The position numbers were made by a program, and so were the translations under genes. Source: Sediminibacillus dalangtanensis (GTDB taxonomy: Bacteria; Bacillota; Bacilli; Bacillales; Amphibacillaceae). From it: a DNA stretch of 64,000 nucleotides. Numbering within the stretch: position 1 is the first letter of the stretch; each line of letters starts with the position of its first letter. The DNA lies in contig NZ_CP046956.1 of the NCBI RefSeq assembly GCF_017792025.1, positions 186,001 to 250,000 on the forward strand, written 5' to 3'. Below are positions 1-64,000 of this stretch, one piece after another. Under the pieces are notes generated by a model that worked only from the letters and a program-made list of their open reading frames with translations, did no database searches and was not told the origin of the DNA.

Positions 1-632
1 TAGCGGATGCGCTAGTATTGAATATCGGTACGCTGACTGCACCGCAGGTTACTGCGATGCTCAAGGCAGGACAGGCAGCTAATCAAAAGGGAATACCTGT
101 TGTGTTTGATCCAGTAGGAGTCGGAGCAACCTCTTTTCGAAACATGGTTGCCTTGAGAATTCTGGAAGAAATCGACGTTTCCTTGATCCGTGGCAACGCC
201 GGGGAAATTGCTTTTTTAGCCGGGGCGGATGCAGAGATGAAAGGCGTCGATTCCGCTTTTCAAGGAGATGGGCGAAAGATAGCGGTTGAAGCCGCGAAAC
301 AGTTGGAGACAGCCGTGGTGCTTACTGGGGAAGAAGATGTTATCACAGACGGGAATTCTCTTTACTTGAGCGGGAATGGTCACCAACTACAAACGAAGAT
401 TACCGGGGCAGGCTGCCTGCTCAGTTCGGTGACTGCAGCGTTTTTAGCAGTGGGAAGCGATAAACTGTCAGCGGCAGCAGCTGCTGTCAGCTATTATGGA
501 GCAGCTGCCGAATTTGCTGCTTCAGCGAGTGATGGACCCGGCAGTTTTCAATCAGCATTTCTTGATGCCTTGCATCAGTTGGACGAGGAAGGTTGGCTGA
601 AAAAAATGCAATTAAAACGGGTGGATGGATAA
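1..632 (+). CDS. thiM: Hydroxyethylthiazole kinase ThiM (5' truncated by window edge)
   Basis: Phosphorylates the thiazole moiety (4-methyl-5-hydroxyethylthiazole) with ATP in thiamine salvage, in the cytoplasm. The reading frame is open from base 3, and the residues before the first possible start (TTG at 18) already read like ThiM (ADALVLNIGTL), so the true start lies left of the window. Family motifs seen are the DPVGVGA stretch, the IRGNAGEI stretch, and near the C-terminus the TGAGCLLSS anion-hole motif with the catalytic Cys. The gene ends 3 nt before thiE, so the two are co-transcribed. A TPP riboswitch would be expected upstream but lies outside the window. Confidence 0.95.
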   Translation, partial: ADALVLNIGTLTAPQVTAMLKAGQAANQKGIPVVFDPVGVGATSFRNMVALRILEEIDVSLIRGNAGEIAFLAGADAEMKGVDSAFQGDGRKIAVEAAKQLETAVVLTGEEDVITDGNSLYLSGNGHQLQTKITGAGCLLSSVTAAFLAVGSDKLSAAAAAVSYYGAAAEFAASASDGPGSFQSAFLDALHQLDEEGWLKKMQLKRVDG

Positions 633-635
633 CCG

Positions 636-1280
636 ATGCATATACGTCAGTTTTTACAAGTCTACTTGATAATGGGAAGTAATAATTGTATCGAAAATCC
701 GCTTTACGTTTTGGAGCAGGCGCTAGCTGGTGGCATAACCTTGTTCCAGTTCAGAGAAAAGGGCAGAGGTGCCAAGACAGGCGCAGATAAGCAAAAACTT
801 GCATTGCAAATGAAAGAACTGTGCCGTCGTTACCATGTCCCTTTTCTTGTAAACGATGATGTGGATTTGGCCATCGAGGTGGGGGCAGATGGTATACATG
901 TCGGTCAGGAAGATGAACCGATTGAATCCGTCCGCCGCCGCTGTCCAAAGAATTTTATTGTCGGAGTTTCGGCAACCAATGTGCAAGAGGCTGTCGAAGC
1001 CGGCTCTGCAGGGGCTGACTATATTGGAGCCGGACCGGTTTTTGTTACTGCTACCAAGCACGACGCTAAGACACCGATCGGGCTAGAAGGTTTAGCAGAG
1101 ATAAGAAGGTTGATCGGCAACACACCACTTGTTGCGATCGGCGGTATTCAGGAAAAAAATGCAGCAGAGGTGATCAAGGCCGGGGCGGACGGTATATCGG
1201 TCATCTCAGCCATCAGCGGGTCGGAAAATGCATTGACAGCAGCACAGCAGTTAAAACATCAGACAATGCTAACCGAATAA
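636..1280 (+). CDS. thiE: Thiamine-phosphate synthase ThiE
   Basis: Couples HMP pyrophosphate to thiazole phosphate to make thiamine monophosphate. The 214-residue length is usual for the family. Visible motifs are QFREKG near residue 35, VNDDVDLA and GADGIHVGQED around residues 70-95, GPVFVTATK with the substrate-binding loop, and the C-terminal VAIGGI phosphate-binding motif. ATG at 636 is 3 nt after thiM and preceded by a GGTGG-type site. Together with thiM it forms a salvage operon that ends at the terminator near 1295-1330; the HMP arm of the pathway may be fed by the importer at 24-28 kb. Confidence 0.96.
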   Translation: MHIRQFLQVYLIMGSNNCIENPLYVLEQALAGGITLFQFREKGRGAKTGADKQKLALQMKELCRRYHVPFLVNDDVDLAIEVGADGIHVGQEDEPIESVRRRCPKNFIVGVSATNVQEAVEAGSAGADYIGAGPVFVTATKHDAKTPIGLEGLAEIRRLIGNTPLVAIGGIQEKNAAEVIKAGADGISVISAISGSENALTAAQQLKHQTMLTE

Positions 1281-1294
1281 TATCTGTTGAAAAG

Positions 1295-1330
1295 GCAGTC
1301 TGATTTCACAGGAAACAGGCTGCTTTTTTC
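1295..1330 (+). terminator. Intrinsic terminator after thiME
   Basis: GCAGTCTG pairs with CAGGCTGC (one G-U) around a 13-nt loop and is followed by six T. It closes the thiM-thiE operon. Confidence 0.75.
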
Positions 1331-1437
1331 CTATCGCTCAGAAGCGGGGTTATTCATTTCGTAATTTGACGTTTGATGATAAACTGTAGGTTAGTAAAGT
1401 TGCCCAAAGGGCGAATGTAGTGAAGGAGGGTGCAAAA

Positions 1438-1962
1438 ATGCGCTTGCAGGACAAAAAGGTCATTGCACTTGTGGCCCATGACTTCGAAGATTTGGAACTG
1501 TGGTATCCGATTCTTCGTCTTCAGGAAGAAGGGGCGACGGTGCATTTAGTCGGGGAAAAAGCCGGCGAAAAATACATTGGAAAATATGGAGTGCCTGCGG
1601 TCTCTGATTATGCCTATGCTGATGTGAAAGCAGAGGATTATGATGCAATCCTCGTCCCGGGAGGCTGGGCGCCAGATAAAATTCGTCGCTTCCCTGAAGT
1701 ATTGGAAATGCTTCGGCATATGGATCATTATGAAAAACCAATCGGTCAGATTTGTCATGCCGGCTGGGTGTTAATTTCCGCAGATATTGTCAGGGGAAGA
1801 AACGTCACCAGTACACCTGGTATCAAGGATGATATGATCAATGCAGGTGGCAATTGGCAGGACTTACCGGTAGTAGTAGATGGTCATATCGTATCCAGCC
1901 GCCGTCCGCCGGATTTGCCTCCATATATGAAGGAATTTGCTGATTTACTTGCCGATTCCTGA
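1438..1962 (+). CDS. PfpI/DJ-1 family cysteine amidotransferase-like protein
   Basis: A 174-residue class I glutamine amidotransferase-like protein of the PfpI/YhbO/YfkM group. These proteins act in stress defence as proteases, glyoxalases or deglycases; the exact substrate cannot be told from sequence. The nucleophile elbow GQICHAGW carries the catalytic Cys followed by His, and the upstream LVPGGWAPD motif carries the residues that support it. I chose ATG 1438 over the in-frame GTG 1420 because AAGGAGGGTG lies immediately before it. It is a single-gene unit flanked by terminators. Confidence 0.88.
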   Translation: MRLQDKKVIALVAHDFEDLELWYPILRLQEEGATVHLVGEKAGEKYIGKYGVPAVSDYAYADVKAEDYDAILVPGGWAPDKIRRFPEVLEMLRHMDHYEKPIGQICHAGWVLISADIVRGRNVTSTPGIKDDMINAGGNWQDLPVVVDGHIVSSRRPPDLPPYMKEFADLLADS

Positions 1963-1968
1963 TAGAAA

Positions 1969-2002
1969 GCGGGCTGTACATGTTTTTGTACAGTCTCTTT
2001 TT
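1969..2002 (+). terminator. Intrinsic terminator after the PfpI gene
   Basis: A hairpin with CTGTAC and GTACAG arms around a short T-rich loop is followed by CTCTTTTT. Confidence 0.65.
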
Positions 2003-2099
2003 CATGTTTGAAATGGTCTCAATCGGAGCAAGGGCCATGTAATCCTGGCCAAGCCTTTTTCTGTAGTTGAAATCGGCAGAAAGAAAGGAGGGGATTGTC

Positions 2100-2573
2100 A
2101 TAGATATCGTCATTTGGATTTTGATTGTAGCTTGTTTTCTACTGAGCTTTGCCGGCATCATTTTTCCGTTGATTCCCGCTCCGGTAATGCTTTGGATCGG
2201 TTTTTTGCTGTACTTTTTCTTCATAGACGGCGATTTATCGCTTCTGTTTTGGATCGCCATGGTGATACTTACCATCATTCTGATAGTATCTGACATCATT
2301 GCCAATAGTTATTTCGTGAAAAAATATGGCGGTTCCAAGTGGGGAGAAAGAATTGCTGCTGTTGGAGTAATTGTTGGTTCCTTTATCATTCCGCCGTTCG
2401 GAATCATCATCGTCCCGTTTGTCGCCGTGTTCTTGACGGAAATCATCCAACAGAAAACAACCGAGGAGGCATGGAAGGCTTCGCTGGGTTCCTTGATGGG
2501 GTTTCTCGGAGGAGCTGCAGCCAAAGTGGTCATCCAGTTAATTATGATTATTTGGTTTTTCTTCGCTGTCTGA
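2100..2573 (+). CDS. DUF456 membrane protein, possible ATA start
   Basis: A small integral membrane protein of the DUF456 family, function unknown. About 157 residues, with hydrophobic segments near residues 1-22, 25-50, 80-105 and 125-157 separated by a short polar loop (KKYGGSKWGE), a Gly-rich pattern typical of the family. The start is odd. The only canonical upstream start (TTG 2067) has no ribosome binding site, whereas AAAGGAGGGG at 2084-2093 is followed 8 nt later by ATA (2100), exactly where I recall family members beginning with MDIV. I therefore put the start at ATA 2100; ATT 2094 is too close. A sequence error cannot be excluded. Confidence 0.8.
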   Translation: MDIVIWILIVACFLLSFAGIIFPLIPAPVMLWIGFLLYFFFIDGDLSLLFWIAMVILTIILIVSDIIANSYFVKKYGGSKWGERIAAVGVIVGSFIIPPFGIIIVPFVAVFLTEIIQQKTTEEAWKASLGSLMGFLGGAAAKVVIQLIMIIWFFFAV

Positions 2574-2578
2574 GAAAT

Positions 2579-2622
2579 GGCAGCCTTTCATCGCCGGATG
2601 AGGCGGGAGGGCTGCCTTTTAT
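2579..2622 (+). terminator. Intrinsic terminator after DUF456 gene
   Basis: GGCAGCC and GGCTGCC arms, with an inner CGCC/GGCG stem, are followed by TTTTATTT. Confidence 0.8.
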
Positions 2623-2687
2623 TTCGTTCTTGTATAGGAAATGATAAATTTAACTGTCTGTGGATAATTATTGGCTGAACCAGCCAC

Positions 2688-2946
2688 GTCCAGCTCCAGC
2701 GCCTACCCCCCCTCGAGGTCTTAAGCCCACCCTCTGTGTGGCAAAAAGCGCCACGCCGAGGCTGTTCTTAGCTTGTCGGGGGCCTACACGATGTGGGTCA
2801 TGCAGGCGTTGCCACAGGACGTGGCGGCTCTAGCCTGTACTCCTTTAAACAGGCGCTTGCGCTTTTGTCCTGGCGAAGTACCTTGGCTTCTTAAGCCAAG
2901 CCTTTGTGTTGAAAAAACAACAGATTTGGAGGCGAGGACAAAAGCG
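2688..2946. repeat. Dispersed intergenic repeat, family A, copy 1
   Basis: A GC-rich non-coding element beginning CCAGCTCCAGCGCC. It shares a 39-nt identical core (2791-2829) with copy 2 (55089-55127) and similar flanks on both sides. Inside it are a CTTGGCTT/AAGCCAAG hairpin (2882-2900) and the inverted pair CGCTTTTGTCC (2860-2870) / GGACAAAAGCG (2936-2946). I recall related sequences from other Bacillaceae genomes, but no function is established to my knowledge. Confidence 0.8.
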
Positions 2947-2995
2947 TAGAGACCAATAAAAATCGAACGACTCCATAATTCGTTTCGGTTTTTAT
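2943..2995. repeat. Palindromic repeat family B, short copy
   Basis: Contains AAAAATCGAACGA and TTCGTTTCGGTTTTT arms around a short loop. These match the inner stem of the longer family B copies at about 41.2, 42.5, 56.2 and 62.8 kb, but the outer arms are missing here. It lies between convergent genes and is fused to the end of the family A element. Confidence 0.7.
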
Positions 2996-3072
2996 AATTC
3001 TCTCATAGCCTGGCTAAGCAAAAAGCAAACCGTTCTAACCCTTCTCATGTGAATAGTGCAACTCTCCACGCC

Positions 3073-3171
3073 GGCAGGGTACTTCGCTTTCCGCGGGCTA
3101 ACTTGGTAAAGAGCGCTTTACCAAGTGGATCTTCAGCTCGCCTCTTCACGTTGGAGTTAGCATACCTTGCC
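3073..3171. repeat. Palindromic repeat family C, divergent copy
   Basis: Terminal arms GGCAGGGTA (3073-3081) and TACCTTGCC (3163-3171) are complementary with one G-U. Inside is the family signature CGCTTTCCGCGGGC and a perfect hairpin TTGGTAAA/TTTACCAA. Compare the copies at 23969-24074 and 53091-53203. The open frames here on both strands are products of the repeat and are not genes. Confidence 0.65.
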
Positions 3172-3258
3172 CGTGGAATGGAGATACTTCCCCTTCTGGT
3201 GTATTTCCGTTTTCCCCTCGTACCATTACGCGTGGGTAAGCTAAGCGGCCTGGTTTTT

Positions 3259-3555
3259 TTAGACATAGCGTGATTTCTGCAGTCGATAATCCAATACATA
3301 GTTGCCAAAAGGGATGAAGGCTACCAGCAAGGAGCCAAAGAGCCACCTGAACGCCCAACGAATTTTAAATGTCGTATAGGCGATGACCAGCAGATAAACG
3401 ATAAAGAAAAATCCGTGAAGGGAACCCACCAGGGTGACCACCTCGGGAAAGCCTGCTATGTACTTCAATGGCATGGCGATAAATAGAAGGATGACAAGAG
3501 AAGTTCCTTCAATCATGCCGAATATCCGGAACAGTCGAATCGGGGAGTTCAACAT
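3259..3555 (-). CDS. DUF3817 membrane protein
   Basis: A 98-residue integral membrane protein with about three hydrophobic segments (residues 7-30, 38-62, 70-90). The motif IEGTSLVILLFIAMPLKY followed by GSLHGFFF matches the DUF3817 family (YdzA-like). That family resembles small membrane anchors but has no assigned reaction. Start ATG at 3555 is preceded on the minus strand by GGAGGTAG. It is a lone gene facing a 680-bp repeat-filled gap, with a divergent neighbour at 3669. Confidence 0.8.
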   Translation of the reverse strand: MLNSPIRLFRIFGMIEGTSLVILLFIAMPLKYIAGFPEVVTLVGSLHGFFFIVYLLVIAYTTFKIRWAFRWLFGSLLVAFIPFGNYVLDYRLQKSRYV

Positions 3556-3668
3556 AAGCTACCTCCATTCCAAACATTTTTTCTTCTTTAGTATAATAGA
3601 TAAAAGGATGCTAAACTATAGATTGCCAAATGTTCTGCATAAATTATCAATACAGAGGAGAGAATGCG

Positions 3669-3998
3669 TTGAAAAATATATTGCCGTTGATCCTGCCGAC
3701 TTTCTTGATTGTTTTTGGTGTCACTAGCTATCTGACCACGGAAATGGCGGTGGGAGCACTCATTATCCTGTTGATAGGCATTGTTGTATTTTTAGTCGAG
3801 TTAAGATACATAAGAAAAGGCGTGCCGAGATATCGGACAGCTGTGACATTACTGACAGCCGGGATTGTTTATCTATTGTTCGTTGTGGTGGAACAGTACC
3901 TATATGGAAAGGTTTTTAACTACTTTTTCGCGACTGTTTTTGCTATTGGTGCAGGTGCGATAGTGAACGTACTGATGCGTGATGAAAAAGGGAATTAA
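3669..3998 (+). CDS. Small hydrophobic membrane protein, unknown function
   Basis: A 109-residue protein I do not recognise. It has four predicted membrane segments (about residues 3-20, 24-42, 57-76 and 82-100) joined by short basic loops, and a charged C-terminal tail (MRDEKGN). TTG 3669 is preferred because GGAG lies 7 nt before it; the longer open frame upstream has no ribosome binding site. It ends about 20 nt before the kinase gene and is probably co-transcribed with it. Confidence 0.7.
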   Translation: MKNILPLILPTFLIVFGVTSYLTTEMAVGALIILLIGIVVFLVELRYIRKGVPRYRTAVTLLTAGIVYLLFVVVEQYLYGKVFNYFFATVFAIGAGAIVNVLMRDEKGN

Positions 3999-4019
3999 AA
4001 AATGGAAAGGGGTTTCAAT

Positions 4020-4820
4020 ATGATTGCAAGAGTGTTGACGGTTGCTGGATCTGCGGCGCAAGGCAGTGCAGGTATCCAGGCCGACTTAAAAACATTTCAG
4101 GAACGGGACGTCTATGGCATGGCCGCGATTACAGCTATTGTCGCCAATAATCCGGTGACGAGTAAAGGAATGTTCACCAACTCGTTGGAAGCGATAGAAG
4201 CACAGTATTATACAGCAAAAAAAAATGTCGGAGTGGATGCTGTCAAAACCGGGATGTTGTTTACGAAAGAAATTATCAACCTGGTTGCCCGTCTTCTGGA
4301 GGAACATCCACCCGCAAATTTGGTAGTAGACCCAGTCATGATCGGAAAAATGGGATCGCAGCTTTTAAAAGATGACGCAATTGATGAAATGAGGAAAAGG
4401 TTGTTTCCACTTGCTACCGTTATCACCCCTAACTTGCATGAAGCCGAAAGAATATTGGAGAGCGGCCCGATTACCGACAAGGAAGAGATGAAACATGCCG
4501 CACGAGCGCTACATCGCTTTGGCTCGGATTATGTCATCATCAAAGGGGGTGCTCGGAAGGAAGATGCTGTCGACATCATGTATGATGGGAGCGAATTTAA
4601 GGAGTGGAAGCAGCCGCATATCGATACCATTCACACGAGCGGGGCAGGCTGCAGTTTTTCGGCAGCGATTGCCGCTGAGCTGGCTAAAGGAGCAACGATG
4701 GAGCAGGCGGTTGATACAGCCAAGGCATATGTCACTGCGGCGATCGAGCATGCCCTCGATTTTGGCAAAGGAATAGGTTCGACTTATCACGCGGCATACA
4801 GAAAACACCAGCCTCGCTAA
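4020..4820 (+). CDS. pdxK: Pyridoxal/HMP kinase, PdxK-type of the ThiD family
   Basis: A ribokinase-fold kinase of 266 residues, close in length and pattern to B. subtilis PdxK (formerly ThiD paralogue YwdB), which phosphorylates pyridoxal and also HMP. Motifs are AGIQADLKTFQERDVYG near residue 20, DPVMIGK near 110, VITPNLHEAE near 135 and the SGAGCSFSAA anion hole near 210. The N-terminal loop reads AGSAAQGSAG instead of the AGSDSSGGAG usual for ThiD, so B6 salvage is likelier than true HMP-P kinase work. ATG 4020 follows GGAAAGGGG. Confidence 0.85.
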   Translation: MIARVLTVAGSAAQGSAGIQADLKTFQERDVYGMAAITAIVANNPVTSKGMFTNSLEAIEAQYYTAKKNVGVDAVKTGMLFTKEIINLVARLLEEHPPANLVVDPVMIGKMGSQLLKDDAIDEMRKRLFPLATVITPNLHEAERILESGPITDKEEMKHAARALHRFGSDYVIIKGGARKEDAVDIMYDGSEFKEWKQPHIDTIHTSGAGCSFSAAIAAELAKGATMEQAVDTAKAYVTAAIEHALDFGKGIGSTYHAAYRKHQPR

Positions 4821-5101
4821 AAGACGCGAAGGGTGGAGACAGGTGTGATTATTTGCTTTAGCGAAAGATAGAATTGCGCTGCAACGATCAAATGTTTAGT
4901 AGATGCATCCTTTTGCATGTAAAAGATACAACGTCGATGTGCCTCCATTTCTCCCTTTCTTAAACAAACGTTTGATCAATAATCTCGGAACCCAGCTATC
5001 TTTCCTTTCGGTTGAAGGAAATAGTCATTTTTAATGAAACCTCTGGAAAGGCAGATACGTACATGAAAGAAGAACGCATTACAAATGGAGGTGTCCAGTA
5101 A

Positions 5102-6022
5102 GTGGCAGTAGAGCCGGCAATGAAGTTAATCGATTTAAAGAAAGATATCGGTAAAAAGCAAATAATCAAAGGGTTGACGTTTGATATAAACCCAGGCGAA
5201 GTGTTCGGTTTTCTTGGACCAAATGGAGCAGGAAAAACAACGACAATCCGGATGATGGTCGGATTGATGAAAATCAGCGAAGGGGATGTGTTGATCAAAG
5301 GCAGCAGTATCAAGTCCAACTACAAGGATGCTATTCGACATGTGGGAGCAATCGTGGAAAACCCGGAAATGTATCCCTTCATGAGCGGTTGGAAAAACCT
5401 TCTCCATTATGCAAGAATGATGCCTGGCATTACCGAGGAGCGGATCAAGGAAGTTGTTTCATTAGTAGGGTTGGAGAAGCCGATTCACGAAAAAGCCGGT
5501 AGATACTCTCTTGGAATGCGCCAACGGTTAGGTATCGCCCAAGCCTTGTTGCATCGACCGTCGGTTTTGATTTTAGATGAACCAACCAACGGACTCGACC
5601 CGCATGGCATTAGAGAAATCCGTCAGTATATCCGGACTTTGGCGGAAAAAGAAAACGTGGCCGTCATTGTCTCCAGTCACCTGCTTTCCGAAATAGAAAT
5701 GATGTGCGACCGCATCGGCATTATAAAAAACGGGGATCTTGTCGCAATCGAAACAGTCAAAGCGCTGACAAAAACAGACGAAGATATGATACATATTGAG
5801 GCTGTGCCGCTTGACCGGGCAAACGAGCTTCTGCGCCAGACGTTACAGCTCGAACCAACCATGGAAGGCGATCATATCAAACTGACAGCGAAACGTGAGG
5901 AAATTCCGAGCATTGTAAAATGTCTTGTACAAGGGCAAGTGGACGTATTTGGTGTACAAGTGCAACGCTCGACACTTGAAGATAAATTTTTAGATGTGAT
6001 TGGGGAGAATGCGATTGAGTAA
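5102..6022 (+). CDS. ABC-2 type transporter ATP-binding protein
   Basis: ATPase subunit of an ABC exporter of the bacitracin/lantibiotic-resistance (BcrA/YxlF-like) type, 306 residues. Walker A GPNGAGKTT at about residue 39, signature YSLGMRQRLG near 140, Walker B LILDEPTNGLDP near 160 and the H-loop SSHLLSE near 195 are all intact. A C-terminal regulatory extension follows. GTG 5102 is 8 nt after GGAGGTG. The stop overlaps the start of the permease gene. The exported substrate is not evident. The 280-nt gap upstream contains the palindrome CAAACGTTTG at about 4965-4974, a possible operator. Confidence 0.93.
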   Translation: MAVEPAMKLIDLKKDIGKKQIIKGLTFDINPGEVFGFLGPNGAGKTTTIRMMVGLMKISEGDVLIKGSSIKSNYKDAIRHVGAIVENPEMYPFMSGWKNLLHYARMMPGITEERIKEVVSLVGLEKPIHEKAGRYSLGMRQRLGIAQALLHRPSVLILDEPTNGLDPHGIREIRQYIRTLAEKENVAVIVSSHLLSEIEMMCDRIGIIKNGDLVAIETVKALTKTDEDMIHIEAVPLDRANELLRQTLQLEPTMEGDHIKLTAKREEIPSIVKCLVQGQVDVFGVQVQRSTLEDKFLDVIGENAIE

Positions 6023-6956
6023 TTTTTTCAGGCTCGTCTATAACGAGCAAGCGAAGCTTTTTGCCAGAAAGTCTACCTGGATCATGTTCGGCATCCTTGC
6101 AGCTATCATCCTTGGTGTAGCCATTCTCGGTAAAACAGTAGGAGATGTGGACGAAGCACAGTATGGTGATGACTGGCGGCAGCAGTTGGAGCAGGAAAAT
6201 GCCGAAATTGCCGAGGGAAGCAGTGAGGAGGATGTCGCCAATCATTGGGGGATACAGGAAAACAACTATTATCTGGACAATGACATTAAACCTTTAGAGT
6301 ACGATGCGTGGCAGTTTGTGGTGGAAAATGTGATGTTGTCCGCTCTGTTGAGTCTATTCACCATCATTGTAGCAGCAGGCATCATTGCCCACGAGTTTCG
6401 GTGGGGAACGGTCAAACTTTTGTTGATCCGGCCGGTTGCCCGGACAAAAATCTTGTTTGCTAAATATGCATCTGTTTTGTTGTTTGCCTTTACATCGCTT
6501 GTGTTTTTGCTTGTGTTTTCCTGGATTACCGGGGCGGTATTTTTTGGGGTCAATGGTGCCAACCCTTTGCTGGTGATCCAAAACCAAGGTGATTATACGC
6601 AAATAGCTGCTTGGGCAGAGATGGGCCGATCTTATGGATTGCAATTGATCAATCTGGTGATGATGGCCACTTTTGCATTTATGATTTCCTCGATTTTCCG
6701 AAACAGCGGCTTGGCGATTGGGTTTGCGATTTTCCTGATGATGGCCGGGAACTCGATCATAGGCTTTTTCATGCAATACGATTGGGCCAAATATATTTTG
6801 TTTGCAAACACAAACTTGGAGCAGTATTTTAGAGGAACACCGTTGATTGAAGGCATGACGTTGTCATTTTCGATCGGTGTTCTGATCGTTTACTATGTTA
6901 TTTTCATGGTCCTGTCCTGGTTGTTTTTCACAAAACGGGACGTAGCGGGACACTAA
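6015..6956 (+). CDS. ABC-2 family permease partner
   Basis: Membrane subunit pairing with the preceding ATPase; about 313 residues with six hydrophobic segments. The order is one after the basic N-terminus, a long extracytoplasmic loop rich in Asp/Glu (about residues 45-105), and five more to the C-terminus. This is the layout of BcrB/YxlG-like permeases. TTG 6015 has GGGGAG 7 nt upstream and overlaps the ATPase stop, implying translational coupling; ATG 6009 is possible but too close to that site. Confidence 0.9.
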   Translation: MSNFFRLVYNEQAKLFARKSTWIMFGILAAIILGVAILGKTVGDVDEAQYGDDWRQQLEQENAEIAEGSSEEDVANHWGIQENNYYLDNDIKPLEYDAWQFVVENVMLSALLSLFTIIVAAGIIAHEFRWGTVKLLLIRPVARTKILFAKYASVLLFAFTSLVFLLVFSWITGAVFFGVNGANPLLVIQNQGDYTQIAAWAEMGRSYGLQLINLVMMATFAFMISSIFRNSGLAIGFAIFLMMAGNSIIGFFMQYDWAKYILFANTNLEQYFRGTPLIEGMTLSFSIGVLIVYYVIFMVLSWLFFTKRDVAGH

Positions 6957-6983
6957 AGAATTCAAAAAGAGGAGGAATTGGAA

Positions 6984-7397
6984 ATGAAACGAACGGCAGA
7001 AATTGTACTTGGGGTTATCGGGGCTATCCTGTATGCTCTTTTCACGTTTTTCGGGATAACGCTAATGACGTTGAAAAATAACGATGATTTTGTACAGGAA
7101 ATGGAAAATATGTTTGCAGAACAGGGTATGGAGAATATGGGAAGCATCTCTGAAATGATTTCCGGCGGTAGCTGGTACTTGATCATTATTTCGCTGCTGG
7201 CCATTATTCTGGGAATTGTAGCCATCGTATTGTTGAAAGGCAATAAAAAGCCAAAAACAGCAGGAATCATGTTGATTATCACCGCTGTTTTGTCTTTCGT
7301 CTTGTTTATGGGAATGAGTCTGATTCCGGCAGTGTTGTACTTAATTGCTGGTATTATGGCCTTGGTAAGGAAGCCTAAAACAACGATAACGGCCTAA
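6984..7397 (+). CDS. DUF4064 membrane protein
   Basis: A 137-residue protein with four membrane segments (about residues 7-28, 62-84, 92-112, 115-132). An acidic extracytoplasmic stretch sits between the first two. The pattern matches DUF4064, small membrane proteins often found beside ABC exporters in Firmicutes; the function is unknown. ATG 6984 lies 8 nt after GGAGG. It directly follows the ABC-2 exporter genes and ends at a terminator, so it is the third gene of that operon. Confidence 0.82.
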   Translation: MKRTAEIVLGVIGAILYALFTFFGITLMTLKNNDDFVQEMENMFAEQGMENMGSISEMISGGSWYLIIISLLAIILGIVAIVLLKGNKKPKTAGIMLIITAVLSFVLFMGMSLIPAVLYLIAGIMALVRKPKTTITA

Positions 7398-7413
7398 ATA
7401 ATGATATTATCAC

Positions 7414-7443
7414 AAAGCCTGGATGCTATCCAGGCTTTATTTC
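7414..7443. terminator. Bidirectional terminator
   Basis: A perfect AAAGCCTGGAT/ATCCAGGCTTT hairpin lies between the convergent DUF4064 and mtnU genes, with a short T-rich tail on the plus side. Confidence 0.75.
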
Positions 7444-7457
7444 TGCTTGAGATTCAC

Positions 7458-8252
7458 TTATTTCAGTTTGTATAAGTCAGTCCGACGGTCGCTGTATATC
7501 GGAATGGTCGCTCTGATTTTCTCTACTTCCTCCAAATCAATGGTTCCCGTCAAAATCGTCTCCTCCAGCCCTGCTTCTGCAAGAACTTCTCCCCATGGGC
7601 CGATAATCATGGAATTTCCGCCAAACTCGTTATTAGGATCAGAACCGGAGCGGTTGCAGGCAACCACAAAGCATTGGTTTTCGATAGCCCTGCTGATCAG
7701 GAGAGCCCGCCAATGATCAATGCGCTGTTTCGGCCATTCAGCGACGACATAGAGAACCTTTGTGTCATCCAGCATGTGCGTCCGGATCCATTCCGGAAAA
7801 CGGATATCATAGCAAATAACCGCTGCACTCTTTTGGTTTTCCAATACAAAAGTTCCGTCGCTGTTTCCTTCTATTAAATATTTTTCCTCGTCCATCAATC
7901 GGAACAGATGCGCTTTGCTATATTGCTTGATAATATCCCCTGTCCGGGCAACTACTAGCAAGGTGTTGCTTGTCGCTTCGTCCACTCGATTGGCTACCGA
8001 GCCTGCTATCATATTAATGTCCAGTTCCTTTGCCAATCTGCTCAGAAATGCAATCGTCACATTGGCATCTTCATCAGCGATTTCATCGAGGCGTGTCAAG
8101 TCATATCCAGTTGTCCAAAGCTCCGGCAGCAGAATGGTATCTGGTGCTCTTTTCTCCACCGCTTCTCTAATTAGTTCTTCCGCATGCCGGAAATTGGTTT
8201 GCGGATCACCGAAAGCGATGTCCATTTGGATTAGTGCGTAGGTCTGCTTCAT
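7458..8252 (-). CDS. mtnU: Nitrilase-family omega-amidase MtnU
   Basis: A carbon-nitrogen hydrolase of 264 residues. The nitrilase triad is complete: Glu in LLPELWTTGYD (about residue 44), Lys in YSKAHLF (about 112) and Cys in ICYDIRFPEW (about 146). The order and surrounding motifs match B. subtilis MtnU (YkrU), the omega-amidase that removes the alpha-keto acid amide left when MtnE uses glutamine as amino donor in methionine salvage. It sits about 30 nt downstream of the S-box-controlled dehydrogenase gene and so is probably read from the same SAM-regulated transcript. mtnE itself lies at 21259. Confidence 0.9.
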   Translation of the reverse strand: MKQTYALIQMDIAFGDPQTNFRHAEELIREAVEKRAPDTILLPELWTTGYDLTRLDEIADEDANVTIAFLSRLAKELDINMIAGSVANRVDEATSNTLLVVARTGDIIKQYSKAHLFRLMDEEKYLIEGNSDGTFVLENQKSAAVICYDIRFPEWIRTHMLDDTKVLYVVAEWPKQRIDHWRALLISRAIENQCFVVACNRSGSDPNNEFGGNSMIIGPWGEVLAEAGLEETILTGTIDLEEVEKIRATIPIYSDRRTDLYKLK

Positions 8253-8283
8253 GAATGGTCCGGTCCCCTTTCCTTATTGCCGA

Positions 8284-9372
8284 TTACGGAGCCGCATTCT
8301 CCAGCCACTGTTCCAGCTGTTGAATGCCGTCTGCCACCTGATGTGTTTCCGTTATATTCATCAAATGAATCGACTCTCCCGGCGCTGTCGCGGCAGCGGC
8401 AATCGTTTCTATTGCACCCTTCCGTTCCGGTTCAATGCCTAAATCGGACAAGCTTGTTGGCAGCCCCAGCTCCCGATAATGCGGAAGCAGTCTGTTGATT
8501 TCATCCGGTCGCCCTTCTAACGCTAATTGAACCAAAATACCATAGGCAACTTTGTCTCCGTGCAGAATCGAATGGGTTTCCGGCAAGTGGGTTAATCCAT
8601 TGTGAATGGAATGGGCCCCTGAAATGCGTCCGTATTGATCCCCGAAACCTCCCACCATTCCTCCGGCCATAATGATGGTTTCAACCGTCCGTTTAAATGA
8701 ATCAGTGACCGAACCGGCTTTGAGTGCCTTCAGTGCTTCCGTGCCTTCTGTAAGCAAAGTATCCCGACAAAGGCGGGCAGCCTGCAACGCGATTTCTAAG
8801 GGAATCGCTTTTGTCGGAAGATCGCGTGTTAGTACGTCAGCCTCATACCATTTGGCGATAGTATCCCCGATTCCTGCACGTAAAAAGGAAGATGGCGACT
8901 CGATCAGTATGTTCGGCTCCACGAGCACCATCCAGGTGCTTCGAGGAAAAACAATGTATTCTTCGAAGTTCCCCTCCTGGTCATAAAATACGCTAAGCGG
9001 TGTCCAGGCTGCACAGTTCGAGGCCAAGGTCGGGATCAAAATCACTGGCAGTCCTGTTTGATTTCCGGCTGCTTTTGCCAAATCCAGAACTTTCCCCCCG
9101 CCTACTCCGATAATGAACTCGGAATTTTCCTTAAGAGCTGTTTTGCCAATCCGGCCGGCTTCTTCATGGGTGCATTCATGATGATAAGATAGGTAGGTCA
9201 GCGGCACTCCGGGATCGACAAAGTGACGCTTCGCTGCTTCCCATGATTTCACGCCATGCAGCAGCAGCCCGCGGGAAAATCGTTGTTCCGCAATTTTTTT
9301 AGGAAGTAATTCCAATACCCCTTGATAACAATGATAGATGGCAGGAGCACCTTGCACTTGGATTGAACTCAA
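8284..9372 (-). CDS. Iron-containing alcohol dehydrogenase family (YbdH/HcxA-like) dehydrogenase
   Basis: A 362-residue NAD(P)-dependent dehydrogenase of the glycerol dehydrogenase/Fe-ADH fold. The GVGGGKVLDLAKAAG nucleotide motif is at about residue 87. Metal ligands are likely the Asp in RAGIGDTIAKWYE and the His residues in SGAHSIHNGL and ILHGDKVAYG. It resembles E. coli YbdH (HcxA), which reduces 2-oxo acids. Because a SAM riboswitch precedes it and mtnU follows it, a role with a methionine-related keto or hydroxy acid is likely; this is inference. TTG 9372 has GAGGTG upstream; the longer open frame would run into the leader terminator. Confidence 0.85.
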   Translation of the reverse strand: MSSIQVQGAPAIYHCYQGVLELLPKKIAEQRFSRGLLLHGVKSWEAAKRHFVDPGVPLTYLSYHHECTHEEAGRIGKTALKENSEFIIGVGGGKVLDLAKAAGNQTGLPVILIPTLASNCAAWTPLSVFYDQEGNFEEYIVFPRSTWMVLVEPNILIESPSSFLRAGIGDTIAKWYEADVLTRDLPTKAIPLEIALQAARLCRDTLLTEGTEALKALKAGSVTDSFKRTVETIIMAGGMVGGFGDQYGRISGAHSIHNGLTHLPETHSILHGDKVAYGILVQLALEGRPDEINRLLPHYRELGLPTSLSDLGIEPERKGAIETIAAAATAPGESIHLMNITETHQVADGIQQLEQWLENAAP

Positions 9373-9416
9373 TGTAAGCACCTCGCTTTCTATTAATATA
9401 ACAATAATCCATCTCC

Positions 9417-9566
9417 ATATAAAAACCTCTTCCACAAAAGGAAGAGGTTGCGTGCCGGCTCTTCCTCTTATCTTGCAGCAGTGCTGCAGGATTTAGCACC
9501 GTGTGAGTCTATTCACCGGTTGCCGGGCTTCGCAGGGCCATTCCCTCCACCTTCTCTTGATAAGAG
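9417..9566 (-). ncRNA. SAM-I (S-box) riboswitch with terminator
   Basis: Read on the minus strand, the leader starts with P1 CTCTTATC (9566-9559) and AAGAGAAGGTGGAGGGA. It then shows GGCCCTGCGAAGCCCGGCAACC and GGTGCTAAATCC, and closes P1 with GATAAGAG (9472-9465), all hallmark S-box elements. A strong terminator hairpin AACCTCTTCC/GGAAGAGGTT (9424-9449) followed by a T-run ends just before the dehydrogenase start. High SAM should therefore shut off the dehydrogenase-mtnU transcript. Confidence 0.95.
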
Positions 9567-9707
9567 TATAAGATTCTCTATAGATGCTTGCATTATCCCA
9601 CCACGAGTACATCCTGTCAAGAAAGGCTGTTGTTCCTGCTCTATTGTAATGCCTGTAAAGTTCTAGCCAGAAGACTGTAAGAGTTGGCATCATTTCTACT
9701 TGTAATA

Positions 9708-9723
9708 CGTAAGTACGTATAAA
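9708..9723. promoter_or_regulatory. AraR-like operator, upstream box
   Basis: 16-mer with ACGT centre; about 12 of 16 positions agree with the B. subtilis AraR site ATTTGTACGTACAAAT as I recall it. Its centre is 38 bp from the second box. Confidence 0.6.
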
Positions 9724-9745
9724 TGTATATTAACTAAAATATCAT

Positions 9746-9776
9746 AGTTGTACGTATGAATAACCGAGTGTATAAT
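9746..9776 (+). promoter_or_regulatory. Sigma-A promoter overlapped by AraR-like operator
   Basis: TTGTAC (9748-9753), 17-nt spacer, TATAAT (9771-9776). The operator-like 16-mer AGTTGTACGTATGAAT (9746-9761; 13 of 16 to the AraR consensus) covers the -35 box. It should drive the GH43-abnA pair with a very short leader and be repressed in the absence of arabinose. Confidence 0.8.
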
Positions 9777-9797
9777 GGAAAAAGAAGGAGGGAGAAA

Positions 9798-10958
9798 ATG
9801 AAAAATCCAACAGTGGAATCGTTTACAGTTGAAACGAAAACAGGAATGGAACCGGTTTTACCCGGAACAGTGAAATTGGAGATGGAAGGAGGAGTAACCG
9901 GGGATTTTTGTGTACAGTGGGAGACGATAACTGAAGAAATGTATTCCACCCCAGGATGGCATACCATTCACGGAAAAATAGTTGAGTCATCGTTTGTCAA
10001 CCCATTGATTGAACAACGAGCAGACCCTTATATACTTAAACATACAGATGGCTACTATTATTTTACCGGTTCCTATCCGCTTTATGATCGGATTGTTTTA
10101 AGAAGAGCAAAGACAATCGAAGGGCTTCGGACTGCGGAAGAAACAGTAATCTGGAGAAAACATGAAAGTGGGATAATGTCAGAGCATATTTGGGCTCCGG
10201 AAATACATTTCATTGATGGAAAATGGTATATGTATTTTGCAGCCGGTGATCAAGAGGATATATGGGCGATTCGTCCGTACGTTCTAGAGTGTTCAGACGC
10301 CAATCCATTAGAAGGTGAATGGGTCGAAAAAGGAGCAATAAACACCGATTTCCAAAGCTTTTCACTCGATGCTACAACTTTTGAGCATCACGGAGACCGC
10401 TATCTTGTTTGGGCGCAAAAGGTAAACAATGATACCATTTCCAACCTCTATATTGCGAAGATGAAAAATCCCTGGACTATCGTGGGACCGCAAGTCTTAC
10501 TGGCCACACCGGAATTTGAATGGGAGCAACAAGGGTTTCATGTAAACGAAGGCCCTGCGTTTCTTGAACGGAATGGGAAAGTATTTATTGCCTATTCAGC
10601 AAGCGCTACAGATGACCGCTATGCGATGGGACTGCTTTCAGCAGAATCGGACAGTGACCTTCTTAAGAAAGAATCTTGGTATAAAGAAAAAGAGCCTGTT
10701 TTTCAATCATCAGAGGTAACCGGGGAATATGGACCAGGTCACAACAGTTTCGTTGTAGATGATAAGGGGATTGACTTCATTGTCTATCATGCTCGTCCAT
10801 ACAAGCACATCACTGGGAATCCTCTATATGACCATAATCGCCATGCAAGAGTACAACAGTTGTTTTGGGAAAAGGACGGGAAGCCTTATTTTGGGATTCC
10901 TGGCCAAAAAGTGACGTTGCCTACTGACACTGTGCAGGCCAGGCTTTACGTGAGATAA
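9798..10958 (+). CDS. Intracellular GH43 alpha-L-arabinofuranosidase with N-terminal Ig-like domain
   Basis: A 386-residue glycoside hydrolase. Residues 1-60 look like a bacterial Ig-like (Big_4) domain (PVLPGTVKLEMEGG, then GWHTIHGKI). Residues 65-386 form the GH43 five-bladed propeller. The likely general base is the Asp in QRADPYIL (about 76), the pKa-modulating Asp is in FSLDATTF, and the general acid Glu is in VNEGPAFL; GPGHNSF supplies the conserved His. There is no signal peptide, so it should act in the cytoplasm on imported arabino-oligosaccharides. ATG 9798 follows AAGGAGGG. It is the first gene of an AraR-type regulated unit with abnA. Confidence 0.88.
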   Translation: MKNPTVESFTVETKTGMEPVLPGTVKLEMEGGVTGDFCVQWETITEEMYSTPGWHTIHGKIVESSFVNPLIEQRADPYILKHTDGYYYFTGSYPLYDRIVLRRAKTIEGLRTAEETVIWRKHESGIMSEHIWAPEIHFIDGKWYMYFAAGDQEDIWAIRPYVLECSDANPLEGEWVEKGAINTDFQSFSLDATTFEHHGDRYLVWAQKVNNDTISNLYIAKMKNPWTIVGPQVLLATPEFEWEQQGFHVNEGPAFLERNGKVFIAYSASATDDRYAMGLLSAESDSDLLKKESWYKEKEPVFQSSEVTGEYGPGHNSFVVDDKGIDFIVYHARPYKHITGNPLYDHNRHARVQQLFWEKDGKPYFGIPGQKVTLPTDTVQARLYVR

Positions 10959-10976
10959 AAAGCAGGAGGTTACATG

Positions 10977-12044
10977 GTGAAAAAAAGAATCGTTTTATTC
11001 ATGATGGCTTTGTTTGTTCTCGCGGCGTTTTCCTATGGAGTTGAAGATCAGAGCGATGGACAGGTTGTGGTGGCAAATGGAAAGCCGCCCGTTGGTAAAG
11101 TGCCGATGTCAGGAGATATTGGGGATTACGTCGAAGGGGTGGTCGATGACCCTGTTCATGATCCGGCTTTATTTAAAGATAACGGCACCTATTATGTCGC
11201 TTCCACGGGTATCGCCAGAACCCCGGACGACCCGGGCGGTATATATTTGCGAAAGTCGAACGGAACTATAGGCGGCCCCTGGGAAGCTATCGGAGAAGTA
11301 CCAGCACCCGATTGGGTGCAGTCGTATGGAGTAAGTCATTTATGGGCACCTGACGTTGTGAAAAAGGGGAATACCTTTTATTTATATTATGCTGTTTCCA
11401 CTTTTGGTACGAATCGTTCTGCAATAGGTGTTGCCACAACACGTACTCCTGAAGATCCTGAAAGCTGGATAGACAAGGGGCCGGTACTGACTTCTACTCC
11501 GGGGCAGGAGCAGTATAACGCGATTGACCCCATGGTATTTCATGACAACGGAAAGTGGTGGTTGGTGTTCGGTTCCCATTTCAGCGGTATCCATTTGCAA
11601 GAGTTGCAGAATATGACAACGCCGACAGGACCAGTATATACACTGGCAAGCAGAGCATCAACAACTGAACATAATGCCATTGAGGCACCAACTATTTTCA
11701 AAAAGGGCGATTACTATTACTTGGTTACCTCCTGGGATCGTTGCTGTGCAGGACTTAGCAGTACATACAAAATTGCTGTCGGACGATCCGAGTCGATTAC
11801 AGGGCCATACGTTGATCAAAATGGTGTCCCTTTGATAGAAGGAGGAGGAGAAGTGATCCTGGGAAATCTGGACAACCAAATCGGTCCGGGCGGCCAGGAC
11901 TTTCTGAAAGACAGAGGTATTGATTATATGGTTCATCATTACTATGACGGAAATGCTGGAGGAATTATCCGTATGCAGATATGGGGAGTTTCCTGGCGTG
12001 ATGGATGGCCATATTTAGAAAAGAAGCCTTCGAAAAGCTCTTGA
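10977..12044 (+). CDS. abnA: Secreted endo-alpha-1,5-L-arabinanase AbnA (GH43)
   Basis: Cleaves the arabinan backbone outside the cell. The N-terminus is a signal peptide (KKR, then a hydrophobic run to about residue 22, ending AAFSYG). The GH43 domain follows, with catalytic Asp in VHDPALFKDNG, Asp in AIDPMVFHDNG and Glu in AIEAPTIFKKG. The GPGGQ and MVHHYYD motifs match endo-arabinanases such as B. subtilis AbnA. GTG 10977 has AGGAGGT at a better distance than ATG 10974. The length (about 355) equals a single catalytic domain, with no binding module. The gene ends just before an AraR-like box. Confidence 0.92.
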   Translation: MKKRIVLFMMALFVLAAFSYGVEDQSDGQVVVANGKPPVGKVPMSGDIGDYVEGVVDDPVHDPALFKDNGTYYVASTGIARTPDDPGGIYLRKSNGTIGGPWEAIGEVPAPDWVQSYGVSHLWAPDVVKKGNTFYLYYAVSTFGTNRSAIGVATTRTPEDPESWIDKGPVLTSTPGQEQYNAIDPMVFHDNGKWWLVFGSHFSGIHLQELQNMTTPTGPVYTLASRASTTEHNAIEAPTIFKKGDYYYLVTSWDRCCAGLSSTYKIAVGRSESITGPYVDQNGVPLIEGGGEVILGNLDNQIGPGGQDFLKDRGIDYMVHHYYDGNAGGIIRMQIWGVSWRDGWPYLEKKPSKSS

Positions 12045-12049
12045 GAGAA

Positions 12050-12065
12050 AATTATACGTATAAGT
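12050..12065. promoter_or_regulatory. AraR-like operator upstream of araN
   Basis: AATTATACGTATAAGT, about 12 of 16 positions matching the AraR consensus, lies right after abnA and 235 nt before araN. Confidence 0.5.
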
Positions 12066-12263
12066 TACCCAGAATATCGACCAAACTTATTGACGAGTTA
12101 TTGGAAAGGTGCTAATATTCAGATAAACGAAGAATACTTGATGGAGTTGGGTGCCTCTGAAAGCTTGTAATAAAAGTAAAATGTATGCGTTATCATATTG
12201 TTCATACAAGTTAAGTCATTGGTAACGCAGCCAGTCATTTCAGCGATTTTTTATGTGTAGAAA

Positions 12264-12277
12264 TGTAAGCGATTTAA
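12264..12277. promoter_or_regulatory. Candidate cre site (CcpA) upstream of araN
   Basis: TGTAAGCGATTTAA matches the catabolite response element TGWAANCGNTNWCA except near the 3' end. It lies about 20 nt before the araN start, where it could block expression in the presence of glucose. Confidence 0.5.
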
Positions 12278-12298
12278 AAAGGGGAAGGGGATAAAAAA

Positions 12299-13636
12299 AT
12301 GGAAAAAAAGACTTTGTTATCCATCATTATTGGACTGATTGTTCTTTTACTCGCCGCGTGCGGTGGGGGAGGGGAAGAGGCCTCTGGAGAAGCGGAAGAG
12401 ACAGAAGTGATAGGTGGTGATTTGGAAGGTGCTACAGAGTTGACCTATTGGACGTTTGTCGGTCAGCACGTTGACTTATTTAGGGATGCTGCGGAAAGAT
12501 GGAATGAAGAAAATCCGGATAGGCCAATCAAACTTGTGGCAGAAACGTATCCTTATGACCAGATGCATAACAATCTTCTTCTTTCGCTACAATCAGGAAA
12601 GGGTGCTCCGGATATTGCAGACATTGAATTAGGACGTTACGCGAACTATATGCAGGGAGAACCGCAGCTTGAACCAATGAATGAGTATATTGAGCCTGTA
12701 CTGGATCAAGCAGTTACTTCACGTTTTGAATTGTATGCGAAGGATGGAAACTACTATGGTGTTCCCACACATGTGGGCGCTACGGTGATGTATTACAATA
12801 CAGAAATCATGGAGGAAGCCGGGGTAGATATTGATTCGATTAAAACGTGGGACGATTATGTCGAAGCAGGAAAAAAAGTAACGGAAAATACAGATGCTGT
12901 TATGTGGAATGTTGGTACAACTGATTTTCTGATGGATTTTTGGCCAATTGTTTCGCAGAGAAATTCCGATTTTTTCAATGAAAATGGAGACGTAACGATT
13001 GATAACGAGGTCAATACAGAGACGCTGCAATTTTTGCATGATGTAATCTATAAGGAAAAAATTGCGGAAATAACACCGGGTGGAATGAACCAGTCTGAAG
13101 AATTTTATGGATACATGAACGATGGTGGTGCTGCGTCAATTCTTGCTCCTATTTGGTATATGGGAAGATTTATTGACAGCATGCCTGATTTGAAAGGTAA
13201 GATAGCAATCCGTCCAATGCCTGCCTGGGAAGAAGGCGGCAACCGTTCCGCAGGAATGGGTGGAACAGGTACAGTAGTTACCAACCAGTCAGAGGACCCG
13301 GACCTGGCCAAGGAATTTTTAGCATACGCGAAGCTCTCGGAAGAAGGCAGTGAAAAGTTGTGGACAGTGCTTGGTTTTGATCCTCCGCGCTGGGACGTTT
13401 GGGAAAGTGAAGTAGTACGCGAAGACAACAAGTACTATGATTACTTTGGTGATAATATTTTTGATGTCCTTCTGGATGTCCGCGATGAAATTAACACATT
13501 GAATATTACAGAAAAAACGCCGGATGTTGCTACAGAATATAACAGTAACACTGCGGAAAATGTGCTGCGACAGCAGTCGAAGAGTCCAGAGGAAGGTCTG
13601 AAGGATTTAGCAGAGTATGTAAGGCAGCAACAATAA
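12299..13636 (+). CDS. araN: Arabino-oligosaccharide-binding lipoprotein AraN
   Basis: Extracellular solute-binding protein (family 1) of the arabino-oligosaccharide ABC importer; 445 residues. It has a lipoprotein signal (LLLAAC, Cys about residue 21), then an acidic Gly/Glu linker. Stretches such as LTYWTFVG, YPYDQMHNNLLLSLQ, THVGATVMYYN, IWYMGRFIDSMPDLKGKIAIRP and LWTVLGFDPPRWDVW agree closely with B. subtilis AraN. ATG follows AAGGGGAAGGGG. It is separated from araPQ by abfA, unlike the B. subtilis order. No ATPase is present here, so a shared MsmX-type ATPase elsewhere is expected. Confidence 0.94.
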   Translation: MEKKTLLSIIIGLIVLLLAACGGGGEEASGEAEETEVIGGDLEGATELTYWTFVGQHVDLFRDAAERWNEENPDRPIKLVAETYPYDQMHNNLLLSLQSGKGAPDIADIELGRYANYMQGEPQLEPMNEYIEPVLDQAVTSRFELYAKDGNYYGVPTHVGATVMYYNTEIMEEAGVDIDSIKTWDDYVEAGKKVTENTDAVMWNVGTTDFLMDFWPIVSQRNSDFFNENGDVTIDNEVNTETLQFLHDVIYKEKIAEITPGGMNQSEEFYGYMNDGGAASILAPIWYMGRFIDSMPDLKGKIAIRPMPAWEEGGNRSAGMGGTGTVVTNQSEDPDLAKEFLAYAKLSEEGSEKLWTVLGFDPPRWDVWESEVVREDNKYYDYFGDNIFDVLLDVRDEINTLNITEKTPDVATEYNSNTAENVLRQQSKSPEEGLKDLAEYVRQQQ

Positions 13637-13650
13637 AGTAAAGGCGTAAA

Positions 13651-13687
13651 AGGGAAGCATGGCAAAAAGGGCTCTGCTTCTCTTTTT
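13651..13687 (+). terminator. Terminator after araN
   Basis: GGGAAGCA pairs with TGCTTCTC and is followed by six T. It uncouples araN from abfA, which has its own promoter. Confidence 0.7.
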
Positions 13688-13748
13688 TATTGGAAAGGTA
13701 AAACATTGACGAAAACCCTCACCTTTTATTTGAAAAGTAAAAAAACTG

Positions 13749-13800
13749 TTGATAAATTCAATCCATTTAGGTATACTTTATATAACTTATACGTACATAT
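13749..13800 (+). promoter_or_regulatory. Sigma-A promoter and AraR-like operator for abfA-araPQ
   Basis: TTGATA (13749-13754), 17-nt spacer, TATACT (13772-13777). The 16-mer ACTTATACGTACATAT (13785-13800; 13 of 16 to the AraR consensus) sits on the expected transcription start. The leader to GTG 13950 is about 165 nt and shows no other clear element. Confidence 0.75.
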
Positions 13801-13805
13801 TATAA

Positions 13806-15467
<1,662 letters not shown>

Positions 15468-15537
15468 TTGTATGCCGAACGAGTTCGGATCGAACAGACC
15501 ATATTTAGAATAAAACGATGAATAGGGAGGGGTTCTG

Positions 15538-16485
15538 ATGTCTTCTATTTCTTCTGCTGATACAAAAACGGAGACACGTACTAGAAGAGAGCCAAATAAA
15601 TTATTGCGATTTTTGAACTCGAAAAAAGTTGTTCCATACATTTTTGTAAGCCCTTTTATCCTAACGTTCCTTGTGCTTACACTTTATCCTGCTATTCAGG
15701 GAATAATCATGAGTTTTCAAAGTGTATTGCCAGGACAGGTGGAGTTTATTGGGATGCAAAATTATACACGGATATTTAACGATACGTTCTTTACGGCTCT
15801 TTCCAATACAACAATATTTGTCGTATTGACAGTGTTGATCCTGACGATTCTGCCGATGCTGTTGGCCGTTTTACTGGATTCCAAGTATGTTAAATTGAAA
15901 ACTTTATTCCGTGCTTCATTATTTGTTCCGGCTCTTACTTCTACTATTGTAGGCGGTATGATTTTCCGGTTGATGTTTGGCGAACAGGACACAGCAGTTG
16001 CTAACCAAATACTCAACTTTGTTGGAGGAGATTCCGTCAACTGGAGATTTACAGCTTGGGCAGGGATGTTTCTAATGGTAGTGCTTGCTTCCTGGCGCTG
16101 GATAGGAGTCAACATTTTATATTTCCTGGCCGCACTGCAAAATATATCTGATGAATTGTACGAAGCGGCCGATATTGATGGCGCATCTGCTTTTCAGAAG
16201 CTGCGGTTTATCACCATTCCCCATTTGAAGCCTATCATCATTTTTGTCAGCACGATTACGATTATCAATGGATTCAGGATGTTCGAGGAAAGCTTTGTTT
16301 TTTGGGAAGCAGGTTCTCCGGGAAACATCGGTTTAACGGTTGTCGGCTATATCTATCAACAGGGGATACAGCAAAATGACATGGGCTTCGGCGCTGCTGT
16401 CGGGGTTGTTCTGATGCTGATTATTTTCCTGGTAAGCTTTGTTTATTTACTGCTTACAGGAACCTTTAAAAAGGGGGAAGAGTAA
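15538..16485 (+). CDS. araP: Arabino-oligosaccharide ABC permease AraP
   Basis: MalF-type inner-membrane permease, 315 residues. A basic cytoplasmic N-terminus is followed by six membrane segments. The EAA loop EAADIDGASAFQKLRFITIPHLKP near residue 215 contacts the shared ATPase. Stretches such as FVPALTSTIVGG, MFLMVVLASWRW and GFRMFEESFVFW match B. subtilis AraP. ATG follows GGGAGGGG. It pairs with AraQ, whose gene begins right after the araP stop. Confidence 0.94.
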   Translation: MSSISSADTKTETRTRREPNKLLRFLNSKKVVPYIFVSPFILTFLVLTLYPAIQGIIMSFQSVLPGQVEFIGMQNYTRIFNDTFFTALSNTTIFVVLTVLILTILPMLLAVLLDSKYVKLKTLFRASLFVPALTSTIVGGMIFRLMFGEQDTAVANQILNFVGGDSVNWRFTAWAGMFLMVVLASWRWIGVNILYFLAALQNISDELYEAADIDGASAFQKLRFITIPHLKPIIIFVSTITIINGFRMFEESFVFWEAGSPGNIGLTVVGYIYQQGIQQNDMGFGAAVGVVLMLIIFLVSFVYLLLTGTFKKGEE

Positions 16486-17331
16486 ATGGCTAAGGACCAA
16501 AAAAATAAAACGTTATGGAAATGGGTTGCCAATATAGGTTTGGGTATCATTTGCTTTATCGCTTTATTTCCGATAATCAGTCTGGTGGTTTCGTCTTTTA
16601 TGCCTTCTTCTGTGCTAATGCGAAATGGGATAACATTCAATATTGATTGGGAGCAACTAAGTTTCTATAACTATCAATATATTTTTACTGAGGCTGCCAG
16701 TTACTGGTCTTGGTACGGAAATAGTTTAGTCATATCGGCTCTTACGATCGTCCTTTCGTTGTTCTTTTCTTCCATGGTCGGTTACGCCTTGGCAATGTAT
16801 GAATTCAAAGGAAGGAATTTCTTTTTCGTGCTGGTGTTATTCATCCTGATGGTTCCTTTCGAGATTTTGATGCTGCCGCTATATCAGTTAATGATCAGTA
16901 CACAATTAATCAATACGTATTTAGCTGTTATTTTGCCTATGGTTGTGGCTCCAGTCGCTGTTTTCTTTTTTAGGCAGTATGCACTCGGGCTGCCGAAAGC
17001 ATTGATGGATGCAGCGAGAATAGACGGATCGACCGAATACGGTATTTTCTTTAAAATCATGCTTCCGCTGATGGGACCGTCGCTAGCTGCCATGGCGATT
17101 TTACAAGGACTGGCCAGTTGGAATAACTTTTTGTGGCCGTTATTGGTCCTCCGTTCCAATGATATGTTTACCTTACCAATCGGGTTAGCCACATTGCTTA
17201 CTCCTTATGGTAATAACTACGATGTCTTAATAGCGGGCTCTGTTATGACAATTATTCCGATTATCATCCTGTTCATTGTTTTTCAACGTTTCTTTATATC
17301 TGGCTTGACCGTCGGGGGCGTAAAAGGATGA
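16486..17331 (+). CDS. araQ: Arabino-oligosaccharide ABC permease AraQ
   Basis: MalG-type permease, 281 residues with six membrane segments. The EAA-type loop reads DAARIDGSTEYGIFFKIMLPLMGP near residue 180 and the C-terminus ends with the usual ISGLTVGGVKG. It starts immediately after the araP stop, with AAAAAGGGGGAAGAG inside the araP 3' end as ribosome binding site. With AraN and AraP it imports arabinose oligomers released by AbnA; AraQ-type permeases in B. subtilis use the multitask ATPase MsmX. Confidence 0.94.
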   Translation: MAKDQKNKTLWKWVANIGLGIICFIALFPIISLVVSSFMPSSVLMRNGITFNIDWEQLSFYNYQYIFTEAASYWSWYGNSLVISALTIVLSLFFSSMVGYALAMYEFKGRNFFFVLVLFILMVPFEILMLPLYQLMISTQLINTYLAVILPMVVAPVAVFFFRQYALGLPKALMDAARIDGSTEYGIFFKIMLPLMGPSLAAMAILQGLASWNNFLWPLLVLRSNDMFTLPIGLATLLTPYGNNYDVLIAGSVMTIIPIIILFIVFQRFFISGLTVGGVKG

Positions 17332-17402
17332 AAAATATCTATTGGGAGATTGCGATTTTCCAGCTCTATAGTCTGTGAAATAAACGGAGGAAGGTGCCTG
17401 AA

Positions 17403-18029
17403 GTGAACGCCAAAACAGTGGTGACGACATTAGATACAATCTTAAACTGGATAACGAAATTGGCTTTGCTTAATTTCCTTTGGATTTTGTATACGTTTAA
17501 AGGACTAATTATCGGTGGGGTTTTCCCAGCAACAGCAGCCGCAATGGGAATCGTTAGAAAATGGTTGAGAGGGGAAAGGGATTTGAAAACCTGGCAAACT
17601 TTCGATCAATTTTTCCGGATCGAGTTTAAAAATGCAAATGTTCTTGGATGGATTCTTGCTGCTTTTGGGATGCTTCTCTATCTAAACTACCAAGTGATCG
17701 CATCATCGTCTGATGAGTTGTTTTTTGTTATTCCTTTTGCCTTTTACTTTGTTTTATTTCTATACAGCTTAGTGGTCATTTGGTCGTTTCCATTACTGAT
17801 TCACTACCAGACAAAAGTCTATCAATACATAAAAAATGCACTCATCATCGGTCTTACCAAACTGCACATTTCCGTGAGTGTTGCCGTATTAATGTTCGTC
17901 TTGCTATACGTTTCCGTTGATTATCCATCGATCATCCCTTTCTTTCTGTTTAGTTTGGGCGCTTTGGCCTGGCTATGGCCGACTCTGCCGATTCTGATGA
18001 AATTGGATGCCAAATTATCAGGCAAATAA
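17403..18029 (+). CDS. DUF624 (YesL-like) membrane protein
   Basis: A protein of about 208 residues with five hydrophobic segments, belonging to the YesL/DUF624 family. The family is usually found next to family 1 sugar ABC permeases; its role is unknown. N-terminal LNWITKLALLNFLWILYTFKG and then GVFPATAAAMGIVRKWLRGE are typical. GTG 17403 is placed after GGAGGAAGG; GTG 17394 in the same frame is possible. It follows araQ by about 60 nt and probably belongs to the same transcript. Confidence 0.85.
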   Translation: MNAKTVVTTLDTILNWITKLALLNFLWILYTFKGLIIGGVFPATAAAMGIVRKWLRGERDLKTWQTFDQFFRIEFKNANVLGWILAAFGMLLYLNYQVIASSSDELFFVIPFAFYFVLFLYSLVVIWSFPLLIHYQTKVYQYIKNALIIGLTKLHISVSVAVLMFVLLYVSVDYPSIIPFFLFSLGALAWLWPTLPILMKLDAKLSGK

Positions 18030-18116
18030 ACAGTCGACCTTATGCAGAAAGAACGGTGATTTAAAAAATACGTTTGCAATTGTTTACTTATCTGTTTGTA
18101 AAAGGAGGGGCTTATT

Positions 18117-19601
18117 ATGAGTAATAGCCTGGTTATCAATGCCGACTTAAAGGAAGGAAAAATAAACAAGAATATCTATGGGCACTTTGCTGAACATTTG
18201 GGGAGATGTATTTATGAAGGTATCTGGGTTGGAGAAGAGTCCGAAATCCCCAATACGAATGGCATCCGTAATGATGTACTGCAAGCATTGAAGAATTTAA
18301 ACATCCCGGTGCTTCGCTGGCCTGGAGGCTGTTTTGCTGACGAGTATCATTGGAAAGATGGTGTCGGTCCGAGAGAGAAGCGGAAACGAATGGTCAATAC
18401 TCACTGGGGCGGTGTGGTTGAAAACAACCATTTCGGTACCCATGAGTTTATGATGCTATGCGATATGCTTGGAGCGGAACCATATATTTGCGGAAATGTT
18501 GGCAGCGGCACAGTGCAGGAAATGGCGGAATGGGTGGAATACATGACGTTTGATGGGGAATCCCCTATGGCTGACTGGCGCAGACAGAACGGGCGGGAGG
18601 AACCGTGGAAGCTACAATTCTTTGGTGTCGGAAATGAGAACTGGGGCTGCGGTGGCAATATGCGTCCCCAGTATTATGCAGATCTGTATCGCCGCTATCA
18701 AACGTATGCCCGGGATTATGGAGATAACAAGCTATTTAAGATTGCCGGCGGCGCTAACATAGACGATTACCATTGGACAGAGGTATTAATGAGAGAAGCT
18801 GCACCATTTATGGATGGGCTTAGCCTGCATTATTACACCATTCCAGGCGACTTCTGGAAAGGAAAGGGTTCTGCTGTAGATTTTACGGCCGATGAGTGGG
18901 ATACCACGTTAAGGAAGGCTTTGTATATGGAGGAGCTAATTACCAAACATGGCACAATCATGGACAAATACGATCCTGATAAACGGATCGGCCTGATTAT
19001 CGATGAGTGGGGAACCTGGTTTGATGTGGAGCCTGGTACAAACCCAGGTTATCTGTTTCAGCAGAATACAATTCGGGACGCACTGGTAGCAGGTGTCACG
19101 TTAAACATTTTTAACAATCACCAGGATAGGATACAAATGGCCAATATAGCACAGACAGTAAATGTTTTACAGGCAATGGTGTTAACAGAAGGCGCACAGA
19201 TGATCCTTACTCCGACTTATCATGTGTTTGACATGTATAAGAAACATCAAGATGCTGAAAAACTTTCTATCAACCTTAATTCAGACAGTATTGCAACTTC
19301 AGATCAACAGGTATACCAACAAGTAAGTGCTTCTGCTTCCATATCGGAAGAAGGGGAAGTACTTGTTACACTTTGTAATTTAGATCAGGAGAAACAAGCT
19401 CCCCTTCATCTTACGGTCCGCGGCATGTCGTTTGCAAAGGTAAACGGCAGAATTTTAACAGCAAATGAACCGAATGCCAGAAATACATTTGAACAACCGG
19501 ATTCTATTAAACCAGAAGAGTTTACGCAGTTTCAGCAGGATGAGGATATGCTGCACGTGGATCTTCCTTCTAAATCTATCGTGTCATTGACGATCAAGTA
19601 G
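18117..19601 (+). CDS. abf2: Second GH51 alpha-N-arabinofuranosidase (Abf2/Xsa-like)
   Basis: 494 residues, cytoplasmic. GH51 signatures are [13 protein letters not shown] near residue 70, acid/base Glu in [11 protein letters not shown] (about 173) and nucleophile Glu in [11 protein letters not shown] (about 293), with LSLHYYT between. It resembles B. subtilis Abf2 (XsaA), which prefers different linkages from AbfA, so the pair likely covers 1,5- backbone and 1,2/1,3- branch bonds; that division is inferred. ATG follows AAAGGAGGGG. It is clearly divergent from the first GH51, so the two are old paralogues and not a recent duplication. Confidence 0.94.
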
Positions 19602-19639
19602 CCGAACGAGTGGAAAATTTTGTGAGAAGGAGCTGTAGG

Positions 19640-20875
19640 ATGAATATTTCACAAAACATATACAAGCTAGCTGACCAAGTCTCCGGAACAGCCATTGACT
19701 TGCCGGACATTCAGGTGTCCCGCTATGCGATAGAACAGGTTCCTGATTATGTTAAGGAAAATACGTATAAACAAACTGTACTTGTAGCCGATGAAAATAC
19801 AAAGTACGCTGCAGGTGAAAAACTGCAAAATCTTTTGACTGAAACAGGGGTCGACGCGAAATTAGTCCTTCTTCGGCCGAATAGGCATGGCCAGGTGATA
19901 GCTGATGAACAAACGATTGTCCAGCTATTATTGGAAACACCACCAAAAACGGAATTATTGATTGCGGTTGGATCAGGAACAATTCATGATATTGTTAGGT
20001 TTGTCGGTTTCAAAATGAACATACCCTTTCTATCTGTCCCGACAGCTGCATCTGTCGACGGGTTCACATCCAAAGGAGCTCCATTGATTTTACGCGGAGA
20101 GAAAAGAACGATTCAAACGGCTTTCCCTATTGCGGTGTTTGCTGATATAACAGTGTTGAAAGCAGCGCCTCGACAACTGACCGCTGCGGGGTTTGGAGAT
20201 ATAATCGGAAAGTATACATCCTTGTTGGATTGGGAAATCTCCGCACTCGTCGGCGGCGAGCCATACAATAAACTGGCTGCAGATATCACCAGGAAATCTT
20301 TAGTAACTTGCGTTGAAAACGTAGAAAAAATAGCCGCTGCGGATGAAGAGGGAGTTCGGATATTGACAGAAGCTCTCATAGAGTCGGGATTGGTCATGCT
20401 CTTATTGGATTTTTCCCGTCCCGCCTCAGGGGCTGAACATCATCTGTCCCATTACTGGGAAATGGATTTGTTAAAATCGGATAAACCGCAAATCTATCAT
20501 GGAGCGAAAGTGGGAGCAGCAACAGCAATTGTCACTGAATTATATAAACGATTTGCATCCTGCTATCAACCAGCCGGTGACCCTGGCAAGGGGACAATTA
20601 GTGACAAAATCGAAAAGCTATATAAAAATTGGAGTTACATTGAAAAAGCAATCGAAGCGTTGCCTGATCCTTCTTCTATAATACAACTGTTGCGAAAAGT
20701 GGGTGGTCCTGGCGTTCCAGGAGAATTAGGGATTCCGGAACGGCTTGTCGAGCAAAGCTTAAATGAGGCCTACCAATTGAGGGACCGTTGGACCGGCCTG
20801 CGCTTGATAAATATGATTAAAAAAGAACCGTTAAATTACCCCTTATCGGAAATGTGTTGGCCGGATGAGTTGTAA
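19640..20875 (+). CDS. egsA: sn-Glycerol-1-phosphate dehydrogenase EgsA/AraM
   Basis: Reduces DHAP to glycerol-1-phosphate, the precursor of heptaprenylglyceryl phosphate ether lipids in Bacillus; 411 residues. The dehydroquinate synthase-like fold shows AVGSGTIHDIVRFVG near residue 115 and PTAASVDGFTSKGAPL near 140. Metal ligands are likely the Asp in AAGFGDIIGKYTSLLDW and the His residues of GAEHHLSHYWEM and IYHGAKVG. The gene name araM comes from its place in arabinose operons, as here. ATG 19640 follows AGAAGGAG. The 3' end overlaps the next small gene. Confidence 0.93.
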   Translation: MNISQNIYKLADQVSGTAIDLPDIQVSRYAIEQVPDYVKENTYKQTVLVADENTKYAAGEKLQNLLTETGVDAKLVLLRPNRHGQVIADEQTIVQLLLETPPKTELLIAVGSGTIHDIVRFVGFKMNIPFLSVPTAASVDGFTSKGAPLILRGEKRTIQTAFPIAVFADITVLKAAPRQLTAAGFGDIIGKYTSLLDWEISALVGGEPYNKLAADITRKSLVTCVENVEKIAAADEEGVRILTEALIESGLVMLLLDFSRPASGAEHHLSHYWEMDLLKSDKPQIYHGAKVGAATAIVTELYKRFASCYQPAGDPGKGTISDKIEKLYKNWSYIEKAIEALPDPSSIIQLLRKVGGPGVPGELGIPERLVEQSLNEAYQLRDRWTGLRLINMIKKEPLNYPLSEMCWPDEL

Positions 20876-21110
20876 AGGCTGTATGCAGATAGTGGATACT
20901 ACTGATGAAGTGAAACAACTTGTCGCTGAACAACTGAAATTAGAAACAAATTTAGTAAGTGACAGCGAATATGAAGACAGACTGAAAATTTGTAAGGACT
21001 GTCCGTCATTGTCAAGTGATATAACTTGTATGCACTGCGGATGTTATATACACTTTCGGACAAGATTAAAAGATAAAAGCTGTCCTCACCCTTCTGGCGC
21101 TAAATGGTAA
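20865..21110 (+). CDS. Small Cys-rich (zinc-ribbon-like) protein coupled to egsA, DUF6171-like
   Basis: An 81-residue protein with eight Cys in CxxC-like pairs: CKGCM at the N-terminus, CKDC near residue 45, CMHCGC near 58 and a final KSCPHP. The pattern suggests zinc binding and resembles small proteins classed as DUF6171; that family call is tentative. The ATG overlaps the last 11 nt of egsA, so translation is probably coupled. Function unknown. It ends the arabinan gene set and is followed by a terminator. Confidence 0.75.
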   Translation: MSCKGCMQIVDTTDEVKQLVAEQLKLETNLVSDSEYEDRLKICKDCPSLSSDITCMHCGCYIHFRTRLKDKSCPHPSGAKW

Positions 21111-21119
21111 GCTCGTGCA

Positions 21120-21158
21120 AGAAACCTTATCCGTTATATTGGATAGGTTTCTTTTTTT
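21120..21158 (+). terminator. Terminator closing the arabinan cluster
   Basis: GAAACCTTATCC/GGATAGGTTTC hairpin followed by seven or more T. Confidence 0.85.
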
Positions 21159-21258
21159 GTAAATTCAAAAACAGATTGTTCATAGCTTTACAAATACCAG
21201 GTTAGTAGCTATGATTAGATACTATAATTTTATTGATCAATCGGGAGTGTGACACAGT

Positions 21259-22437
21259 GTGAAAAATTTTGAGCAATCGGATTTATTGAATAGACTGCCT
21301 GATCAGTTTTTTGCCAATCTAGTGGCAAAAGTGAAAGGCTTGGTTGAAGAAGGACACGATGTAATTAATTTGGGGCAGGGAAACCCGGATTTGCCGACAC
21401 CTGATGCCATTGTAAAAGAATTGCAGGCCGCGGCGGAAAATCCGGCTTATCATAAATATTCGCCATTTCGTGGCTTTTCGTTTTTAAAGCAGGCTGCAGC
21501 AGATTTTTATAAACGGGAATACCATGTAGACCTGGATCCGGATTCGGAGGTTGCTGTTTTATTCGGTGCAAAAACAGGGCTTGTAGAATTAAGTCAATGC
21601 CTGCTTAATCCAGGGGACCTCGCATTGCTCCCTGATCCCGGCTACCCGGATTACATGTCGGGTATCGCTTTGGCGAATGCTGAAACGTACTTGATGCCAT
21701 TACTGAAAAGCAATGCATTTCTGCCAGACTATCAATCCATTAATCCGGAACAGTGGGAAAGAGCCAAACTGCTGTTTTTGAATTATCCTAATAACCCGAC
21801 TTCTGCTGTAGCGGACAAGTCTTTTTTTGATGAAACGATTGCGATGGCAAATAAGCATAATGTGTGTGTCATCCACGATTTCGCTTACGGGGCACTGGGG
21901 TTTGACGGAGAGAAGCCGCAAAGCTTTCTCCAGTCTGAGGGTGCCAAGGAAGTCGGTGTGGAAATTTATACGCTTTCCAAAACCTATAACATGGCAGGTT
22001 GGAGAGTGGCTTTTGCAGTCGGAAACCGCTCGGTAATCGAAAGCATCAACCTGTTGCAGGACCATATGTATGTCAGCTTGTTCGGTGGAATTCAGCATGC
22101 CGCTGCCAAGGCGCTTACTGGAGACCAGACAGCAGTGTCTCAACTGGTGCAAACCTATCAAAATAGAAGAGATCGATTTATTGATCGATTAAATGAAATC
22201 GGTTGGAAGGTAGAAAAGCCGAAAGGAACTTTCTTCGCCTGGCTGCCGGTGCCAGATGGCTTCACCTCTGAATCTTTTGCCGATTTATTACTGGAAAAAG
22301 CCCATGTGGCGGTGGCACCGGGTAACGGATTCGGGGAGAATGGCGCAGGCTATATACGTGTTGGCTTGTTGGACAAGGAAGAACGCTTGGAGGAAGCAGC
22401 AGATAGGATAGCGGCATTGGGGCTATTTGATAAGTAG
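21259..22437 (+). CDS. mtnE: Methionine-salvage aminotransferase MtnE
   Basis: PLP-dependent class I aminotransferase, 392 residues. It converts 2-oxo-4-methylthiobutyrate to methionine. The PLP lysine lies in IYTLSKTYNMAGWRVAF (about residue 238), with LNYPNNPTSA and the Arg of GYIRVGLL as substrate contacts. The N-terminus (LPDQFFANLV, INLGQGNPDLPTPD) and EVAVLFGAKTGLVEL agree closely with B. subtilis MtnE (YkrV). GTG 21259 follows GGGAGTG. No S-box is seen in the 150 nt upstream, although its partner mtnU at 7458 is under one. Confidence 0.92.
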   Translation: MKNFEQSDLLNRLPDQFFANLVAKVKGLVEEGHDVINLGQGNPDLPTPDAIVKELQAAAENPAYHKYSPFRGFSFLKQAAADFYKREYHVDLDPDSEVAVLFGAKTGLVELSQCLLNPGDLALLPDPGYPDYMSGIALANAETYLMPLLKSNAFLPDYQSINPEQWERAKLLFLNYPNNPTSAVADKSFFDETIAMANKHNVCVIHDFAYGALGFDGEKPQSFLQSEGAKEVGVEIYTLSKTYNMAGWRVAFAVGNRSVIESINLLQDHMYVSLFGGIQHAAAKALTGDQTAVSQLVQTYQNRRDRFIDRLNEIGWKVEKPKGTFFAWLPVPDGFTSESFADLLLEKAHVAVAPGNGFGENGAGYIRVGLLDKEERLEEAADRIAALGLFDK

Positions 22438-22445
22438 GAGTGAAA

Positions 22446-22506
22446 AGGGCTGCCACCATAAGTATCTGGATTGATGACTTATGAGGGCAGCCTCTTAATT
22501 TTTTTA
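22446..22506 (+). terminator. Terminator after mtnE
   Basis: GGCTGCC-CATAAGT and ACTTATG-GGCAGCC arms followed by TCTTAATTTTTTT. Confidence 0.85.
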
Positions 22507-22562
22507 TCATAATGGGGTCCCCGAACTGGTTGATGAAGCTGCTTGTGCTCTTCTACAATTAG

Positions 22563-23687
22563 TCAGCTGACCGCACAGCGGTTAGGGCCTGCTTCCATCA
22601 CCTGCTGCTGCTGTGGTTCAGGCTGGACGAGACCTAAATTAGCTTGCCTGATTTCCTGATAGCTGTTTGGCTGTGGCGGCAGGTTTTCTGTAACCAATTC
22701 GATAAACCGTTCCTGCGGGGAAACATTCAGTCGCTGATTGTTTGTGTATAACGCTTGTAATGTACTCAGGACCTTGCCGTTATTTGTCAATTCCTCACTG
22801 CTGCTGAAATGAGTCGGCAGTACCACCAAGTCTTGAGAAAGAGAAGGGAAGCGATCATACAACGTGTTATGCAGATATTTCGCCCACTCGTCTGCTTTTC
22901 CTGCTAAATCCGGTCGACCGATCGATTGGACAAATAGCGTATCACCCGTCAGCAGATACTCCTCATCCACTAGGAAGCTTGTACTTCCCAATGTATGACC
23001 TGGGGAAGCTAAGATGGTAACAGCCTGCTGATTGTCTCCCAAAGCAATGGGCATGCCATCTTCGAGTGGAGTATAAGCAAACGAAGCCCCTTCATCATCT
23101 TCTGGCGGGAACCAATACATAGCCCCGGCAGCTTCCGCTAGATTCTTTCCTCCTGATAGATGATCTGCGTGAAGATGGGTGTCGGCTACATGCTTAATTG
23201 TCCACCCATGCTTGTCTGCAAAGGCTTGATAAACTTCCGTAAATCGGCTCGGATCAATTACCATGGCCTCATTATCGATGACTATCATATAAGACAGACA
23301 GCCTTTTCCCAGCCGGATGAATTGATAAATACTTCCTCCGCTTGCGAGAGTTCCTGCCTTTACCGGTTCCAAATGTTCTCCCCAGCCGGTTATGCCGCCG
23401 ATCAAGTATGTAACGTTATGCATGCCTTCTCTTTTCAGAAGACCTGTGGCTGTCTGGGCGGATATGCCTCTGTAGCAAACGATGTAGACTGGACGATCTT
23501 GGGGAAGCTGCTGCTTGGTTTCAGCTGGAGCTGTCTTTATTTCTGCCAGCGGTATGTTGATGCTTTCTACGTTCCTGCCTTCAATTTTCCAATCTTGGTA
23601 ATCTTCCCGCCTGCGGATATCCAAAATAAAAATATCCTCGTGATGTAACACACGATTGGCAAGCTCTTTTACAGTCAATGGATCCAT
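22563..23687 (-). CDS. Rhodanese-MBL fusion (persulfide dioxygenase-like)
   Basis: A 374-residue two-domain sulfur enzyme. Residues 1-95 form a rhodanese domain with active Cys in VYIVCYRGISAQ. Residues 115-325 are a metallo-beta-lactamase domain of the ETHE1/CstB kind, with THLHADHLSGG, SPGHTLGS and LLTGDTLFV metal motifs. Such fusions oxidise low-molecular-weight persulfides and transfer sulfane sulfur. The order here (rhodanese first) differs from CstB, where the MBL domain comes first. ATG 23687 follows GGAGGAGGAG. The C-terminus is Gln-rich and ends CAVS. Confidence 0.87.
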   Translation of the reverse strand: MDPLTVKELANRVLHHEDIFILDIRRREDYQDWKIEGRNVESINIPLAEIKTAPAETKQQLPQDRPVYIVCYRGISAQTATGLLKREGMHNVTYLIGGITGWGEHLEPVKAGTLASGGSIYQFIRLGKGCLSYMIVIDNEAMVIDPSRFTEVYQAFADKHGWTIKHVADTHLHADHLSGGKNLAEAAGAMYWFPPEDDEGASFAYTPLEDGMPIALGDNQQAVTILASPGHTLGSTSFLVDEEYLLTGDTLFVQSIGRPDLAGKADEWAKYLHNTLYDRFPSLSQDLVVLPTHFSSSEELTNNGKVLSTLQALYTNNQRLNVSPQERFIELVTENLPPQPNSYQEIRQANLGLVQPEPQQQQVMEAGPNRCAVS

Positions 23688-23968
23688 ATTCCGATCTCCT
23701 CCTCCTTTTTTCAACCAGTATAACAAACTGTGATTCCAGTTGATAATATATATGCAAGTACCCCCGATTGGTTGTAAAGAAACGAAAAAAAGCCATACAG
23801 TCTCAGATTATATGGGATGGCTGCTCTCGAGATTCAATAATAAGGCACAGCCCGAAGCTAGCTGAAAAAAGGTGACAGAGTGCTCTCAGCTTATCTGATG
23901 AACTCTAACCAACTATCACGGAAAAATGCCCATAGGATTTTTGGTGGAACCAGACTTCTATCAGCGAA

Positions 23969-24074
23969 GGAAATACACGTAGACTCCCGCGGGAGGAAAG
24001 GCCTAGGGGAGACCCCGGAGAGCGTTAGCTCGAGGAGGCTCACCAGCCGCCCGCGGAAAGCGTAGTGTATTTCC
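23969..24074. repeat. Palindromic repeat family C, full copy
   Basis: Perfect 10-bp terminal inverted repeats, GGAAATACAC and GTGTATTTCC, enclose a GC-rich core. Read on the minus strand, the core carries CGCTTTCCGCGGGC, GCCTCCTCG, GGGGTCTC and CCCGCGGGAGTCT. It occupies most of the 440-nt gap between the MBL gene and the tatD-like gene; nothing else was recognised there. Confidence 0.85.
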
Positions 24075-24129
24075 GTAGCGCAGGATGTAGAACCAATATA
24101 AGAAGTCTGGGGAAGTCTAAAATAAATTA

Positions 24130-24903
24130 TCATAGCTGATAAAAATCTTTTGTGTTAGCAACTAGCTGATGGTAGACCGCTTCAACTGGAAGTCGCTTCA
24201 ATTCAGCGATTTTGGCAACACTGGCGTGGATCATCTTCGGGTGCGTCATCAATCCATGGAACGGTCCTTCAAATGGCCAGGGCCCATCTGTTTCAACCAT
24301 CAATGAAGTGAGGGGAATTTGCCGAATCAACCGCTGTATTTCCGATTCATACAAACAGTCTGGCGTAACGGAAAGCATATATCCGTTTCCGACTATACGT
24401 CGGACGGTGCTTTTGTCCCCTTTAAACCAGTGAAAATGAGCTTGGCGAATTGAATGCTTTTCCAATAGTTCACAGACAATTGGGGCATCTTCATATATAG
24501 CGTGTAAGACCACTGGTTTATTCCAGTTTCCTGCATGGATGATCATTGTTTCTAATAGTTGCTTATAGGGTTCGATGCTTATTGTCGGATCCTCTTTGCG
24601 CATGTAGTAAGGCAAGCCGACCTCCCCTACTGCTTTCATGTCAGTGTGATGCTGTTCCATAAAGCCTACCAATTCATATAGTTCTTCAGCTGTCGGAAGC
24701 TGCTGTTCGGGGTGGTACCCAAAAGCAGGTTGGATACGCTTATCGACTTTGGCAAGCTGCCATGTCTGTTTAGCCGAAGAAAGATGGTTTGATACTGCAA
24801 CCAACCCCTCTATATGATACTCGTCCAGCTCCTGCAACAACTGTCGCTGTTGTGTATTTGTGTACATATCAAGGTGTATATGGGCATCGATCACTTGCTT
24901 CAT
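24130..24903 (-). CDS. TatD-like metal hydrolase in the pyrimidine-uptake operon
   Basis: A 257-residue TIM-barrel amidohydrolase of the TatD group. Probable metal ligands are all present: HIHLD near the N-terminus, Glu in AVGEVGLPYY, His in VVLHAIYEDA, His in AHFHWFKGD and Asp in MVETDGPW. Typical TatD reads GEIGLDYY and HCFSG, so this is a divergent member. The ATG overlaps the stop of the ABC ATPase gene (ATGA), making it the last of five coupled genes under a TPP riboswitch. A role in breaking down or deformylating an imported pyrimidine is therefore possible, but this is inference; DNase activity is the textbook alternative. Confidence 0.85.
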   Translation of the reverse strand: MKQVIDAHIHLDMYTNTQQRQLLQELDEYHIEGLVAVSNHLSSAKQTWQLAKVDKRIQPAFGYHPEQQLPTAEELYELVGFMEQHHTDMKAVGEVGLPYYMRKEDPTISIEPYKQLLETMIIHAGNWNKPVVLHAIYEDAPIVCELLEKHSIRQAHFHWFKGDKSTVRRIVGNGYMLSVTPDCLYESEIQRLIRQIPLTSLMVETDGPWPFEGPFHGLMTHPKMIHASVAKIAELKRLPVEAVYHQLVANTKDFYQL

Positions 24904-25637
24904 GCCATCACTCGCAGTTCCTGGTAAATTGTTTTTTTCCACTCTAAGAAATCTTGGGATAAAACCATGGATTCCTTGCGCGGGCGGGGAAAAGGAATCG
25001 TGAAATCTGCCTTTACCCGGGCTGGACCACTGGATAAGACAATTACCCGGTCCGAAAGGAATAGTGCTTCTTCAATATTATGGGTGACAAACAGGATGGA
25101 GCGTCGGTGCTCCTCCCACATAGAAAGCAGCCATTGCTGCATGTCCAATCGGGTAAACTCATCCAATGCCGAAAAAGGTTCATCCAGACACATTAGCGGC
25201 TGAGGGCTCAACATGCTGCGTATAAAGGCAGCACGCTGCTTCATCCCGCCTGACAGGTAATCAGGATAAGCATCTTCGTATCCTGCCAGCCCAGCTTTTG
25301 CCATCATATTGATCGCTTCGCTCCGATTTTTCTCCCCTATGATTTCTACGCCGAGCATGATATTCTCCAAGACAGTGCGCCAGGGCAGCAAAGAAGGGGA
25401 CTGCGGCATGTAACTGATTGCTCCTCTTTTTCCATTCACCCGCTTGCCATCCAAGTAAATGTCGCCGCTATCCGGTTCCAGCAATCCGCCAATCAAATGA
25501 AACAAAGTGCTTTTACCGCTTCCGGAAGGACCGACAATCGAGACAAATTCGGCATCAGAAACAGACAAGGAAACGTTCTCCAATACTTGTCTGCCACCGA
25601 ATGATTTGGAAATATCGATAAGTGATAATTCAGCCAT
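24900..25637 (-). CDS. thiZ: ABC ATPase of thiamine-pyrimidine importer (ThiZ-like)
   Basis: ATP-binding subunit of the nitrate/taurine/HMP importer family, 245 residues. It has Walker A GPSGSGKST near residue 36, YMPQSPSLLPW Q-loop near 75, signature YLSGGMKQR near 125, Walker B MCLDEPFSALDE near 150 and THNIEEAL H-loop. Like ThiZ, it would power uptake of formylaminopyrimidine-type HMP precursors. Its start overlaps the permease stop and its stop overlaps the TatD-like gene. Confidence 0.88.
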   Translation of the reverse strand: MAELSLIDISKSFGGRQVLENVSLSVSDAEFVSIVGPSGSGKSTLFHLIGGLLEPDSGDIYLDGKRVNGKRGAISYMPQSPSLLPWRTVLENIMLGVEIIGEKNRSEAINMMAKAGLAGYEDAYPDYLSGGMKQRAAFIRSMLSPQPLMCLDEPFSALDEFTRLDMQQWLLSMWEEHRRSILFVTHNIEEALFLSDRVIVLSSGPARVKADFTIPFPRPRKESMVLSQDFLEWKKTIYQELRVMA

Positions 25638-26397
25638 GCTGTTCAGCCCCTTTCTTTTTCCAGCGGATGACTCGTTTTTCTATGGTGATAATGACGACAA
25701 AAAAAAGAAGGCACAACACCATGATAAAAAAGATCGCGACAAAAACCCTATCGGTCCTGAACGATGAAGATGCTAAGGTCATGTACACTCCGATTCCTTG
25801 TTGTGCACCGAGCCACTCGGATATCACGGCTCCCATTACGCTGTAGGTAGCGGAAATCTTAAGGCCGGAAAACAACGATGGAAGGGCGGTAGGCCATTCC
25901 AGTTTCCAAAATATTTGCCGTTTGTCTGCCCCGGCCATTTTTAAGTAATGGAGCAGCTCCGGACTTGTTTGACGGAAACCATCCAATGTAGCAACGGCAA
26001 TCGGAAAAAAGCAGACCAACGTAATGATGATCAGCTTGGGAAGAATGCCGAATCCGAACCAGATAACCAACAACGGGGCAAGGACGATGATTGGAATGTT
26101 TTGCGAGAGAATCATCAACGGATAAACAGTTTCTCTCAGTTTAGGAAGCAAATGCAGACAGACAGAAGCTGTAATCCCGATACTGGTACCAAGGAGAAAT
26201 CCGATCAGGGTCAGCTTGATAGTCGAGAACAAATGCAGCTTGTAATCCCCCCATCCTGCGACTGCCTCCTGCCATATTTGTGACGGTGTCGGCAGCAGCC
26301 AGGAGGGTATTTCCGCAGCTCTGCCTGCTGTCTCCCAAATCACCAATAAAAGCAGGATGGCTATAACCGGGCGCCATCCTGTCTTTAATTGTTTCAT
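25630..26397 (-). CDS. thiX: ABC permease of thiamine-pyrimidine importer (ThiX-like)
   Basis: Inner-membrane permease of the SsuC/TauC/ThiX type, 255 residues and about six membrane segments. The EAA-like loop (YLKMAGADKRQIFWKLEWPTALP) near residue 150 docks the ATPase. It overlaps its upstream neighbour (MTH1187-family gene) by ATGA and the ATPase gene by 8 nt. Confidence 0.88.
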   Translation of the reverse strand: MKQLKTGWRPVIAILLLLVIWETAGRAAEIPSWLLPTPSQIWQEAVAGWGDYKLHLFSTIKLTLIGFLLGTSIGITASVCLHLLPKLRETVYPLMILSQNIPIIVLAPLLVIWFGFGILPKLIIITLVCFFPIAVATLDGFRQTSPELLHYLKMAGADKRQIFWKLEWPTALPSLFSGLKISATYSVMGAVISEWLGAQQGIGVYMTLASSSFRTDRVFVAIFFIMVLCLLFFVVIITIEKRVIRWKKKGAEQHG

Positions 26398-26687
26398 TTA
26401 CGGTATTTCTCCGTCAGTTTATCCATGGAAGCGCCGTCGGGCTGGTAAAGAATTTTTACTTGGGAAATGACATTAAGGCTCCCCAGCTCGATCATCCGTT
26501 TGTTCATTTTTTCGATAACAGCAAACAGCTCGGTTAAATCTCCCTCCATCGTCGTTTCCAGCGGGTTTACCTGATAACGTACCCCGGATTCCTCGATTAC
26601 CGCGATTGCTTCATCTACATAAGGAATGACATCTTCGCCGTTTTTGGTTTTTGGGATAATTTGAATACTTACCAGTGAATCACTCAT
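26394..26687 (-). CDS. MTH1187/YkoF family thiamine-binding protein
   Basis: A 97-residue protein of the DUF77/MTH1187 family (ferredoxin-like fold; the related YkoF binds HMP/thiamine). The pattern VSIQIIPKT, VIPYVDEAIAVIEESGVRYQVNPLETTMEGD and VISQVKILY is typical. It is encoded between the binding protein and the permease and overlaps both, so it probably binds a thiamine-related ligand for this operon. No membrane segment or signal peptide is seen. Confidence 0.88.
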   Translation of the reverse strand: MSDSLVSIQIIPKTKNGEDVIPYVDEAIAVIEESGVRYQVNPLETTMEGDLTELFAVIEKMNKRMIELGSLNVISQVKILYQPDGASMDKLTEKYRK

Positions 26688-27690
26688 TGTTTTCTTCTCC
26701 TCCGTCCGGTAAAAATTTGTTGGTGAAAGCTTTTTCGGCTTCTAACTCATGATCGAGCAGGCCATTGTCATACATCCAGTCGGCATAGTTTTCCCAGACT
26801 TGCTGTTGTTGTTCGCCCCATCGGGGTGCATCATCCTGATATTTCGGAGACAACCATTGCTGACTCGCTTTAACCAGTTCGGCGTCCAAATCTGGAACCG
26901 CATCAATGAGAATGTCGGCGGCTTCATCTGGCTGATCCGCTGCAAACTGATAACCTTTGGAAACGGCAGCTACGAAGGCTTCGACGGTCTCTGGCTCATC
27001 GGCGATTTTCTGTTCACTTGTCGTGAGTACAGGTGTATAGTAGTCCAGTTTTTCGGAGTAGTCTGTCAGGTACTGCATATTCAACTCTTTCCCGCGAAGC
27101 TCTGCTTCAACGCCGGTCCAGCCGTAATAAATCCAGGCGAAGTCAATATCACGCTCGACTGCTGTAAAGAAGTCAGTATCTCCCATATTGACGATATCGA
27201 CTTTTTCTACATCGGCATTTTCCTGCTTCATTAGGGAATCGATCACCGCTTTCTCCACGGGTGCACCCCAACCGCCATACGTTTTTCCTTCAAAATCTTT
27301 TGGCGAAGTGATTCCTTTTTCTTTTGGTGAAGCAAAACCGGAAGTATTATGCTGAATAATGGCAGCAATCGAAACAATCGGTATATCTTGTACACGGGCT
27401 TCCGTCAAGGCTTCCTGGGCGCCTATTCCAAAATCTGCTTTCCCAGATGCGACTAATTGATCTGCCCCTGCTTCTCCGGGCATCAGAATTTCCACATCGA
27501 GCCCTTCTTCCTTGAAATATCCCTTTTCCTGAGCAGCATATATGCCAGTGTGGTTTGTATTAGGCGTCCAATCCAGCACGAGGGACACTTTCTTTAATGC
27601 GTCCTTTTCTTGTGAACCGGAGTTCTCTTCGCTACTGCAGCCAGCTGCCAACAGCAGCAGGGCGGTAAGTAAAATTAGTAACTTTTTCAT
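26680..27690 (-). CDS. thiY: Pyrimidine-precursor-binding lipoprotein (ThiY-like, NMT1/THI5 family)
   Basis: Substrate-binding lipoprotein of the importer, 336 residues. It has a signal peptide with lipobox LLAAGC (Cys about residue 18). The NMT1/THI5-like domain shows VLDWTPNTNHTGIYAAQEKGYF and DFGIGAQEALTEAR. Related ThiY proteins bind N-formyl-4-amino-5-aminomethyl-2-methylpyrimidine. It is the first gene of the operon, preceded by AGGAGG and by the TPP riboswitch leader. Confidence 0.9.
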   Translation of the reverse strand: MKKLLILLTALLLLAAGCSSEENSGSQEKDALKKVSLVLDWTPNTNHTGIYAAQEKGYFKEEGLDVEILMPGEAGADQLVASGKADFGIGAQEALTEARVQDIPIVSIAAIIQHNTSGFASPKEKGITSPKDFEGKTYGGWGAPVEKAVIDSLMKQENADVEKVDIVNMGDTDFFTAVERDIDFAWIYYGWTGVEAELRGKELNMQYLTDYSEKLDYYTPVLTTSEQKIADEPETVEAFVAAVSKGYQFAADQPDEAADILIDAVPDLDAELVKASQQWLSPKYQDDAPRWGEQQQQVWENYADWMYDNGLLDHELEAEKAFTNKFLPDGGEENNE

Positions 27691-27817
27691 CCTATTTCCT
27701 CCTAGCGGTTAATGATGAAACACTTAGACGATGCAGGACTGAAATAGGGAACAGGAACCGTGTGAACTGCCACGAAAATTGCTTACGGTTCTGTTGAAGG
27801 TTAGCCATTGAAGGGCA

Positions 27818-27854
27818 ATAAAAAAATGCACCATAGGCCATACCCAGGGTGCAT
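27818..27854 (-). terminator. Riboswitch expression-platform terminator
   Basis: On the minus strand ATGCACCCTGGG pairs with TATGGTGCAT and is followed by a run of seven T. It lies between the TPP aptamer and thiY. Confidence 0.85.
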
Positions 27855-27875
27855 ATTATCGCATACTACCGTTCA

Positions 27876-27972
27876 AATATGTTCCCTACGCTGGTGTCAG
27901 CCAGATCAGGTTCCAAGGGTCAGTATCTTGACGGATACAATCTCAACCAGCAGCAACTGGTCCCCCTACATG
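27876..27972 (-). ncRNA. TPP riboswitch (THI box)
   Basis: On the minus strand: TAGGGGGACC, then GGTTGAGATT, ACCCTTGGAACCTGATCTGG and ACACCAGCGTAGGGAA. These are the canonical TPP aptamer blocks. The usual CUGAGA reads UUGAGA here, a one-base departure. With the terminator at 27818-27854 it should repress the five-gene importer operon when TPP is plentiful. Confidence 0.93.
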
Positions 27973-28039
27973 AAAGTGATTCATTTAATTGTCTTGATTA
28001 CACTATAACCTTGCCACAGCCTGCTGATTTTTTCAAGAG

Positions 28040-28972
28040 CTAGTTTTCCGTTTTATCCCGCTGCTTCGTTTTCTGGACTGCTTTACGTGCGATGAAAATC
28101 CCCAAAAATACCAGAACGCCCAGCAACAGCAGTATCGGCAGGTTACCAAATAGAAACACGATCAATCCTGAAAAGAAAGATAAGAGAAGATCGATACTTT
28201 TGACAAACTGTTCCTTTGTCTTTTGCCAGGTAGTGGATTCCCCACTGCTGCCGGAGATCCGCACATCATTCTCCTGAAGGTTAATATCAACAGTGGCCAA
28301 GTCCGTTTTATTTTCCAGATAGTTGATTCTTCCAGTGATCGTCTCAATCTCTTCTTGTACACCGGCTAAGTCTTCGGATATTTTCAGCAAATCTTCGGTT
28401 TTCTCTGCTTCCTCCATAAAAGCCATCAACCTTTTTTCGACAGCCTGCTTGGACTTGAGGCGGGATTGCAGGTCGACGTATTCTTCGGTGACATCCTGTC
28501 CGGAAACATTGTTTTCCAATACTTTGCTGCTGCCCTCTTTGACAAAATCGATGAACGGCTGGAATTGTTCTTGAGGAATCCTTGCGGTGATATGTCCCTC
28601 GGTACGGTCATCTTCAGGGTTTTGATAGGTACTCGATTCAACCACATAACCGCCGGCTTCTGTCACTTGTGATTGAATATTTTCCAAAGTCTGCTGGTAA
28701 TCTTTTACTTCAATCCGCAAATTTGCGTGGTAAATCACTTTCCGGTTTGCTTGACTTGCTTTCTCGACTGCTTTTTCCTCTTCCTGTTGGGCTCCCTCTT
28801 CTCCGTTTTCCTCCGCCATCTTGTCGCTTAAAGCTGCATTGTCTTGACTGCTTTCTGTTTCAGCGCTGTCCATCTCCATGGGCATGTCGGCACTTTCCTT
28901 GGAGTCGTTGCTGCAAGCTGCCAAAAGCAGGAATAAACAGACTGAGAATAAATGGAAATACCGCTTTTTCAT
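28040..28972 (-). CDS. DUF4349 lipoprotein
   Basis: A 310-residue envelope protein. It has a lipoprotein signal (LFLLLAACSND, Cys about residue 19) and an acidic low-complexity linker (about residues 25-75). A DUF4349 domain follows with a helical coiled-coil stretch (about 170-225) and a C-terminal membrane segment (about 272-296) followed by a basic tail. The family is of unknown function. ATG 28972 follows AAAGGGTGG; earlier in-frame starts lack a site. Being anchored at both ends, the middle probably lies outside the membrane. Lone gene, divergent from argG. Confidence 0.85.
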   Translation of the reverse strand: MKKRYFHLFSVCLFLLLAACSNDSKESADMPMEMDSAETESSQDNAALSDKMAEENGEEGAQQEEEKAVEKASQANRKVIYHANLRIEVKDYQQTLENIQSQVTEAGGYVVESSTYQNPEDDRTEGHITARIPQEQFQPFIDFVKEGSSKVLENNVSGQDVTEEYVDLQSRLKSKQAVEKRLMAFMEEAEKTEDLLKISEDLAGVQEEIETITGRINYLENKTDLATVDINLQENDVRISGSSGESTTWQKTKEQFVKSIDLLLSFFSGLIVFLFGNLPILLLLGVLVFLGIFIARKAVQKTKQRDKTEN

Positions 28973-29051
28973 GTTTTGACCACCCTTTAGTTTTTTAGGT
29001 AGACGTCGGTAAGCCGTGAAAGTTACAACTAGCTTTCCTTTTTTGCATGGG

Positions 29052-29080
29052 TATGAATGAATATGTATAAATTCATGCAT
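29052..29080. promoter_or_regulatory. ARG-box-like site in the DUF4349/argG gap
   Basis: An AT-rich dyad with TGAATGAATAT and ATTCATGCAT resembles ArgR/AhrC sites. It lies 320 nt before argG, possibly for looping with the promoter-proximal box. Confidence 0.4.
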
Positions 29081-29302
29081 TTTTAGAGGAGGAGAACAAA
29101 GGAGAACCAGAAATCAATTGACGGCAGTGTTTTCGACCGGCGTGATGGAAAATGGGCGGTGGGCAAGAATCACAACTGTGTCCGCCCATCATAAATTACA
29201 TTATAAATAGATGGCATGGAAAAATGTCACCGAAAAAAAGAGTGTATTATTAATAGATTTACAGGATAATTCACTTTTTCCTAAAAAAATGAGTTTTTAT
29301 TG

Positions 29303-29340
29303 TTGAATTAATATACCTAATAGTGCATAATAATTCATAC
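29303..29340 (+). promoter_or_regulatory. argG promoter with overlapping ARG box
   Basis: TTGAAT (29303-29308), 17-nt spacer, CATAAT (29326-29331). The ARG-box-like TGCATAATAATTCATAC (29324-29340) covers the -10 element, as expected for AhrC/ArgR repression by arginine. Confidence 0.7.
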
Positions 29341-29397
29341 AAACTAAACATGATCAAACTATTAATAGATAACAAGCAGAAGGGGAGCGTTAATCAA

Positions 29398-30657
29398 ATG
29401 AAAAAAGAAAAGATTGTTTTGGCATATTCAGGTGGTCTTGATACTTCTGTCGCCATCAAATGGCTTCAGGATAAATATAACTTCGATGTGATTGCAGTCG
29501 CTTTGGATGTTGGAGAAGGGAAGGACCTAGAGTTTGTTAAGAATAAAGCGCTCGATGTTGGAGCGATCAAATCATATGTGGTGGACGCGAAATCACTCTT
29601 TGCAGATGAATACGTACTTCCGGCCTTGCAAGCCAACCTATTGTATGAAAGCAAATACCCCTTGATTTCAGCGTTGTCCAGACCTTTGATCGCCAAAGTC
29701 CTTGTCGGGATTGCGGAAAAGGAAGGTGCTGTGGCTGTAGCCCATGGCTGTACGGGGAAGGGTAACGACCAAGTAAGATTCGATGTGGCATTTACCGCCT
29801 TGAACCCGGATTTGAAAATTGTAGCACCAGTACGTGAATGGGCGATGTCAAGGGATGAGGAAATTGCTTATGCTGAAGAAAATGGGATTCCTGTTCCGGT
29901 TGATATCGATAATCCGTACAGTGTTGACCAGAATTTATGGGGAAGAAGCAATGAATGCGGCATTTTGGAAGATCCTTGGGCGGAAGCACCTAAAGGCGCT
30001 TACGATTTAACAACAGACCCGGTCGATGCGCCCGACAAGCCTCAGGTCGTCCAAATCACCTTCGAGCAAGGAAAACCTGTATCACTTGATGGAGAAGCCA
30101 TGGAGTTTTCTCAGCTCATCCTGAAATTGAATCAAATCGCCGGGAAGCATGGTGTCGGACGGATCGACCATGTGGAAAATCGTTTGGTCGGTATTAAATC
30201 ACGCGAAATCTATGAGGCGCCGGCTGCTCTGACATTGATCTCGGCACACCAGGAATTGGAAGCATTGACCCTTCCTCGTGAAGTGGCTCAATTCAAGCCG
30301 ACGGTGGAACAGAAGCTGGCACAAACCGTCTACGATGGTTTATGGTATTCTCCATTGACAAAAGCATTACAGGCGTTTATTGAACAAACGCAGACCCATG
30401 TGTCCGGAACGGTCAAGGTCAAGCTGTACAAAGGTCATGCACAAGTCATCGGCCGGGAATCGGCACAATCGCTTTATGATTTTGATTTGGCAACCTATAA
30501 ACCAGAGGATTCTTTTGATCATGAAGCAGCTCTTGGCTTTATCAAGCTTTGGGGTCTTCCTACAAAGGTCCATGCCGCAGTCAATCAGACCAATGCTGTA
30601 ACAGATGAGGCGATTGAAAATGTTGTCGTCGATGTAAAGGAAGCTGTTAAACAATGA
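29398..30657 (+). CDS. argG: Argininosuccinate synthase ArgG
   Basis: Joins citrulline and aspartate using ATP in arginine synthesis; 419 residues. N-terminal [15 protein letters not shown] is the PP-loop, [14 protein letters not shown] the conserved citrulline/aspartate loop, and [14 protein letters not shown] the mid-domain signature. ATG 29398 follows AAGGGGAG; an in-frame earlier start at 29323 lies in the promoter. The stop overlaps the argH start (ATGA), so the two are translationally coupled. Confidence 0.97.
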
Positions 30658-32072
30658 AACTATGGGGCGGACGGTTCACCAAGCCGACAAATGAATTAGT
30701 CGATGAATATACAGCATCTATTCATTTTGATCAAAAACTGGCAGTCTACGATATACAAGGGAGCCTTGCCCATGTGGAAATGTTGAAGGTTTGCGGCATC
30801 GTATCGGAAGAAGATGCAGACGCCATTACAGCTGGCTTGAAAGCCGTAGGGGATAAAATAGCAGCGGGTGAGGCAGTCCTCAGTGAAGAAAACGAAGACA
30901 TTCATATGAATATAGAGAAACTGTTGATCGAGGAGATAGGCTCTGTCGGTGGAAAACTTCATACCGGCCGGAGCCGGAATGACCAAGTCGCTTTGGATAT
31001 GCGGTTGTATTTACGGGAAGCCGTGGTGACGATCAGCCAGTTACTGTTGGATCTGCAAAGGGCATTGCACAAACAGGCCGAGGGCCATTTGGAAACAGTG
31101 CTTCCCGGGTACACCCATTTGCAGCGTGCCCAACCTGTTTTGTTTGCCCACCATATGATGGCGTATGTATTTATGTTTCAACGGGACATCGAACGGCTAT
31201 CTGACAGCTGGAAACGAGTTAATCAGTCGCCGCTTGGTGCAGGAGCGCTGGCTGGGACAACATTTCCGATCGACCGGCAATACGTAGCCGACAAACTGCG
31301 ATTTGAAGGAATTTGCGAAAACAGCCTCGATGCGGTAAGTGACCGGGATTTTGTCGTCGAGTTTTTGGCCAATGCCTCCCTGGTATCCACGCATTTGTCC
31401 AGACTTTGTGAGGAGCTTGTCCAATGGTCTAGTGCTGAATTCAACTTTATCGAGCTGGATGATGCATTTTGTACAGGAAGCAGCATGATGCCGCAAAAGA
31501 AAAATCCGGATGTCGCGGAGCTTGTCCGGGGCAAAACGGGTCGAGTCTATGGACATTTGATGGGAATGCTGACGACTTTGAAAGGACTGCCGCTTGCTTA
31601 TAACAAGGATATGCAGGAAGACAAAGAAGGAATGTTCGACACGGTGGAAACGTTAAAGGGGGCACTAGCGCTGTTCGCCCCAATGATCGAAACCATGGAA
31701 GTAAAGGCAGACAATATGTACCAGGCGGTTGCGAAGGATTACTCCAATGCGACGGACCTGGCGGATTATTTAGTGGGAAAAGGAATGGCCTTCCGGGAAT
31801 CCCATGCTGTTGTCGGGCAGGCTGTTCTGTACGCTATTAATCAACAGAAATTTCTATTGGATTTGTCCTTGGAGGAATTCCAGCAGTTTTCTTCTTTGAT
31901 TGAGGAAGATATCTATGAGGTGTTGACGCCAAAGGCAGTTGTGGACGCAAGGAATGTAGCTGGAGGTACTGCGCAAAACAGGGTGGAGGAACAGATTGCT
32001 TCTGCAAAACAACTTTTCCAATTGAGTTTGGAATGGATTGAGCAGCATAAACAGTTGATCAGCTACCAATAG
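30654..32072 (+). CDS. argH: Argininosuccinate lyase ArgH
   Basis: Splits argininosuccinate into arginine and fumarate; 472 residues, a usual length. Fumarase-superfamily motifs are [17 protein letters not shown] near residue 105, [15 protein letters not shown] near 155 and the signature loop [12 protein letters not shown] near 280 with the catalytic Ser. Start ATG overlaps the argG stop. Confidence 0.97.
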
Positions 32073-32143
32073 CTTCTTTCAGAAAGGGTTGAGGTGACGG
32101 CTTGCTCCAGAGAAAATGAGAGCAGGCCGCATTTTCCATTTTA

Positions 32144-32180
32144 AATGTATAAATATTCTTATTTACGAATAAATATCAAA
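32144..32180. promoter_or_regulatory. Tandem ARG-box-like sites upstream of carA
   Basis: AATGTATAAATATTCTTA (32144-32161) and TTACGAATAAATATCAAA (32163-32180), both close to the Bacillus ARG-box pattern. They lie immediately before the carA ribosome binding site. Confidence 0.6.
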
Positions 32181-32202
32181 GAGCCGCGAGAGGAGTGGAA
32201 CA

Positions 32203-33306
32203 ATGATTGAAACACCAGGCTATCTTGTATTGAGCACTGGGGACGTGTTGGAAGGAAAATGGCTGGGAACAGAAATTGCCGTTGAAGGGGAATTAGTATT
32301 TAACACGGCAATGACGGGTTATCAGGAAGTGATGACAGACCCTTCCTATGCCGGACAGATTGTCACCATGACGTATCCGCTTATTGGCAACTATGGAGTG
32401 AATGAAATAGATCACGAAAGTATCAAACCGGCACTGGCAGGACTGATTATCTCTAGTGCCTGCCGTACACCTGAACATTATCAGGCAAAGTACACTGTAA
32501 AAGAAATGGTGGAGCAGTATAAGGTGCCGACTTTGTATGATATGGACACCAGGGCATTGACCAAGATTATCCGTGAACATGGGGAAGTATATGGAAAAAT
32601 CACAACGCAACCGGAAGATCTGCCGGAAGATCGGAAAGTAGATCCGGAGATTGTCAAACAGGTTTCCGTTAACAATATGATCGAGATCTTGGCAAAACCA
32701 ATGCCTGCTTTCTCCGGCCAGAAGACCAAACATATTGTCTTGTATGATTACGGTTATAAACACTCCATTACACATACCTTGACGGAGCTTGGCTGTAACG
32801 TGACAGTCGTGCCCTATGACACCGATCCGGCAGTACTGCACAACCTGAAGCCTGACGGAGTTGTGTTATCCAACGGACCTGGAAATCCGGAGGACTTGGC
32901 CGGATTAGGCAATAACATCAAACAAATCACTGAGACCTATCCAACCTTGGGCATTTGCTTAGGACACCAGCTGGTGGCTCTCGCATATGGAGGGAAGACA
33001 GAACGTCTGCCATATGGCCATCGGGGGAGCAATCACCCGGTGAAGGATTTGCTAACAGGGAAGGTATTCATCACTTCGCAAAATCACGGGTATGTAGTGG
33101 ATGAAAACTCGATTTCCCTGACCGAGTGGGAAGTATCCCATATCAATGTCAATGATCGATCAGTTGAAGGATTGATTCATCGTCACAAGCCTGTCCTGAC
33201 CGTCCAATTCCATCCGGAAGCACATCCAGGCCCGGTTGATACGTATTCGATTTTCCGAGAATATTTACAGATGATACCGAGCAAGGGAGAGAAGCAGCAT
33301 GCCTAA
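32203..33306 (+). CDS. carA: Carbamoyl-phosphate synthase small subunit CarA (arginine-linked)
   Basis: Glutamine amidotransferase subunit, 367 residues, that feeds ammonia to CarB. The N-terminal CPSase domain has [17 protein letters not shown]. The C-terminal class I GATase shows [11 protein letters not shown], nucleophile Cys in [12 protein letters not shown] and the His/Glu of [11 protein letters not shown]. Neighbours argGH and argF and the ARG boxes mark it as the arginine-specific enzyme; a separate pyrimidine copy (pyrAA) would be expected elsewhere. Confidence 0.96.
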
Positions 33307-36300
33307 GTTTTCACACATCCATAAAGTTTTGGTCATCGGTTCGGGTCCGATTGTCATCGGCCAGGCTGCAGAGTTTGATTATGCGGGTACACAAGCTTGC
33401 CTTGCATTAAAAGAGGAAGGAATCGAAGTGGTGCTAGTCAACAACAACCCTGCCACGATCATGACGGATCATAACATTGCAGATCAGGTATATTTAGAAC
33501 CGCTGACTTGTGCTTCTTTGACGGCGATTATCGAAAAGGAAAGACCGGACGGTATTTTGCCGACACTGGGCGGACAGACAGGCTTGAATCTGGCAGTTGC
33601 TTTGTCCGAATCCGGTGCATTGGAAAAATACGGGGTCGAACTGTTGGGAACGCCGCTTGATACCATCCAAAAGGGAGAAGACCGAGAAATTTTCAAATCG
33701 ATGATGACGGCTATCGGTGAACCTGTTCCCGAAAGCATCACCACCAGTTCGGTAGAAGAAGCTGTTCATTTCGCGAGTATAGCCGGTTACCCGATGATCA
33801 TCCGGCCCGCCTATACGTTGGGAGGCGGAGGCGGAGGAATCGCCAACAATGAAGCAGAGCTTAAGGCAATCGTCCGTAATGGCCTGCATGCCAGTCCAAT
33901 CGGCCAAGTCCAAGTCGACCAAAGTGTGAAAGGCTGGAAGGAAGTCGAGTATGAGGTGATGCGCGACGCTAATGATACATGCATTATTGTCTGCAATATG
34001 GAGAATATCGACCCAGTCGGTGTTCATACCGGCGACAGCATCGTTGTTGCACCTTCTCAAACGCTTAATGACCGGCAGTATCAGTTGCTTCGTTCCACTT
34101 CGTGCAAAGTAATCCGGGAATTAGGGGTCGTCGGGGGCTGCAACATCCAGTTTGCCCTCAATCCCGATAGTGACGAGTACGTCATCATCGAGGTGAATCC
34201 GCGAGTCAGCCGCTCCAGTGCCCTTGCATCAAAGGCAACTGGTTATCCGATTGCCCGCATTGCTGCCAAGCTGGCATTGGGCTATCAACTGGATGAAGTG
34301 ATCAACCCGATCACCGGTCATACTTATGCAAGTTTTGAACCTGCAATCGACTATATTGCCGTTAAAATTCCACGCTGGCCGTTTGATAAGTTCACAGGTG
34401 CAGACCGGCTGCTTGGTACGCAGATGAAGGCAACAGGGGAAGTCATGGCACTTGCCCGCAATTTTCCAGCTGCCTTGAACAAGGCCGTCCGCTCGCTCGA
34501 AATCGGAACGGAGTACCTGAGCTGGCCGGCACATGCCGAACTGGATGACGCTGTAATCGAGCAAGCGCTTGTCCATGCGACAGATGAGCGGCTATTCATC
34601 ATAGCAGAGGCTTTTCGCCGCGGATACTCTGTAGAAAAAATACATCAATTAACGGAAATCAATAAATACTTTTTAAGTGAAATGGCAGTGATGGTCGAGA
34701 CGGAAACCGAGCTTCGCAGTAAAAGCTGGCAATCCCTTGATAAGCAGGAATTGAGCAGGCTTAAATATTATGGATATTCTGATCGGCTGTTGGCGGATAT
34801 TTACCAGATCAGCCAGCAGGAGGTTCATCAACGTTGCAAAGAACTCGGGTTAACTCCGGCTTATAAAATGGTCGATACATGTGCCGCAGAATTTTCAGCA
34901 GAGACGCCTTACTTTTATAGCTCGTGGAAGGAAAGCGATGAAGTAGAACCAATCAAAGGCGATAAGAAAATTGTGGTACTTGGTTCTGGTCCGATCCGCA
35001 TCGGGCAGGGAGTGGAATTTGATTATTGCTCGGTTCATGCCGCCATGTCGTTACAGGCACAGGACATAAAGGCAATCGTCATCAATAACAACCCGGAAAC
35101 AGTTAGCACCGACTTTAATACAGCAGACCACCTTTATTTTGAACCATTGACAAAGGAAGATGTTCTGCATGTCCTGGAAAAAGAAGAGGCAGATGGAGTG
35201 CTCGTACAATTTGGCGGCCAAACTGCCGTGAACTTGGCAGATGGGCTAAGCAAAGCAGGCATGCCAGTTTGCGGCACCTCGCTGGCTGCAATTGAAGCCG
35301 TTGAAGATCGCGATCAATTTTACCGTTTATTAAAACGGCTGGCGATTCCGCATATTCCGGGTGAAACAGTGATGGATACGAAGGATGCAGAGGAAATAGC
35401 AGAACGAATCGGTTATCCGGTTTTGCTTCGTCCTTCTTATGTGATCGGTGGCCGCGGCATGGTCGTCATCCAGAACCATGAGCAGTTGATCAGCTACATG
35501 AACAGCTTGAAACAGGAAGCATCCGATTCGCGGATATTCCCGCTGTTGATCGACCGTTTCATCTCCGGTTATGAGGTGGAAGTGGATGCGGTATGTGACG
35601 GAGAAGACGTCCTGATTCCTGGGATTTTTGAACACATCGAAAAAGCCGGTGTCCATTCCGGGGACAGTACGGCCGTATTTCCGGCACCAGGCCTGACGGA
35701 CCAACAGCGCAATACAATTGCGCAATACACAAAAAAGATTTCGACAGAACTGGATTTAAAGGGAATCATCAACATTCAATTTGTCATCAGCGAAGACAGA
35801 CAGGACCTTTATGTACTGGAGGTTAATCCCCGGGCTTCCCGGACAGTACCGATTGCCAGCAAGGTTACCGGTGTCCCGCTTGTCGATTTGGCTACTCGGG
35901 TGCAAATGGGAGAATCCCTAGCAGAGACGGAATGGAATACCGGTCTTCATGAGCCCGTCGGCTACTATGCTGTAAAGGTTCCGGTTTTCTCGACCAACAA
36001 GCTGCCAGGCGTCGATCCGTTTCTCGGTCCGGAGATGAAGTCCACCGGGGAAGCGATAGGTTTGGGAATGACGGTGGAATCAGCAATGGCCAAGGCATTC
36101 GGATGGAAAGAAAACAACCTGCTGGAACTGGATGGCAATCAGCCAATATATTTGTCCTTTGGAAAGGATTTCGGCAAACTACCTGCAGAGTTAGTTGCCC
36201 TGCTGGAGAAACTGCCGGTGGAAATCTGGGCTGACCAAGCTACTGCTGATGCCCTTGAGAGCTGGGATATTGCTGTTAGTCAGGTTTTATCCCTTGCCGA

Positions 36301-36544
36301 GGCCGGACAGAGATGTCTGGACAATGCTTTTGCATTGGTAGGTGATCTACTGCATGGTTCTGGAACGGATGATCACATGCAACTTAGAGAAGATGCCTTA
36401 AAAACCGATACTTTATGCATTACTTCTGTGGAAACGTTGACGGCTTACTTGAAAGCCTCCACTCAAATAAAAGAACAACCCTATGCAATGAATCAATATT
36501 TGTTGATGAGCGAAGGGTTAAACAAAGCAAAGGAGCGTGTGTGA
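33299..36544 (+). CDS. carB: Carbamoyl-phosphate synthase large subunit CarB
   Basis: 1081-residue synthase with two homologous ATP-grasp halves. The first half starts [21 protein letters not shown] and carries [15 protein letters not shown]; the second starts [19 protein letters not shown] and carries [19 protein letters not shown] motifs lie in each half. The C-terminal allosteric region (from about residue 930) is present, though poorly conserved here. The start overlaps carA by 8 nt and the end overlaps argF. Confidence 0.97.
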
Positions 36545-37506
36545 AGATGGGATTGACGAAAGAAGTCAGTATGGAGCAGCAACTGGCAGGAAAGGATTTT
36601 TTGACGCTTGCCGATCTCAGCAAACCGGAAATCGCCTATTTACTGGAACTGGCTGCTTATCTGAAAAAACAACGTCTGCGGGGAATAGTAGAGCAGCCTT
36701 TGCAGGGTAAAACCCTGGGAATGATTTTTGAAAAATCGTCGACCCGTACACGCGTTTCTTTTGAAGCTGGGATTTATCAATTGGGTGGCACAGGATTGTT
36801 TCTAAGTTCTGATGATATCCAAATTGGCAGAGGGGAACCAATTTCGGATACAGCCAAAGTGCTTTCCGGTTATTTGGACGGCATTATGATTCGGACTTTC
36901 TCCCAGCAAGTGGTAAAGGAGCTGGCTGAAAGTGCCACAATTCCAGTTATCAACGGTTTGACGGACAGTTATCATCCATGTCAGGTTCTCGCAGACCTGC
37001 AAACGATTGAAGAGGTAAAGGGCGGATTGTCCGGAGTCAAACTTGCTTATATCGGTGACGGCAATAACATGGCCCATTCCTTGATGCTTGGTGGGGCCAT
37101 CATGGGTCTGGATGTTTGTATAGCTGCTCCTGGAGGATATCAACCCGAAAAAGCTATCACCCAGCAAGCCCAGTCGCTTGCGGCACTGAATGGAAGGAAA
37201 GTAGAGGTGACTACTGATGTTCACGCTGCTCTCGATCAAGCAGACGTCGTTTACACCGATGTATGGGCCAGTATGGGGCAGGAAAGCGAACAATCGGTGC
37301 GTGAGCAGGCATTTATCGGTTTTCAGGTGAACAAGAAGTTACTTGAACTGGCTCAACCGGATGCTGTTTTTATGCACTGCCTGCCCGCCCACCGTGGGGA
37401 AGAAGTAGCGGCAGACGTGATTGATGGGGAAAGTTCGGTCGTCTTCCAACAGGCAGAGAACAGACTCCATGCCCAGAAAGCTTTAATGACCGCCCTGATG
37501 GGATGA
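36541..37506 (+). CDS. argF: Ornithine carbamoyltransferase ArgF
   Basis: Makes citrulline from ornithine and carbamoyl phosphate; about 321 residues. Carbamoyl-phosphate motif [12 protein letters not shown] near residue 60, [23 protein letters not shown] near 137, [12 protein letters not shown] near 235 and [12 protein letters not shown] near 275 with the catalytic Cys are all present. GTG 36541 overlaps the carB stop and lies 5 nt from AGGAG; ATG 36547 is an alternative. Placing carAB beside argF directs carbamoyl phosphate to arginine. Confidence 0.96.
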
Positions 37507-37554
37507 GGAACATGGAAACGTATTGGCACATCAGTCGTACCGATGTGGAGATGT

Positions 37555-37600
37555 GGAAGCATTCTCCCCGGAAATCGAGTGTTTTTCCGTAACGCAGGAT
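37555..37600. repeat. Remnant of repeat family C
   Basis: GGAAATCGAGTGTTTTTCC plus CGTAACGCAGGAT resembles the closing arms and flank of the full copy at 23969-24074. The core is missing, as after deletion of the middle. Confidence 0.45.
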
Positions 37601-37671
37601 TAGCACTTTATCTCATGTGCAGCTTCTATCAAGCATGCCGATTAATAAACAACAACATTTGAATAGAGCCA

Positions 37672-37710
37672 AAAAAGGGGTTGTCCAAAACCAATCGGAC
37701 AACCCCTTTA
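37672..37710. terminator. Bidirectional terminator between argF and the STAS gene
   Basis: AAAAGGGGTTGTCC and GGACAACCCCTTT arms, with A/T runs on both sides. Confidence 0.85.
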
Positions 37711-37717
37711 ACAATAT

Positions 37718-38599
37718 CTATATGTTTTTGTTTAAGTTTAAGGTGCCTGCACTATAGTTTTGTTCCACTCGTTGATTGACTAAATACTCATCGAGGGCTT
37801 GCTGCAAGGTTCCTTTTATTTCCGCTTTGTTATCGAAAATCAGGTCCTGTGCCATCAAATTTCGAACCGTTTCCGGACGTAACCCTGTGATAACTGGGGT
37901 ACAGCCCATCATGCCAATCCCGTCTAACAGTTTTAAAAAGTTTGTGGCGATATTGGACTCCATTTCCAAAATACCTGACAAATCCATAATCAAGGTGCGA
38001 ATGCGCAGCCTGCCAATTTCCATTAACACCTTTTCCTCGATGGTGTTGACACGGGAAGCGTCAATTTCGCCAATCAAGGGGAGAATACACACATTTGGTG
38101 TAACAGGTATAATCGGGACGGAGAGATTTTCAACCATCTCCTGCTGTGCTTCGATCAATTCATCTTTATATTTGGAATAACTGATAAAAAATCCGTTAAG
38201 AAATTCGTCGATTAAAGCATTGATGTTGCTTTCCGTTTCGTAGAATCGCTCTCTGTCTACATCCATTCCGGACAGCAACTCATAGTCGTGTAAAGCAACC
38301 CATAAGGTTCTGCGGATCGCCTGTACCCACTCCAGTTTAAATGCAAGTGTCAGGGAATAATTGGCCCATGCAATTCCTTCTTTTCTTGCAAAAGCCACCA
38401 CTTCATCTTTTTGACCGTCCACAACATAGAGGACAATCTTAAGCGCGTTCTCCAATAAATTGATATTGCCAATAACACGAATTTCTTCGATTTTATCCCG
38501 GACATTTACTGCTTCATTTAGTAATTTTTCTTCAAATGGCTGTTTGTTTTGGATGAGAAAATCCTTAACGCTCATCCCTTCTTCGTAATACCAATCCAA
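37718..38599 (-). CDS. RsbR-like STAS-domain stress regulator
   Basis: A 293-residue protein with an N-terminal globin-like RsbR domain (about residues 1-150). A helical linker ends in YKDELIEAQQEMVENLSVPIIPV. A C-terminal STAS domain (about 165-285) follows with CILPLIGEID and LIMDLSGILEMESNIA. Such proteins build the stressosome that controls sigma-B through RsbT. The Thr usual in DTxVA is a Ser here (ESNIA), and the second phospho-Thr region reads DASRVNT. It stands alone, without rsbST neighbours, like B. subtilis RsbR paralogues. Confidence 0.88.
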   Translation of the reverse strand: MDWYYEEGMSVKDFLIQNKQPFEEKLLNEAVNVRDKIEEIRVIGNINLLENALKIVLYVVDGQKDEVVAFARKEGIAWANYSLTLAFKLEWVQAIRRTLWVALHDYELLSGMDVDRERFYETESNINALIDEFLNGFFISYSKYKDELIEAQQEMVENLSVPIIPVTPNVCILPLIGEIDASRVNTIEEKVLMEIGRLRIRTLIMDLSGILEMESNIATNFLKLLDGIGMMGCTPVITGLRPETVRNLMAQDLIFDNKAEIKGTLQQALDEYLVNQRVEQNYSAGTLNLNKNI

Positions 38600-38760
38600 G
38601 ATTCTTCACGTTCCTTTCCTTAAAATAGGAATTATAAGATAAACTGACTGTTTCTATTTCAAGCGTTGCTGCTTAACATTTTAATAGTGACACTATTATA
38701 TCAAAATCCTTGTACGTTTAAAATTAATAGGGTGCCATCAAGGATGATTGGAAAAAATTG

Positions 38761-38789
38761 TTGTCAAACTCTAAGAATATGAGTATGAT
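38761..38789 (+). promoter_or_regulatory. Sigma-A promoter of the ABC/TetR operon
   Basis: TTGTCA (38761-38766), 17-nt spacer, TATGAT (38784-38789). Confidence 0.8.
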
Positions 38790-38793
38790 AAAA

Positions 38794-38809
38794 GTGAGTA
38801 ATCACTCAC
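38794..38809. promoter_or_regulatory. Palindromic operator, probably for the downstream TetR
   Basis: GTGAGTAATCACTCAC has perfect 6-bp arms around AATC. It sits directly on the transcription start expected from the promoter, in the style of TetR-family self-regulated efflux operons. Confidence 0.7.
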
Positions 38810-38825
38810 AAGAGGAGGGCCTGAT

Positions 38826-39545
38826 ATGGAGATAGTGAAATTGCGGCATGTATCGCATTCATTCGATAGGCAGCAGGTTTTGCAGGATATTAACCTGTCA
38901 ATCGGCTCGGGAGGAATATTTGGTTTGCTCGGTCCATCCGGGTCAGGAAAAACGACGCTTGTAAAAACGATCGTTGGCACGCTAACACCAACTGCAGGAG
39001 CAGTGGTTGTATTGGATACCAGGATGCCGTCACTGCAAACGATGGGATCCATTGGTTATATGGCACAGGCGGATGCCCTCTATCATGAGCTGACTGCAAA
39101 GGAAAACCTCGCTTTTTTTGCAGCCATTTACGGAGTGCAGAAAAAACAAGCGGCCGTACGTATCGACCAAGTGTTGGAGGATGTTGAATTGCAAGACAGC
39201 AAGCATAAAATCGTCCATGGTTTTTCTGGCGGTATGAAGCGGCGGTTATCATTAGCAGCTGCGTTGATTCATCAGCCGGAATTGTTAATTCTGGATGAAC
39301 CGACGGTTGGGATCGATCCTTTATTGCGCAATAAAATTTGGGGCAGGTTTGCTGATTTGAAAAGACGGGGGACAACAATCATCGTAACCACCCATGTGAT
39401 GGATGAAGCGGAACGATGTGACACGTTAGGGCTGTTAAGGGATGGGAATATCATTGCCCATGGTTCTCCTGATGCGTTAAAGCAGGAAACCGGTACGGAT
39501 TCGATTGAGCAGGCATTTCTAATTTATGGGAGGGGAAAGGCATGA
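38826..39545 (+). CDS. ABC-2 exporter ATP-binding protein
   Basis: A 239-residue ATPase of the drug/antibiotic exporter type (YhcH/CcmA-like). Walker A GPSGSGKTT near residue 39, signature GFSGGMKRRLSLA near 138, Walker B LILDEPTVGIDP near 160 and H-loop TTHVMDEAE are intact. ATG follows AGAGGAGGGCC. The stop overlaps the permease start by ATGA. First gene of a three-gene operon with a permease and a TetR regulator. Confidence 0.93.
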   Translation: MEIVKLRHVSHSFDRQQVLQDINLSIGSGGIFGLLGPSGSGKTTLVKTIVGTLTPTAGAVVVLDTRMPSLQTMGSIGYMAQADALYHELTAKENLAFFAAIYGVQKKQAAVRIDQVLEDVELQDSKHKIVHGFSGGMKRRLSLAAALIHQPELLILDEPTVGIDPLLRNKIWGRFADLKRRGTTIIVTTHVMDEAERCDTLGLLRDGNIIAHGSPDALKQETGTDSIEQAFLIYGRGKA

Positions 39546-40555
39546 AAATAAAGGCGATTGTAGTTCGGATTCTGCGTCAATTTATTCACGATAAGCGGTC
39601 CCTTGCCTTGATGATTGTTGCCCCGTTATTGATTTTGACGTTGACCTGGCTGGTGTTGGACCAGGAGGCTTCTCAACCAAAGCTAGCAGTCGAGGGGGCT
39701 CCTGCTCCGCTTGAAGCAGCAGTGCAGGATAGCATGCTCGAAATCGTCGACGTGGAGGATCCCGGCCAGGCGCTTGCCGATTCGGAAATCGACGCCATCC
39801 TCGAAGCAGATGGACAACGTATCCATGTCACGGTGGACAATAGCGAACCTAATCAAAGCGAGGCTGTGAAAATGGGATTGCAGGAGGCATTGGCATCCCG
39901 GTCAGACAGGCAGGCTCCGGATATATCCATGGAATATTTATATGAAGAGAATGCAGAGACAACATTTGATTATACGGGGCCGGTTTTGATTGGGTTCTTT
40001 GCGTTTTTCTTCGTGTTTTTAGTAGGTGGTATTTCCTTTTTGCGGGAAAGGTCACAGGGCACGATGGAGCGGCTGTTCGCCATGCCGCTGAACGGTTGGG
40101 AAATCATTCTCGGTTATATCAGCGGTTTTGGGTTGTTCGCAGTGCTTCAGTCGTTTATCGTCGCGTTGTATGCTGTTTACGTTTTGGGAATTCCGCTTAA
40201 CGGATCCTTATGGCTTGTCATTCTGGTTACCATGCTACTTTCATTGAGTGCACTCACACTCGGCATCCTGCTATCCTCTTTTGCCAGAAATGAATTTCAA
40301 CTAATGCAGTTTATCCCAATCGTCATCGTTCCACAGGCGTTTTTTTCAGGGATGTTCAGTCTGGATAACGCTGCTGACTGGGTGGCGTATTTAGAATACG
40401 TTATGCCGATTTCCTATGGAGCTGATGCCCTCAAGGAAATCATGATTAAAGGGAACGGACTGGCGGAAATACAGGTCGATCTCTATGTTGTCCTTGGATT
40501 TTCTCTGTTATTTTATCTTTTGAATCTTGGTACACTTAAAGCATACCGAAAATAA
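39542..40555 (+). CDS. ABC-2 exporter permease (YhfE/DrrB-like)
   Basis: A 337-residue membrane protein. It has one N-terminal membrane segment (about residues 20-38), a large extracytoplasmic domain (about 40-140) and five C-terminal segments including GTMERLFAMPLNGWEIILGY, the ABC-2 hallmark loop. It pairs with the preceding ATPase. The substrate is unknown, but linkage with TetR suggests drug or toxic-compound efflux. Confidence 0.92.
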   Translation: MKIKAIVVRILRQFIHDKRSLALMIVAPLLILTLTWLVLDQEASQPKLAVEGAPAPLEAAVQDSMLEIVDVEDPGQALADSEIDAILEADGQRIHVTVDNSEPNQSEAVKMGLQEALASRSDRQAPDISMEYLYEENAETTFDYTGPVLIGFFAFFFVFLVGGISFLRERSQGTMERLFAMPLNGWEIILGYISGFGLFAVLQSFIVALYAVYVLGIPLNGSLWLVILVTMLLSLSALTLGILLSSFARNEFQLMQFIPIVIVPQAFFSGMFSLDNAADWVAYLEYVMPISYGADALKEIMIKGNGLAEIQVDLYVVLGFSLLFYLLNLGTLKAYRK

Positions 40556-40576
40556 CGATAAGGTGAGGGTCAACAT

Positions 40577-41227
40577 ATGCAAGAGTCCTATTTAAGAGAA
40601 TTATTGAAAGTGGATGAACAAGAGATAAGGTTAACCGAAAAGCAAGCAAACATACTTGCAGCTGCAATTGAAATATTTGCCGAGAAAGGGTATGCAGCAA
40701 CAGCCACAAGCGAAATCGCAAAGCGTGCCGGGGTAGCGGAAGGGACCATTTTTCGCCATTACCCGGCAAAAAAGGATCTGTTATTGGCTATTGTGAAGCC
40801 AGGAGTGCTCAAGCTTGCTGTTCCTGTGTTTGCCAGCAATATGGTCGAAAATATTTTTAATCGGGAATTTCATGGTTTTGACGAGCTGTTAAGAATATTC
40901 ATTTACAATCGGTTGGACTTTGCTAGACAGAATGTCGCGATTTTGCGGATAGTACTCCAGGAGTTTGCCTTTCACCCGGAAATCAAGATGATCATCGAGG
41001 AATCGTTCCTTGAACAGGTGTATCCGAGAATCAAGCAGACAGTTACGAGATTTCAGGAAGCGGGACTGCTTAAAGAAATGCCGATTAATACTATGGTCCG
41101 TTTTATAGTCTCCCCCATACTAGGATTCATCGTCACCCGTTTTCTTTTGAATCCTGATGCTGAGTGGGATGAGGCGCGGGAAGTGGAGCATCTCATTGAT
41201 TTTATTTTGAAAGGCATTGAAGCATAA
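40577..41227 (+). CDS. TetR family regulator of the ABC exporter
   Basis: A 216-residue repressor. The N-terminal HTH covers about residues 22-68: ILAAAIEIFAEKGYAATATSEIAKRAGVAEGTIFRHYPAKKDL, shown here in two parts of the motif (AEKGYAATATSEIAKRAG; EGTIFRHYPAKKDLL). The C-terminal ligand domain is variable. It follows the permease by 20 nt with AAGGTGAGGG as ribosome binding site, so it is in the operon it likely controls through the palindrome at 38794-38809. Confidence 0.92.
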   Translation: MQESYLRELLKVDEQEIRLTEKQANILAAAIEIFAEKGYAATATSEIAKRAGVAEGTIFRHYPAKKDLLLAIVKPGVLKLAVPVFASNMVENIFNREFHGFDELLRIFIYNRLDFARQNVAILRIVLQEFAFHPEIKMIIEESFLEQVYPRIKQTVTRFQEAGLLKEMPINTMVRFIVSPILGFIVTRFLLNPDAEWDEAREVEHLIDFILKGIEA

Positions 41228-41231
41228 CATA

Positions 41232-41336
41232 GAAAGAGCCTGGGTCAAAAGCATCGTGACCAAAATAAAAATCGAACGATTCCACAATTCGTTCGGTTTT
41301 TGTTTTGGTGTCCGTGCTTCTGTCCCGGCCTCTTTG
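41232..41336. repeat. Palindromic repeat family B, full copy
   Basis: Outer arms AAAGAGCCTGGGTCAAAAGCA and TGCTTCTGTCCCGGCCTCTTT are shown imperfectly paired. Inner arms AAAAATCGAACGA and TCGTTCGGTTTTT enclose a 7-9 nt loop. It follows the tetR stop and may serve as its terminator. The rest of the 340-nt gap before murB shows nothing else I can name. Confidence 0.8.
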
Positions 41337-41566
41337 CATTTTTAGGATGTTTGGCTGGTCGGCCAACGGGTAGGTGATAGGGGGATCGGATGAATAGGCA
41401 CGAATTCTTCTGAGTAGACATAACCTTTTAATGAAACAGATAAAGATTGGGAAAATCGGAGTTGGCGCTGTTACGTCCACCTGTTATAATCAAGGTTATG
41501 GGAAAAGAGATTTCTGTGTCGCTTTTAACCATCAACGAAGAGGACAATCCAAAGGAATGATTTAAT

Positions 41567-42517
41567 TTGATAAATATCGAACATGTTTATCAGGAAATAT
41601 CACATATAACAGCTGAAGAAAATATTATGCTGGATGAGCTGCTGAAAAACCATACGTACACCCGTCTTGGCGGAAAGGCGGATATTCTTGTCACGCCGGA
41701 AACATTTTCTGAAGTTCAGGAGCTGGTGAAGCTTGCCAGGCGGGAAAACATCCCGTTCACGCTTCTTGGCAACGGCTCCAATATGATTGTGAAGGACGGT
41801 GGAATTCGCGGCATTGTCATGAGTCAAAAGCAATTTCAGGATATTCGGGTCGAGTCCGGTACGATATTTGCCCAAAGCGGTGCAGCTATTATCGATGTTT
41901 CACGCCGGGCATTAAAGGAGAGACTGACCGGCTTGGAATTTGCCTGCGGAATCCCAGGTACAGTGGGAGGCGCCCTGTTTATGAATGCAGGGGCTTACGG
42001 CGGGGAAATCAAAGATGTGTTAGAAGAGGCGGTGGTCGTCGATCGGGATGGGACACTATTGACCCTTCCTGCCAAAGACCTCGATCTGGAATACCGGACC
42101 AGCAATATCCCCGACAATGGATACATCGTTTTAGAAGCGAAATTTAAACTCCAGCCAGGAAAATATCAGAGCATCAAAGCAGTTATGGATGACCTGACGT
42201 ATAAACGGGAGTCCAAGCAGCCTCTCGAATATCCATCATGCGGCAGTGTTTTTAAGCGCCCGCCGGGTTATTTTGCCGGCAAGTTGATCCAAGACAGCGA
42301 GTTACAGGGGAAAGGAATCGGGGGCGCTGAAGTCTCCACGAAGCATGCTGGTTTCATTGTCAACAAAAACAATGCGACAGCAACCGAATATATCTCTGTT
42401 ATTGAGCTGGTACAAAAGACAGTCAAGGATAAGTTCGGTGTGTTCTTGGAAAGAGAAGTGAAAATCATCGGAGAAGATGCCGATGCGGAAACGGTTAAAG
42501 CAGTAAAGCAAAATTGA
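41567..42517 (+). CDS. murB: UDP-N-acetylenolpyruvoylglucosamine reductase MurB
   Basis: FAD-dependent reductase making UDP-MurNAc for peptidoglycan; 316 residues. Type II MurB layout with [13 protein letters not shown] and [14 protein letters not shown] in the FAD domain. [28 protein letters not shown] stretch (residues about 125-148) follows, then [13 protein letters not shown] with the catalytic Ser, and [12 protein letters not shown]. The start is TTG 41567 with AAAGGA upstream, a rather distant site. Single gene, as is common for murB copies in Bacillaceae. Confidence 0.95.
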
Positions 42518-42518
42518 A

Positions 42519-42604
42519 AAAGTGACTGGGGCAATTTAGAGACCAAAGCAAAAACCGAACGATGATTCGAAATCCTAAAGATTCGAACCCGCTCGGTTTT
42601 CTTT
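42519..42604. repeat. Palindromic repeat family B between convergent murB and MFS genes
   Basis: Inner stem GCAAAAACCGAACGATGATTC paired to GATTCGAACCCGCTCGGTTTTC. Outer arms are only partly kept (GGGGCAATTTAGAGACC). It probably terminates both genes. Confidence 0.75.
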
Positions 42605-43855
42605 CATATCAGTGGGCAAATCGAAGGTTTCTGCAGTCATCTCATCCGATTTTGGCAGCTGGCGAAGTCCGGAATGACAGAGCCAGACGATTGTCACAAT
42701 CAGCAAGCCCACTCCGGCACAGCTGAAAATCAGGGAAGGGGAGAATGCAGAAGCAAGGTATCCGCCAGCCAGCGACCCAATCGGCATAGCTGAAGCACTC
42801 ATACTGCGGGAAACGGTATTGACACGTCCTAATAAATGGAGCGGGACAACGGATTGCATTACGGCAGCAAACAAAACATTGGTCGCACCAACCGGTACCC
42901 AAGCCAACCCGAATAGTACCGCTCCCAAAAGGACAGGTGATAGAAATGTACTGGCGACCCAGCAACAAGACCCGAAAAAAAACGTCAGAATGGAAAGCTT
43001 CCCCACAGGAAACCGGCCGAAAAAAGTACTGGTCAATGCTCCAAGCAGGGAACCGGTAGACATAGCCGCCAAGTAAAAACCGTATATTTCCGCTCCCCCA
43101 AGCTCCGCCCCCAAACTGGGAAGGACGGCTAATCCCGCGCCTATTGCAAAGTTGCAGACGACCGATCCAATTAAAAAACTCGCCAGCAATGAACGGAAAA
43201 CAAGTGAAAATCCCTGCTTCAATTCCGTCTTATAGTCCAGGAATGTCTGTTTTATTGATGCTTTTTCTTTCTTCTTTTCTTCGGCCCATGGAAGTTTACA
43301 CATAGTGAACAAGAGAGCTGCCAAAGCAAATGTCATGGAATCTGCAAGATAGAGAGAGACAGCCCCTACGATAGCAACGAGGATTCCGGAAACGGCATTG
43401 AATAGCAAGTCAATCCCCTGATAGGCAAAAGCGAACAAGGAATTTCCCTTTACAAGCTGTTGTCTGGAAAGAATATGGACAAGCGCTTTTGTTTGGGAAG
43501 GATAGGCAAACTGTTCAATAAAAGCGACCAATGGCATGATGATCAGGATGAGATGAACGGTCAAAAAACCGAGCCAGTGAGCCATCGGAATGATTAAAAT
43601 CAGGAGGCATTGCAGCAGCTGGGTAAACACAAGTACTTTTTTAATCGGCCATTTATCGACAAACGGTCCCGTGAAAAACTGTAACGCCGTCGGAAGTAAC
43701 GTTAAAAATCCCGCCAAACCAGAGTAAAATGCACTGCCGCCTAAATCGTAAACAAGCCACATGGCAGCTACATAGTAAATGCTGTCCCCGATATTGGTGA
43801 CAATTCTGCCAATAAACAACAATAGAAAGTTTCGATTGGTCCATAGTAAGTTCAT
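42575..43855 (-). CDS. MFS transporter (MdfA/YfiS-like efflux)
   Basis: A 426-residue major facilitator with 12 hydrophobic segments. N-terminal WTNRNFLLLFIGRIVTNIGDS matches the MFS_3/EntS-type exporters, which often move drugs or siderophores. Start ATG follows CTAGGAGGCGG. The last 30 residues overlap the family B repeat. A paired 22-bp inverted repeat upstream (43885-43906), also found before the ArsR-type gene, suggests joint control. Confidence 0.9.
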   Translation of the reverse strand: MNLLWTNRNFLLLFIGRIVTNIGDSIYYVAAMWLVYDLGGSAFYSGLAGFLTLLPTALQFFTGPFVDKWPIKKVLVFTQLLQCLLILIIPMAHWLGFLTVHLILIIMPLVAFIEQFAYPSQTKALVHILSRQQLVKGNSLFAFAYQGIDLLFNAVSGILVAIVGAVSLYLADSMTFALAALLFTMCKLPWAEEKKKEKASIKQTFLDYKTELKQGFSLVFRSLLASFLIGSVVCNFAIGAGLAVLPSLGAELGGAEIYGFYLAAMSTGSLLGALTSTFFGRFPVGKLSILTFFFGSCCWVASTFLSPVLLGAVLFGLAWVPVGATNVLFAAVMQSVVPLHLLGRVNTVSRSMSASAMPIGSLAGGYLASAFSPSLIFSCAGVGLLIVTIVWLCHSGLRQLPKSDEMTAETFDLPTDMKENRAGSNL

Positions 43856-43884
43856 TTTCCGCCTCCTAGTTTTAAAAAAATCAC

Positions 43885-43906
43885 ACGGTCAAAAAAAAAT
43901 GACCGT
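43885..43906. promoter_or_regulatory. 22-bp inverted repeat before the MFS gene
   Basis: ACGGTCA and TGACCGT arms separated by eight A. Same length and outer ACGGT/ACCGT arms as the site at 44587-44608. Confidence 0.6.
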
Positions 43907-43923
43907 CACCTTAAAAAAAGAAC

Positions 43924-44559
43924 CTATTCGGATTCTTTTTTTGATTGATTTTTTATTTCTCGTTTTTGAAATAACGACTCGTCGATTTCAAATCCAAAGG
44001 CTGTAATGCTGTATAGCTTTTGGTCCGGATGGTTTTCCGTCTCGGCGCTTAGGGCCCTTAATTCATCTATTAGATCAAAAAACTTTTTGATCCATTGCTT
44101 GAAATCTTCCTCCGTTGCCGAGATTTCCCATGTCGAGCCAAGATGTGACCATTCCGCAGGTTGGGTTATAGCAGTCTCTTGCTTAAAGGCATTCTCTGGA
44201 GCGGTGATTACCCTCATTTTCGTCCTTTCCAGCATGCGGGTGTACATTTGCCGGATTGATTCACTTAATTCTTCTTTATACGGAAGCAGTTCTTCCGAAG
44301 GCGTAAACCCTCTTGCGGTGGATTGGTAAAATTTTTGAACGATTCCGTTTTTTTCTTCTGTTTTCACAATCTCGACTAGTCCATTTTTGGCTAACTCCTG
44401 CAGGTGATAATGAATCTTTGCCCTGGAGAGGTTGAATTGGGCGGCTAATTGCTGCCCGGTGTATGGCTGTTCCATCAGCCGCATCACTAGCTGACTCCGG
44501 AAAGGATCGCTCAAAGATTTTAACTGTTCATAAGTCTCTAACACCATTAATTGTTTCAT
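43924..44559 (-). CDS. ArsR/winged-helix transcriptional regulator
   Basis: A 211-residue regulator. The winged-helix (about residues 8-75) shows LSDPFRSQLVMRLMEQPYTGQQLAAQFNLSRAKIHYHLQELAKNGLV in two halves (LSDPFRSQLVMRLMEQP; SRAKIHYHLQELAKNGLV). A longer C-terminal effector region of about 130 residues follows, longer than in metal-sensing ArsR proteins. No Cys metal site is visible. It lies directly upstream of the MFS gene on the same strand and likely controls it and itself through the paired inverted repeats. Start ATG follows AAAGGGGTGA. Confidence 0.85.
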   Translation of the reverse strand: MKQLMVLETYEQLKSLSDPFRSQLVMRLMEQPYTGQQLAAQFNLSRAKIHYHLQELAKNGLVEIVKTEEKNGIVQKFYQSTARGFTPSEELLPYKEELSESIRQMYTRMLERTKMRVITAPENAFKQETAITQPAEWSHLGSTWEISATEEDFKQWIKKFFDLIDELRALSAETENHPDQKLYSITAFGFEIDESLFQKREIKNQSKKESE

Positions 44560-44586
44560 CCCAAGTCACCCCTTTGTTAAAATTAC

Positions 44587-44608
44587 ACGGTAAAATTTAT
44601 TTAACCGT
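44587..44608. promoter_or_regulatory. 22-bp inverted repeat before the ArsR-type regulator
   Basis: ACGGTAAAATTTATTTAACCGT, with ACGGTTAAA-like arms. It is the partner of the site at 43885-43906 and a likely operator. Confidence 0.65.
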
Positions 44609-44718
44609 ATACTAACATGTTCATAGGTTACACACAAGGTAATTTGGAGAAATTTTCACAAGGCTAGTTAGATGCATTTTTCACAAAATAATGCTATGAT
44701 GTCTTTAATTAAATACGA

Positions 44719-44860
44719 AATTCCTTTGGGGCAGGGTGTAAATCCCGACCGGCGGTGATGGACAAGTTCATGTCCTCAGTCCGTGACCCGTTTGCGTACG
44801 CAGCGGTGGATTTGGTGAAATTCCAAAGCCGACAGTTAAAGTCTGGATGGGAAAAGGAAG
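44719..44860 (+). ncRNA. FMN riboswitch (RFN element)
   Basis: Canonical blocks are in order: CTTTGGGGCAGGGTG, AAATCCCGACCGGCGGTGAT, CAGTCCGTGACCC, GCGGTGGATTTGGTGAAATTC, GCCGACAGTTAAAGTCTGGATGGGA (shown as pieces). With the terminator at 44983-45014 it should shut off ribD-ribE-ribBA-ribH when FMN is high. Confidence 0.97.
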
Positions 44861-44982
44861 CGAAACAGCACAGTAGTGACGTTTTATTCAGGATACGGAA
44901 AAAGCCGCGGGCATAAGCATGCCTTCTGCATTCTTTGCCGTATTCCCGAAGAAGATCGTCCCTGCTTAACTTTACCGATTTT

Positions 44983-45014
44983 TAAAAGCCCCGGCATCTA
45001 CCGGGGCTTTTTTA
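44983..45014 (+). terminator. FMN riboswitch terminator
   Basis: AAAGCCCCGG/CCGGGGCTTT hairpin with six-nt loop and T-run, 45 nt before ribD. Confidence 0.9.
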
Positions 45015-45060
45015 CGTTCAAAATGAGAAATGGAAACTCTTTGCTCCAGGGAATGAGAGG

Positions 45061-46164
45061 ATGAAGGATTTGGCATCAAAAGAAACCTATATGGATACAG
45101 CGTTGGCATTGGCAGAAGTGACCATTGGACAAACGAGTCCGAACCCTTCTGTCGGTGCGGTCGTCGTGAAAGACGGCAACGTGATCGGCATGGGCAGCCA
45201 CTTGCAGGCAGGGAGTGCACATGCAGAAGTGCATGCGTTGAGACAAGCGGGAGAAGCGGCGGCAGATGCAGTGATGTATGTCACCTTGGAACCGTGCTCC
45301 CATCATGGCAAAACTCCGCCATGTGCCGATTTAATTGTGGAACATCAATTAGCGAAAGTCTACATTGCGTGTTTGGATCCCAATCCCGAAGTGGCGGGCC
45401 GTGGTGTGGAAAGGTTGCGTCAGGCAGGAATCGAGGTCGAAGTGGGCTTGAGACAGGAAAAGGCGGTGGAGCTCAATCGCCGGTTTTTTAAACAAATCAG
45501 AGAAAAGTCACCTTTCGTTACATTGAAAGCGGCCATGACTTTGGACGGCAAAACGGCAGCCAGTACTGGTGACAGCCGCTGGGTCACGTCGGCAGCGGCA
45601 AGAGAGGATGTTCATCGGCAGCGTGACCTTCATGACGCTGTTCTGGTCGGTATTGGAACAGTAATGGCAGATGACCCGCGCCTGACTGTCAGGCTTCCGG
45701 AAGGCGGCAAACAGCCGATCCGTATTGTGCTGGACAGCGATTTGCGCATTCCTGCTGGCAGCCACCTGCTGACTAGTCCCGAAGCGCCAACGTGGTTGAT
45801 TTGTGGCTCCTCAGCCGACACGGAGCAATCCAAGCTGATAAAACCGCATGTGAAAGTATTCCAGCTCGGCACAAAGAAAGTAGAACTGGACTCCGTGTTG
45901 AAACTGCTGGGAGATGAGGGTGTTCAGTCTGTCTATGTAGAAGGCGGAAGTGCCGTTCATGGCTCTTTTATCGAAACAGGATTGTTTGATGAGTGTCATT
46001 GGTATATTGCTCCGCTCCTTCTTGGTGGCAGTGATGCCATTTCAGTGGTGGGTGGTGTCTCGCCGGAACGGATGGGACAAGCAAAACAGCTGGACATTAA
46101 ATCGGTCGAAAAAATCGGCGGCGACCTCAAAGTCATTGCCATACCAAAAAAGGAGGCGGAGTGA
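45061..46164 (+). CDS. ribD: Bifunctional deaminase/reductase RibD
   Basis: Second and third steps of riboflavin synthesis; 367 residues. The N-terminal cytidine deaminase-like domain has the zinc site HAEVHAL and PCSHHGKTPPC. The C-terminal reductase (from about residue 148) begins PFVTLKAAMTLDGKTA and holds DDPRLTVR and VYVEGGSAVHGSF. ATG 45061 follows GGGAATGAGAGG. First gene of the rib operon. Confidence 0.97.
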   Translation: MKDLASKETYMDTALALAEVTIGQTSPNPSVGAVVVKDGNVIGMGSHLQAGSAHAEVHALRQAGEAAADAVMYVTLEPCSHHGKTPPCADLIVEHQLAKVYIACLDPNPEVAGRGVERLRQAGIEVEVGLRQEKAVELNRRFFKQIREKSPFVTLKAAMTLDGKTAASTGDSRWVTSAAAREDVHRQRDLHDAVLVGIGTVMADDPRLTVRLPEGGKQPIRIVLDSDLRIPAGSHLLTSPEAPTWLICGSSADTEQSKLIKPHVKVFQLGTKKVELDSVLKLLGDEGVQSVYVEGGSAVHGSFIETGLFDECHWYIAPLLLGGSDAISVVGGVSPERMGQAKQLDIKSVEKIGGDLKVIAIPKKEAE

Positions 46165-46827
46165 TTGTTTACTGGTATTGTCGAAGAAAAGGGAAAAGTA
46201 ACATCCATTCATCGCAAGCAGGAGTCGTTGACGATGAACATAGCGGCTGAAACGGTGACAAGCGATGTGAGAATAGGCGACAGTATTTCGGTGAATGGTG
46301 TCTGTCTGACCGTCACGTCTTTTCAAGAGACTGACTTTACGGTGGACATCATTCCCGAAACATTCCGTACCTCCTCGCTGTCCGATGTCGCTCCTGGAAC
46401 TTACGTTAATTTGGAACGGGCCATGCGTGCTCAGGATCGATTCGGGGGGCATTTTGTCTCCGGGCATGTAGACGCGGTAGGTATCATCACCCATAAATGG
46501 AAAGAAGCAAATGCAGTTTATATAACCATCGAAGTCTCCTCAGAGGGGATACCATATCTTTCGGAAAAGGGGTCAGTCGCAGTGGACGGCACTTCCTTGA
46601 CCGTGTTTGCCGTCCATCCATCGGCTTTTACGATCTCGTTGATTCCCGAAACGCAGCGGGCAACCATTCTCGCTGAAAAGCAGACAGGAGAAACCGTCAA
46701 CCTGGAATATGACGTGCTGGCAAAATACATCGATCGTCTCCTGGCGGCAAAATATCAATCTTCTGCAGAAGGAACGGCCGGGAAAGTAACCGCGGAAAAA
46801 CTACAGCAATTTGGCTTTTTAGATTAG
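46165..46827 (+). CDS. ribE: Riboflavin synthase alpha subunit RibE
   Basis: Dismutates two 6,7-dimethyl-8-ribityllumazines to riboflavin; 220 residues with two lumazine-binding repeats. Each shows the family pattern: [33 protein letters not shown] in the first, and [12 protein letters not shown] with [10 protein letters not shown] in the second. TTG 46165 comes immediately after the ribD stop, with AAAGGAGGCGG before it. Confidence 0.96.
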
Positions 46828-46838
46828 GAGGACTAGTT

Positions 46839-48044
46839 ATGTTCCAAACGATAGACGAGGCATTACAAGACTTGCGGGCAGGAAAAATGGTCATTGTCGT
46901 TGACGATGAAAACCGGGAAAACGAAGGGGATTTGGTTATGCTTGCAGAGCATGCCACTCCTGAATCGATCAACTTCATGGCCAAGGAAGGCAGGGGGCTC
47001 ATCTGTGCCCCGATGGACAAAGAGCTGGCCGATAAATTGCGTCTGCCGGCTATGGTGGAAGAAAACAGCGACACCTATGGAACGGCGTTTACCATCAGTA
47101 TCGACCACGAGGAAACCGACACAGGAATCAGTGCTTACGACCGGGCACTGACCATCCAAAAATTGATTGAGGAGAAGACAGAAGCGGCTGCTTTTAAACG
47201 GCCGGGTCACGTGTTCCCGTTGGTCGCCAAACAGGCCGGTGTTCTCGAGCGTACGGGTCATACGGAGGCTGCAGTCGACCTGGCGAAACTTGCAGGTTCT
47301 AAGCCCGCAGGCGTGATCTGTGAAATCATGAACGGGGATGGCACCATGGCGAGGCTGCCGGAGTTGGAGAAAATGGCAGAACGGTTTGACTTATCGCTGA
47401 TCACCATTCAAGACTTAGTTGCCTACCGTAAAGTGAATGATATCTTGATCAATAAAGAAATAACGATCAAGCTGCCGACAGCCTATGGGGAATTTAATCT
47501 CACTGCTTACACGGAAAAATTCACAGGCAAGGAGCACCTCGCCCTTTTCAAGGGTGAGATAAGTCCAGAGAAACCTGTCCTCGTGCGGATTCACTCAGAA
47601 TGTTTGACGGGAGATGTTTTTGGTTCCCATCGCTGTGATTGCGGACCACAGCTCGAGCAGGCTCTGCAAGAGATCGAGGCAGCTGGAACTGGCGTGCTGA
47701 TATACATGCGTCAGGAAGGTAGAGGAATTGGCTTGCTGAATAAACTGAAGGCTTACAAGCTGCAGGAGCAAGGTTTTGACACTGTCGAAGCAAACCACCA
47801 GCTGGGTTTTCCAGCAGACTTACGAGACTATGCAGTTAGTGCCCAAATGTTAAAGGACCTTGGCGTCCGGAAGCTGCAGCTATTGACCAATAACCCGCGG
47901 AAAATTTCCGGGTTGAGCGATTATGGGTTGGAAGTGACGGAAAGAAAAGCAATCCAAATACCGGCAAACAAAAACAATGAAAGATACTTGCAAACGAAAA
48001 AAGCAAAGCTTGACCATTTATTTGATTTTCCCAGCAGCAACTGA
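46839..48044 (+). CDS. ribBA: Bifunctional DHBP synthase/GTP cyclohydrolase II RibBA
   Basis: Supplies both precursors of lumazine; 401 residues. The N-terminal half (1-200) is DHBP synthase with [16 protein letters not shown] and [17 protein letters not shown] motif (ERTGHTEA). The C-terminal half is GTP cyclohydrolase II with the zinc site [17 protein letters not shown] and catalytic [21 protein letters not shown] precedes ATG 46839. Confidence 0.97.
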
Positions 48045-48063
48045 TTTCAAGGAGGATAATAAA

Positions 48064-48531
48064 ATGACAAATGTTTATGAAGGAAACCTGGTAGGTACAG
48101 ATTTAAAGATCGGAATCGTGGTTGGAAGGTTCAATGAGTTCATCACCAACAAATTATTAAGCGGTGCCCAGGATGCATTGAGGAGACACGGAGTGTCGGA
48201 AGACGATGTATCGGTTGCCTGGGTTCCTGGCGCGTTCGAAATACCGTTGGTTACGAAAAAAATGGCTGCTTCCAAAAAGTATGATGCGGTGATTGCCCTA
48301 GGGACGGTTATCAGGGGATCGACTCCACATTTTGATTATGTAAGCAGTGAAGTTTCAAAAGGAGTAGCAAATGTTTCCATACAGGAGGATCTGCCGGTTA
48401 TTTTTGGGGTGCTGACGACAGATACGATTGAACAAGCGATCGAAAGGGCCGGGACAAAAGCCGGCAACAAAGGAGCAGAAGCAGCTGTTTCAGCAATAGA
48501 AATGGCCAACTTGTTGAAAAACCTGGCTTGA
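48064..48531 (+). CDS. ribH: Lumazine synthase RibH
   Basis: Condenses DHBP with the ribityl uracil to form lumazine and builds the icosahedral shell enclosing RibE; 155 residues. Motifs are [13 protein letters not shown] near residue 18, VPGAFEIPL near 58, [16 protein letters not shown] near 80 with the catalytic His, and [12 protein letters not shown] near 115. ATG 48064 follows CAAGGAGGATAA; the longer frame inside ribBA is not used. Last gene of the operon; a weak hairpin with T-run follows near 48550-48590. Confidence 0.97.
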
Positions 48532-48723
48532 AGCACTAAATGCAAAGAAAACCGGGCAGCCCTGCCTTGAGGGTTTTGCGGTTTTTTACTGCTCGATGGA
48601 AAATTTTTAGCAACGTTATTCTCTAGCACAAGGAAACGTAGTAATCAGATGGAATAATGCCGTATATTTTTCAATATCCCAAAGATGATTGTCTAGTGGT
48701 AAGATAACCATAGGAGGGATTCG

Positions 48724-49047
48724 GTGATTACGTATGAAATCTTTGAAAGTAATTTAGGCAATGTAAAGCCTATGGATGAACAGTTCATTTGCGATGAAAT
48801 CGAAGAACTGATCGAGCGCTTTGCTTTGACCATCACCCAAAGAACCACCTTAAGTACAAAAAAAGGCTGTTACCATTGGCACGCAAAAAAAGAAAGACAA
48901 AAAGGGGTACTCGAGGTCACCTATTGGCCAAAACACGGAAGGCTTTGGCTGGAAATAGCGGATAACCGTAAGGCGGAATGGAATATCGAGCTAATTGCCG
49001 AGCTTGCCGATGAGCTCGCTGAAAGATACGGCGGCCAAGTAGGGTAG
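48724..49047 (+). CDS. Hypothetical protein
   Basis: A 107-residue soluble, acidic protein I do not recognise. Features are an N-terminal helix-rich part (CDEIEELIERFALTI) and a middle WHAKKERQKG stretch suggesting beta structure with repeated Trp (YHWH, TYWPKHGRLWLEI). A final helix (IAELADELAERYGG) follows. GTG 48724 follows AGGAGGGA at good spacing. The gene stands alone between ribH and the tetR/SMR pair. Confidence 0.7.
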   Translation: MITYEIFESNLGNVKPMDEQFICDEIEELIERFALTITQRTTLSTKKGCYHWHAKKERQKGVLEVTYWPKHGRLWLEIADNRKAEWNIELIAELADELAERYGGQVG

Positions 49048-49072
49048 CAGTGTTTCAGCAAAAACGAAAAGT

Positions 49073-49130
49073 TTGACAACTGGAAGAAACCTAGATAAAA
49101 TGGAAACTAGAAAAACTGAATAAGTTTCCA
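49073..49130 (+). promoter_or_regulatory. tetR/SMR promoter with inverted repeat
   Basis: TTGACA (49073-49078), 17-nt spacer, TAAAAT (49096-49101). The inverted repeat TGGAAAC (49101-49107) / GTTTCCA (49124-49130) starts at the -10 box and is a candidate self-operator of the TetR. Confidence 0.75.
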
Positions 49131-49173
49131 TGATTTATTTTATTCATGGAGATAATCTAGAAGGGGTCATAGC

Positions 49174-49740
49174 GTGAAAGAAAGAATTATCAAGCAGGTT
49201 GTCGAGGAAATACAGCAAAGCGGGATGCGTTTCACGGTAGATGATATTACCAACCAACTAGGGATTAGTAAAAAAACGATTTATGAGCATTTTTCCTCGA
49301 AGGAAGAAATAATTGAAACCATCGTAGATAATATTTTAGAAGAGACAGATCAGAAGACGAATCAATTGATGGCTGATGATTCTATTTCATTCATCGACAA
49401 AATCAAGCAATTGATGCAAGTGCTGCCGGAATATCACCAAATCTATGATCGCCCGATACTGGATGAAATGAAACGGTATTATCCCGATCAATGGGTGAAG
49501 ATGGAAGATGCACTGGAAGAAGACTGGGATGATTTGCAGAAATTGATCGAGCAGGGCATCGAAACGGGTGAAATTGTTTCCAACTACTCGATTCCTGTTA
49601 TCATGAAGGTGCTGATCGAGGCAATCAATACGACGTTAGACCAGCACTTTTTCAATAAAAACAACATAACCGTAGCAGAAGCTTTGTCCCAAATTGTCGA
49701 TATCCTGTTATATGGATTGGTACCAGAGAATAAAAGATAA
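49174..49740 (+). CDS. TetR family regulator next to SMR pump
   Basis: A 188-residue repressor with N-terminal HTH: FTVDDITNQLGISKKTIYEHF (about residues 17-37), then SSKEEIIETIVDNIL. The C-terminal ligand domain is acidic and helical. GTG 49174 follows AGAAGGGG. It precedes an SMR efflux gene by 120 nt, typical of a local repressor of drug efflux. Confidence 0.9.
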   Translation: MKERIIKQVVEEIQQSGMRFTVDDITNQLGISKKTIYEHFSSKEEIIETIVDNILEETDQKTNQLMADDSISFIDKIKQLMQVLPEYHQIYDRPILDEMKRYYPDQWVKMEDALEEDWDDLQKLIEQGIETGEIVSNYSIPVIMKVLIEAINTTLDQHFFNKNNITVAEALSQIVDILLYGLVPENKR

Positions 49741-49769
49741 GACGCTTTTATTCTTTGATTTTTGTATAA

Positions 49770-49790
49770 ATAAACGATAAAAACGTTTAT
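49770..49790. promoter_or_regulatory. Inverted repeat between tetR and the SMR gene
   Basis: ATAAACG and CGTTTAT arms with 7-nt spacer in the 120-nt gap before the SMR gene; a possible second TetR site. Confidence 0.4.
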
Positions 49791-49859
49791 AGTTTATTGG
49801 TTTTTTAACCGGGAATCCGGGAAAGAAAATCAGAAAACGGAAGCAGGGAGGTATTCAAG

Positions 49860-50180
49860 ATGGCATATTTACTATTGGCAGGAGCCATTATCAGTGAGAT
49901 CGTCGGAAGCTCGATGTTGAAGATGTCTGCAGGGTTTACAAAGCTGATTCCGGGTGTAATGGCGATCATGAGTTATGGTGCATCCTTTTATTTTCTGGCA
50001 TTGGCGTTGAAAGAACTGCCAATGGGGCTTACTTATGCTTTGTGGGCCGGCATCGGCACCGTGATGACCGTGATGATTGGCATTGTATTTTGGAAAGAGC
50101 AATTTTCTATTCAAACGCTGGTTGGAGTGACGGCTATTGTAATTGGTGTCGTGGTCCTGAATATGCCACAAGGGGCCTGA
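49860..50180 (+). CDS. SMR family multidrug efflux protein (EmrE/QacC-like)
   Basis: A 106-residue protein with four membrane helices. The membrane-embedded Glu in AIISEIVGSSMLK (about residue 13) is the proton/cation site. YALWAGIGTVMTVMIG and the last helix with GVVVLNM are family-typical. ATG 49860 follows GGGAGG. Works as an antiparallel dimer in the membrane exporting cationic drugs; paired with its TetR upstream. Confidence 0.93.
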   Translation: MAYLLLAGAIISEIVGSSMLKMSAGFTKLIPGVMAIMSYGASFYFLALALKELPMGLTYALWAGIGTVMTVMIGIVFWKEQFSIQTLVGVTAIVIGVVVLNMPQGA

Positions 50181-50229
50181 CCTTTACCGCGTAGCCTGGA
50201 CAACTTGACAAGGAGCCGGTTAATTCATA

Positions 50230-50474
50230 TAGTATTTATACATTTGAATTTACGAAAAGCAATGACAAGGATTAGTACTGGAAGTAGCGGTGCCGCAGAG
50301 AGGAAATGGTTGGTGAGAATTTCCGTACAGCTATCCAGGAACCTGCCTTGGAGCTCAGTATCGATAAGATACAAGCGGAGACATCCGTTATCAAAGAAAG
50401 AGTGCACAGGTAACTGTGAACAAGGGTGGTACCACCAGACCTCGGTCCCTTTTTAGGGATCGGGGTTTTTTGTT
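50230..50474 (+). ncRNA. T-box leader of proS
   Basis: The T-box sequence AAGGGTGGTACCACC is at 50422-50436, with the terminator CCTCGGTCCC/GGGATCGGGG and T-run at 50440-50473. Upstream, AGAGAGGAAATGGTTGGTGAGA fits the distal part of stem I, and GAACCTGCCTTGGAGC the specifier side; CCT (50346-50348), a Pro codon, is the candidate specifier. Uncharged tRNA-Pro would thus induce proS. Confidence 0.93.
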
Positions 50475-50519
50475 TATCAACGTACTAACGGAAAATAGGA
50501 AAAGAAAAGGTGGTTGAAA

Positions 50520-51959
50520 ATGGCCAAAAAGAACAAGCAATTTGTAGAAAAAGTCACCGCAATGGAAGACGATTTTGCCCAATGGTACACGGACGTCGTA
50601 AAGCAGGCTGACTTGGTCGATTACGGTCCTGTACGAGGATCGATGATCATCAGACCTGAAGGATACGCAATTTGGGAAAACATCCGGGACATTCTCGATG
50701 CAAAAATAAAAGAAACCGGGCATGAAAATATGTATTTTCCACTGTTCATCCCGGAAAGTATGCTGCAAAAAGAAAAAGACCATATCGAGGGATTTGCTCC
50801 GGAGGTTGCCTGGGTAACACACGGCGGTGATGAAGAGCTACAAGAGCGACTGGTTGTCCGTCCGACCTCCGAGGTGCTTTTTGCTGAGCATTATGCAAAA
50901 ATCATTCACTCCTACCGCGATTTACCAAAGCTGTACAATCAATGGAGTAACGTTGTGCGCTGGGAAAAAACGACCAGGCCGTTTCTTCGCTCCCTTGAAT
51001 TCCTGTGGCAGGAAGGACATACTTGTCATGCGTCTGAAGAAGATGCGGCGAAGGAAACACGGCAAATGCTCGATGTGTATGCGAGTGTTTTCGAGGATTA
51101 CATGGCGATTCCTGTTCTAAAAGGAAAGAAAACAGAGAAAGAAAAGTTTGCTGGGGCAGCTTATACGTTGACGATTGAAAGCTTGATGCATGATGGGAAA
51201 GCACTGCAGGCGGGAACATCCCACCATTTGGGGACCGGTTTTGCAGAAGCGTTCGATATCCGCTTTACCGATGAAGCGGGTGAATTGCAGCCTGTTCATC
51301 AAACATCCTGGGGGTTCACGACTAGATCGATCGGAGCCATGATCATGGTTCACGGGGATAACCGCGGCCTGGTAGTCCCGCCGAAAATCGCCGCTAAGCA
51401 AGTGATGATTGTACCAGTCGCCCAACATAAAGAAGGGGTGCTCGACAAGGCGTATCAGTTGAAAGAACAGCTTGGCAACATCGCCCGGGTCGACATCGAT
51501 GCCAGTGATAAGATGCCTGGTTGGAAATTCAATGAGTATGAGATGAAAGGTGTTCCGATCCGGTTGGAAATCGGACCGAAGGATATCGAAAAAGGGCAAG
51601 CTGTATTGGTCCGCAGAGATACCGGTGAGAAATTGTTTACACCGATCGGTGAACTGGAAAAGGCCATCCCGGAATTGTTGGAGGATATCCAGCGGAACTT
51701 GTTTGAAAAGGCCAAGAAGCATCGCGAAGAGAAAACCAGTGTTGCGACAAACATGGAGGAGTTCAAACAGAATTTGGAGCAAAATCCCGGGTTTATTAAA
51801 GCAATGTGGTGCGGAGATCAGCAATGCGAGGATCAAATAAAAGATGAAACCACCGCAACTTCCCGCTGTATCCCGTTTGAACAGGAAAAAGTCGCGGACA
51901 CCTGTGTCTGCTGCCAAAAACCAGCAAAAGAGCTGGTCTACTGGGCTAAAGCATATTAA
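50520..51959 (+). CDS. proS: Prolyl-tRNA synthetase, archaeal/eukaryal-like short type
   Basis: A 479-residue class II synthetase. Motif 2 and 3 areas are seen ([46 protein letters not shown]). It lacks the 180-residue editing insertion of the usual bacterial ProRS. It carries the C-terminal zinc-binding domain with CGDQQCE and CVCCQK, as in archaeal-type enzymes. In the B. cereus group a similar ProS2 is T-box-regulated beside a constitutive bacterial ProRS, so a second proS probably exists elsewhere. ATG 50520 follows AGGTGG. Confidence 0.95.
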
Positions 51960-52029
51960 TAAAAAAGCGGAGGATACCCGAAAATCACGGTACGGAGGCA
52001 AAGGAAGTCTCCGCTAGTTGCTGGGGTCT

Positions 52030-52131
52030 ATGGCTAATCAAAAAAAGCATAAAAGGAAGACGCAGAAACAGGTTTGTCCTCCTGCCCCTGAAGGGAACAG
52101 TAAAGAAACACTTCATAGTGGAGGGTGGTAG
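52030..52131 (+). CDS. Possible 33-residue basic peptide
   Basis: ATG 52030 opens a 33-codon frame, MANQKKHKRKTQ then a neutral part. It ends with TAG one base before the ATG of the next gene, and the next gene's GGAGGGTGG site lies within its end. GGGG is the only weak site before its own ATG. It may be a leader peptide or chance; no homologue recognised. Confidence 0.3.
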   Translation: MANQKKHKRKTQKQVCPPAPEGNSKETLHSGGW

Positions 52132-52132
52132 C

Positions 52133-52354
52133 ATGGACAAGTCGGAACGTGAGAGGGGCAGCATGCTCCCGGACCAAAAGGATGAAATCAAGTTCAAGGA
52201 GTCCAAAGAAAAACAGGATAAACGTGATACGTTTGCTGAACCGCAGGAGGATTTCCCGATTGATCAGGTAGAAAAAGATGAAAAAGCGGACAGAAAGAAA
52301 ACGACTTCTTATAAAGATATCGAAACCGATAAAGAAAAGGAAAAAGATCAATAA
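52133..52354 (+). CDS. Small highly charged hypothetical protein
   Basis: 73 residues, almost entirely hydrophilic and rich in Lys, Glu and Asp (DKSERERG, KEKQDKRD, DQVEKDEKADRKK). It is predicted disordered, without membrane or signal segments. ATG 52133 follows GGAGGGTGG at good distance, and a strong terminator follows at 52358-52399, so it is likely expressed. Function unknown. Confidence 0.65.
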   Translation: MDKSERERGSMLPDQKDEIKFKESKEKQDKRDTFAEPQEDFPIDQVEKDEKADRKKTTSYKDIETDKEKEKDQ

Positions 52355-52357
52355 CTT

Positions 52358-52399
52358 AAGGCTGCGGCTTCTCCCTTCGGGGGGAGGCCGCAGCCTTTT
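52358..52399 (+). terminator. Strong terminator
   Basis: GGCTGCGGCTTCTCCC and GGGGAGGCCGCAGCC arms followed by TTTT; lies between convergent genes. Confidence 0.85.
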
Positions 52400-52877
52400 A
52401 GGAAGAAAGAAGCTGTTGGATGTCCGTTTCTATACTCTCTGGTTTGGTCGACGGGGCGTATCGTTTAACGACATGTCCGTCCTTATCGACTAAAAACTTA
52501 GTGAAGTTCCACTTGATTTGTCCGGAAAGGATGCCAGGAGCTTGCTTACTTAAATAAGCAAAAAGTGGATGGGCGTTTTTTCCTTTGACGTCGATTTTGC
52601 TGAACAATGGAAAGGTTACCCCATAATTTACTTCGCAGAAGGTTTGGATTGTTTCCTCTGAACCTGGCTCCTGATTCATAAACTGATTGCTGGGAAAGCC
52701 CAGCACGACTAAACCATCATCCTGGAATTTATCATACAACTGTTGCAAGCCTTGATACTGAGGTGTAAATCCACATTTGCTGGCCGTATTGACGATCAAC
52801 ATCGCCTTTCCTTTATACTTTTGAAGCGGTAATTCTTCGCCTGAAATCGAAGTGGCAGAAAAATCGTATATGTTCAT
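52398..52877 (-). CDS. bsaA: Glutathione peroxidase-like thiol peroxidase BsaA
   Basis: A 159-residue thioredoxin-fold peroxidase. The active-site motif NTASKCGFTPQY has Cys instead of selenocysteine (about residue 35), with Gln in GFPSNQF and Trp in WNFTKFL completing the catalytic set. It reduces peroxides in the cytoplasm, probably using bacillithiol or thioredoxin in Bacillaceae. ATG 52877 follows AGGAGGCG on the minus strand. Single gene. Confidence 0.93.
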   Translation of the reverse strand: MNIYDFSATSISGEELPLQKYKGKAMLIVNTASKCGFTPQYQGLQQLYDKFQDDGLVVLGFPSNQFMNQEPGSEETIQTFCEVNYGVTFPLFSKIDVKGKNAHPLFAYLSKQAPGILSGQIKWNFTKFLVDKDGHVVKRYAPSTKPESIETDIQQLLSS

Positions 52878-53090
52878 GCAAAACGCCTCCTTTATTGAAG
52901 GATAGCATAATCGAGTAACAGATCTGATAAAGGATGCTCAAATCTCTATAGAATCCAGCTTTTTGGCACCTTATGCAGGGTATAGCTCTCGGATTTCCCG
53001 TTTCTCTGCAAATGCTGCGGGGTGGTTTTTTGCTCGACCAACTCTTTATCGAAAGGCTTATTCCATAAAAATAGCGATTACACTTAGGCC

Positions 53091-53203
53091 GCAGAGGAAA
53101 TAAAACTCGCTTTCCGCGGACGAACGCCCAAGCCTCCTCGCAAAGCCCGCTGTGGGGTCTCGATCGCCCGTATTTCCGCAGGAGTCTCGCTTATTTCCTC
53201 TGC
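53091..53203. repeat. Palindromic repeat family C, full copy
   Basis: Perfect 13-bp terminal inverted repeats GCAGAGGAAATAA (53091-53103) and TTATTTCCTCTGC (53191-53203) enclose a core with CGCTTTCCGCGGACG, GCCTCCTCG, GGGGTCTCG and GCAGGAGTCTCGC. It occupies the middle of a 590-nt gene-free stretch. Outside the repeat only the terminator at about 53386-53416 is recognisable there. Confidence 0.85.
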
Positions 53204-53385
53204 TACGCTTTTTCGCTCTAAAGAGCCAACCGCTTGCTACCATAAAAGTCTATCACTAATCCCCGATAATTCGGTGACAAAATGGGGTTGTACTCTATCC
53301 CGATCTTTTACCGTAGTTTTAAGCAATTATCTAAATCAAGGCAGGGGCATCACCACATACAGTATGTAACAAGAATTCCCCCTTA

Positions 53386-53416
53386 AAAAAAGACGACCAG
53401 TACGGCCGTCTTTCAC
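53386..53416. terminator. Terminator downstream of trhO
   Basis: AAAGACG and CGTCTTT arms with inner CC/GG pairing. On the minus strand it follows trhO by about 55 nt and has a T-rich flank. Confidence 0.7.
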
Positions 53417-53471
53417 ATGTGGTGTTCCTCTTTAGATAACGCTTGATTAGCACTTTGAAAGGAAACCAGAC

Positions 53472-54446
53472 TTATTGATGGGCTACTCCATCTTCACGTT
53501 CGATTCTTTCCAGTCTTGCTTGGATTTCTTCCTCAGATAAATTGTGCTCTTCCACATACATGTTGCGTGGTGATACACGGCATTCATGCGTACATCCGCG
53601 CATGTACTTATGCTCATTCTCTTCTGAGCAAAGGAATTGGCGGTTACATTCAGGGTTTGCACAGTTTACATAGCGTTCACAAGGCTTCCCATCAAAGAAG
53701 TCTTTTCCTACTACTACATGTTCTTTACGGTTGACCGGTACGGAAATCCGTTCATCAAACACGTAAAGCTGTCCGTCCCACAGCTCGCCTTGTACTTCCG
53801 GATCTTTTCCATAGCTAACGATTCCGCCATGTAATTGGCCGACATCTTCAAATCCTTCCTTTACCAGCCATCCAGAAAATTTCTCGCAGCGGATACCGCC
53901 GGTACAGTAGGTAAGGACTTTTTTGCCTTCTAATTTGTCTTTATTTTCTTTCACCCATTCAGGTAATTCCCGGAATGTTTCAATATCAGGACGGATGGCA
54001 CCGCGGAAGTGGCCAAGGTCATACTCATAATCATTCCGTGCATCTAAAACAACCGTATTTTCATCCCGCATGGCTTCATAAAATTCTTGGGGACTTAAAT
54101 ATTGGCCGGTTGTTTCATTCGGGTCAACGTCATCCTCGAGACGGAGTGTAACAAGCTCGGGACGCTGACGTACATGCATTTTTTTGAACGCATGGCCGTC
54201 AGATTCATCTACTTTGAAGACCATTTCGGCAAAACGAGGATCAGCGTGCATGTCGTCCATATATTTATTGGTTTGTTCCACTGTTCCAGAGACCGTGCCG
54301 TTGATACCTTCTTCGGCAACCAGAATGCGACCTTTCAAGCCGAGTTCTTTACAATACTTGAGATGCTCGGCTGCATAGGTCTCCGGATCATCGATTGGAA
54401 CATAGTTATAATACAATAATACTTGATACTTTTCTTGGTTTTCCAT
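53472..54446 (-). CDS. trhO: tRNA uridine 5-hydroxylase TrhO (rhodanese-like, UPF0176)
   Basis: 324 residues. It hydroxylates U34 of certain tRNAs in an oxygen-dependent way to start mo5U formation. An N-terminal acylphosphatase-like domain ([17 protein letters not shown]) is followed by a rhodanese domain with active Cys in [15 protein letters not shown] (about residue 175). A Cys-rich C-terminal extension ([22 protein letters not shown]) completes it. ATG 54446 follows AGGTGGTAATAA; an earlier in-frame start at 54464 is less well placed. Confidence 0.93.
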
Positions 54447-54737
54447 TTTATTACCACCTATCAATTCATATTTGCAAGATATAAATGTAGGGTGGGATCT
54501 ATTATAACATTGTCTCTTGCAAGCATATATTTTAACAGAGGTTTAAGAGAAAAATCAACTTGTATTTAAAGGTAATCATAGCTATCACCTGGTTTAGGTG
54601 AAGGGAAAAGTGGAAATGAAAATAAAGAAAAGAAAGTGGGAGTTGAATATTTCGTTCCCATTTCTTTCACAATAAAGAGATGTAAGGGAATAGCTTTAAT
54701 CCGTTACCCGCATTTTTTGTAAGAAGGAGGTTTTTTC

Positions 54738-54935
54738 ATGACAGGGAAAGTCAAATGGTTTAATGCCGATAAAGGGTTTGGGTTCATTGAAAGAGAAGAT
54801 GGCGACGATGTATTCGTACACTTCTCGGCTATCCAGACTGAAGGTTTTAAAACGCTTGATGAAGGCCAGGAAGTCGAATTCGACATTGTCGAAGGCGATC
54901 GCGGTCCGCAGGCGTCCAATGTTCAACCTTTATAA
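54738..54935 (+). CDS. csp: Cold shock protein (CspB/CspD-like)
   Basis: A 65-residue OB-fold RNA chaperone. RNP1 KGFGFIERE and RNP2 VFVHFSAIQ are present, with the usual start [21 protein letters not shown] precedes ATG 54738. The 270-nt upstream gap includes a long AT-rich leader typical of csp genes, but I could not define a cold box. A terminator follows at 54949-54975. Confidence 0.95.
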
Positions 54936-54948
54936 TCTGCTATTACAA

Positions 54949-54976
54949 AAAAGCGCATCTGTTGATGCGCTTTTTT
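54949..54976 (+). terminator. csp terminator
   Basis: AAAAAGCGCATC/GATGCGCTTTTTTT hairpin. Confidence 0.9.
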
Positions 54977-55010
54977 TGACAGATAAGAAAGTATAAATTT
55001 CAGAGATGTC

Positions 55011-55157
55011 TAGCTCCAGCGCTTACCCCCTCGAGGGCAAAAGGCCGCCACTTCGAGGCTTTGCTTAAGCTTGTCAGAGGCCCAAACAATGTGGGTCATG
55101 CAGGCGTTGCCACAGGACGTGGCGGCTTTAGCCTATACTCCTTTTGTCCTGGGCGGA
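55011..55157. repeat. Dispersed intergenic repeat, family A, copy 2
   Basis: Starts TAGCTCCAGCGCTTACCCC and ends with TCCTTTTGTCCTGGGCGG. The 39-nt core at 55089-55127 is identical to that of copy 1 (2791-2829), and the flanks are similar but shorter. Lies between csp and the methyltransferase gene. Confidence 0.8.
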
Positions 55158-55230
55158 AAAACGATAAAATAGTAATTGACTACATTTGATTAGTAAGCTT
55201 TACTGTTAAAACACGGAGGAGGAAAGCAAA

Positions 55231-55917
55231 GTGGATGACAAAACGTTTGACTGGCATCAAGAGGCAGGGAAGCAGTGGGATGAAAGGGCATCATTTTGGA
55301 ATCAAAACAGCAAAAGTATGTGGGATACCGGCAGCAGAAAAGAGATTATCCCGTTTCTGAATCACTATTTGCATCCAGGTGCTACCGTGTTGGACGTTGG
55401 CTGCGGAGATGGTTATGGTTCTTATAAGCTGAGCCAGGCAGGCTATAAAGTGACAGGTATGGACCTTTCAGAAGAAATGATCGAGAAGGCAAAGCGCTTG
55501 GCCGGAGAATTCATCACTTTCCGAAGGGAAGATATCATTCATCTCTCGTTTGCGGACGAAAGTTTTGATGCCATCATGGGAATCAACGTTTTGGAATGGA
55601 CAGAGCATCCACTGAAGGCCCTAAAGGAGTTGGACCGGGTTTTGAAGCCGGAAGGAAGCGTGTGTATCGGCCTATTGGGACCGACAGCAGGGCCGCGGAA
55701 CAACAGTTTTCCAAGGCTATACGGTGAAAAGGTGATCTGTAACACGATGATGCCTTGGGAGTTAAAAAGGCTGGTTGAAGAGGAGATCGGCTGGGAGACG
55801 ATCGGTGGAAAAGCTGTCTCCAAAAAGGATGTAACGGAAAAAGAGATGGCTGCTTTACCGGAAGAATTGCAACAGGCAGTGAGCTTTATGTGGCTGTTTT
55901 TGTTTCAAAAAGAGTGA
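55231..55917 (+). CDS. Class I SAM-dependent methyltransferase
   Basis: A 228-residue methyltransferase. The SAM motif I VLDVGCGDGYGSYKLSQAG is at about residues 53-72, with motif II GMDLSEEMIEKA and EDIIHLSFADESFDAIMG next. The substrate is unknown. GTG 55231 follows GGAGGAGG. A small gene starts 10 nt after its end, so they are likely an operon. Confidence 0.88.
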   Translation: MDDKTFDWHQEAGKQWDERASFWNQNSKSMWDTGSRKEIIPFLNHYLHPGATVLDVGCGDGYGSYKLSQAGYKVTGMDLSEEMIEKAKRLAGEFITFRREDIIHLSFADESFDAIMGINVLEWTEHPLKALKELDRVLKPEGSVCIGLLGPTAGPRNNSFPRLYGEKVICNTMMPWELKRLVEEEIGWETIGGKAVSKKDVTEKEMAALPEELQQAVSFMWLFLFQKE

Positions 55918-55927
55918 GGTGACGGAT

Positions 55928-56239
55928 ATGGATAAAAAAGAGATGGAAGAAAAAATTATCGAACAGTATCGCCAGGACGAAAACATGATGATTCTTGTTT
56001 TTGCCCAATGGTGTGTCAATAACGGCCTCAAGCCGGAAGAGCTCTATCATGAAGCTTATCCAGAGCAGGGGAGCAATAAAGAGCTGGAAAAAACACTGGA
56101 ATTGACCGTGCCGAAGGAGGAGTCGGAACCTATTCCGGATACCACCGTATTGAATGTATTGCAGTTATACGGAAATGATGACCTGGCTTTCATCGTGAAC
56201 AGGGAAATCGAAAAGCGTAAGAAGCAGGAGAACGATTAA
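55928..56239 (+). CDS. Small acidic hypothetical protein coupled to methyltransferase
   Basis: A 103-residue, strongly helical, charged protein I do not recognise. N-terminal KKEMEEKIIEQYRQDENMM, central WCVNNGLKPEELYHEAYPE and C-terminal FIVNREIEKRKKQEND. There is no signal or membrane segment. ATG 55928 has GAGGTG before it, overlapping the end of the methyltransferase gene; GTG 55919 is an alternative. It ends at a family B repeat. Confidence 0.72.
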   Translation: MDKKEMEEKIIEQYRQDENMMILVFAQWCVNNGLKPEELYHEAYPEQGSNKELEKTLELTVPKEESEPIPDTTVLNVLQLYGNDDLAFIVNREIEKRKKQEND

Positions 56240-56354
56240 AAGAGGCCCGGACAAAAGCATGGCCACAAAAGCAAAAACCGAGCGAATGCTAAATGCCAAT
56301 CAAATTCGTTCGGTTTTCATTTTGGTCACGATGCTTTTGTCCCAGGCTCTTTTT
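56238..56354. repeat. Palindromic repeat family B, full copy
   Basis: Outer arms AAAGAGGCCCGGACAAAAGC and GCTTTTGTCCCAGGCTCTTT. Inner arms AAAAACCGAGCGAAT and ATTCGTTCGGTTTT. It fills the gap between two convergent genes and probably terminates both. Confidence 0.85.
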
Positions 56355-56356
56355 CA

Positions 56357-57238
56357 TTAACCTCTGAACAATTTGATCAACGCATGTGTTCCGTGATCTT
56401 CGCCTCCAGACTCAGCCAACCTTTGATACAGCGACAGGGACAGCTCCAATCCTGGGGTGAGAAGCTCCATTTCCTTTGCAGATTCCAAGGCAATCTTCAT
56501 ATCTTTAATAAAGTGTTTGACATAAAATCCCGGATCGTAATCACCGGCAATCATCCTGGGAGCAAGGTTGCTTAACGACCAGCTTCCTGCAGCCCCGGTA
56601 GAGATGCTGCTTAATACTCGTTCTGGATCCAGGCCAGCCTTCTCTGCATAGGTGATCGCTTCACAAACCCCGATCATATTGGAAGCAATGGTGATTTGGT
56701 TGCTCATTTTTGTGTGCTGGCCTGATCCGGCTGGACCCTGATGGACAACATTGCTGCCAAGTACGTCGAAAATCGGCTTTAGCTCCTGATAAGCAGCTTC
56801 AGACCCGCCGGCCATGATGGCGAGTGTTCCGTTTTTTGCCCCGACGTCCCCACCCGAAACTGGTGCATCGACAGATTCGATTTCTTTTTTCGCCGCTTCT
56901 TTATAAATTCTTTCAGCAAGCTTGGGCTTGGAAGTGGTCATATCGATGACGAAGCTGCCGGCCTTGGCGTGAGCCAGGATACCGCTGTCACCGAAGTATA
57001 CTTCTTCTACATCAGAGGGGTAACCGACGATAGTAATAATCACATCTGATTCTGCTGCAAGATCAGCTGCGCTTTCCTTCCAGACAGCTCCAGCTTCCAA
57101 GAGTTCCTCTGCTTTTGTTTTGGTTCGCGTATATACATTCAAAGGGAATCCGGCTTCCATCAGGTTGGCAGCCATACTTTTTCCCATCACACCTGTACCG
57201 ATAAAGCCAATGACTGTATCTTTTGCTAAGGCCATCAT
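56357..57238 (-). CDS. NAD(P)-dependent beta-hydroxyacid dehydrogenase (YkwC-like)
   Basis: A 293-residue member of the 3-hydroxyisobutyrate dehydrogenase family. The Rossmann motif GFIGTGVMGKSMAANLMEAG is at about residues 11-30 and VYTRTKTKAEEL sets cofactor preference. DAPVSGGDVGAKNGTL is the substrate signature, and the catalytic Lys is in GQHTKMSNQI. The closest pattern known to me is B. subtilis YkwC, whose physiological substrate is not settled. The alternate ATG one codon later is possible. Confidence 0.88.
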   Translation of the reverse strand: MMALAKDTVIGFIGTGVMGKSMAANLMEAGFPLNVYTRTKTKAEELLEAGAVWKESAADLAAESDVIITIVGYPSDVEEVYFGDSGILAHAKAGSFVIDMTTSKPKLAERIYKEAAKKEIESVDAPVSGGDVGAKNGTLAIMAGGSEAAYQELKPIFDVLGSNVVHQGPAGSGQHTKMSNQITIASNMIGVCEAITYAEKAGLDPERVLSSISTGAAGSWSLSNLAPRMIAGDYDPGFYVKHFIKDMKIALESAKEMELLTPGLELSLSLYQRLAESGGEDHGTHALIKLFRG

Positions 57239-57441
57239 TCATCCTTCCTTTCTGTCTCTTTATGTCTAAACTTAGTTCGATAAAAAAACGAAAAATCCTT
57301 TCTATAAAATCACGATACTTCGACAAAAAATTTTTTAATCCGGCATTTTCCGCGTAACGCCAGGGTTTACTCCTAGTGAAAGAACAATCAGGGAATTATT
57401 TGGATTGCAACAAAAAAATGATTGTGATAAAGTCATAATTA

Positions 57442-57488
57442 ACACAATATATTGTTTAGTTATTGAAAGTGAATACTATATGTTGATT
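57442..57488 (+). promoter_or_regulatory. nrdAB promoter with tandem NrdR boxes
   Basis: ACACAATATATTGTTT (57442-57457) and ATACTATATGTTGATT (57473-57488) match the NrdR box ACACWATATATWGTGT at about 14 and 12 of 16 positions. Their starts are 31 bp (three helical turns) apart, as is known for NrdR. A sigma-A promoter, TTGTTT (57452-57457), 16-nt spacer, TACTAT (57474-57479), is covered by both boxes. Confidence 0.8.
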
Positions 57489-57494
57489 CCGTGC

Positions 57495-57662
57495 AAGAAT
57501 AGGTGACAGCATTGTCTTAAAAGGGAATCCGGTGAAAAACCGGAACTGTCCCCGCAACTGTAAGTGTGGACGAACGAGAAGTTCCACTAAACCGCTTTGC
57601 TTTACGGCGCCGGTTTGGGAAGGTCTCTAGTAGGCAGAAGCACGAGTCAGGAGACCTGCCTT
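57495..57662 (+). ncRNA. Cobalamin riboswitch
   Basis: Contains AATAGGTGACAG, then AAAAGGGAATCCGGTG, CCGGAACTGTCCCCGCAACTGTAA (shown in parts: CTGTCCCCGCAACTGTAA) and the closing GAGTCAGGAGACCTGCC. All are hallmarks of the B12 aptamer. It lies between the NrdR-box promoter and nrdA. Confidence 0.95.
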
Positions 57663-57754
57663 TTCTTGTAGCGTTTCATTTCTTCGGGGACTGGGGAGTG
57701 AAAACGATAGGGGAAAAGTGGCTGTTTTTGCCATGTTTACTGTCTGTCGTTTTC

Positions 57755-57790
57755 AATCCGTCCATGTCTCATGGGCGGATTTTTTATATG
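57755..57790 (+). terminator. Cobalamin riboswitch terminator
   Basis: AATCCGTCCAT/ATGGGCGGATT hairpin followed by TTTTTT, between aptamer and nrdA. It leaves about 140 nt of leader before the start codon with nothing further recognised. Confidence 0.85.
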
Positions 57791-57928
57791 CATAAAAGTG
57801 CCTTTACCGGAAGAAAGAGATACATAACCTCATTAGAAAATCTCAACATGATAGTACCTTAACACTTATAAGGTGACTGGGCTCTGCCCTTCAACCTGTG
57901 TTCACTTGGACAAAAGGAGGAGTAAATA

Positions 57929-60181
57929 ATGATCGAAACAGAAGTTAAACGAAGTGATTGGAAGAGAGAAATACCGAAGATTCTGACCGGTCGTTTTCCG
58001 GATTTGGATATTCAAGCATTAGTTGAACACGGTGACAAAGTATTGGAGCAAAAACCATGGCTCCCCGATGATGAATGGATCCACCAGTTGATTTTGGAGG
58101 CGCTGGCCAACCTGGACGAAAATGCACCGGATTGGACCTATGCAGCAGCAGCTTTATACTTACAGCAGCTGTATCAGGAAGCAGCCGAGAACAGGGGATA
58201 CGATCCAGGCAGGAAATACGGTCCGTTTGGGCAAGTCATCCGTCATCTGACGGACATCGGCATCTATGACCGCTTCTTACTTGATACTTATAGTGAACAG
58301 GAAATACAGGAACTGGAACAGGCGATCGATCCAGACAAAGACAACATGTTCACATACATCGGTCTCCGGACATTGGCAGACCGTTATATTGCCAAGGATT
58401 ACCAAGGCAAGGTTTATGAGCTGCCACAGGAACGATTCATGATCATTTGTATGACGTTGATGAAAAATGAGCCTGCAGAAAAACGGATAGAGTTGATTAA
58501 AGAAGCATATTGGGCATTGAGTAACCTGTACATGACGGTGGCTACACCGACGCTTTCCAACGCAGGAAAAAGCTATGGTCAGTTATCCAGCTGCTTTATC
58601 GATACAGTAGACGACAGTCTGCAGGGGATTTTCGACAGTAATACCGATATCGCCAACCTGTCTAAGAACGGCGGCGGAATCGGCGTTTATTTGGGAAAAA
58701 TCCGCAGCCGCGGCAGTGCGATTAAAGGGTTCAGTGGAGCATCATCCGGTGTTTTGCCATGGATGAAACAGTTGAACAACACAGCGGTCAGTGTCGATCA
58801 GCTTGGCCAGCGCAAAGGAGCAATCTGTGTCTATCTGGATATTTGGCATAAAGATATATCTTCTTTTCTGGATGCGAAACTGAACAATGGGGATGAGCGG
58901 CTTCGGACACACGATTTGTTCACAGGAGTATGTCTTCCGGATCTTTTCATGGAGCAGGTAGAAGCTAGAGAGAACTGGTACTTGTTCGATCCTCATGAGG
59001 TCCGGACAGTAATGGGGTATTCGCTTGAAGATTATTTTGACGAGTCAAAGGGCGATGGAAGCTTCCGGGAAAAATATTGGGAATGTGTTCAACACCCAGA
59101 TCTTAGTAAACAAGAAATCCCTGCAATTGACCTGATGAAACGGATTCTGAAAAGCCAGCTCGAAACCGGTGGTCCTTTCATGTTTTATCGGGATGAAGTG
59201 AATCGGCATAATCCGAACAGCCATCTCGGCATGATTTATTCGAGCAATCTTTGCACGGAAATCACGCAAAACCAAAGCCCGACTGTAGTAGAAGAACAGC
59301 AGACCGTCGACGGGAAAATAGTCGTGAATAAGCAACCTGGTGACTTTGTTGTCTGCAACTTGTCCTCCATCCATTTGGGCAGGGCAGTGACAGAAGGCGT
59401 TCTGGAACGATTGGTTCCTATCCAGGTGAGGATGCTCGATAACGTAATCGATTTGAACACGATTCCGGTATTACAAGCACAGCTCACCAATCAAAAATAC
59501 CGGGCAGTCGGTCTTGGTACGTTTGGATGGCACCATCTTCTGGCGTTGAAAGGAATCCGTTGGGAAAGCGAGGAAGCAGTAGCCTATGCGGACAAGCTGT
59601 ACGAAAAAATCGCTTTTCTGACAATCCGGTCCAGCATGGAACTGGCTAAAGAGAAAGGTGCTTGTGCCGCATTTGAAGGTTCAGACTGGCAAACAGGCAA
59701 ATACTTTGAAAAGAAGGGCTATACAACTGAAACAGATTCAGACTATGCTTGGTCCGATTTGCAGGAACAGGTGCAGGAATTCGGAATCCGGAACAGCTAT
59801 TTAATGGCAGTTGCGCCGAATTCCTCGACATCTTTGATCGCGGGGAGCACCGCCAGTATTGATCCGATTTTCCAAAAGTTTTATGCCGAGGAGAAAAAGG
59901 ATTACAAAATTCCTGTGACCGCTCCGGATTTGAACGCGGATACCACCTGGTATTATAAATCGGCTTATTTTATCGATCAGCACTGGAGTATCAAACAGAA
60001 CGCAGCCAGACAGAAGCATATCGACCAAAGTGTATCCTTCAACATCTACGTACCTAACACCATCCAGGCCAAAGAATTGCTGAGCCTTCACCTGGATGCT
60101 TGGGAATCAGGGCTTAAAACTACCTATTATTTACGGTCGACCTCATCCGAACTGATCGACTGTGAATCATGTTCCAGCTAA
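57929..60181 (+). CDS. nrdA: Class I ribonucleotide reductase alpha subunit
   Basis: Reduces ribonucleoside diphosphates; 750 residues. Visible key residues are the redox Cys in GQLSSCFIDT (about 222), the catalytic NLCTEI motif (Asn, Cys, Glu; about 435), the second redox Cys in FVVCNLSSIH, and the Tyr pair and Cys couple at the C-terminus (DCESCSS). The first 90 residues do not show a clear ATP-cone, so overall activity control by dATP is uncertain. RBS AAAGGAGGAG. No nrdI is adjacent, which argues for class Ia-like and not nrdEF-Ib. Expression is B12-repressed. Confidence 0.95.
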   Translation: MIETEVKRSDWKREIPKILTGRFPDLDIQALVEHGDKVLEQKPWLPDDEWIHQLILEALANLDENAPDWTYAAAALYLQQLYQEAAENRGYDPGRKYGPFGQVIRHLTDIGIYDRFLLDTYSEQEIQELEQAIDPDKDNMFTYIGLRTLADRYIAKDYQGKVYELPQERFMIICMTLMKNEPAEKRIELIKEAYWALSNLYMTVATPTLSNAGKSYGQLSSCFIDTVDDSLQGIFDSNTDIANLSKNGGGIGVYLGKIRSRGSAIKGFSGASSGVLPWMKQLNNTAVSVDQLGQRKGAICVYLDIWHKDISSFLDAKLNNGDERLRTHDLFTGVCLPDLFMEQVEARENWYLFDPHEVRTVMGYSLEDYFDESKGDGSFREKYWECVQHPDLSKQEIPAIDLMKRILKSQLETGGPFMFYRDEVNRHNPNSHLGMIYSSNLCTEITQNQSPTVVEEQQTVDGKIVVNKQPGDFVVCNLSSIHLGRAVTEGVLERLVPIQVRMLDNVIDLNTIPVLQAQLTNQKYRAVGLGTFGWHHLLALKGIRWESEEAVAYADKLYEKIAFLTIRSSMELAKEKGACAAFEGSDWQTGKYFEKKGYTTETDSDYAWSDLQEQVQEFGIRNSYLMAVAPNSSTSLIAGSTASIDPIFQKFYAEEKKDYKIPVTAPDLNADTTWYYKSAYFIDQHWSIKQNAARQKHIDQSVSFNIYVPNTIQAKELLSLHLDAWESGLKTTYYLRSTSSELIDCESCSS

Positions 60182-60197
60182 GGAGAGGAGACTAACG

Positions 60198-61241
60198 ATG
60201 GTTGTATCATTGAATAAACGGAATATCATGGACAAGACGGCACCGAACAATTCTACAAGTATTATCAACGGAAAAAGCTCTAATATACTCAATTGGGATG
60301 ATGTCCGCTTCGCCTGGGCATATCCCAAATATAAAAAAATGCTTTCGAACTTTTGGACGCCTTTTGAAATCAACATGTCGCAGGATATGCGGCAGTTTCC
60401 AGGGTTATCTGACGATGAAAGGGACGCCTTTTTGAAAATCATCGGGTTACTGGCTTTGCTCGATAGCATCCAAACGGATTACGCCGGGAAGGTTGCTGAT
60501 TATTTAACGGATTCGAGTCTGAATGCGCTCATGATCATTCTCGCCCAGCAGGAAGTCATTCATAACCACTCTTATTCCTATGTCTTATCCAGTCTTGTAT
60601 CCAAGCAAGAGCAGGATGAAGTCTTCGAATTTTGGCGGACGGAACCCATTTTGGAAAAGCGTAACGATTTCATCACAGACGGTTATCGAGCATTTGCAGA
60701 AGAACCGACGGTAGATAACTTGTTGAAATCCGTTGTTTTCGATGTAATTCTGGAGGGACTATTCTTTTATTCAGGGTTCGCCTTTTTCTATCATTTGGCA
60801 AGGAATCAAAAGATGGTCGCCACCTCTACGATGATTAATTATATCAACCGTGATGAACAGCTGCATGTCGATTTGTTTGTACGAATATTCAAAGAAGTGT
60901 TAACGGAGCATCCGGAATATCATACAAAAGAACTGGAAACCTTTGTACAAGATACCTTTAAGCAAGCGGTGCACCTGGAGACAGAATGGGCTCGCCACAT
61001 AATCGGCAACAAAATCGATGGTATTCTGTTGCAGGACGTGGAGGATTATATTAAATTTTATGCCAATACACGTTGTAAACAACTTGGCTACGAAAAACCG
61101 TATCCGGAAATCACCAAAAATCCGCTGCGCTGGATTAAAGCATACGAAGAAGTGGATTTGGGCAAGTCCGATTTCTTTGAACAGAAGTCCCGACAGTACA
61201 CCAAAGTAAATTACACCGATAATGGTTTTGACGATTTGTAA
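60198..61241 (+). CDS. nrdB: Class I ribonucleotide reductase beta subunit
   Basis: Radical-generating subunit, 347 residues. Di-iron ligands: Asp in LLALLDSIQTD, Glu/His in QQEVIHNHSYS, Glu in VILEGLFF, Glu and His in NRDEQLHVD. The radical Tyr follows the first His by four residues (HNHSY), so it is a Tyr-radical type and not a radical-less Ic enzyme. ATG 60198 follows GAGAGGAG; upstream ATGs at 60162 lie inside nrdA without a site. Confidence 0.95.
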   Translation: MVVSLNKRNIMDKTAPNNSTSIINGKSSNILNWDDVRFAWAYPKYKKMLSNFWTPFEINMSQDMRQFPGLSDDERDAFLKIIGLLALLDSIQTDYAGKVADYLTDSSLNALMIILAQQEVIHNHSYSYVLSSLVSKQEQDEVFEFWRTEPILEKRNDFITDGYRAFAEEPTVDNLLKSVVFDVILEGLFFYSGFAFFYHLARNQKMVATSTMINYINRDEQLHVDLFVRIFKEVLTEHPEYHTKELETFVQDTFKQAVHLETEWARHIIGNKIDGILLQDVEDYIKFYANTRCKQLGYEKPYPEITKNPLRWIKAYEEVDLGKSDFFEQKSRQYTKVNYTDNGFDDL

Positions 61242-61386
61242 TAGGACGGGAAATCCCTGCTGATCATCAGTGAGGGATTTTTTTTTTCCCGATCCCGCGC
61301 TTTACAAATTTGTCTGCATTGGGGAAAGTAATAACTGTGCACATATACTTTGCTATCTTGCAACAGGCTAAACAAGGAGGATTTTG

Positions 61387-61872
61387 ATGGACTGGATTCG
61401 CAAGTCATTTGGTGAGTTGGATACAAAAGAACTATATACCATCATTCAAACAAGAATCGATGTTTTTGTCGTTGAACAGCAATGTCCGTATCGTGAGCTC
61501 GATGGACATGACTATCGTGCTATTCATTTATTCTGCAAGGATGGAGAAAAGATTGTAGCATACGCACGCTTGCTTCCGAAAGGAACAGTATATGAACAAG
61601 CGTCCATCGGAAGGGTGCTGGTACATAAGCAATACCGCGGACAAGGCTTTGCCAGAGAGCTCTTACAAAAAGCAATTTCCCATATAACCGAACAGTGGCA
61701 GGAAACAATGATAAAAATCCAGGGTCAGGAATACCTGCGGAACTTTTACGCCTCCTTTGGCTTCCAAGAGATATCCGATGTCTATCTTGACGACGATATC
61801 CCTCATGTCGACATGTTGCTCACTACTTTTCCAAAGGAACTTGATAGCCCGATGGGTGACAGTCCCCGGTGA
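61387..61872 (+). CDS. GNAT acetyltransferase, ElaA family
   Basis: A 161-residue N-acetyltransferase of the ElaA type. FVVEQQCPYRELDGHD near residue 22 is the ElaA signature, and IGRVLVHKQYRGQGFARELL near 75 is the acetyl-CoA binding motif. Substrate unknown. ATG 61387 follows AGGAGGATTTTG. Lone gene downstream of nrdAB. Confidence 0.88.
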   Translation: MDWIRKSFGELDTKELYTIIQTRIDVFVVEQQCPYRELDGHDYRAIHLFCKDGEKIVAYARLLPKGTVYEQASIGRVLVHKQYRGQGFARELLQKAISHITEQWQETMIKIQGQEYLRNFYASFGFQEISDVYLDDDIPHVDMLLTTFPKELDSPMGDSPR

Positions 61873-61958
61873 ATTTCCAAAATCTTAACTGGTTGGCGGA
61901 TTGTTTTCGGATATACTAAGAATGTTCTGCATGATCTTTCACAGCAGGAGGCGATAAT

Positions 61959-62660
61959 GTGCTAACGCAACAACAGCTGCAAAAGTGTGAAAAGATGTTA
62001 ACAGAACGCAAGCGTCACCTGGCCGACCATCTTGAGGACCATTATGGAACGCAGTATGAATTGATCAAGGAATCAATGGGAGAGTTATCGAATTATGATA
62101 ACCATCCCGGCGACCATGGATCAGAGCTTTTTGAACGGGAAAAGGATATAGCCTTGAATGATCATGCAGAACAGGAAATGAAAGATATCAACCATGCCTT
62201 GACCGCGATACAAAATGGGCAGTATGGTGTATGTGAAGTGTGCGGCAAAGACATTCCGTTTGAACGGCTGGAAGCGATGCCGACCACCACAAGGTGTCTG
62301 AAACATGCCGAAGACGACATTTCCAACGACCGGCCGGCAGAAGAAGATGTCTTCCATCCGAGTGTCAACGAAATGGAGACAGAAGTGGAGGAAGAAGAAT
62401 CCACCATTTTTGATGCGGAGGATTCCTGGCAGCGCGTTGCAAAATATGGTTCATCCGAAAGTCCGTCCGACTTTTATGACACGGAAAAGGATTATGAGGA
62501 TATGTTTTTCAATTCCGATGAATTAGTAAGTGGAACGGAAGAAATCGAAAACTTTTTGACAGCCGATATCGATGGGAAATTCAGCGGTGTAAACCCCGCA
62601 CACGAAAAATACGAAGACTACCTTGACGAAAACGAAGTAAACTCCATCCTTTATGATTAG
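61959..62660 (+). CDS. yteA: TraR/DksA-type zinc finger protein YteA
   Basis: A 233-residue protein of the YteA family associated with sporulation in Bacillus. An N-terminal coiled coil (residues 3-50) is followed by the DksA-like HDH stretch (NYDNHPGDHGSELFEREKD). Next is a zinc finger CEVCGKDIPFERLEAMPTT-RCLKH with spacing C-x2-C-x17-C-x2-H (about residues 88-111). A long acidic tail follows. GTG 61959 follows AGGAGGCGA; the ATG two bases earlier is out of frame. Role inferred from family. Confidence 0.9.
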   Translation: MLTQQQLQKCEKMLTERKRHLADHLEDHYGTQYELIKESMGELSNYDNHPGDHGSELFEREKDIALNDHAEQEMKDINHALTAIQNGQYGVCEVCGKDIPFERLEAMPTTTRCLKHAEDDISNDRPAEEDVFHPSVNEMETEVEEEESTIFDAEDSWQRVAKYGSSESPSDFYDTEKDYEDMFFNSDELVSGTEEIENFLTADIDGKFSGVNPAHEKYEDYLDENEVNSILYD

Positions 62661-62755
62661 AAGAAAAATCAGGCTGGATTAACCACTATGCAAGCCTTCT
62701 TTTATCTTACGCAAGCAAAGAAGGCACTTAGTTGCTGGTGTCGAAGCCGGACAAA

Positions 62756-62842
62756 GAAGAGGTTGGGCAAAAGCATCGTGGCTAAAACAAAAACCGAACG
62801 ATGATTCGAAATGGGTAAACATTCGAACTCGTTCGGTTTTTG
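62756..62842. repeat. Palindromic repeat family B between convergent yteA and GNAT genes
   Basis: Inner stem CAAAAACCGAACGATGATTCG with CGAACTCGTTCGGTTTTTG. Left outer arm AAGAGGTTGGGCAAAAGCATCG; the right outer arm is missing. Probably the terminator for both sides. Confidence 0.75.
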
Positions 62843-62879
62843 CAAGTGGAATTAGGTTATATCCTAACTTAACATATCC

Positions 62880-63278
62880 TTATTTTTTCCGTGGAATGAG
62901 AAAAGCGTTGTCTGCTTTTTGAAAGCCTGCTTTCGGATAGTATCCCATTGCTGAAGGCGCGGAAAGGAGAATCAAAGCTGTTTCTTCACCGATTTCCTTT
63001 TGAACGCGGGAAATCAACTGACTTCCAATGCCTTGATGCTGGTACTGTTTGTCGACTGCCAAATCCGACAAGTAACAGCAATAGCAATAGTCAGTCAATG
63101 CTCTGGCTATGCCAATCAGCTTACCGTTATCTCGTGCTGTAACCAGTAAATCTGCTTGTTCAATCATTTTTTCCATCCGGGCCAGATCTTCATAAGGCCG
63201 CTTTATGCCGGATGAGGCAAACACGTCTGCCAGTTCCTCGCGCAAAATCTTCTCATGGATAGCATAGTGAACTGTCAT
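62880..63278 (-). CDS. GNAT family acetyltransferase
   Basis: A 132-residue acetyltransferase with acetyl-CoA motif LAVDKQYQHQGIGSQLI (about residues 72-88) and C-terminal SAMGYYPKAGFQ, typical of small GNATs (YjcF/YesJ-like). ATG 63278 follows AGGGAGG. Substrate unknown. It is followed upstream by another GNAT on the same strand 30 nt away, so the two may be one unit. Confidence 0.88.
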   Translation of the reverse strand: MTVHYAIHEKILREELADVFASSGIKRPYEDLARMEKMIEQADLLVTARDNGKLIGIARALTDYCYCCYLSDLAVDKQYQHQGIGSQLISRVQKEIGEETALILLSAPSAMGYYPKAGFQKADNAFLIPRKK

Positions 63279-63306
63279 AAAAATCCTCCCTGTTTTATAA
63301 TGCTTT

Positions 63307-63762
63307 TCAGGTTAACTGCTTTGAGAGCCGAATCATATCCCTGCAGATAATCCCGTTTTCTTCAATCTTTTCATCATAATGGTTCGTAAAAAAGTCTTTG
63401 ATAATCGATTGCATGTGAAAACCACACTTTTGATAGAGAGCAAGCTGCCCGATGCTTGAATTACCTGTGCCGACCTCAATAAGTTCGAACCCCAGGCTTT
63501 TGGCTTCGGCAATGGCGTGCTCGATCAGTTTACGACCGATCCCCTCGTTTTGGCGATCGGGATGGACAGCGATATTGGCAATTTCTGCTTTGGTTGAGGA
63601 TTTTTTAATTAATACATAGACACCGACCAGGCTGCCCCTCTCATTGGCCCCGTAACAGTGTCCGTCAACCAGGTATTTCTCCACCATCTGTCTATTGGGA
63701 TCTGCCAGTAACAATAAATCCATGGGAGCATTTTTCCTGTCCGTGATTTGTTTTATTTCCAT
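63307..63762 (-). CDS. GNAT family acetyltransferase
   Basis: A 151-residue acetyltransferase. The acetyl-CoA motif IAVHPDRQNEGIGRKLIEHAI is at about residues 67-87, then EVGTGNSSIGQLALYQKCGF near 105, a pattern seen in YvbK-like enzymes. ATG 63762 follows AGAGGGGGAAAG on the minus strand. The in-frame ATG 63786 lacks a site. First of two tandem GNAT genes. Confidence 0.9.
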   Translation of the reverse strand: MEIKQITDRKNAPMDLLLLADPNRQMVEKYLVDGHCYGANERGSLVGVYVLIKKSSTKAEIANIAVHPDRQNEGIGRKLIEHAIAEAKSLGFELIEVGTGNSSIGQLALYQKCGFHMQSIIKDFFTNHYDEKIEENGIICRDMIRLSKQLT

Positions 63763-63962
63763 TGTCTTTCCCCCTCTGTTTTTCATTATGGATGATTTTA
63801 TAGAGTCCTGTATATCTATCTCTGTTAACGCCCAATGGCGTTCTTTTTAGCAGGGGTAAACAAGGCGCCCCGCGTTTTTTCATTGTATCAAATTATCCGT
63901 GTTTGATGCCGAGGAGCGCAGGGAAATTTAATAAGAGGATTTGGTTGCGGAGGGATGTTACC

Positions 63963-64000
63963 ATGAGCACTTTGTTTTTATTGTTGCTGTTTATTCTCAG
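63963..64000 (+). CDS. Start of an unidentified ORF cut by window end
   Basis: ATG 63963 follows GGAGGGATG. The twelve visible codons (MSTLFLLLLFIL) are hydrophobic, like a signal peptide or membrane start. Nothing more can be said. Confidence 0.5.
   Translation, partial: MSTLFLLLLFIL

Follow-up and report, generated by a model that had tools for sequence, protein, structure and literature searches.

The minus strand of the window, a stretch of 64,000 nucleotides from the genome of Sediminibacillus dalangtanensis, carries a SAM (S-box) riboswitch leader followed by the genes of an iron-alcohol dehydrogenase (iron-ADH)-family protein, here called DH, and an MtnU-like carbon-nitrogen hydrolase. 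The aptamer (9465–9566, minus) was matched to RF00162 by cmscan over the full model (1–108) with a score of 81.9 bits (gathering threshold 44.4). A preliminary description of this DNA had placed an S-box with a terminator ahead of the dehydrogenase and had called for this Infernal run, and both elements were found. The predicted folding energy of the leader is −59.2 kcal/mol (z −4.28), a value reached by 0 of 200 shuffles. The intrinsic terminator (9424–9449, minus; 10 pairs and then a U tail) lies ahead of the DH gene and constitutes the expression platform of the S-box; by eye, its 5′ arm has an alternative pairing partner in the 3′ end of aptamer stem P1 and the bases that follow. A promoter reading TTGACA-17 nt-GATAAT, with TG before the −10 element, was called at 9592–9620 (minus) in a consensus scan (11 of 12 matches). 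Because the scan is weak by itself, giving 4 matches in the region versus 3.3 expected and similar numbers in shuffles, the call rests on a position that fits the leader. S-boxes are known to allow transcription read-through when SAM is scarce; the leader sequence fits this mechanism, with SAM binding and termination being predicted. Over its 4.10 Mb the whole genome contains 12 S-boxes, or roughly one every 342 kb.

The dehydrogenase and the amidase

DH (8284–9372, minus) matches PF00465, and its top NCBIfam model is PRK10586, which we take to be YbdH and whose own title is "oxidoreductase". This agrees with the YbdH/HcxA-like assignment made earlier; since the score (310 bits) is under the cut-off of 429, the protein is called HcxA-like and not HcxA. 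Its identity to E. coli HcxA is 39%. The originally listed start, GTG 9435, falls within the terminator. TTG 9372 is the likely start, giving 362 aa and hence the gene limits above, because most relatives align from residue 17–25 of the longer open reading frame and because the S. halophilus protein (P0002) is also 362 aa long. DH belongs to the same family as the glycerol dehydrogenase GldA and conserves, by alignment, the residues that presumably serve GldA as metal ligands. Unlike GldA, both DH and E. coli HcxA have Cys, Lys and Arg in place of Asp121, Thr175 and Gly249, a set that may define the HcxA/YbdH family. The changed pocket residues of DH (C120, K174 and R249) also occur in Enterococcus relatives with a sugar-acid/PTS context; they therefore give no pointer to methionine and were dropped as proof of substrate.

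The MtnU-like gene (7458–8252, minus) lies downstream of DH, as previously described, and the gap between them is 31 nt. Its product, a proposed omega-amidase, matches PF00795 at 168.7 bits; the best NCBIfam model is PRK10438 (163.6 bits, cut-off 249), and no model scored above its cut-off. In Evansella caseinilytica, DH and the MtnU-type CN_hydrolase were found fused in one protein (P0017), which ties DH to the transamination of 2-oxo-4-methylthiobutyrate (KMTB). In one genus-mate locus, an S-box (52.9 bits) precedes MtnU with no DH.

The MtnE-like transaminase and methionine salvage

A gene for an MtnE-like aminotransferase lies at 21259–22437 (plus). It matches PRK08068 at 675.8 bits (cut-off 494), a model of which B. 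subtilis MtnE is presumably a member, and the protein is 71% identical to two proteins named L-glutamine--4-(methylsulfanyl)-2-oxobutanoate aminotransferase by JGI. The PDB aminotransferase 6l1l, which we take to be BacF, is also close. This is the sole close copy in the genome, the next best being 34% identical when the S. halophilus protein is used as the query. In S. halophilus and S. terrae, the MtnE-like gene lies next to the S-box and diverges from it. In the window, an arabinan-type island of 11.6 kb (9625–21184), delimited by blastn against genus mates, lies between the S-box promoter and mtnE. Its genes, named from reading of the open reading frames and not from family searches, are GH43-like, arabinofuranosidase-like, those of a sugar ABC transporter and AraM-like. 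The island is missing from two genus mates, where the corresponding gap is 17 nt (L013) and 15 nt (L014). It is outside the methionine system and leaves mtnE 11.8 kb away. The preliminary description overlooked this distant MtnE-like gene, the transporter and FMN oxidase of relatives, and the link to MetJ in E. coli.

In the salvage pathway of Bacillus, mtn genes convert methylthioribose (MTR) through KMTB to methionine, with MtnE and MtnU acting last and S-boxes in control. The window resembles this system in its MtnE-like transaminase, MtnU and S-box, but differs in that no match to mtnA, mtnK or mtnD (TIGR00512, TIGR01767 and PF03079) was found in its genome, in a search covering these three genes. 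KMTB is therefore not expected from MTR here and would come from elsewhere, and the earlier idea of a hydroxy-acid branch of methionine salvage is not supported in the usual sense.

Co-occurrence was counted, with shared ancestry ignored, in 146 genomes of the window's family, 44 of which have DH. The MtnE-like gene is present in 44/44 genomes with DH versus 54/102 without it, and lies within 2.5 kb of DH in 32 of the 44. Conversely, mtnK above the cut-off was found in 0/44 DH genomes versus 17/102 others. Among 37 named genomes, 21 have MtnE or MtnU within about 6 kb of DH, and mtnK is present in 1 of these 21 versus 9 of the remaining 16. Beyond the window's family, 10 of the 38 genomes tested have DH together with mtnK. 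In 49 of the 146 family genomes the MtnE-like gene is present without DH and without mtnK, and so it has other work as well.

DH loci in relatives

The pairing of S-box and DH, for which the preliminary description had asked that relatives be searched, is retained: among 80 fetched relatives, the S-box is upstream of DH in sense in 22, divergent in 5 and downstream on a transporter in 5. It is absent from the locus in 45 of the 80, and four close relatives (L016, L017, L019 and L026) have DH, MtnE and MtnU yet no S-box in the locus. Altogether, 39 S-boxes were found in 1.29 Mb of relatives' loci versus about 4 expected at the density of the window's own genome. RF00162 was confirmed by Rfam in 10/10 loci checked, all picked among matches of the S-box model built for this analysis. 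An S-box was also found in 11 of 12 additional DH regions picked from the window's family, one of which is the same locus as L060.

Across Bacillales, the recurrent partners of DH are S-boxes, MetQ/MetI-type ABC transporters, MtnE and MtnU, and in a subset FMN_dh. At least one of transporter, MtnE and MtnU is beside DH in 32/32 loci with an S-box within 4.5 kb of it. FMN_dh was found in S-box/methionine-transporter operons in 12 of 17 places, and its gene lies beside that of DH in L133. A single chain with FMN_dh and iron-ADH parts (P0051) was rejected as a true fusion, the FMN part lacking, by eye, its C-terminal third and the contig being 6.3 kb long; it is taken only as a hint of adjacency of the two genes. 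The window's own genome gave no FMN partner at E values of 1e-60 or below. Two S-box metN-type operons are present there, and the one at 1259.7–1262.5 kb (G000:C1) is the candidate importer; its MetQ groups with the MetQs beside DH in Aquibacillus and Ornithinibacillus. One side of the MetQ tree holds the 14 FMN-linked MetQs, along with 5 unlinked ones. MetQ motifs were also considered as a sign of a hydroxy-acid ligand; those examined have no clean ligand change, so no claim on the ligand is made.

Plasmid and phage searches gave only distant homologs (<60% identity), with nothing bearing on the window. Loci from E. coli, E. albertii, Rahnella and Bacillus badius were opened for comparison from these matches, together with Listeria. 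No methionine gene was found among the annotated neighbours of the Rahnella homolog. Listeria was rejected as a further S-box case, as the S-box model finds none in its locus (L096) and Rfam gives a T-box; the Listeria homolog lies in this T-box operon, for which alignment gives a CAC (His) specifier. In Enterococcus and Vagococcus, the homologs are beside a different class I/II aminotransferase and an amino-acid transporter, and the family is also found in a PTS/UxuA cluster of Enterococcus.

In E. coli, hcxA (ybdH) and ybdL are described as MetJ targets with MetJ boxes and repression (PMC3228920), and hcxA-ybdL is placed in the MetJ iModulon with ChIP-exo sites (PMC11701608); the link of the DH family to methionine is accordingly not wholly new. 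The E. coli system resembles that of the window in its DH homolog, hcxA, which is divergent from a methionine-oxo-acid transaminase gene, ybdL, and is repressed with methionine genes. It differs in its control by a DNA repressor instead of an RNA switch, in a YbdL just 27% identical to the window's transaminase, and in the annotation of its locus (L101), which lists neither MtnU nor a transporter or FMN oxidase.

Proposed route and its alternatives

On balance, the S-box module probably serves to recover methionine from its hydroxy analogue, 2-hydroxy-4-methylthiobutyrate (HMTB), independently of MTR salvage. Genomic context makes KMTB/HMTB the likeliest substrate pair of DH, which favours the substrates proposed in the preliminary description; the more plausible direction is oxidative, with the route serving to scavenge a hydroxy acid from outside. 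Under SAM shortage, the riboswitch would let transcription through and turn the module on. DH would use NAD(P)+ and a divalent metal in oxidizing HMTB to KMTB, and the MtnE-like transaminase, judged by its family, would convert KMTB and glutamine to methionine. MtnU would then hydrolyse the resulting 2-oxoglutaramate, thereby pulling the transamination. In relatives, the same regulon adds a MetNIQ-type importer, possibly of hydroxymethionine, and an FMN 2-hydroxy-acid oxidase/dehydrogenase that may take the L form, leaving the other enantiomer to the iron-ADH. Animals convert the hydroxy analogue by an L-2-hydroxy-acid oxidase and a D-2-hydroxy-acid dehydrogenase, followed by transamination; the relatives likewise have a protein of the FMN 2-hydroxy-acid oxidase family, a second dehydrogenase and a transaminase, but their second enzyme is of the iron-ADH family and their loci have a SAM riboswitch and an importer.

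E. coli HcxA is described as reducing 2-oxo acids and acts on several of them, which is compatible with two other readings. DH may act on another 2-hydroxy/2-oxo acid, such as 2-oxobutyrate, or on several, the methionine link being one of regulation only. The Listeria T-box operon, read as His-type, and the Enterococcus and Vagococcus contexts, including the PTS/UxuA cluster, agree with this; the methionine-type partners beside DH in all 32 S-box loci and the P0017 fusion speak against it, and it is considered unlikely. DH could also run in reverse and make HMTB from KMTB, either as an overflow valve or on the way to a sulfonium osmolyte, for instance DMSP, which algae produce via HMTB. Many of the S-box species bear names of salt-loving genera, as such a role would suggest. 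However, S-box genes are on at low SAM, when getting rid of KMTB would cost the cell methionine; the window's genome has no detected MTR source of KMTB; and the neighbours that recur, to which identification was largely confined, comprise importers, a transaminase and an amidase. Reversal is accordingly judged quite improbable.

Two alcohol-dehydrogenase roles appear remoter still. The closest solved structures are glycerol dehydrogenases and the metal-ligand positions are kept, as expected if a glycerol dehydrogenase had come to lie behind an S-box by chance. Yet DH falls short of both curated glycerol dehydrogenase models (264 bits against a cut-off of 336, and 220 against 700), Cys replaces Asp121 in 37/37 S-box/MtnE-linked sequences as well as in HcxA, and the methionine context recurs across relatives, making such a coincidence very hard to credit. 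Iron-ADH chemistry and SAM-linked control would also suit an alcohol dehydrogenase that acts on methylthioacetaldehyde in the DHAP shunt, which salvages MTA or 5′-deoxyadenosine. This role is highly improbable given that mtnK and mtnA, the genes covered by the search, were not found in the genome and that mtnK and DH are mutually exclusive in the 44 DH genomes of the family sample.

Returning to recovery from HMTB, a wider proposal is put forward tentatively: that Bacillales possess a full, unnamed hydroxymethionine-to-methionine route under a SAM riboswitch, with an importer, two enantiomer-specific 2-hydroxy-acid oxidizing enzymes, MtnE and MtnU, which in the window's family occurs in genomes without the MTR kinase. 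The iron-ADH might then be a general dehydrogenase of amino-acid hydroxy analogues, with the amino acid announced by the regulator, methionine by S-box or MetJ and histidine by the Listeria T-box.

The hydroxy analogue of methionine serves as a feed additive. A review reports growth of E. coli auxotrophs on both alpha-hydroxy and alpha-keto methionine (PMC3274233), and no bacterial gene set for use of the analogue was found in the portions of the open-access literature searched. If the proposal is true, the cluster would name such a set, a function would be assigned to the MetJ-regulated hcxA-ybdL, and the genes that enable E. coli to grow on the hydroxy analogue would be named. It would also suggest a reason for the retention of MtnE and MtnU where MTR salvage is lacking, and many Bacillales genes annotated as "iron-containing alcohol dehydrogenase" would gain a predicted function open to testing.

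Leader, dehydrogenase and genomic setting

The SAM riboswitch (S-box) at 9465–9566 on the minus strand matches Rfam RF00162 over the whole model with 81.9 bits (gathering threshold 44.4). It is preceded by a consensus promoter match, TTGACA-17-GATAAT (9620–9592, minus), and followed by a computed terminator of ten pairs (9449–9424, minus), and the leader fold is far more stable than its shuffles (z −4.28). The gene behind it (8284–9372, minus) encodes a dehydrogenase (DH) matching PF00465, the iron-ADH family, and the amidase gene mtnU (7458–8252) lies 31 nt 3' of it. Thus, the arrangement given in the preliminary description, an S-box with terminator ahead of an Fe-ADH-family gene and then mtnU, stands. 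The start in the ORF list, GTG 9435, falls within the terminator. Since most relatives align only from residue 17–25 of the GTG-started ORF, and the DH of Sediminibacillus halophilus (P0002) has 362 aa, TTG 9372 was taken as the start. The window also contains T-box, cobalamin, FMN and TPP elements, and two matches to the Bacillaceae-1 sRNA family (2783–2849 and 55081–55147, minus).

The closest NCBIfam model to DH is PRK10586, which we take to be YbdH, at 310 bits and under its cut-off of 429; identity to E. coli HcxA is 39%. The proposed YbdH/HcxA-like relationship is therefore upheld, at a sub-threshold score. D170, H254 and H271 (362-aa numbering) are kept positions corresponding to presumed metal ligands of GldA. 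Asp121, Thr175 and Gly249 of GldA are replaced by Cys120, Lys174 and Arg249 in DH, and also in HcxA; among S-box- or MtnE-linked DH sequences the printed fractions are 37/37, 37/37 and 36/37, respectively. Judged from sequence, Lys174 and Arg249 are possible carboxylate-binding residues, but they do not tell which acid, being also present in DH relatives of sugar-acid context. MtnU matches PF00795 (carbon-nitrogen hydrolase), with no curated model above its cut-off.

The window genome, a single 4.10-Mb contig of 99.86% completeness, carries 12 S-boxes. Its nearest named relative is S. halophilus (DH identity 91%). The only close copy of the gene for a putative 2-oxo-4-methylthiobutyrate (KMTB) transaminase, here called MtnE-like, lies at 21259–22437 (PRK08068, 675.8 bits; cut-off 494); in S. 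halophilus and S. terrae this gene sits next to the S-box in divergent orientation. The intervening 11.6 kb (9625–21184), whose ORFs read as an arabinan-type island, corresponds to 17 and 15 nt in these genus mates, respectively. It starts four bases upstream of the −35 box and lies precisely between the S-box promoter and mtnE, the divergent partner of the S-box.

Dehydrogenase loci in relatives

A search for this dehydrogenase behind S-boxes in relatives had been proposed, and an S-box was found in sense upstream of DH in 22 of 80 loci, the best 80 of 100 qualifying in named genomes (immediately adjacent in 8, separated by a MetN-MetI-MetQ-type transporter in 14). The S-box is divergent from DH in five loci, drives a transporter just downstream of DH in five, lies beside a broken DH, divergently, in one, is distant in two and is absent from 45. 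A covariance model built from the twelve S-boxes of the window genome found 39 S-boxes in these loci, versus about 4 expected at own-genome density, and Rfam confirmed RF00162 in 10/10 loci, all chosen from those with an own-model match. On a quick tree of DH, the label of an S-box within 4.5 kb (33 of 85 rows) requires 7 changes versus 26.2 in shuffles, none of 500 being as low; it is absent from the 31-row side that includes Sporolactobacillus and most of the Enterococcus rows. Recurrent DH neighbours are the MtnE-like transaminase, MtnU and an FMN-dependent 2-hydroxy-acid oxidase/dehydrogenase (PF01070); in Evansella caseinilytica (P0017), DH and MtnU form one chain of 639 residues.

Among 17 further regions hand-picked from Amphibacillaceae, the window's family, an S-box occurs in 11 of 12 with DH (the exception being L137; L129 and L060 are one locus) and in one of five with the transaminase but without DH. 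In that one, a genus mate (L142:4953–8494), a tandem pair of MtnE-like genes is divergent from an S-box (52.9 bits) preceding MtnU, an arrangement that looks like loss of DH. The order at L133 is MtnU, MtnE, S-box, MetN, MetI, FMN gene, DH, MetQ. In Halobacillus litoralis SL-4 (L033:8040–9110), an S-box met-transporter operon adjoins a DH that is split across two ORFs. In Marinilactibacillus (L066:7974–11173), DH, the MtnE-like transaminase and MetQ stand in a row, the only S-box being more than 5 kb off on the opposite strand.

Other contexts indicate that the DH family is broader than methionine. In Listeria (L096:5474–9086), a T-box (RF00230, 124.2 bits) heads an operon in which DH comes after an amino-acid ABC transporter. 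The Rfam alignment and the sequence together give CAC (His) as the T-box specifier, a reading that is unsure because the bulge, UGGA, has no obvious fit to what we take to be the tRNA-His discriminator. At L046, DH points away from genes for an amino-acid ABC transporter and a class I/II aminotransferase (Pfam), with the same clusters at L047 and L078. In the Enterococcus clade represented by L061, DH has a gene of the D-2-hydroxyacid dehydrogenase family on one side and PTS-like genes (by eye), with UxuA, on the other, and a Rahnella plasmid homolog has no methionine gene among its annotated neighbours.

Co-occurrence with transaminase and salvage genes

Of 146 sampled genomes of the family, 44 carry DH (E up to 1e-70) and 98 carry the MtnE-like gene (E up to 1e-120), which is present in all 44 DH genomes versus 54 of 102 without DH. 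The two lie within 2.5 kb, mostly divergent, in 32 of the 44. The salvage kinase gene mtnK is above cut-off in 17 genomes, 0/44 with DH versus 17/102 others (Fisher 0.0017); none of the 24 with any match, including 7 weak ones, carries DH. The transaminase has further roles, since 49 genomes carry it without DH or mtnK. All co-occurrence counts in this section leave common descent out of account, and the family sample overlaps with the named genomes.

Of the 37 named genomes tested (including that with the broken DH), 21 have MtnE or MtnU within about 6 kb of DH, and one of these has mtnK, versus 9 of the 16 others. Counting the window genome, 10 of 38 genomes have mtnK above cut-off (plus one weak match) and 9 have mtnD above cut-off, all of them with mtnK (four further genomes have weak mtnD matches only). 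DH and the usual methionine (MTR) salvage pathway thus do coexist outside the family, and in 9 of these 10 genomes the S-box transporter-DH operon lacks its own MtnE and MtnU. The window genome has no match to mtnA (TIGR00512), mtnK (TIGR01767) or mtnD, the KMTB-forming dioxygenase (PF03079), in a search covering these three mtn genes; MTR salvage is therefore not expected to feed MtnU's step there.

A putative hydroxymethionine route

S-box genes are expressed at low SAM. The gene set, a 2-hydroxy/2-oxo-acid-type dehydrogenase, KMTB transaminase, amidase and importers, reads most simply as a route, every reaction of which we infer, from 2-hydroxy-4-methylthiobutyrate (HMTB, hydroxymethionine) to methionine. 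HMTB would be brought in by methionine-type importers and oxidised by DH to KMTB, which the MtnE-like transaminase would aminate; MtnU, presumably an omega-amidase, would remove the transaminase by-product. Genomes lacking MTR salvage need another source of KMTB, and DH is the candidate that they contain. What the analysis shows directly is the locus anatomy, its conservation and the lack of matches to the three mtn genes.

PF01070 enzymes act on L-2-hydroxy acids. The FMN protein is nearest, among solved structures, to lactate oxidase, lactate monooxygenase and hydroxyacid oxidase 1. A search of 38 genomes at E up to 1e-60 gave 17 copies of its gene, spread over 16 genomes, and none in the window genome. 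Twelve copies are within S-box/MetQ-MetN-MetI operons, four of them apart from DH in the same genome; the five unlinked copies fall outside the linked ones or at their unresolved base in the tree. The adjacency of two oxidising enzymes suggests that each serves one HMTB enantiomer. In two S-box operons (L117:9362–11361 and L134:6590–9776), the FMN gene stands next to genes of the enoyl-CoA hydratase family and of CoA-transferase family III, and in P0348 FMN_dh is joined to enoyl-CoA hydratase. One possible reading is that certain FMN enzymes convert HMTB by decarboxylation into methylthiopropionate, which would then be processed as a CoA ester.

In earlier work, ybdH is listed among MetJ-regulated genes of unknown function co-occurring with methionine salvage (PMC3228920), the MetJ iModulon includes hcxA and ybdL, with ChIP-exo sites (PMC11701608), and alpha-hydroxy and alpha-keto methionine are described as usable by E. 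coli auxotrophs (review, PMC3274233). Excerpts of PMC3766115 assign SAM-riboswitch genes in Bacillales, Clostridiaceae and Chloroflexi probably to cysteine/methionine metabolism or transport and do not name a gene of the DH type; those of PMC4239095 name neither ybdH nor mtnE. Titles and abstract openings listed by searches of the open literature revealed no S-box-controlled hydroxymethionine route; papers outside it, among them a 2004 survey of Gram-positive methionine regulation, may mention one. The S-box/DH association is real and conserved. The system is a variant of the methionine-acquisition regulon, its component families being known and its E. coli homolog already tied to methionine control; a hydroxymethionine pathway, if real, would resolve a well-defined problem.
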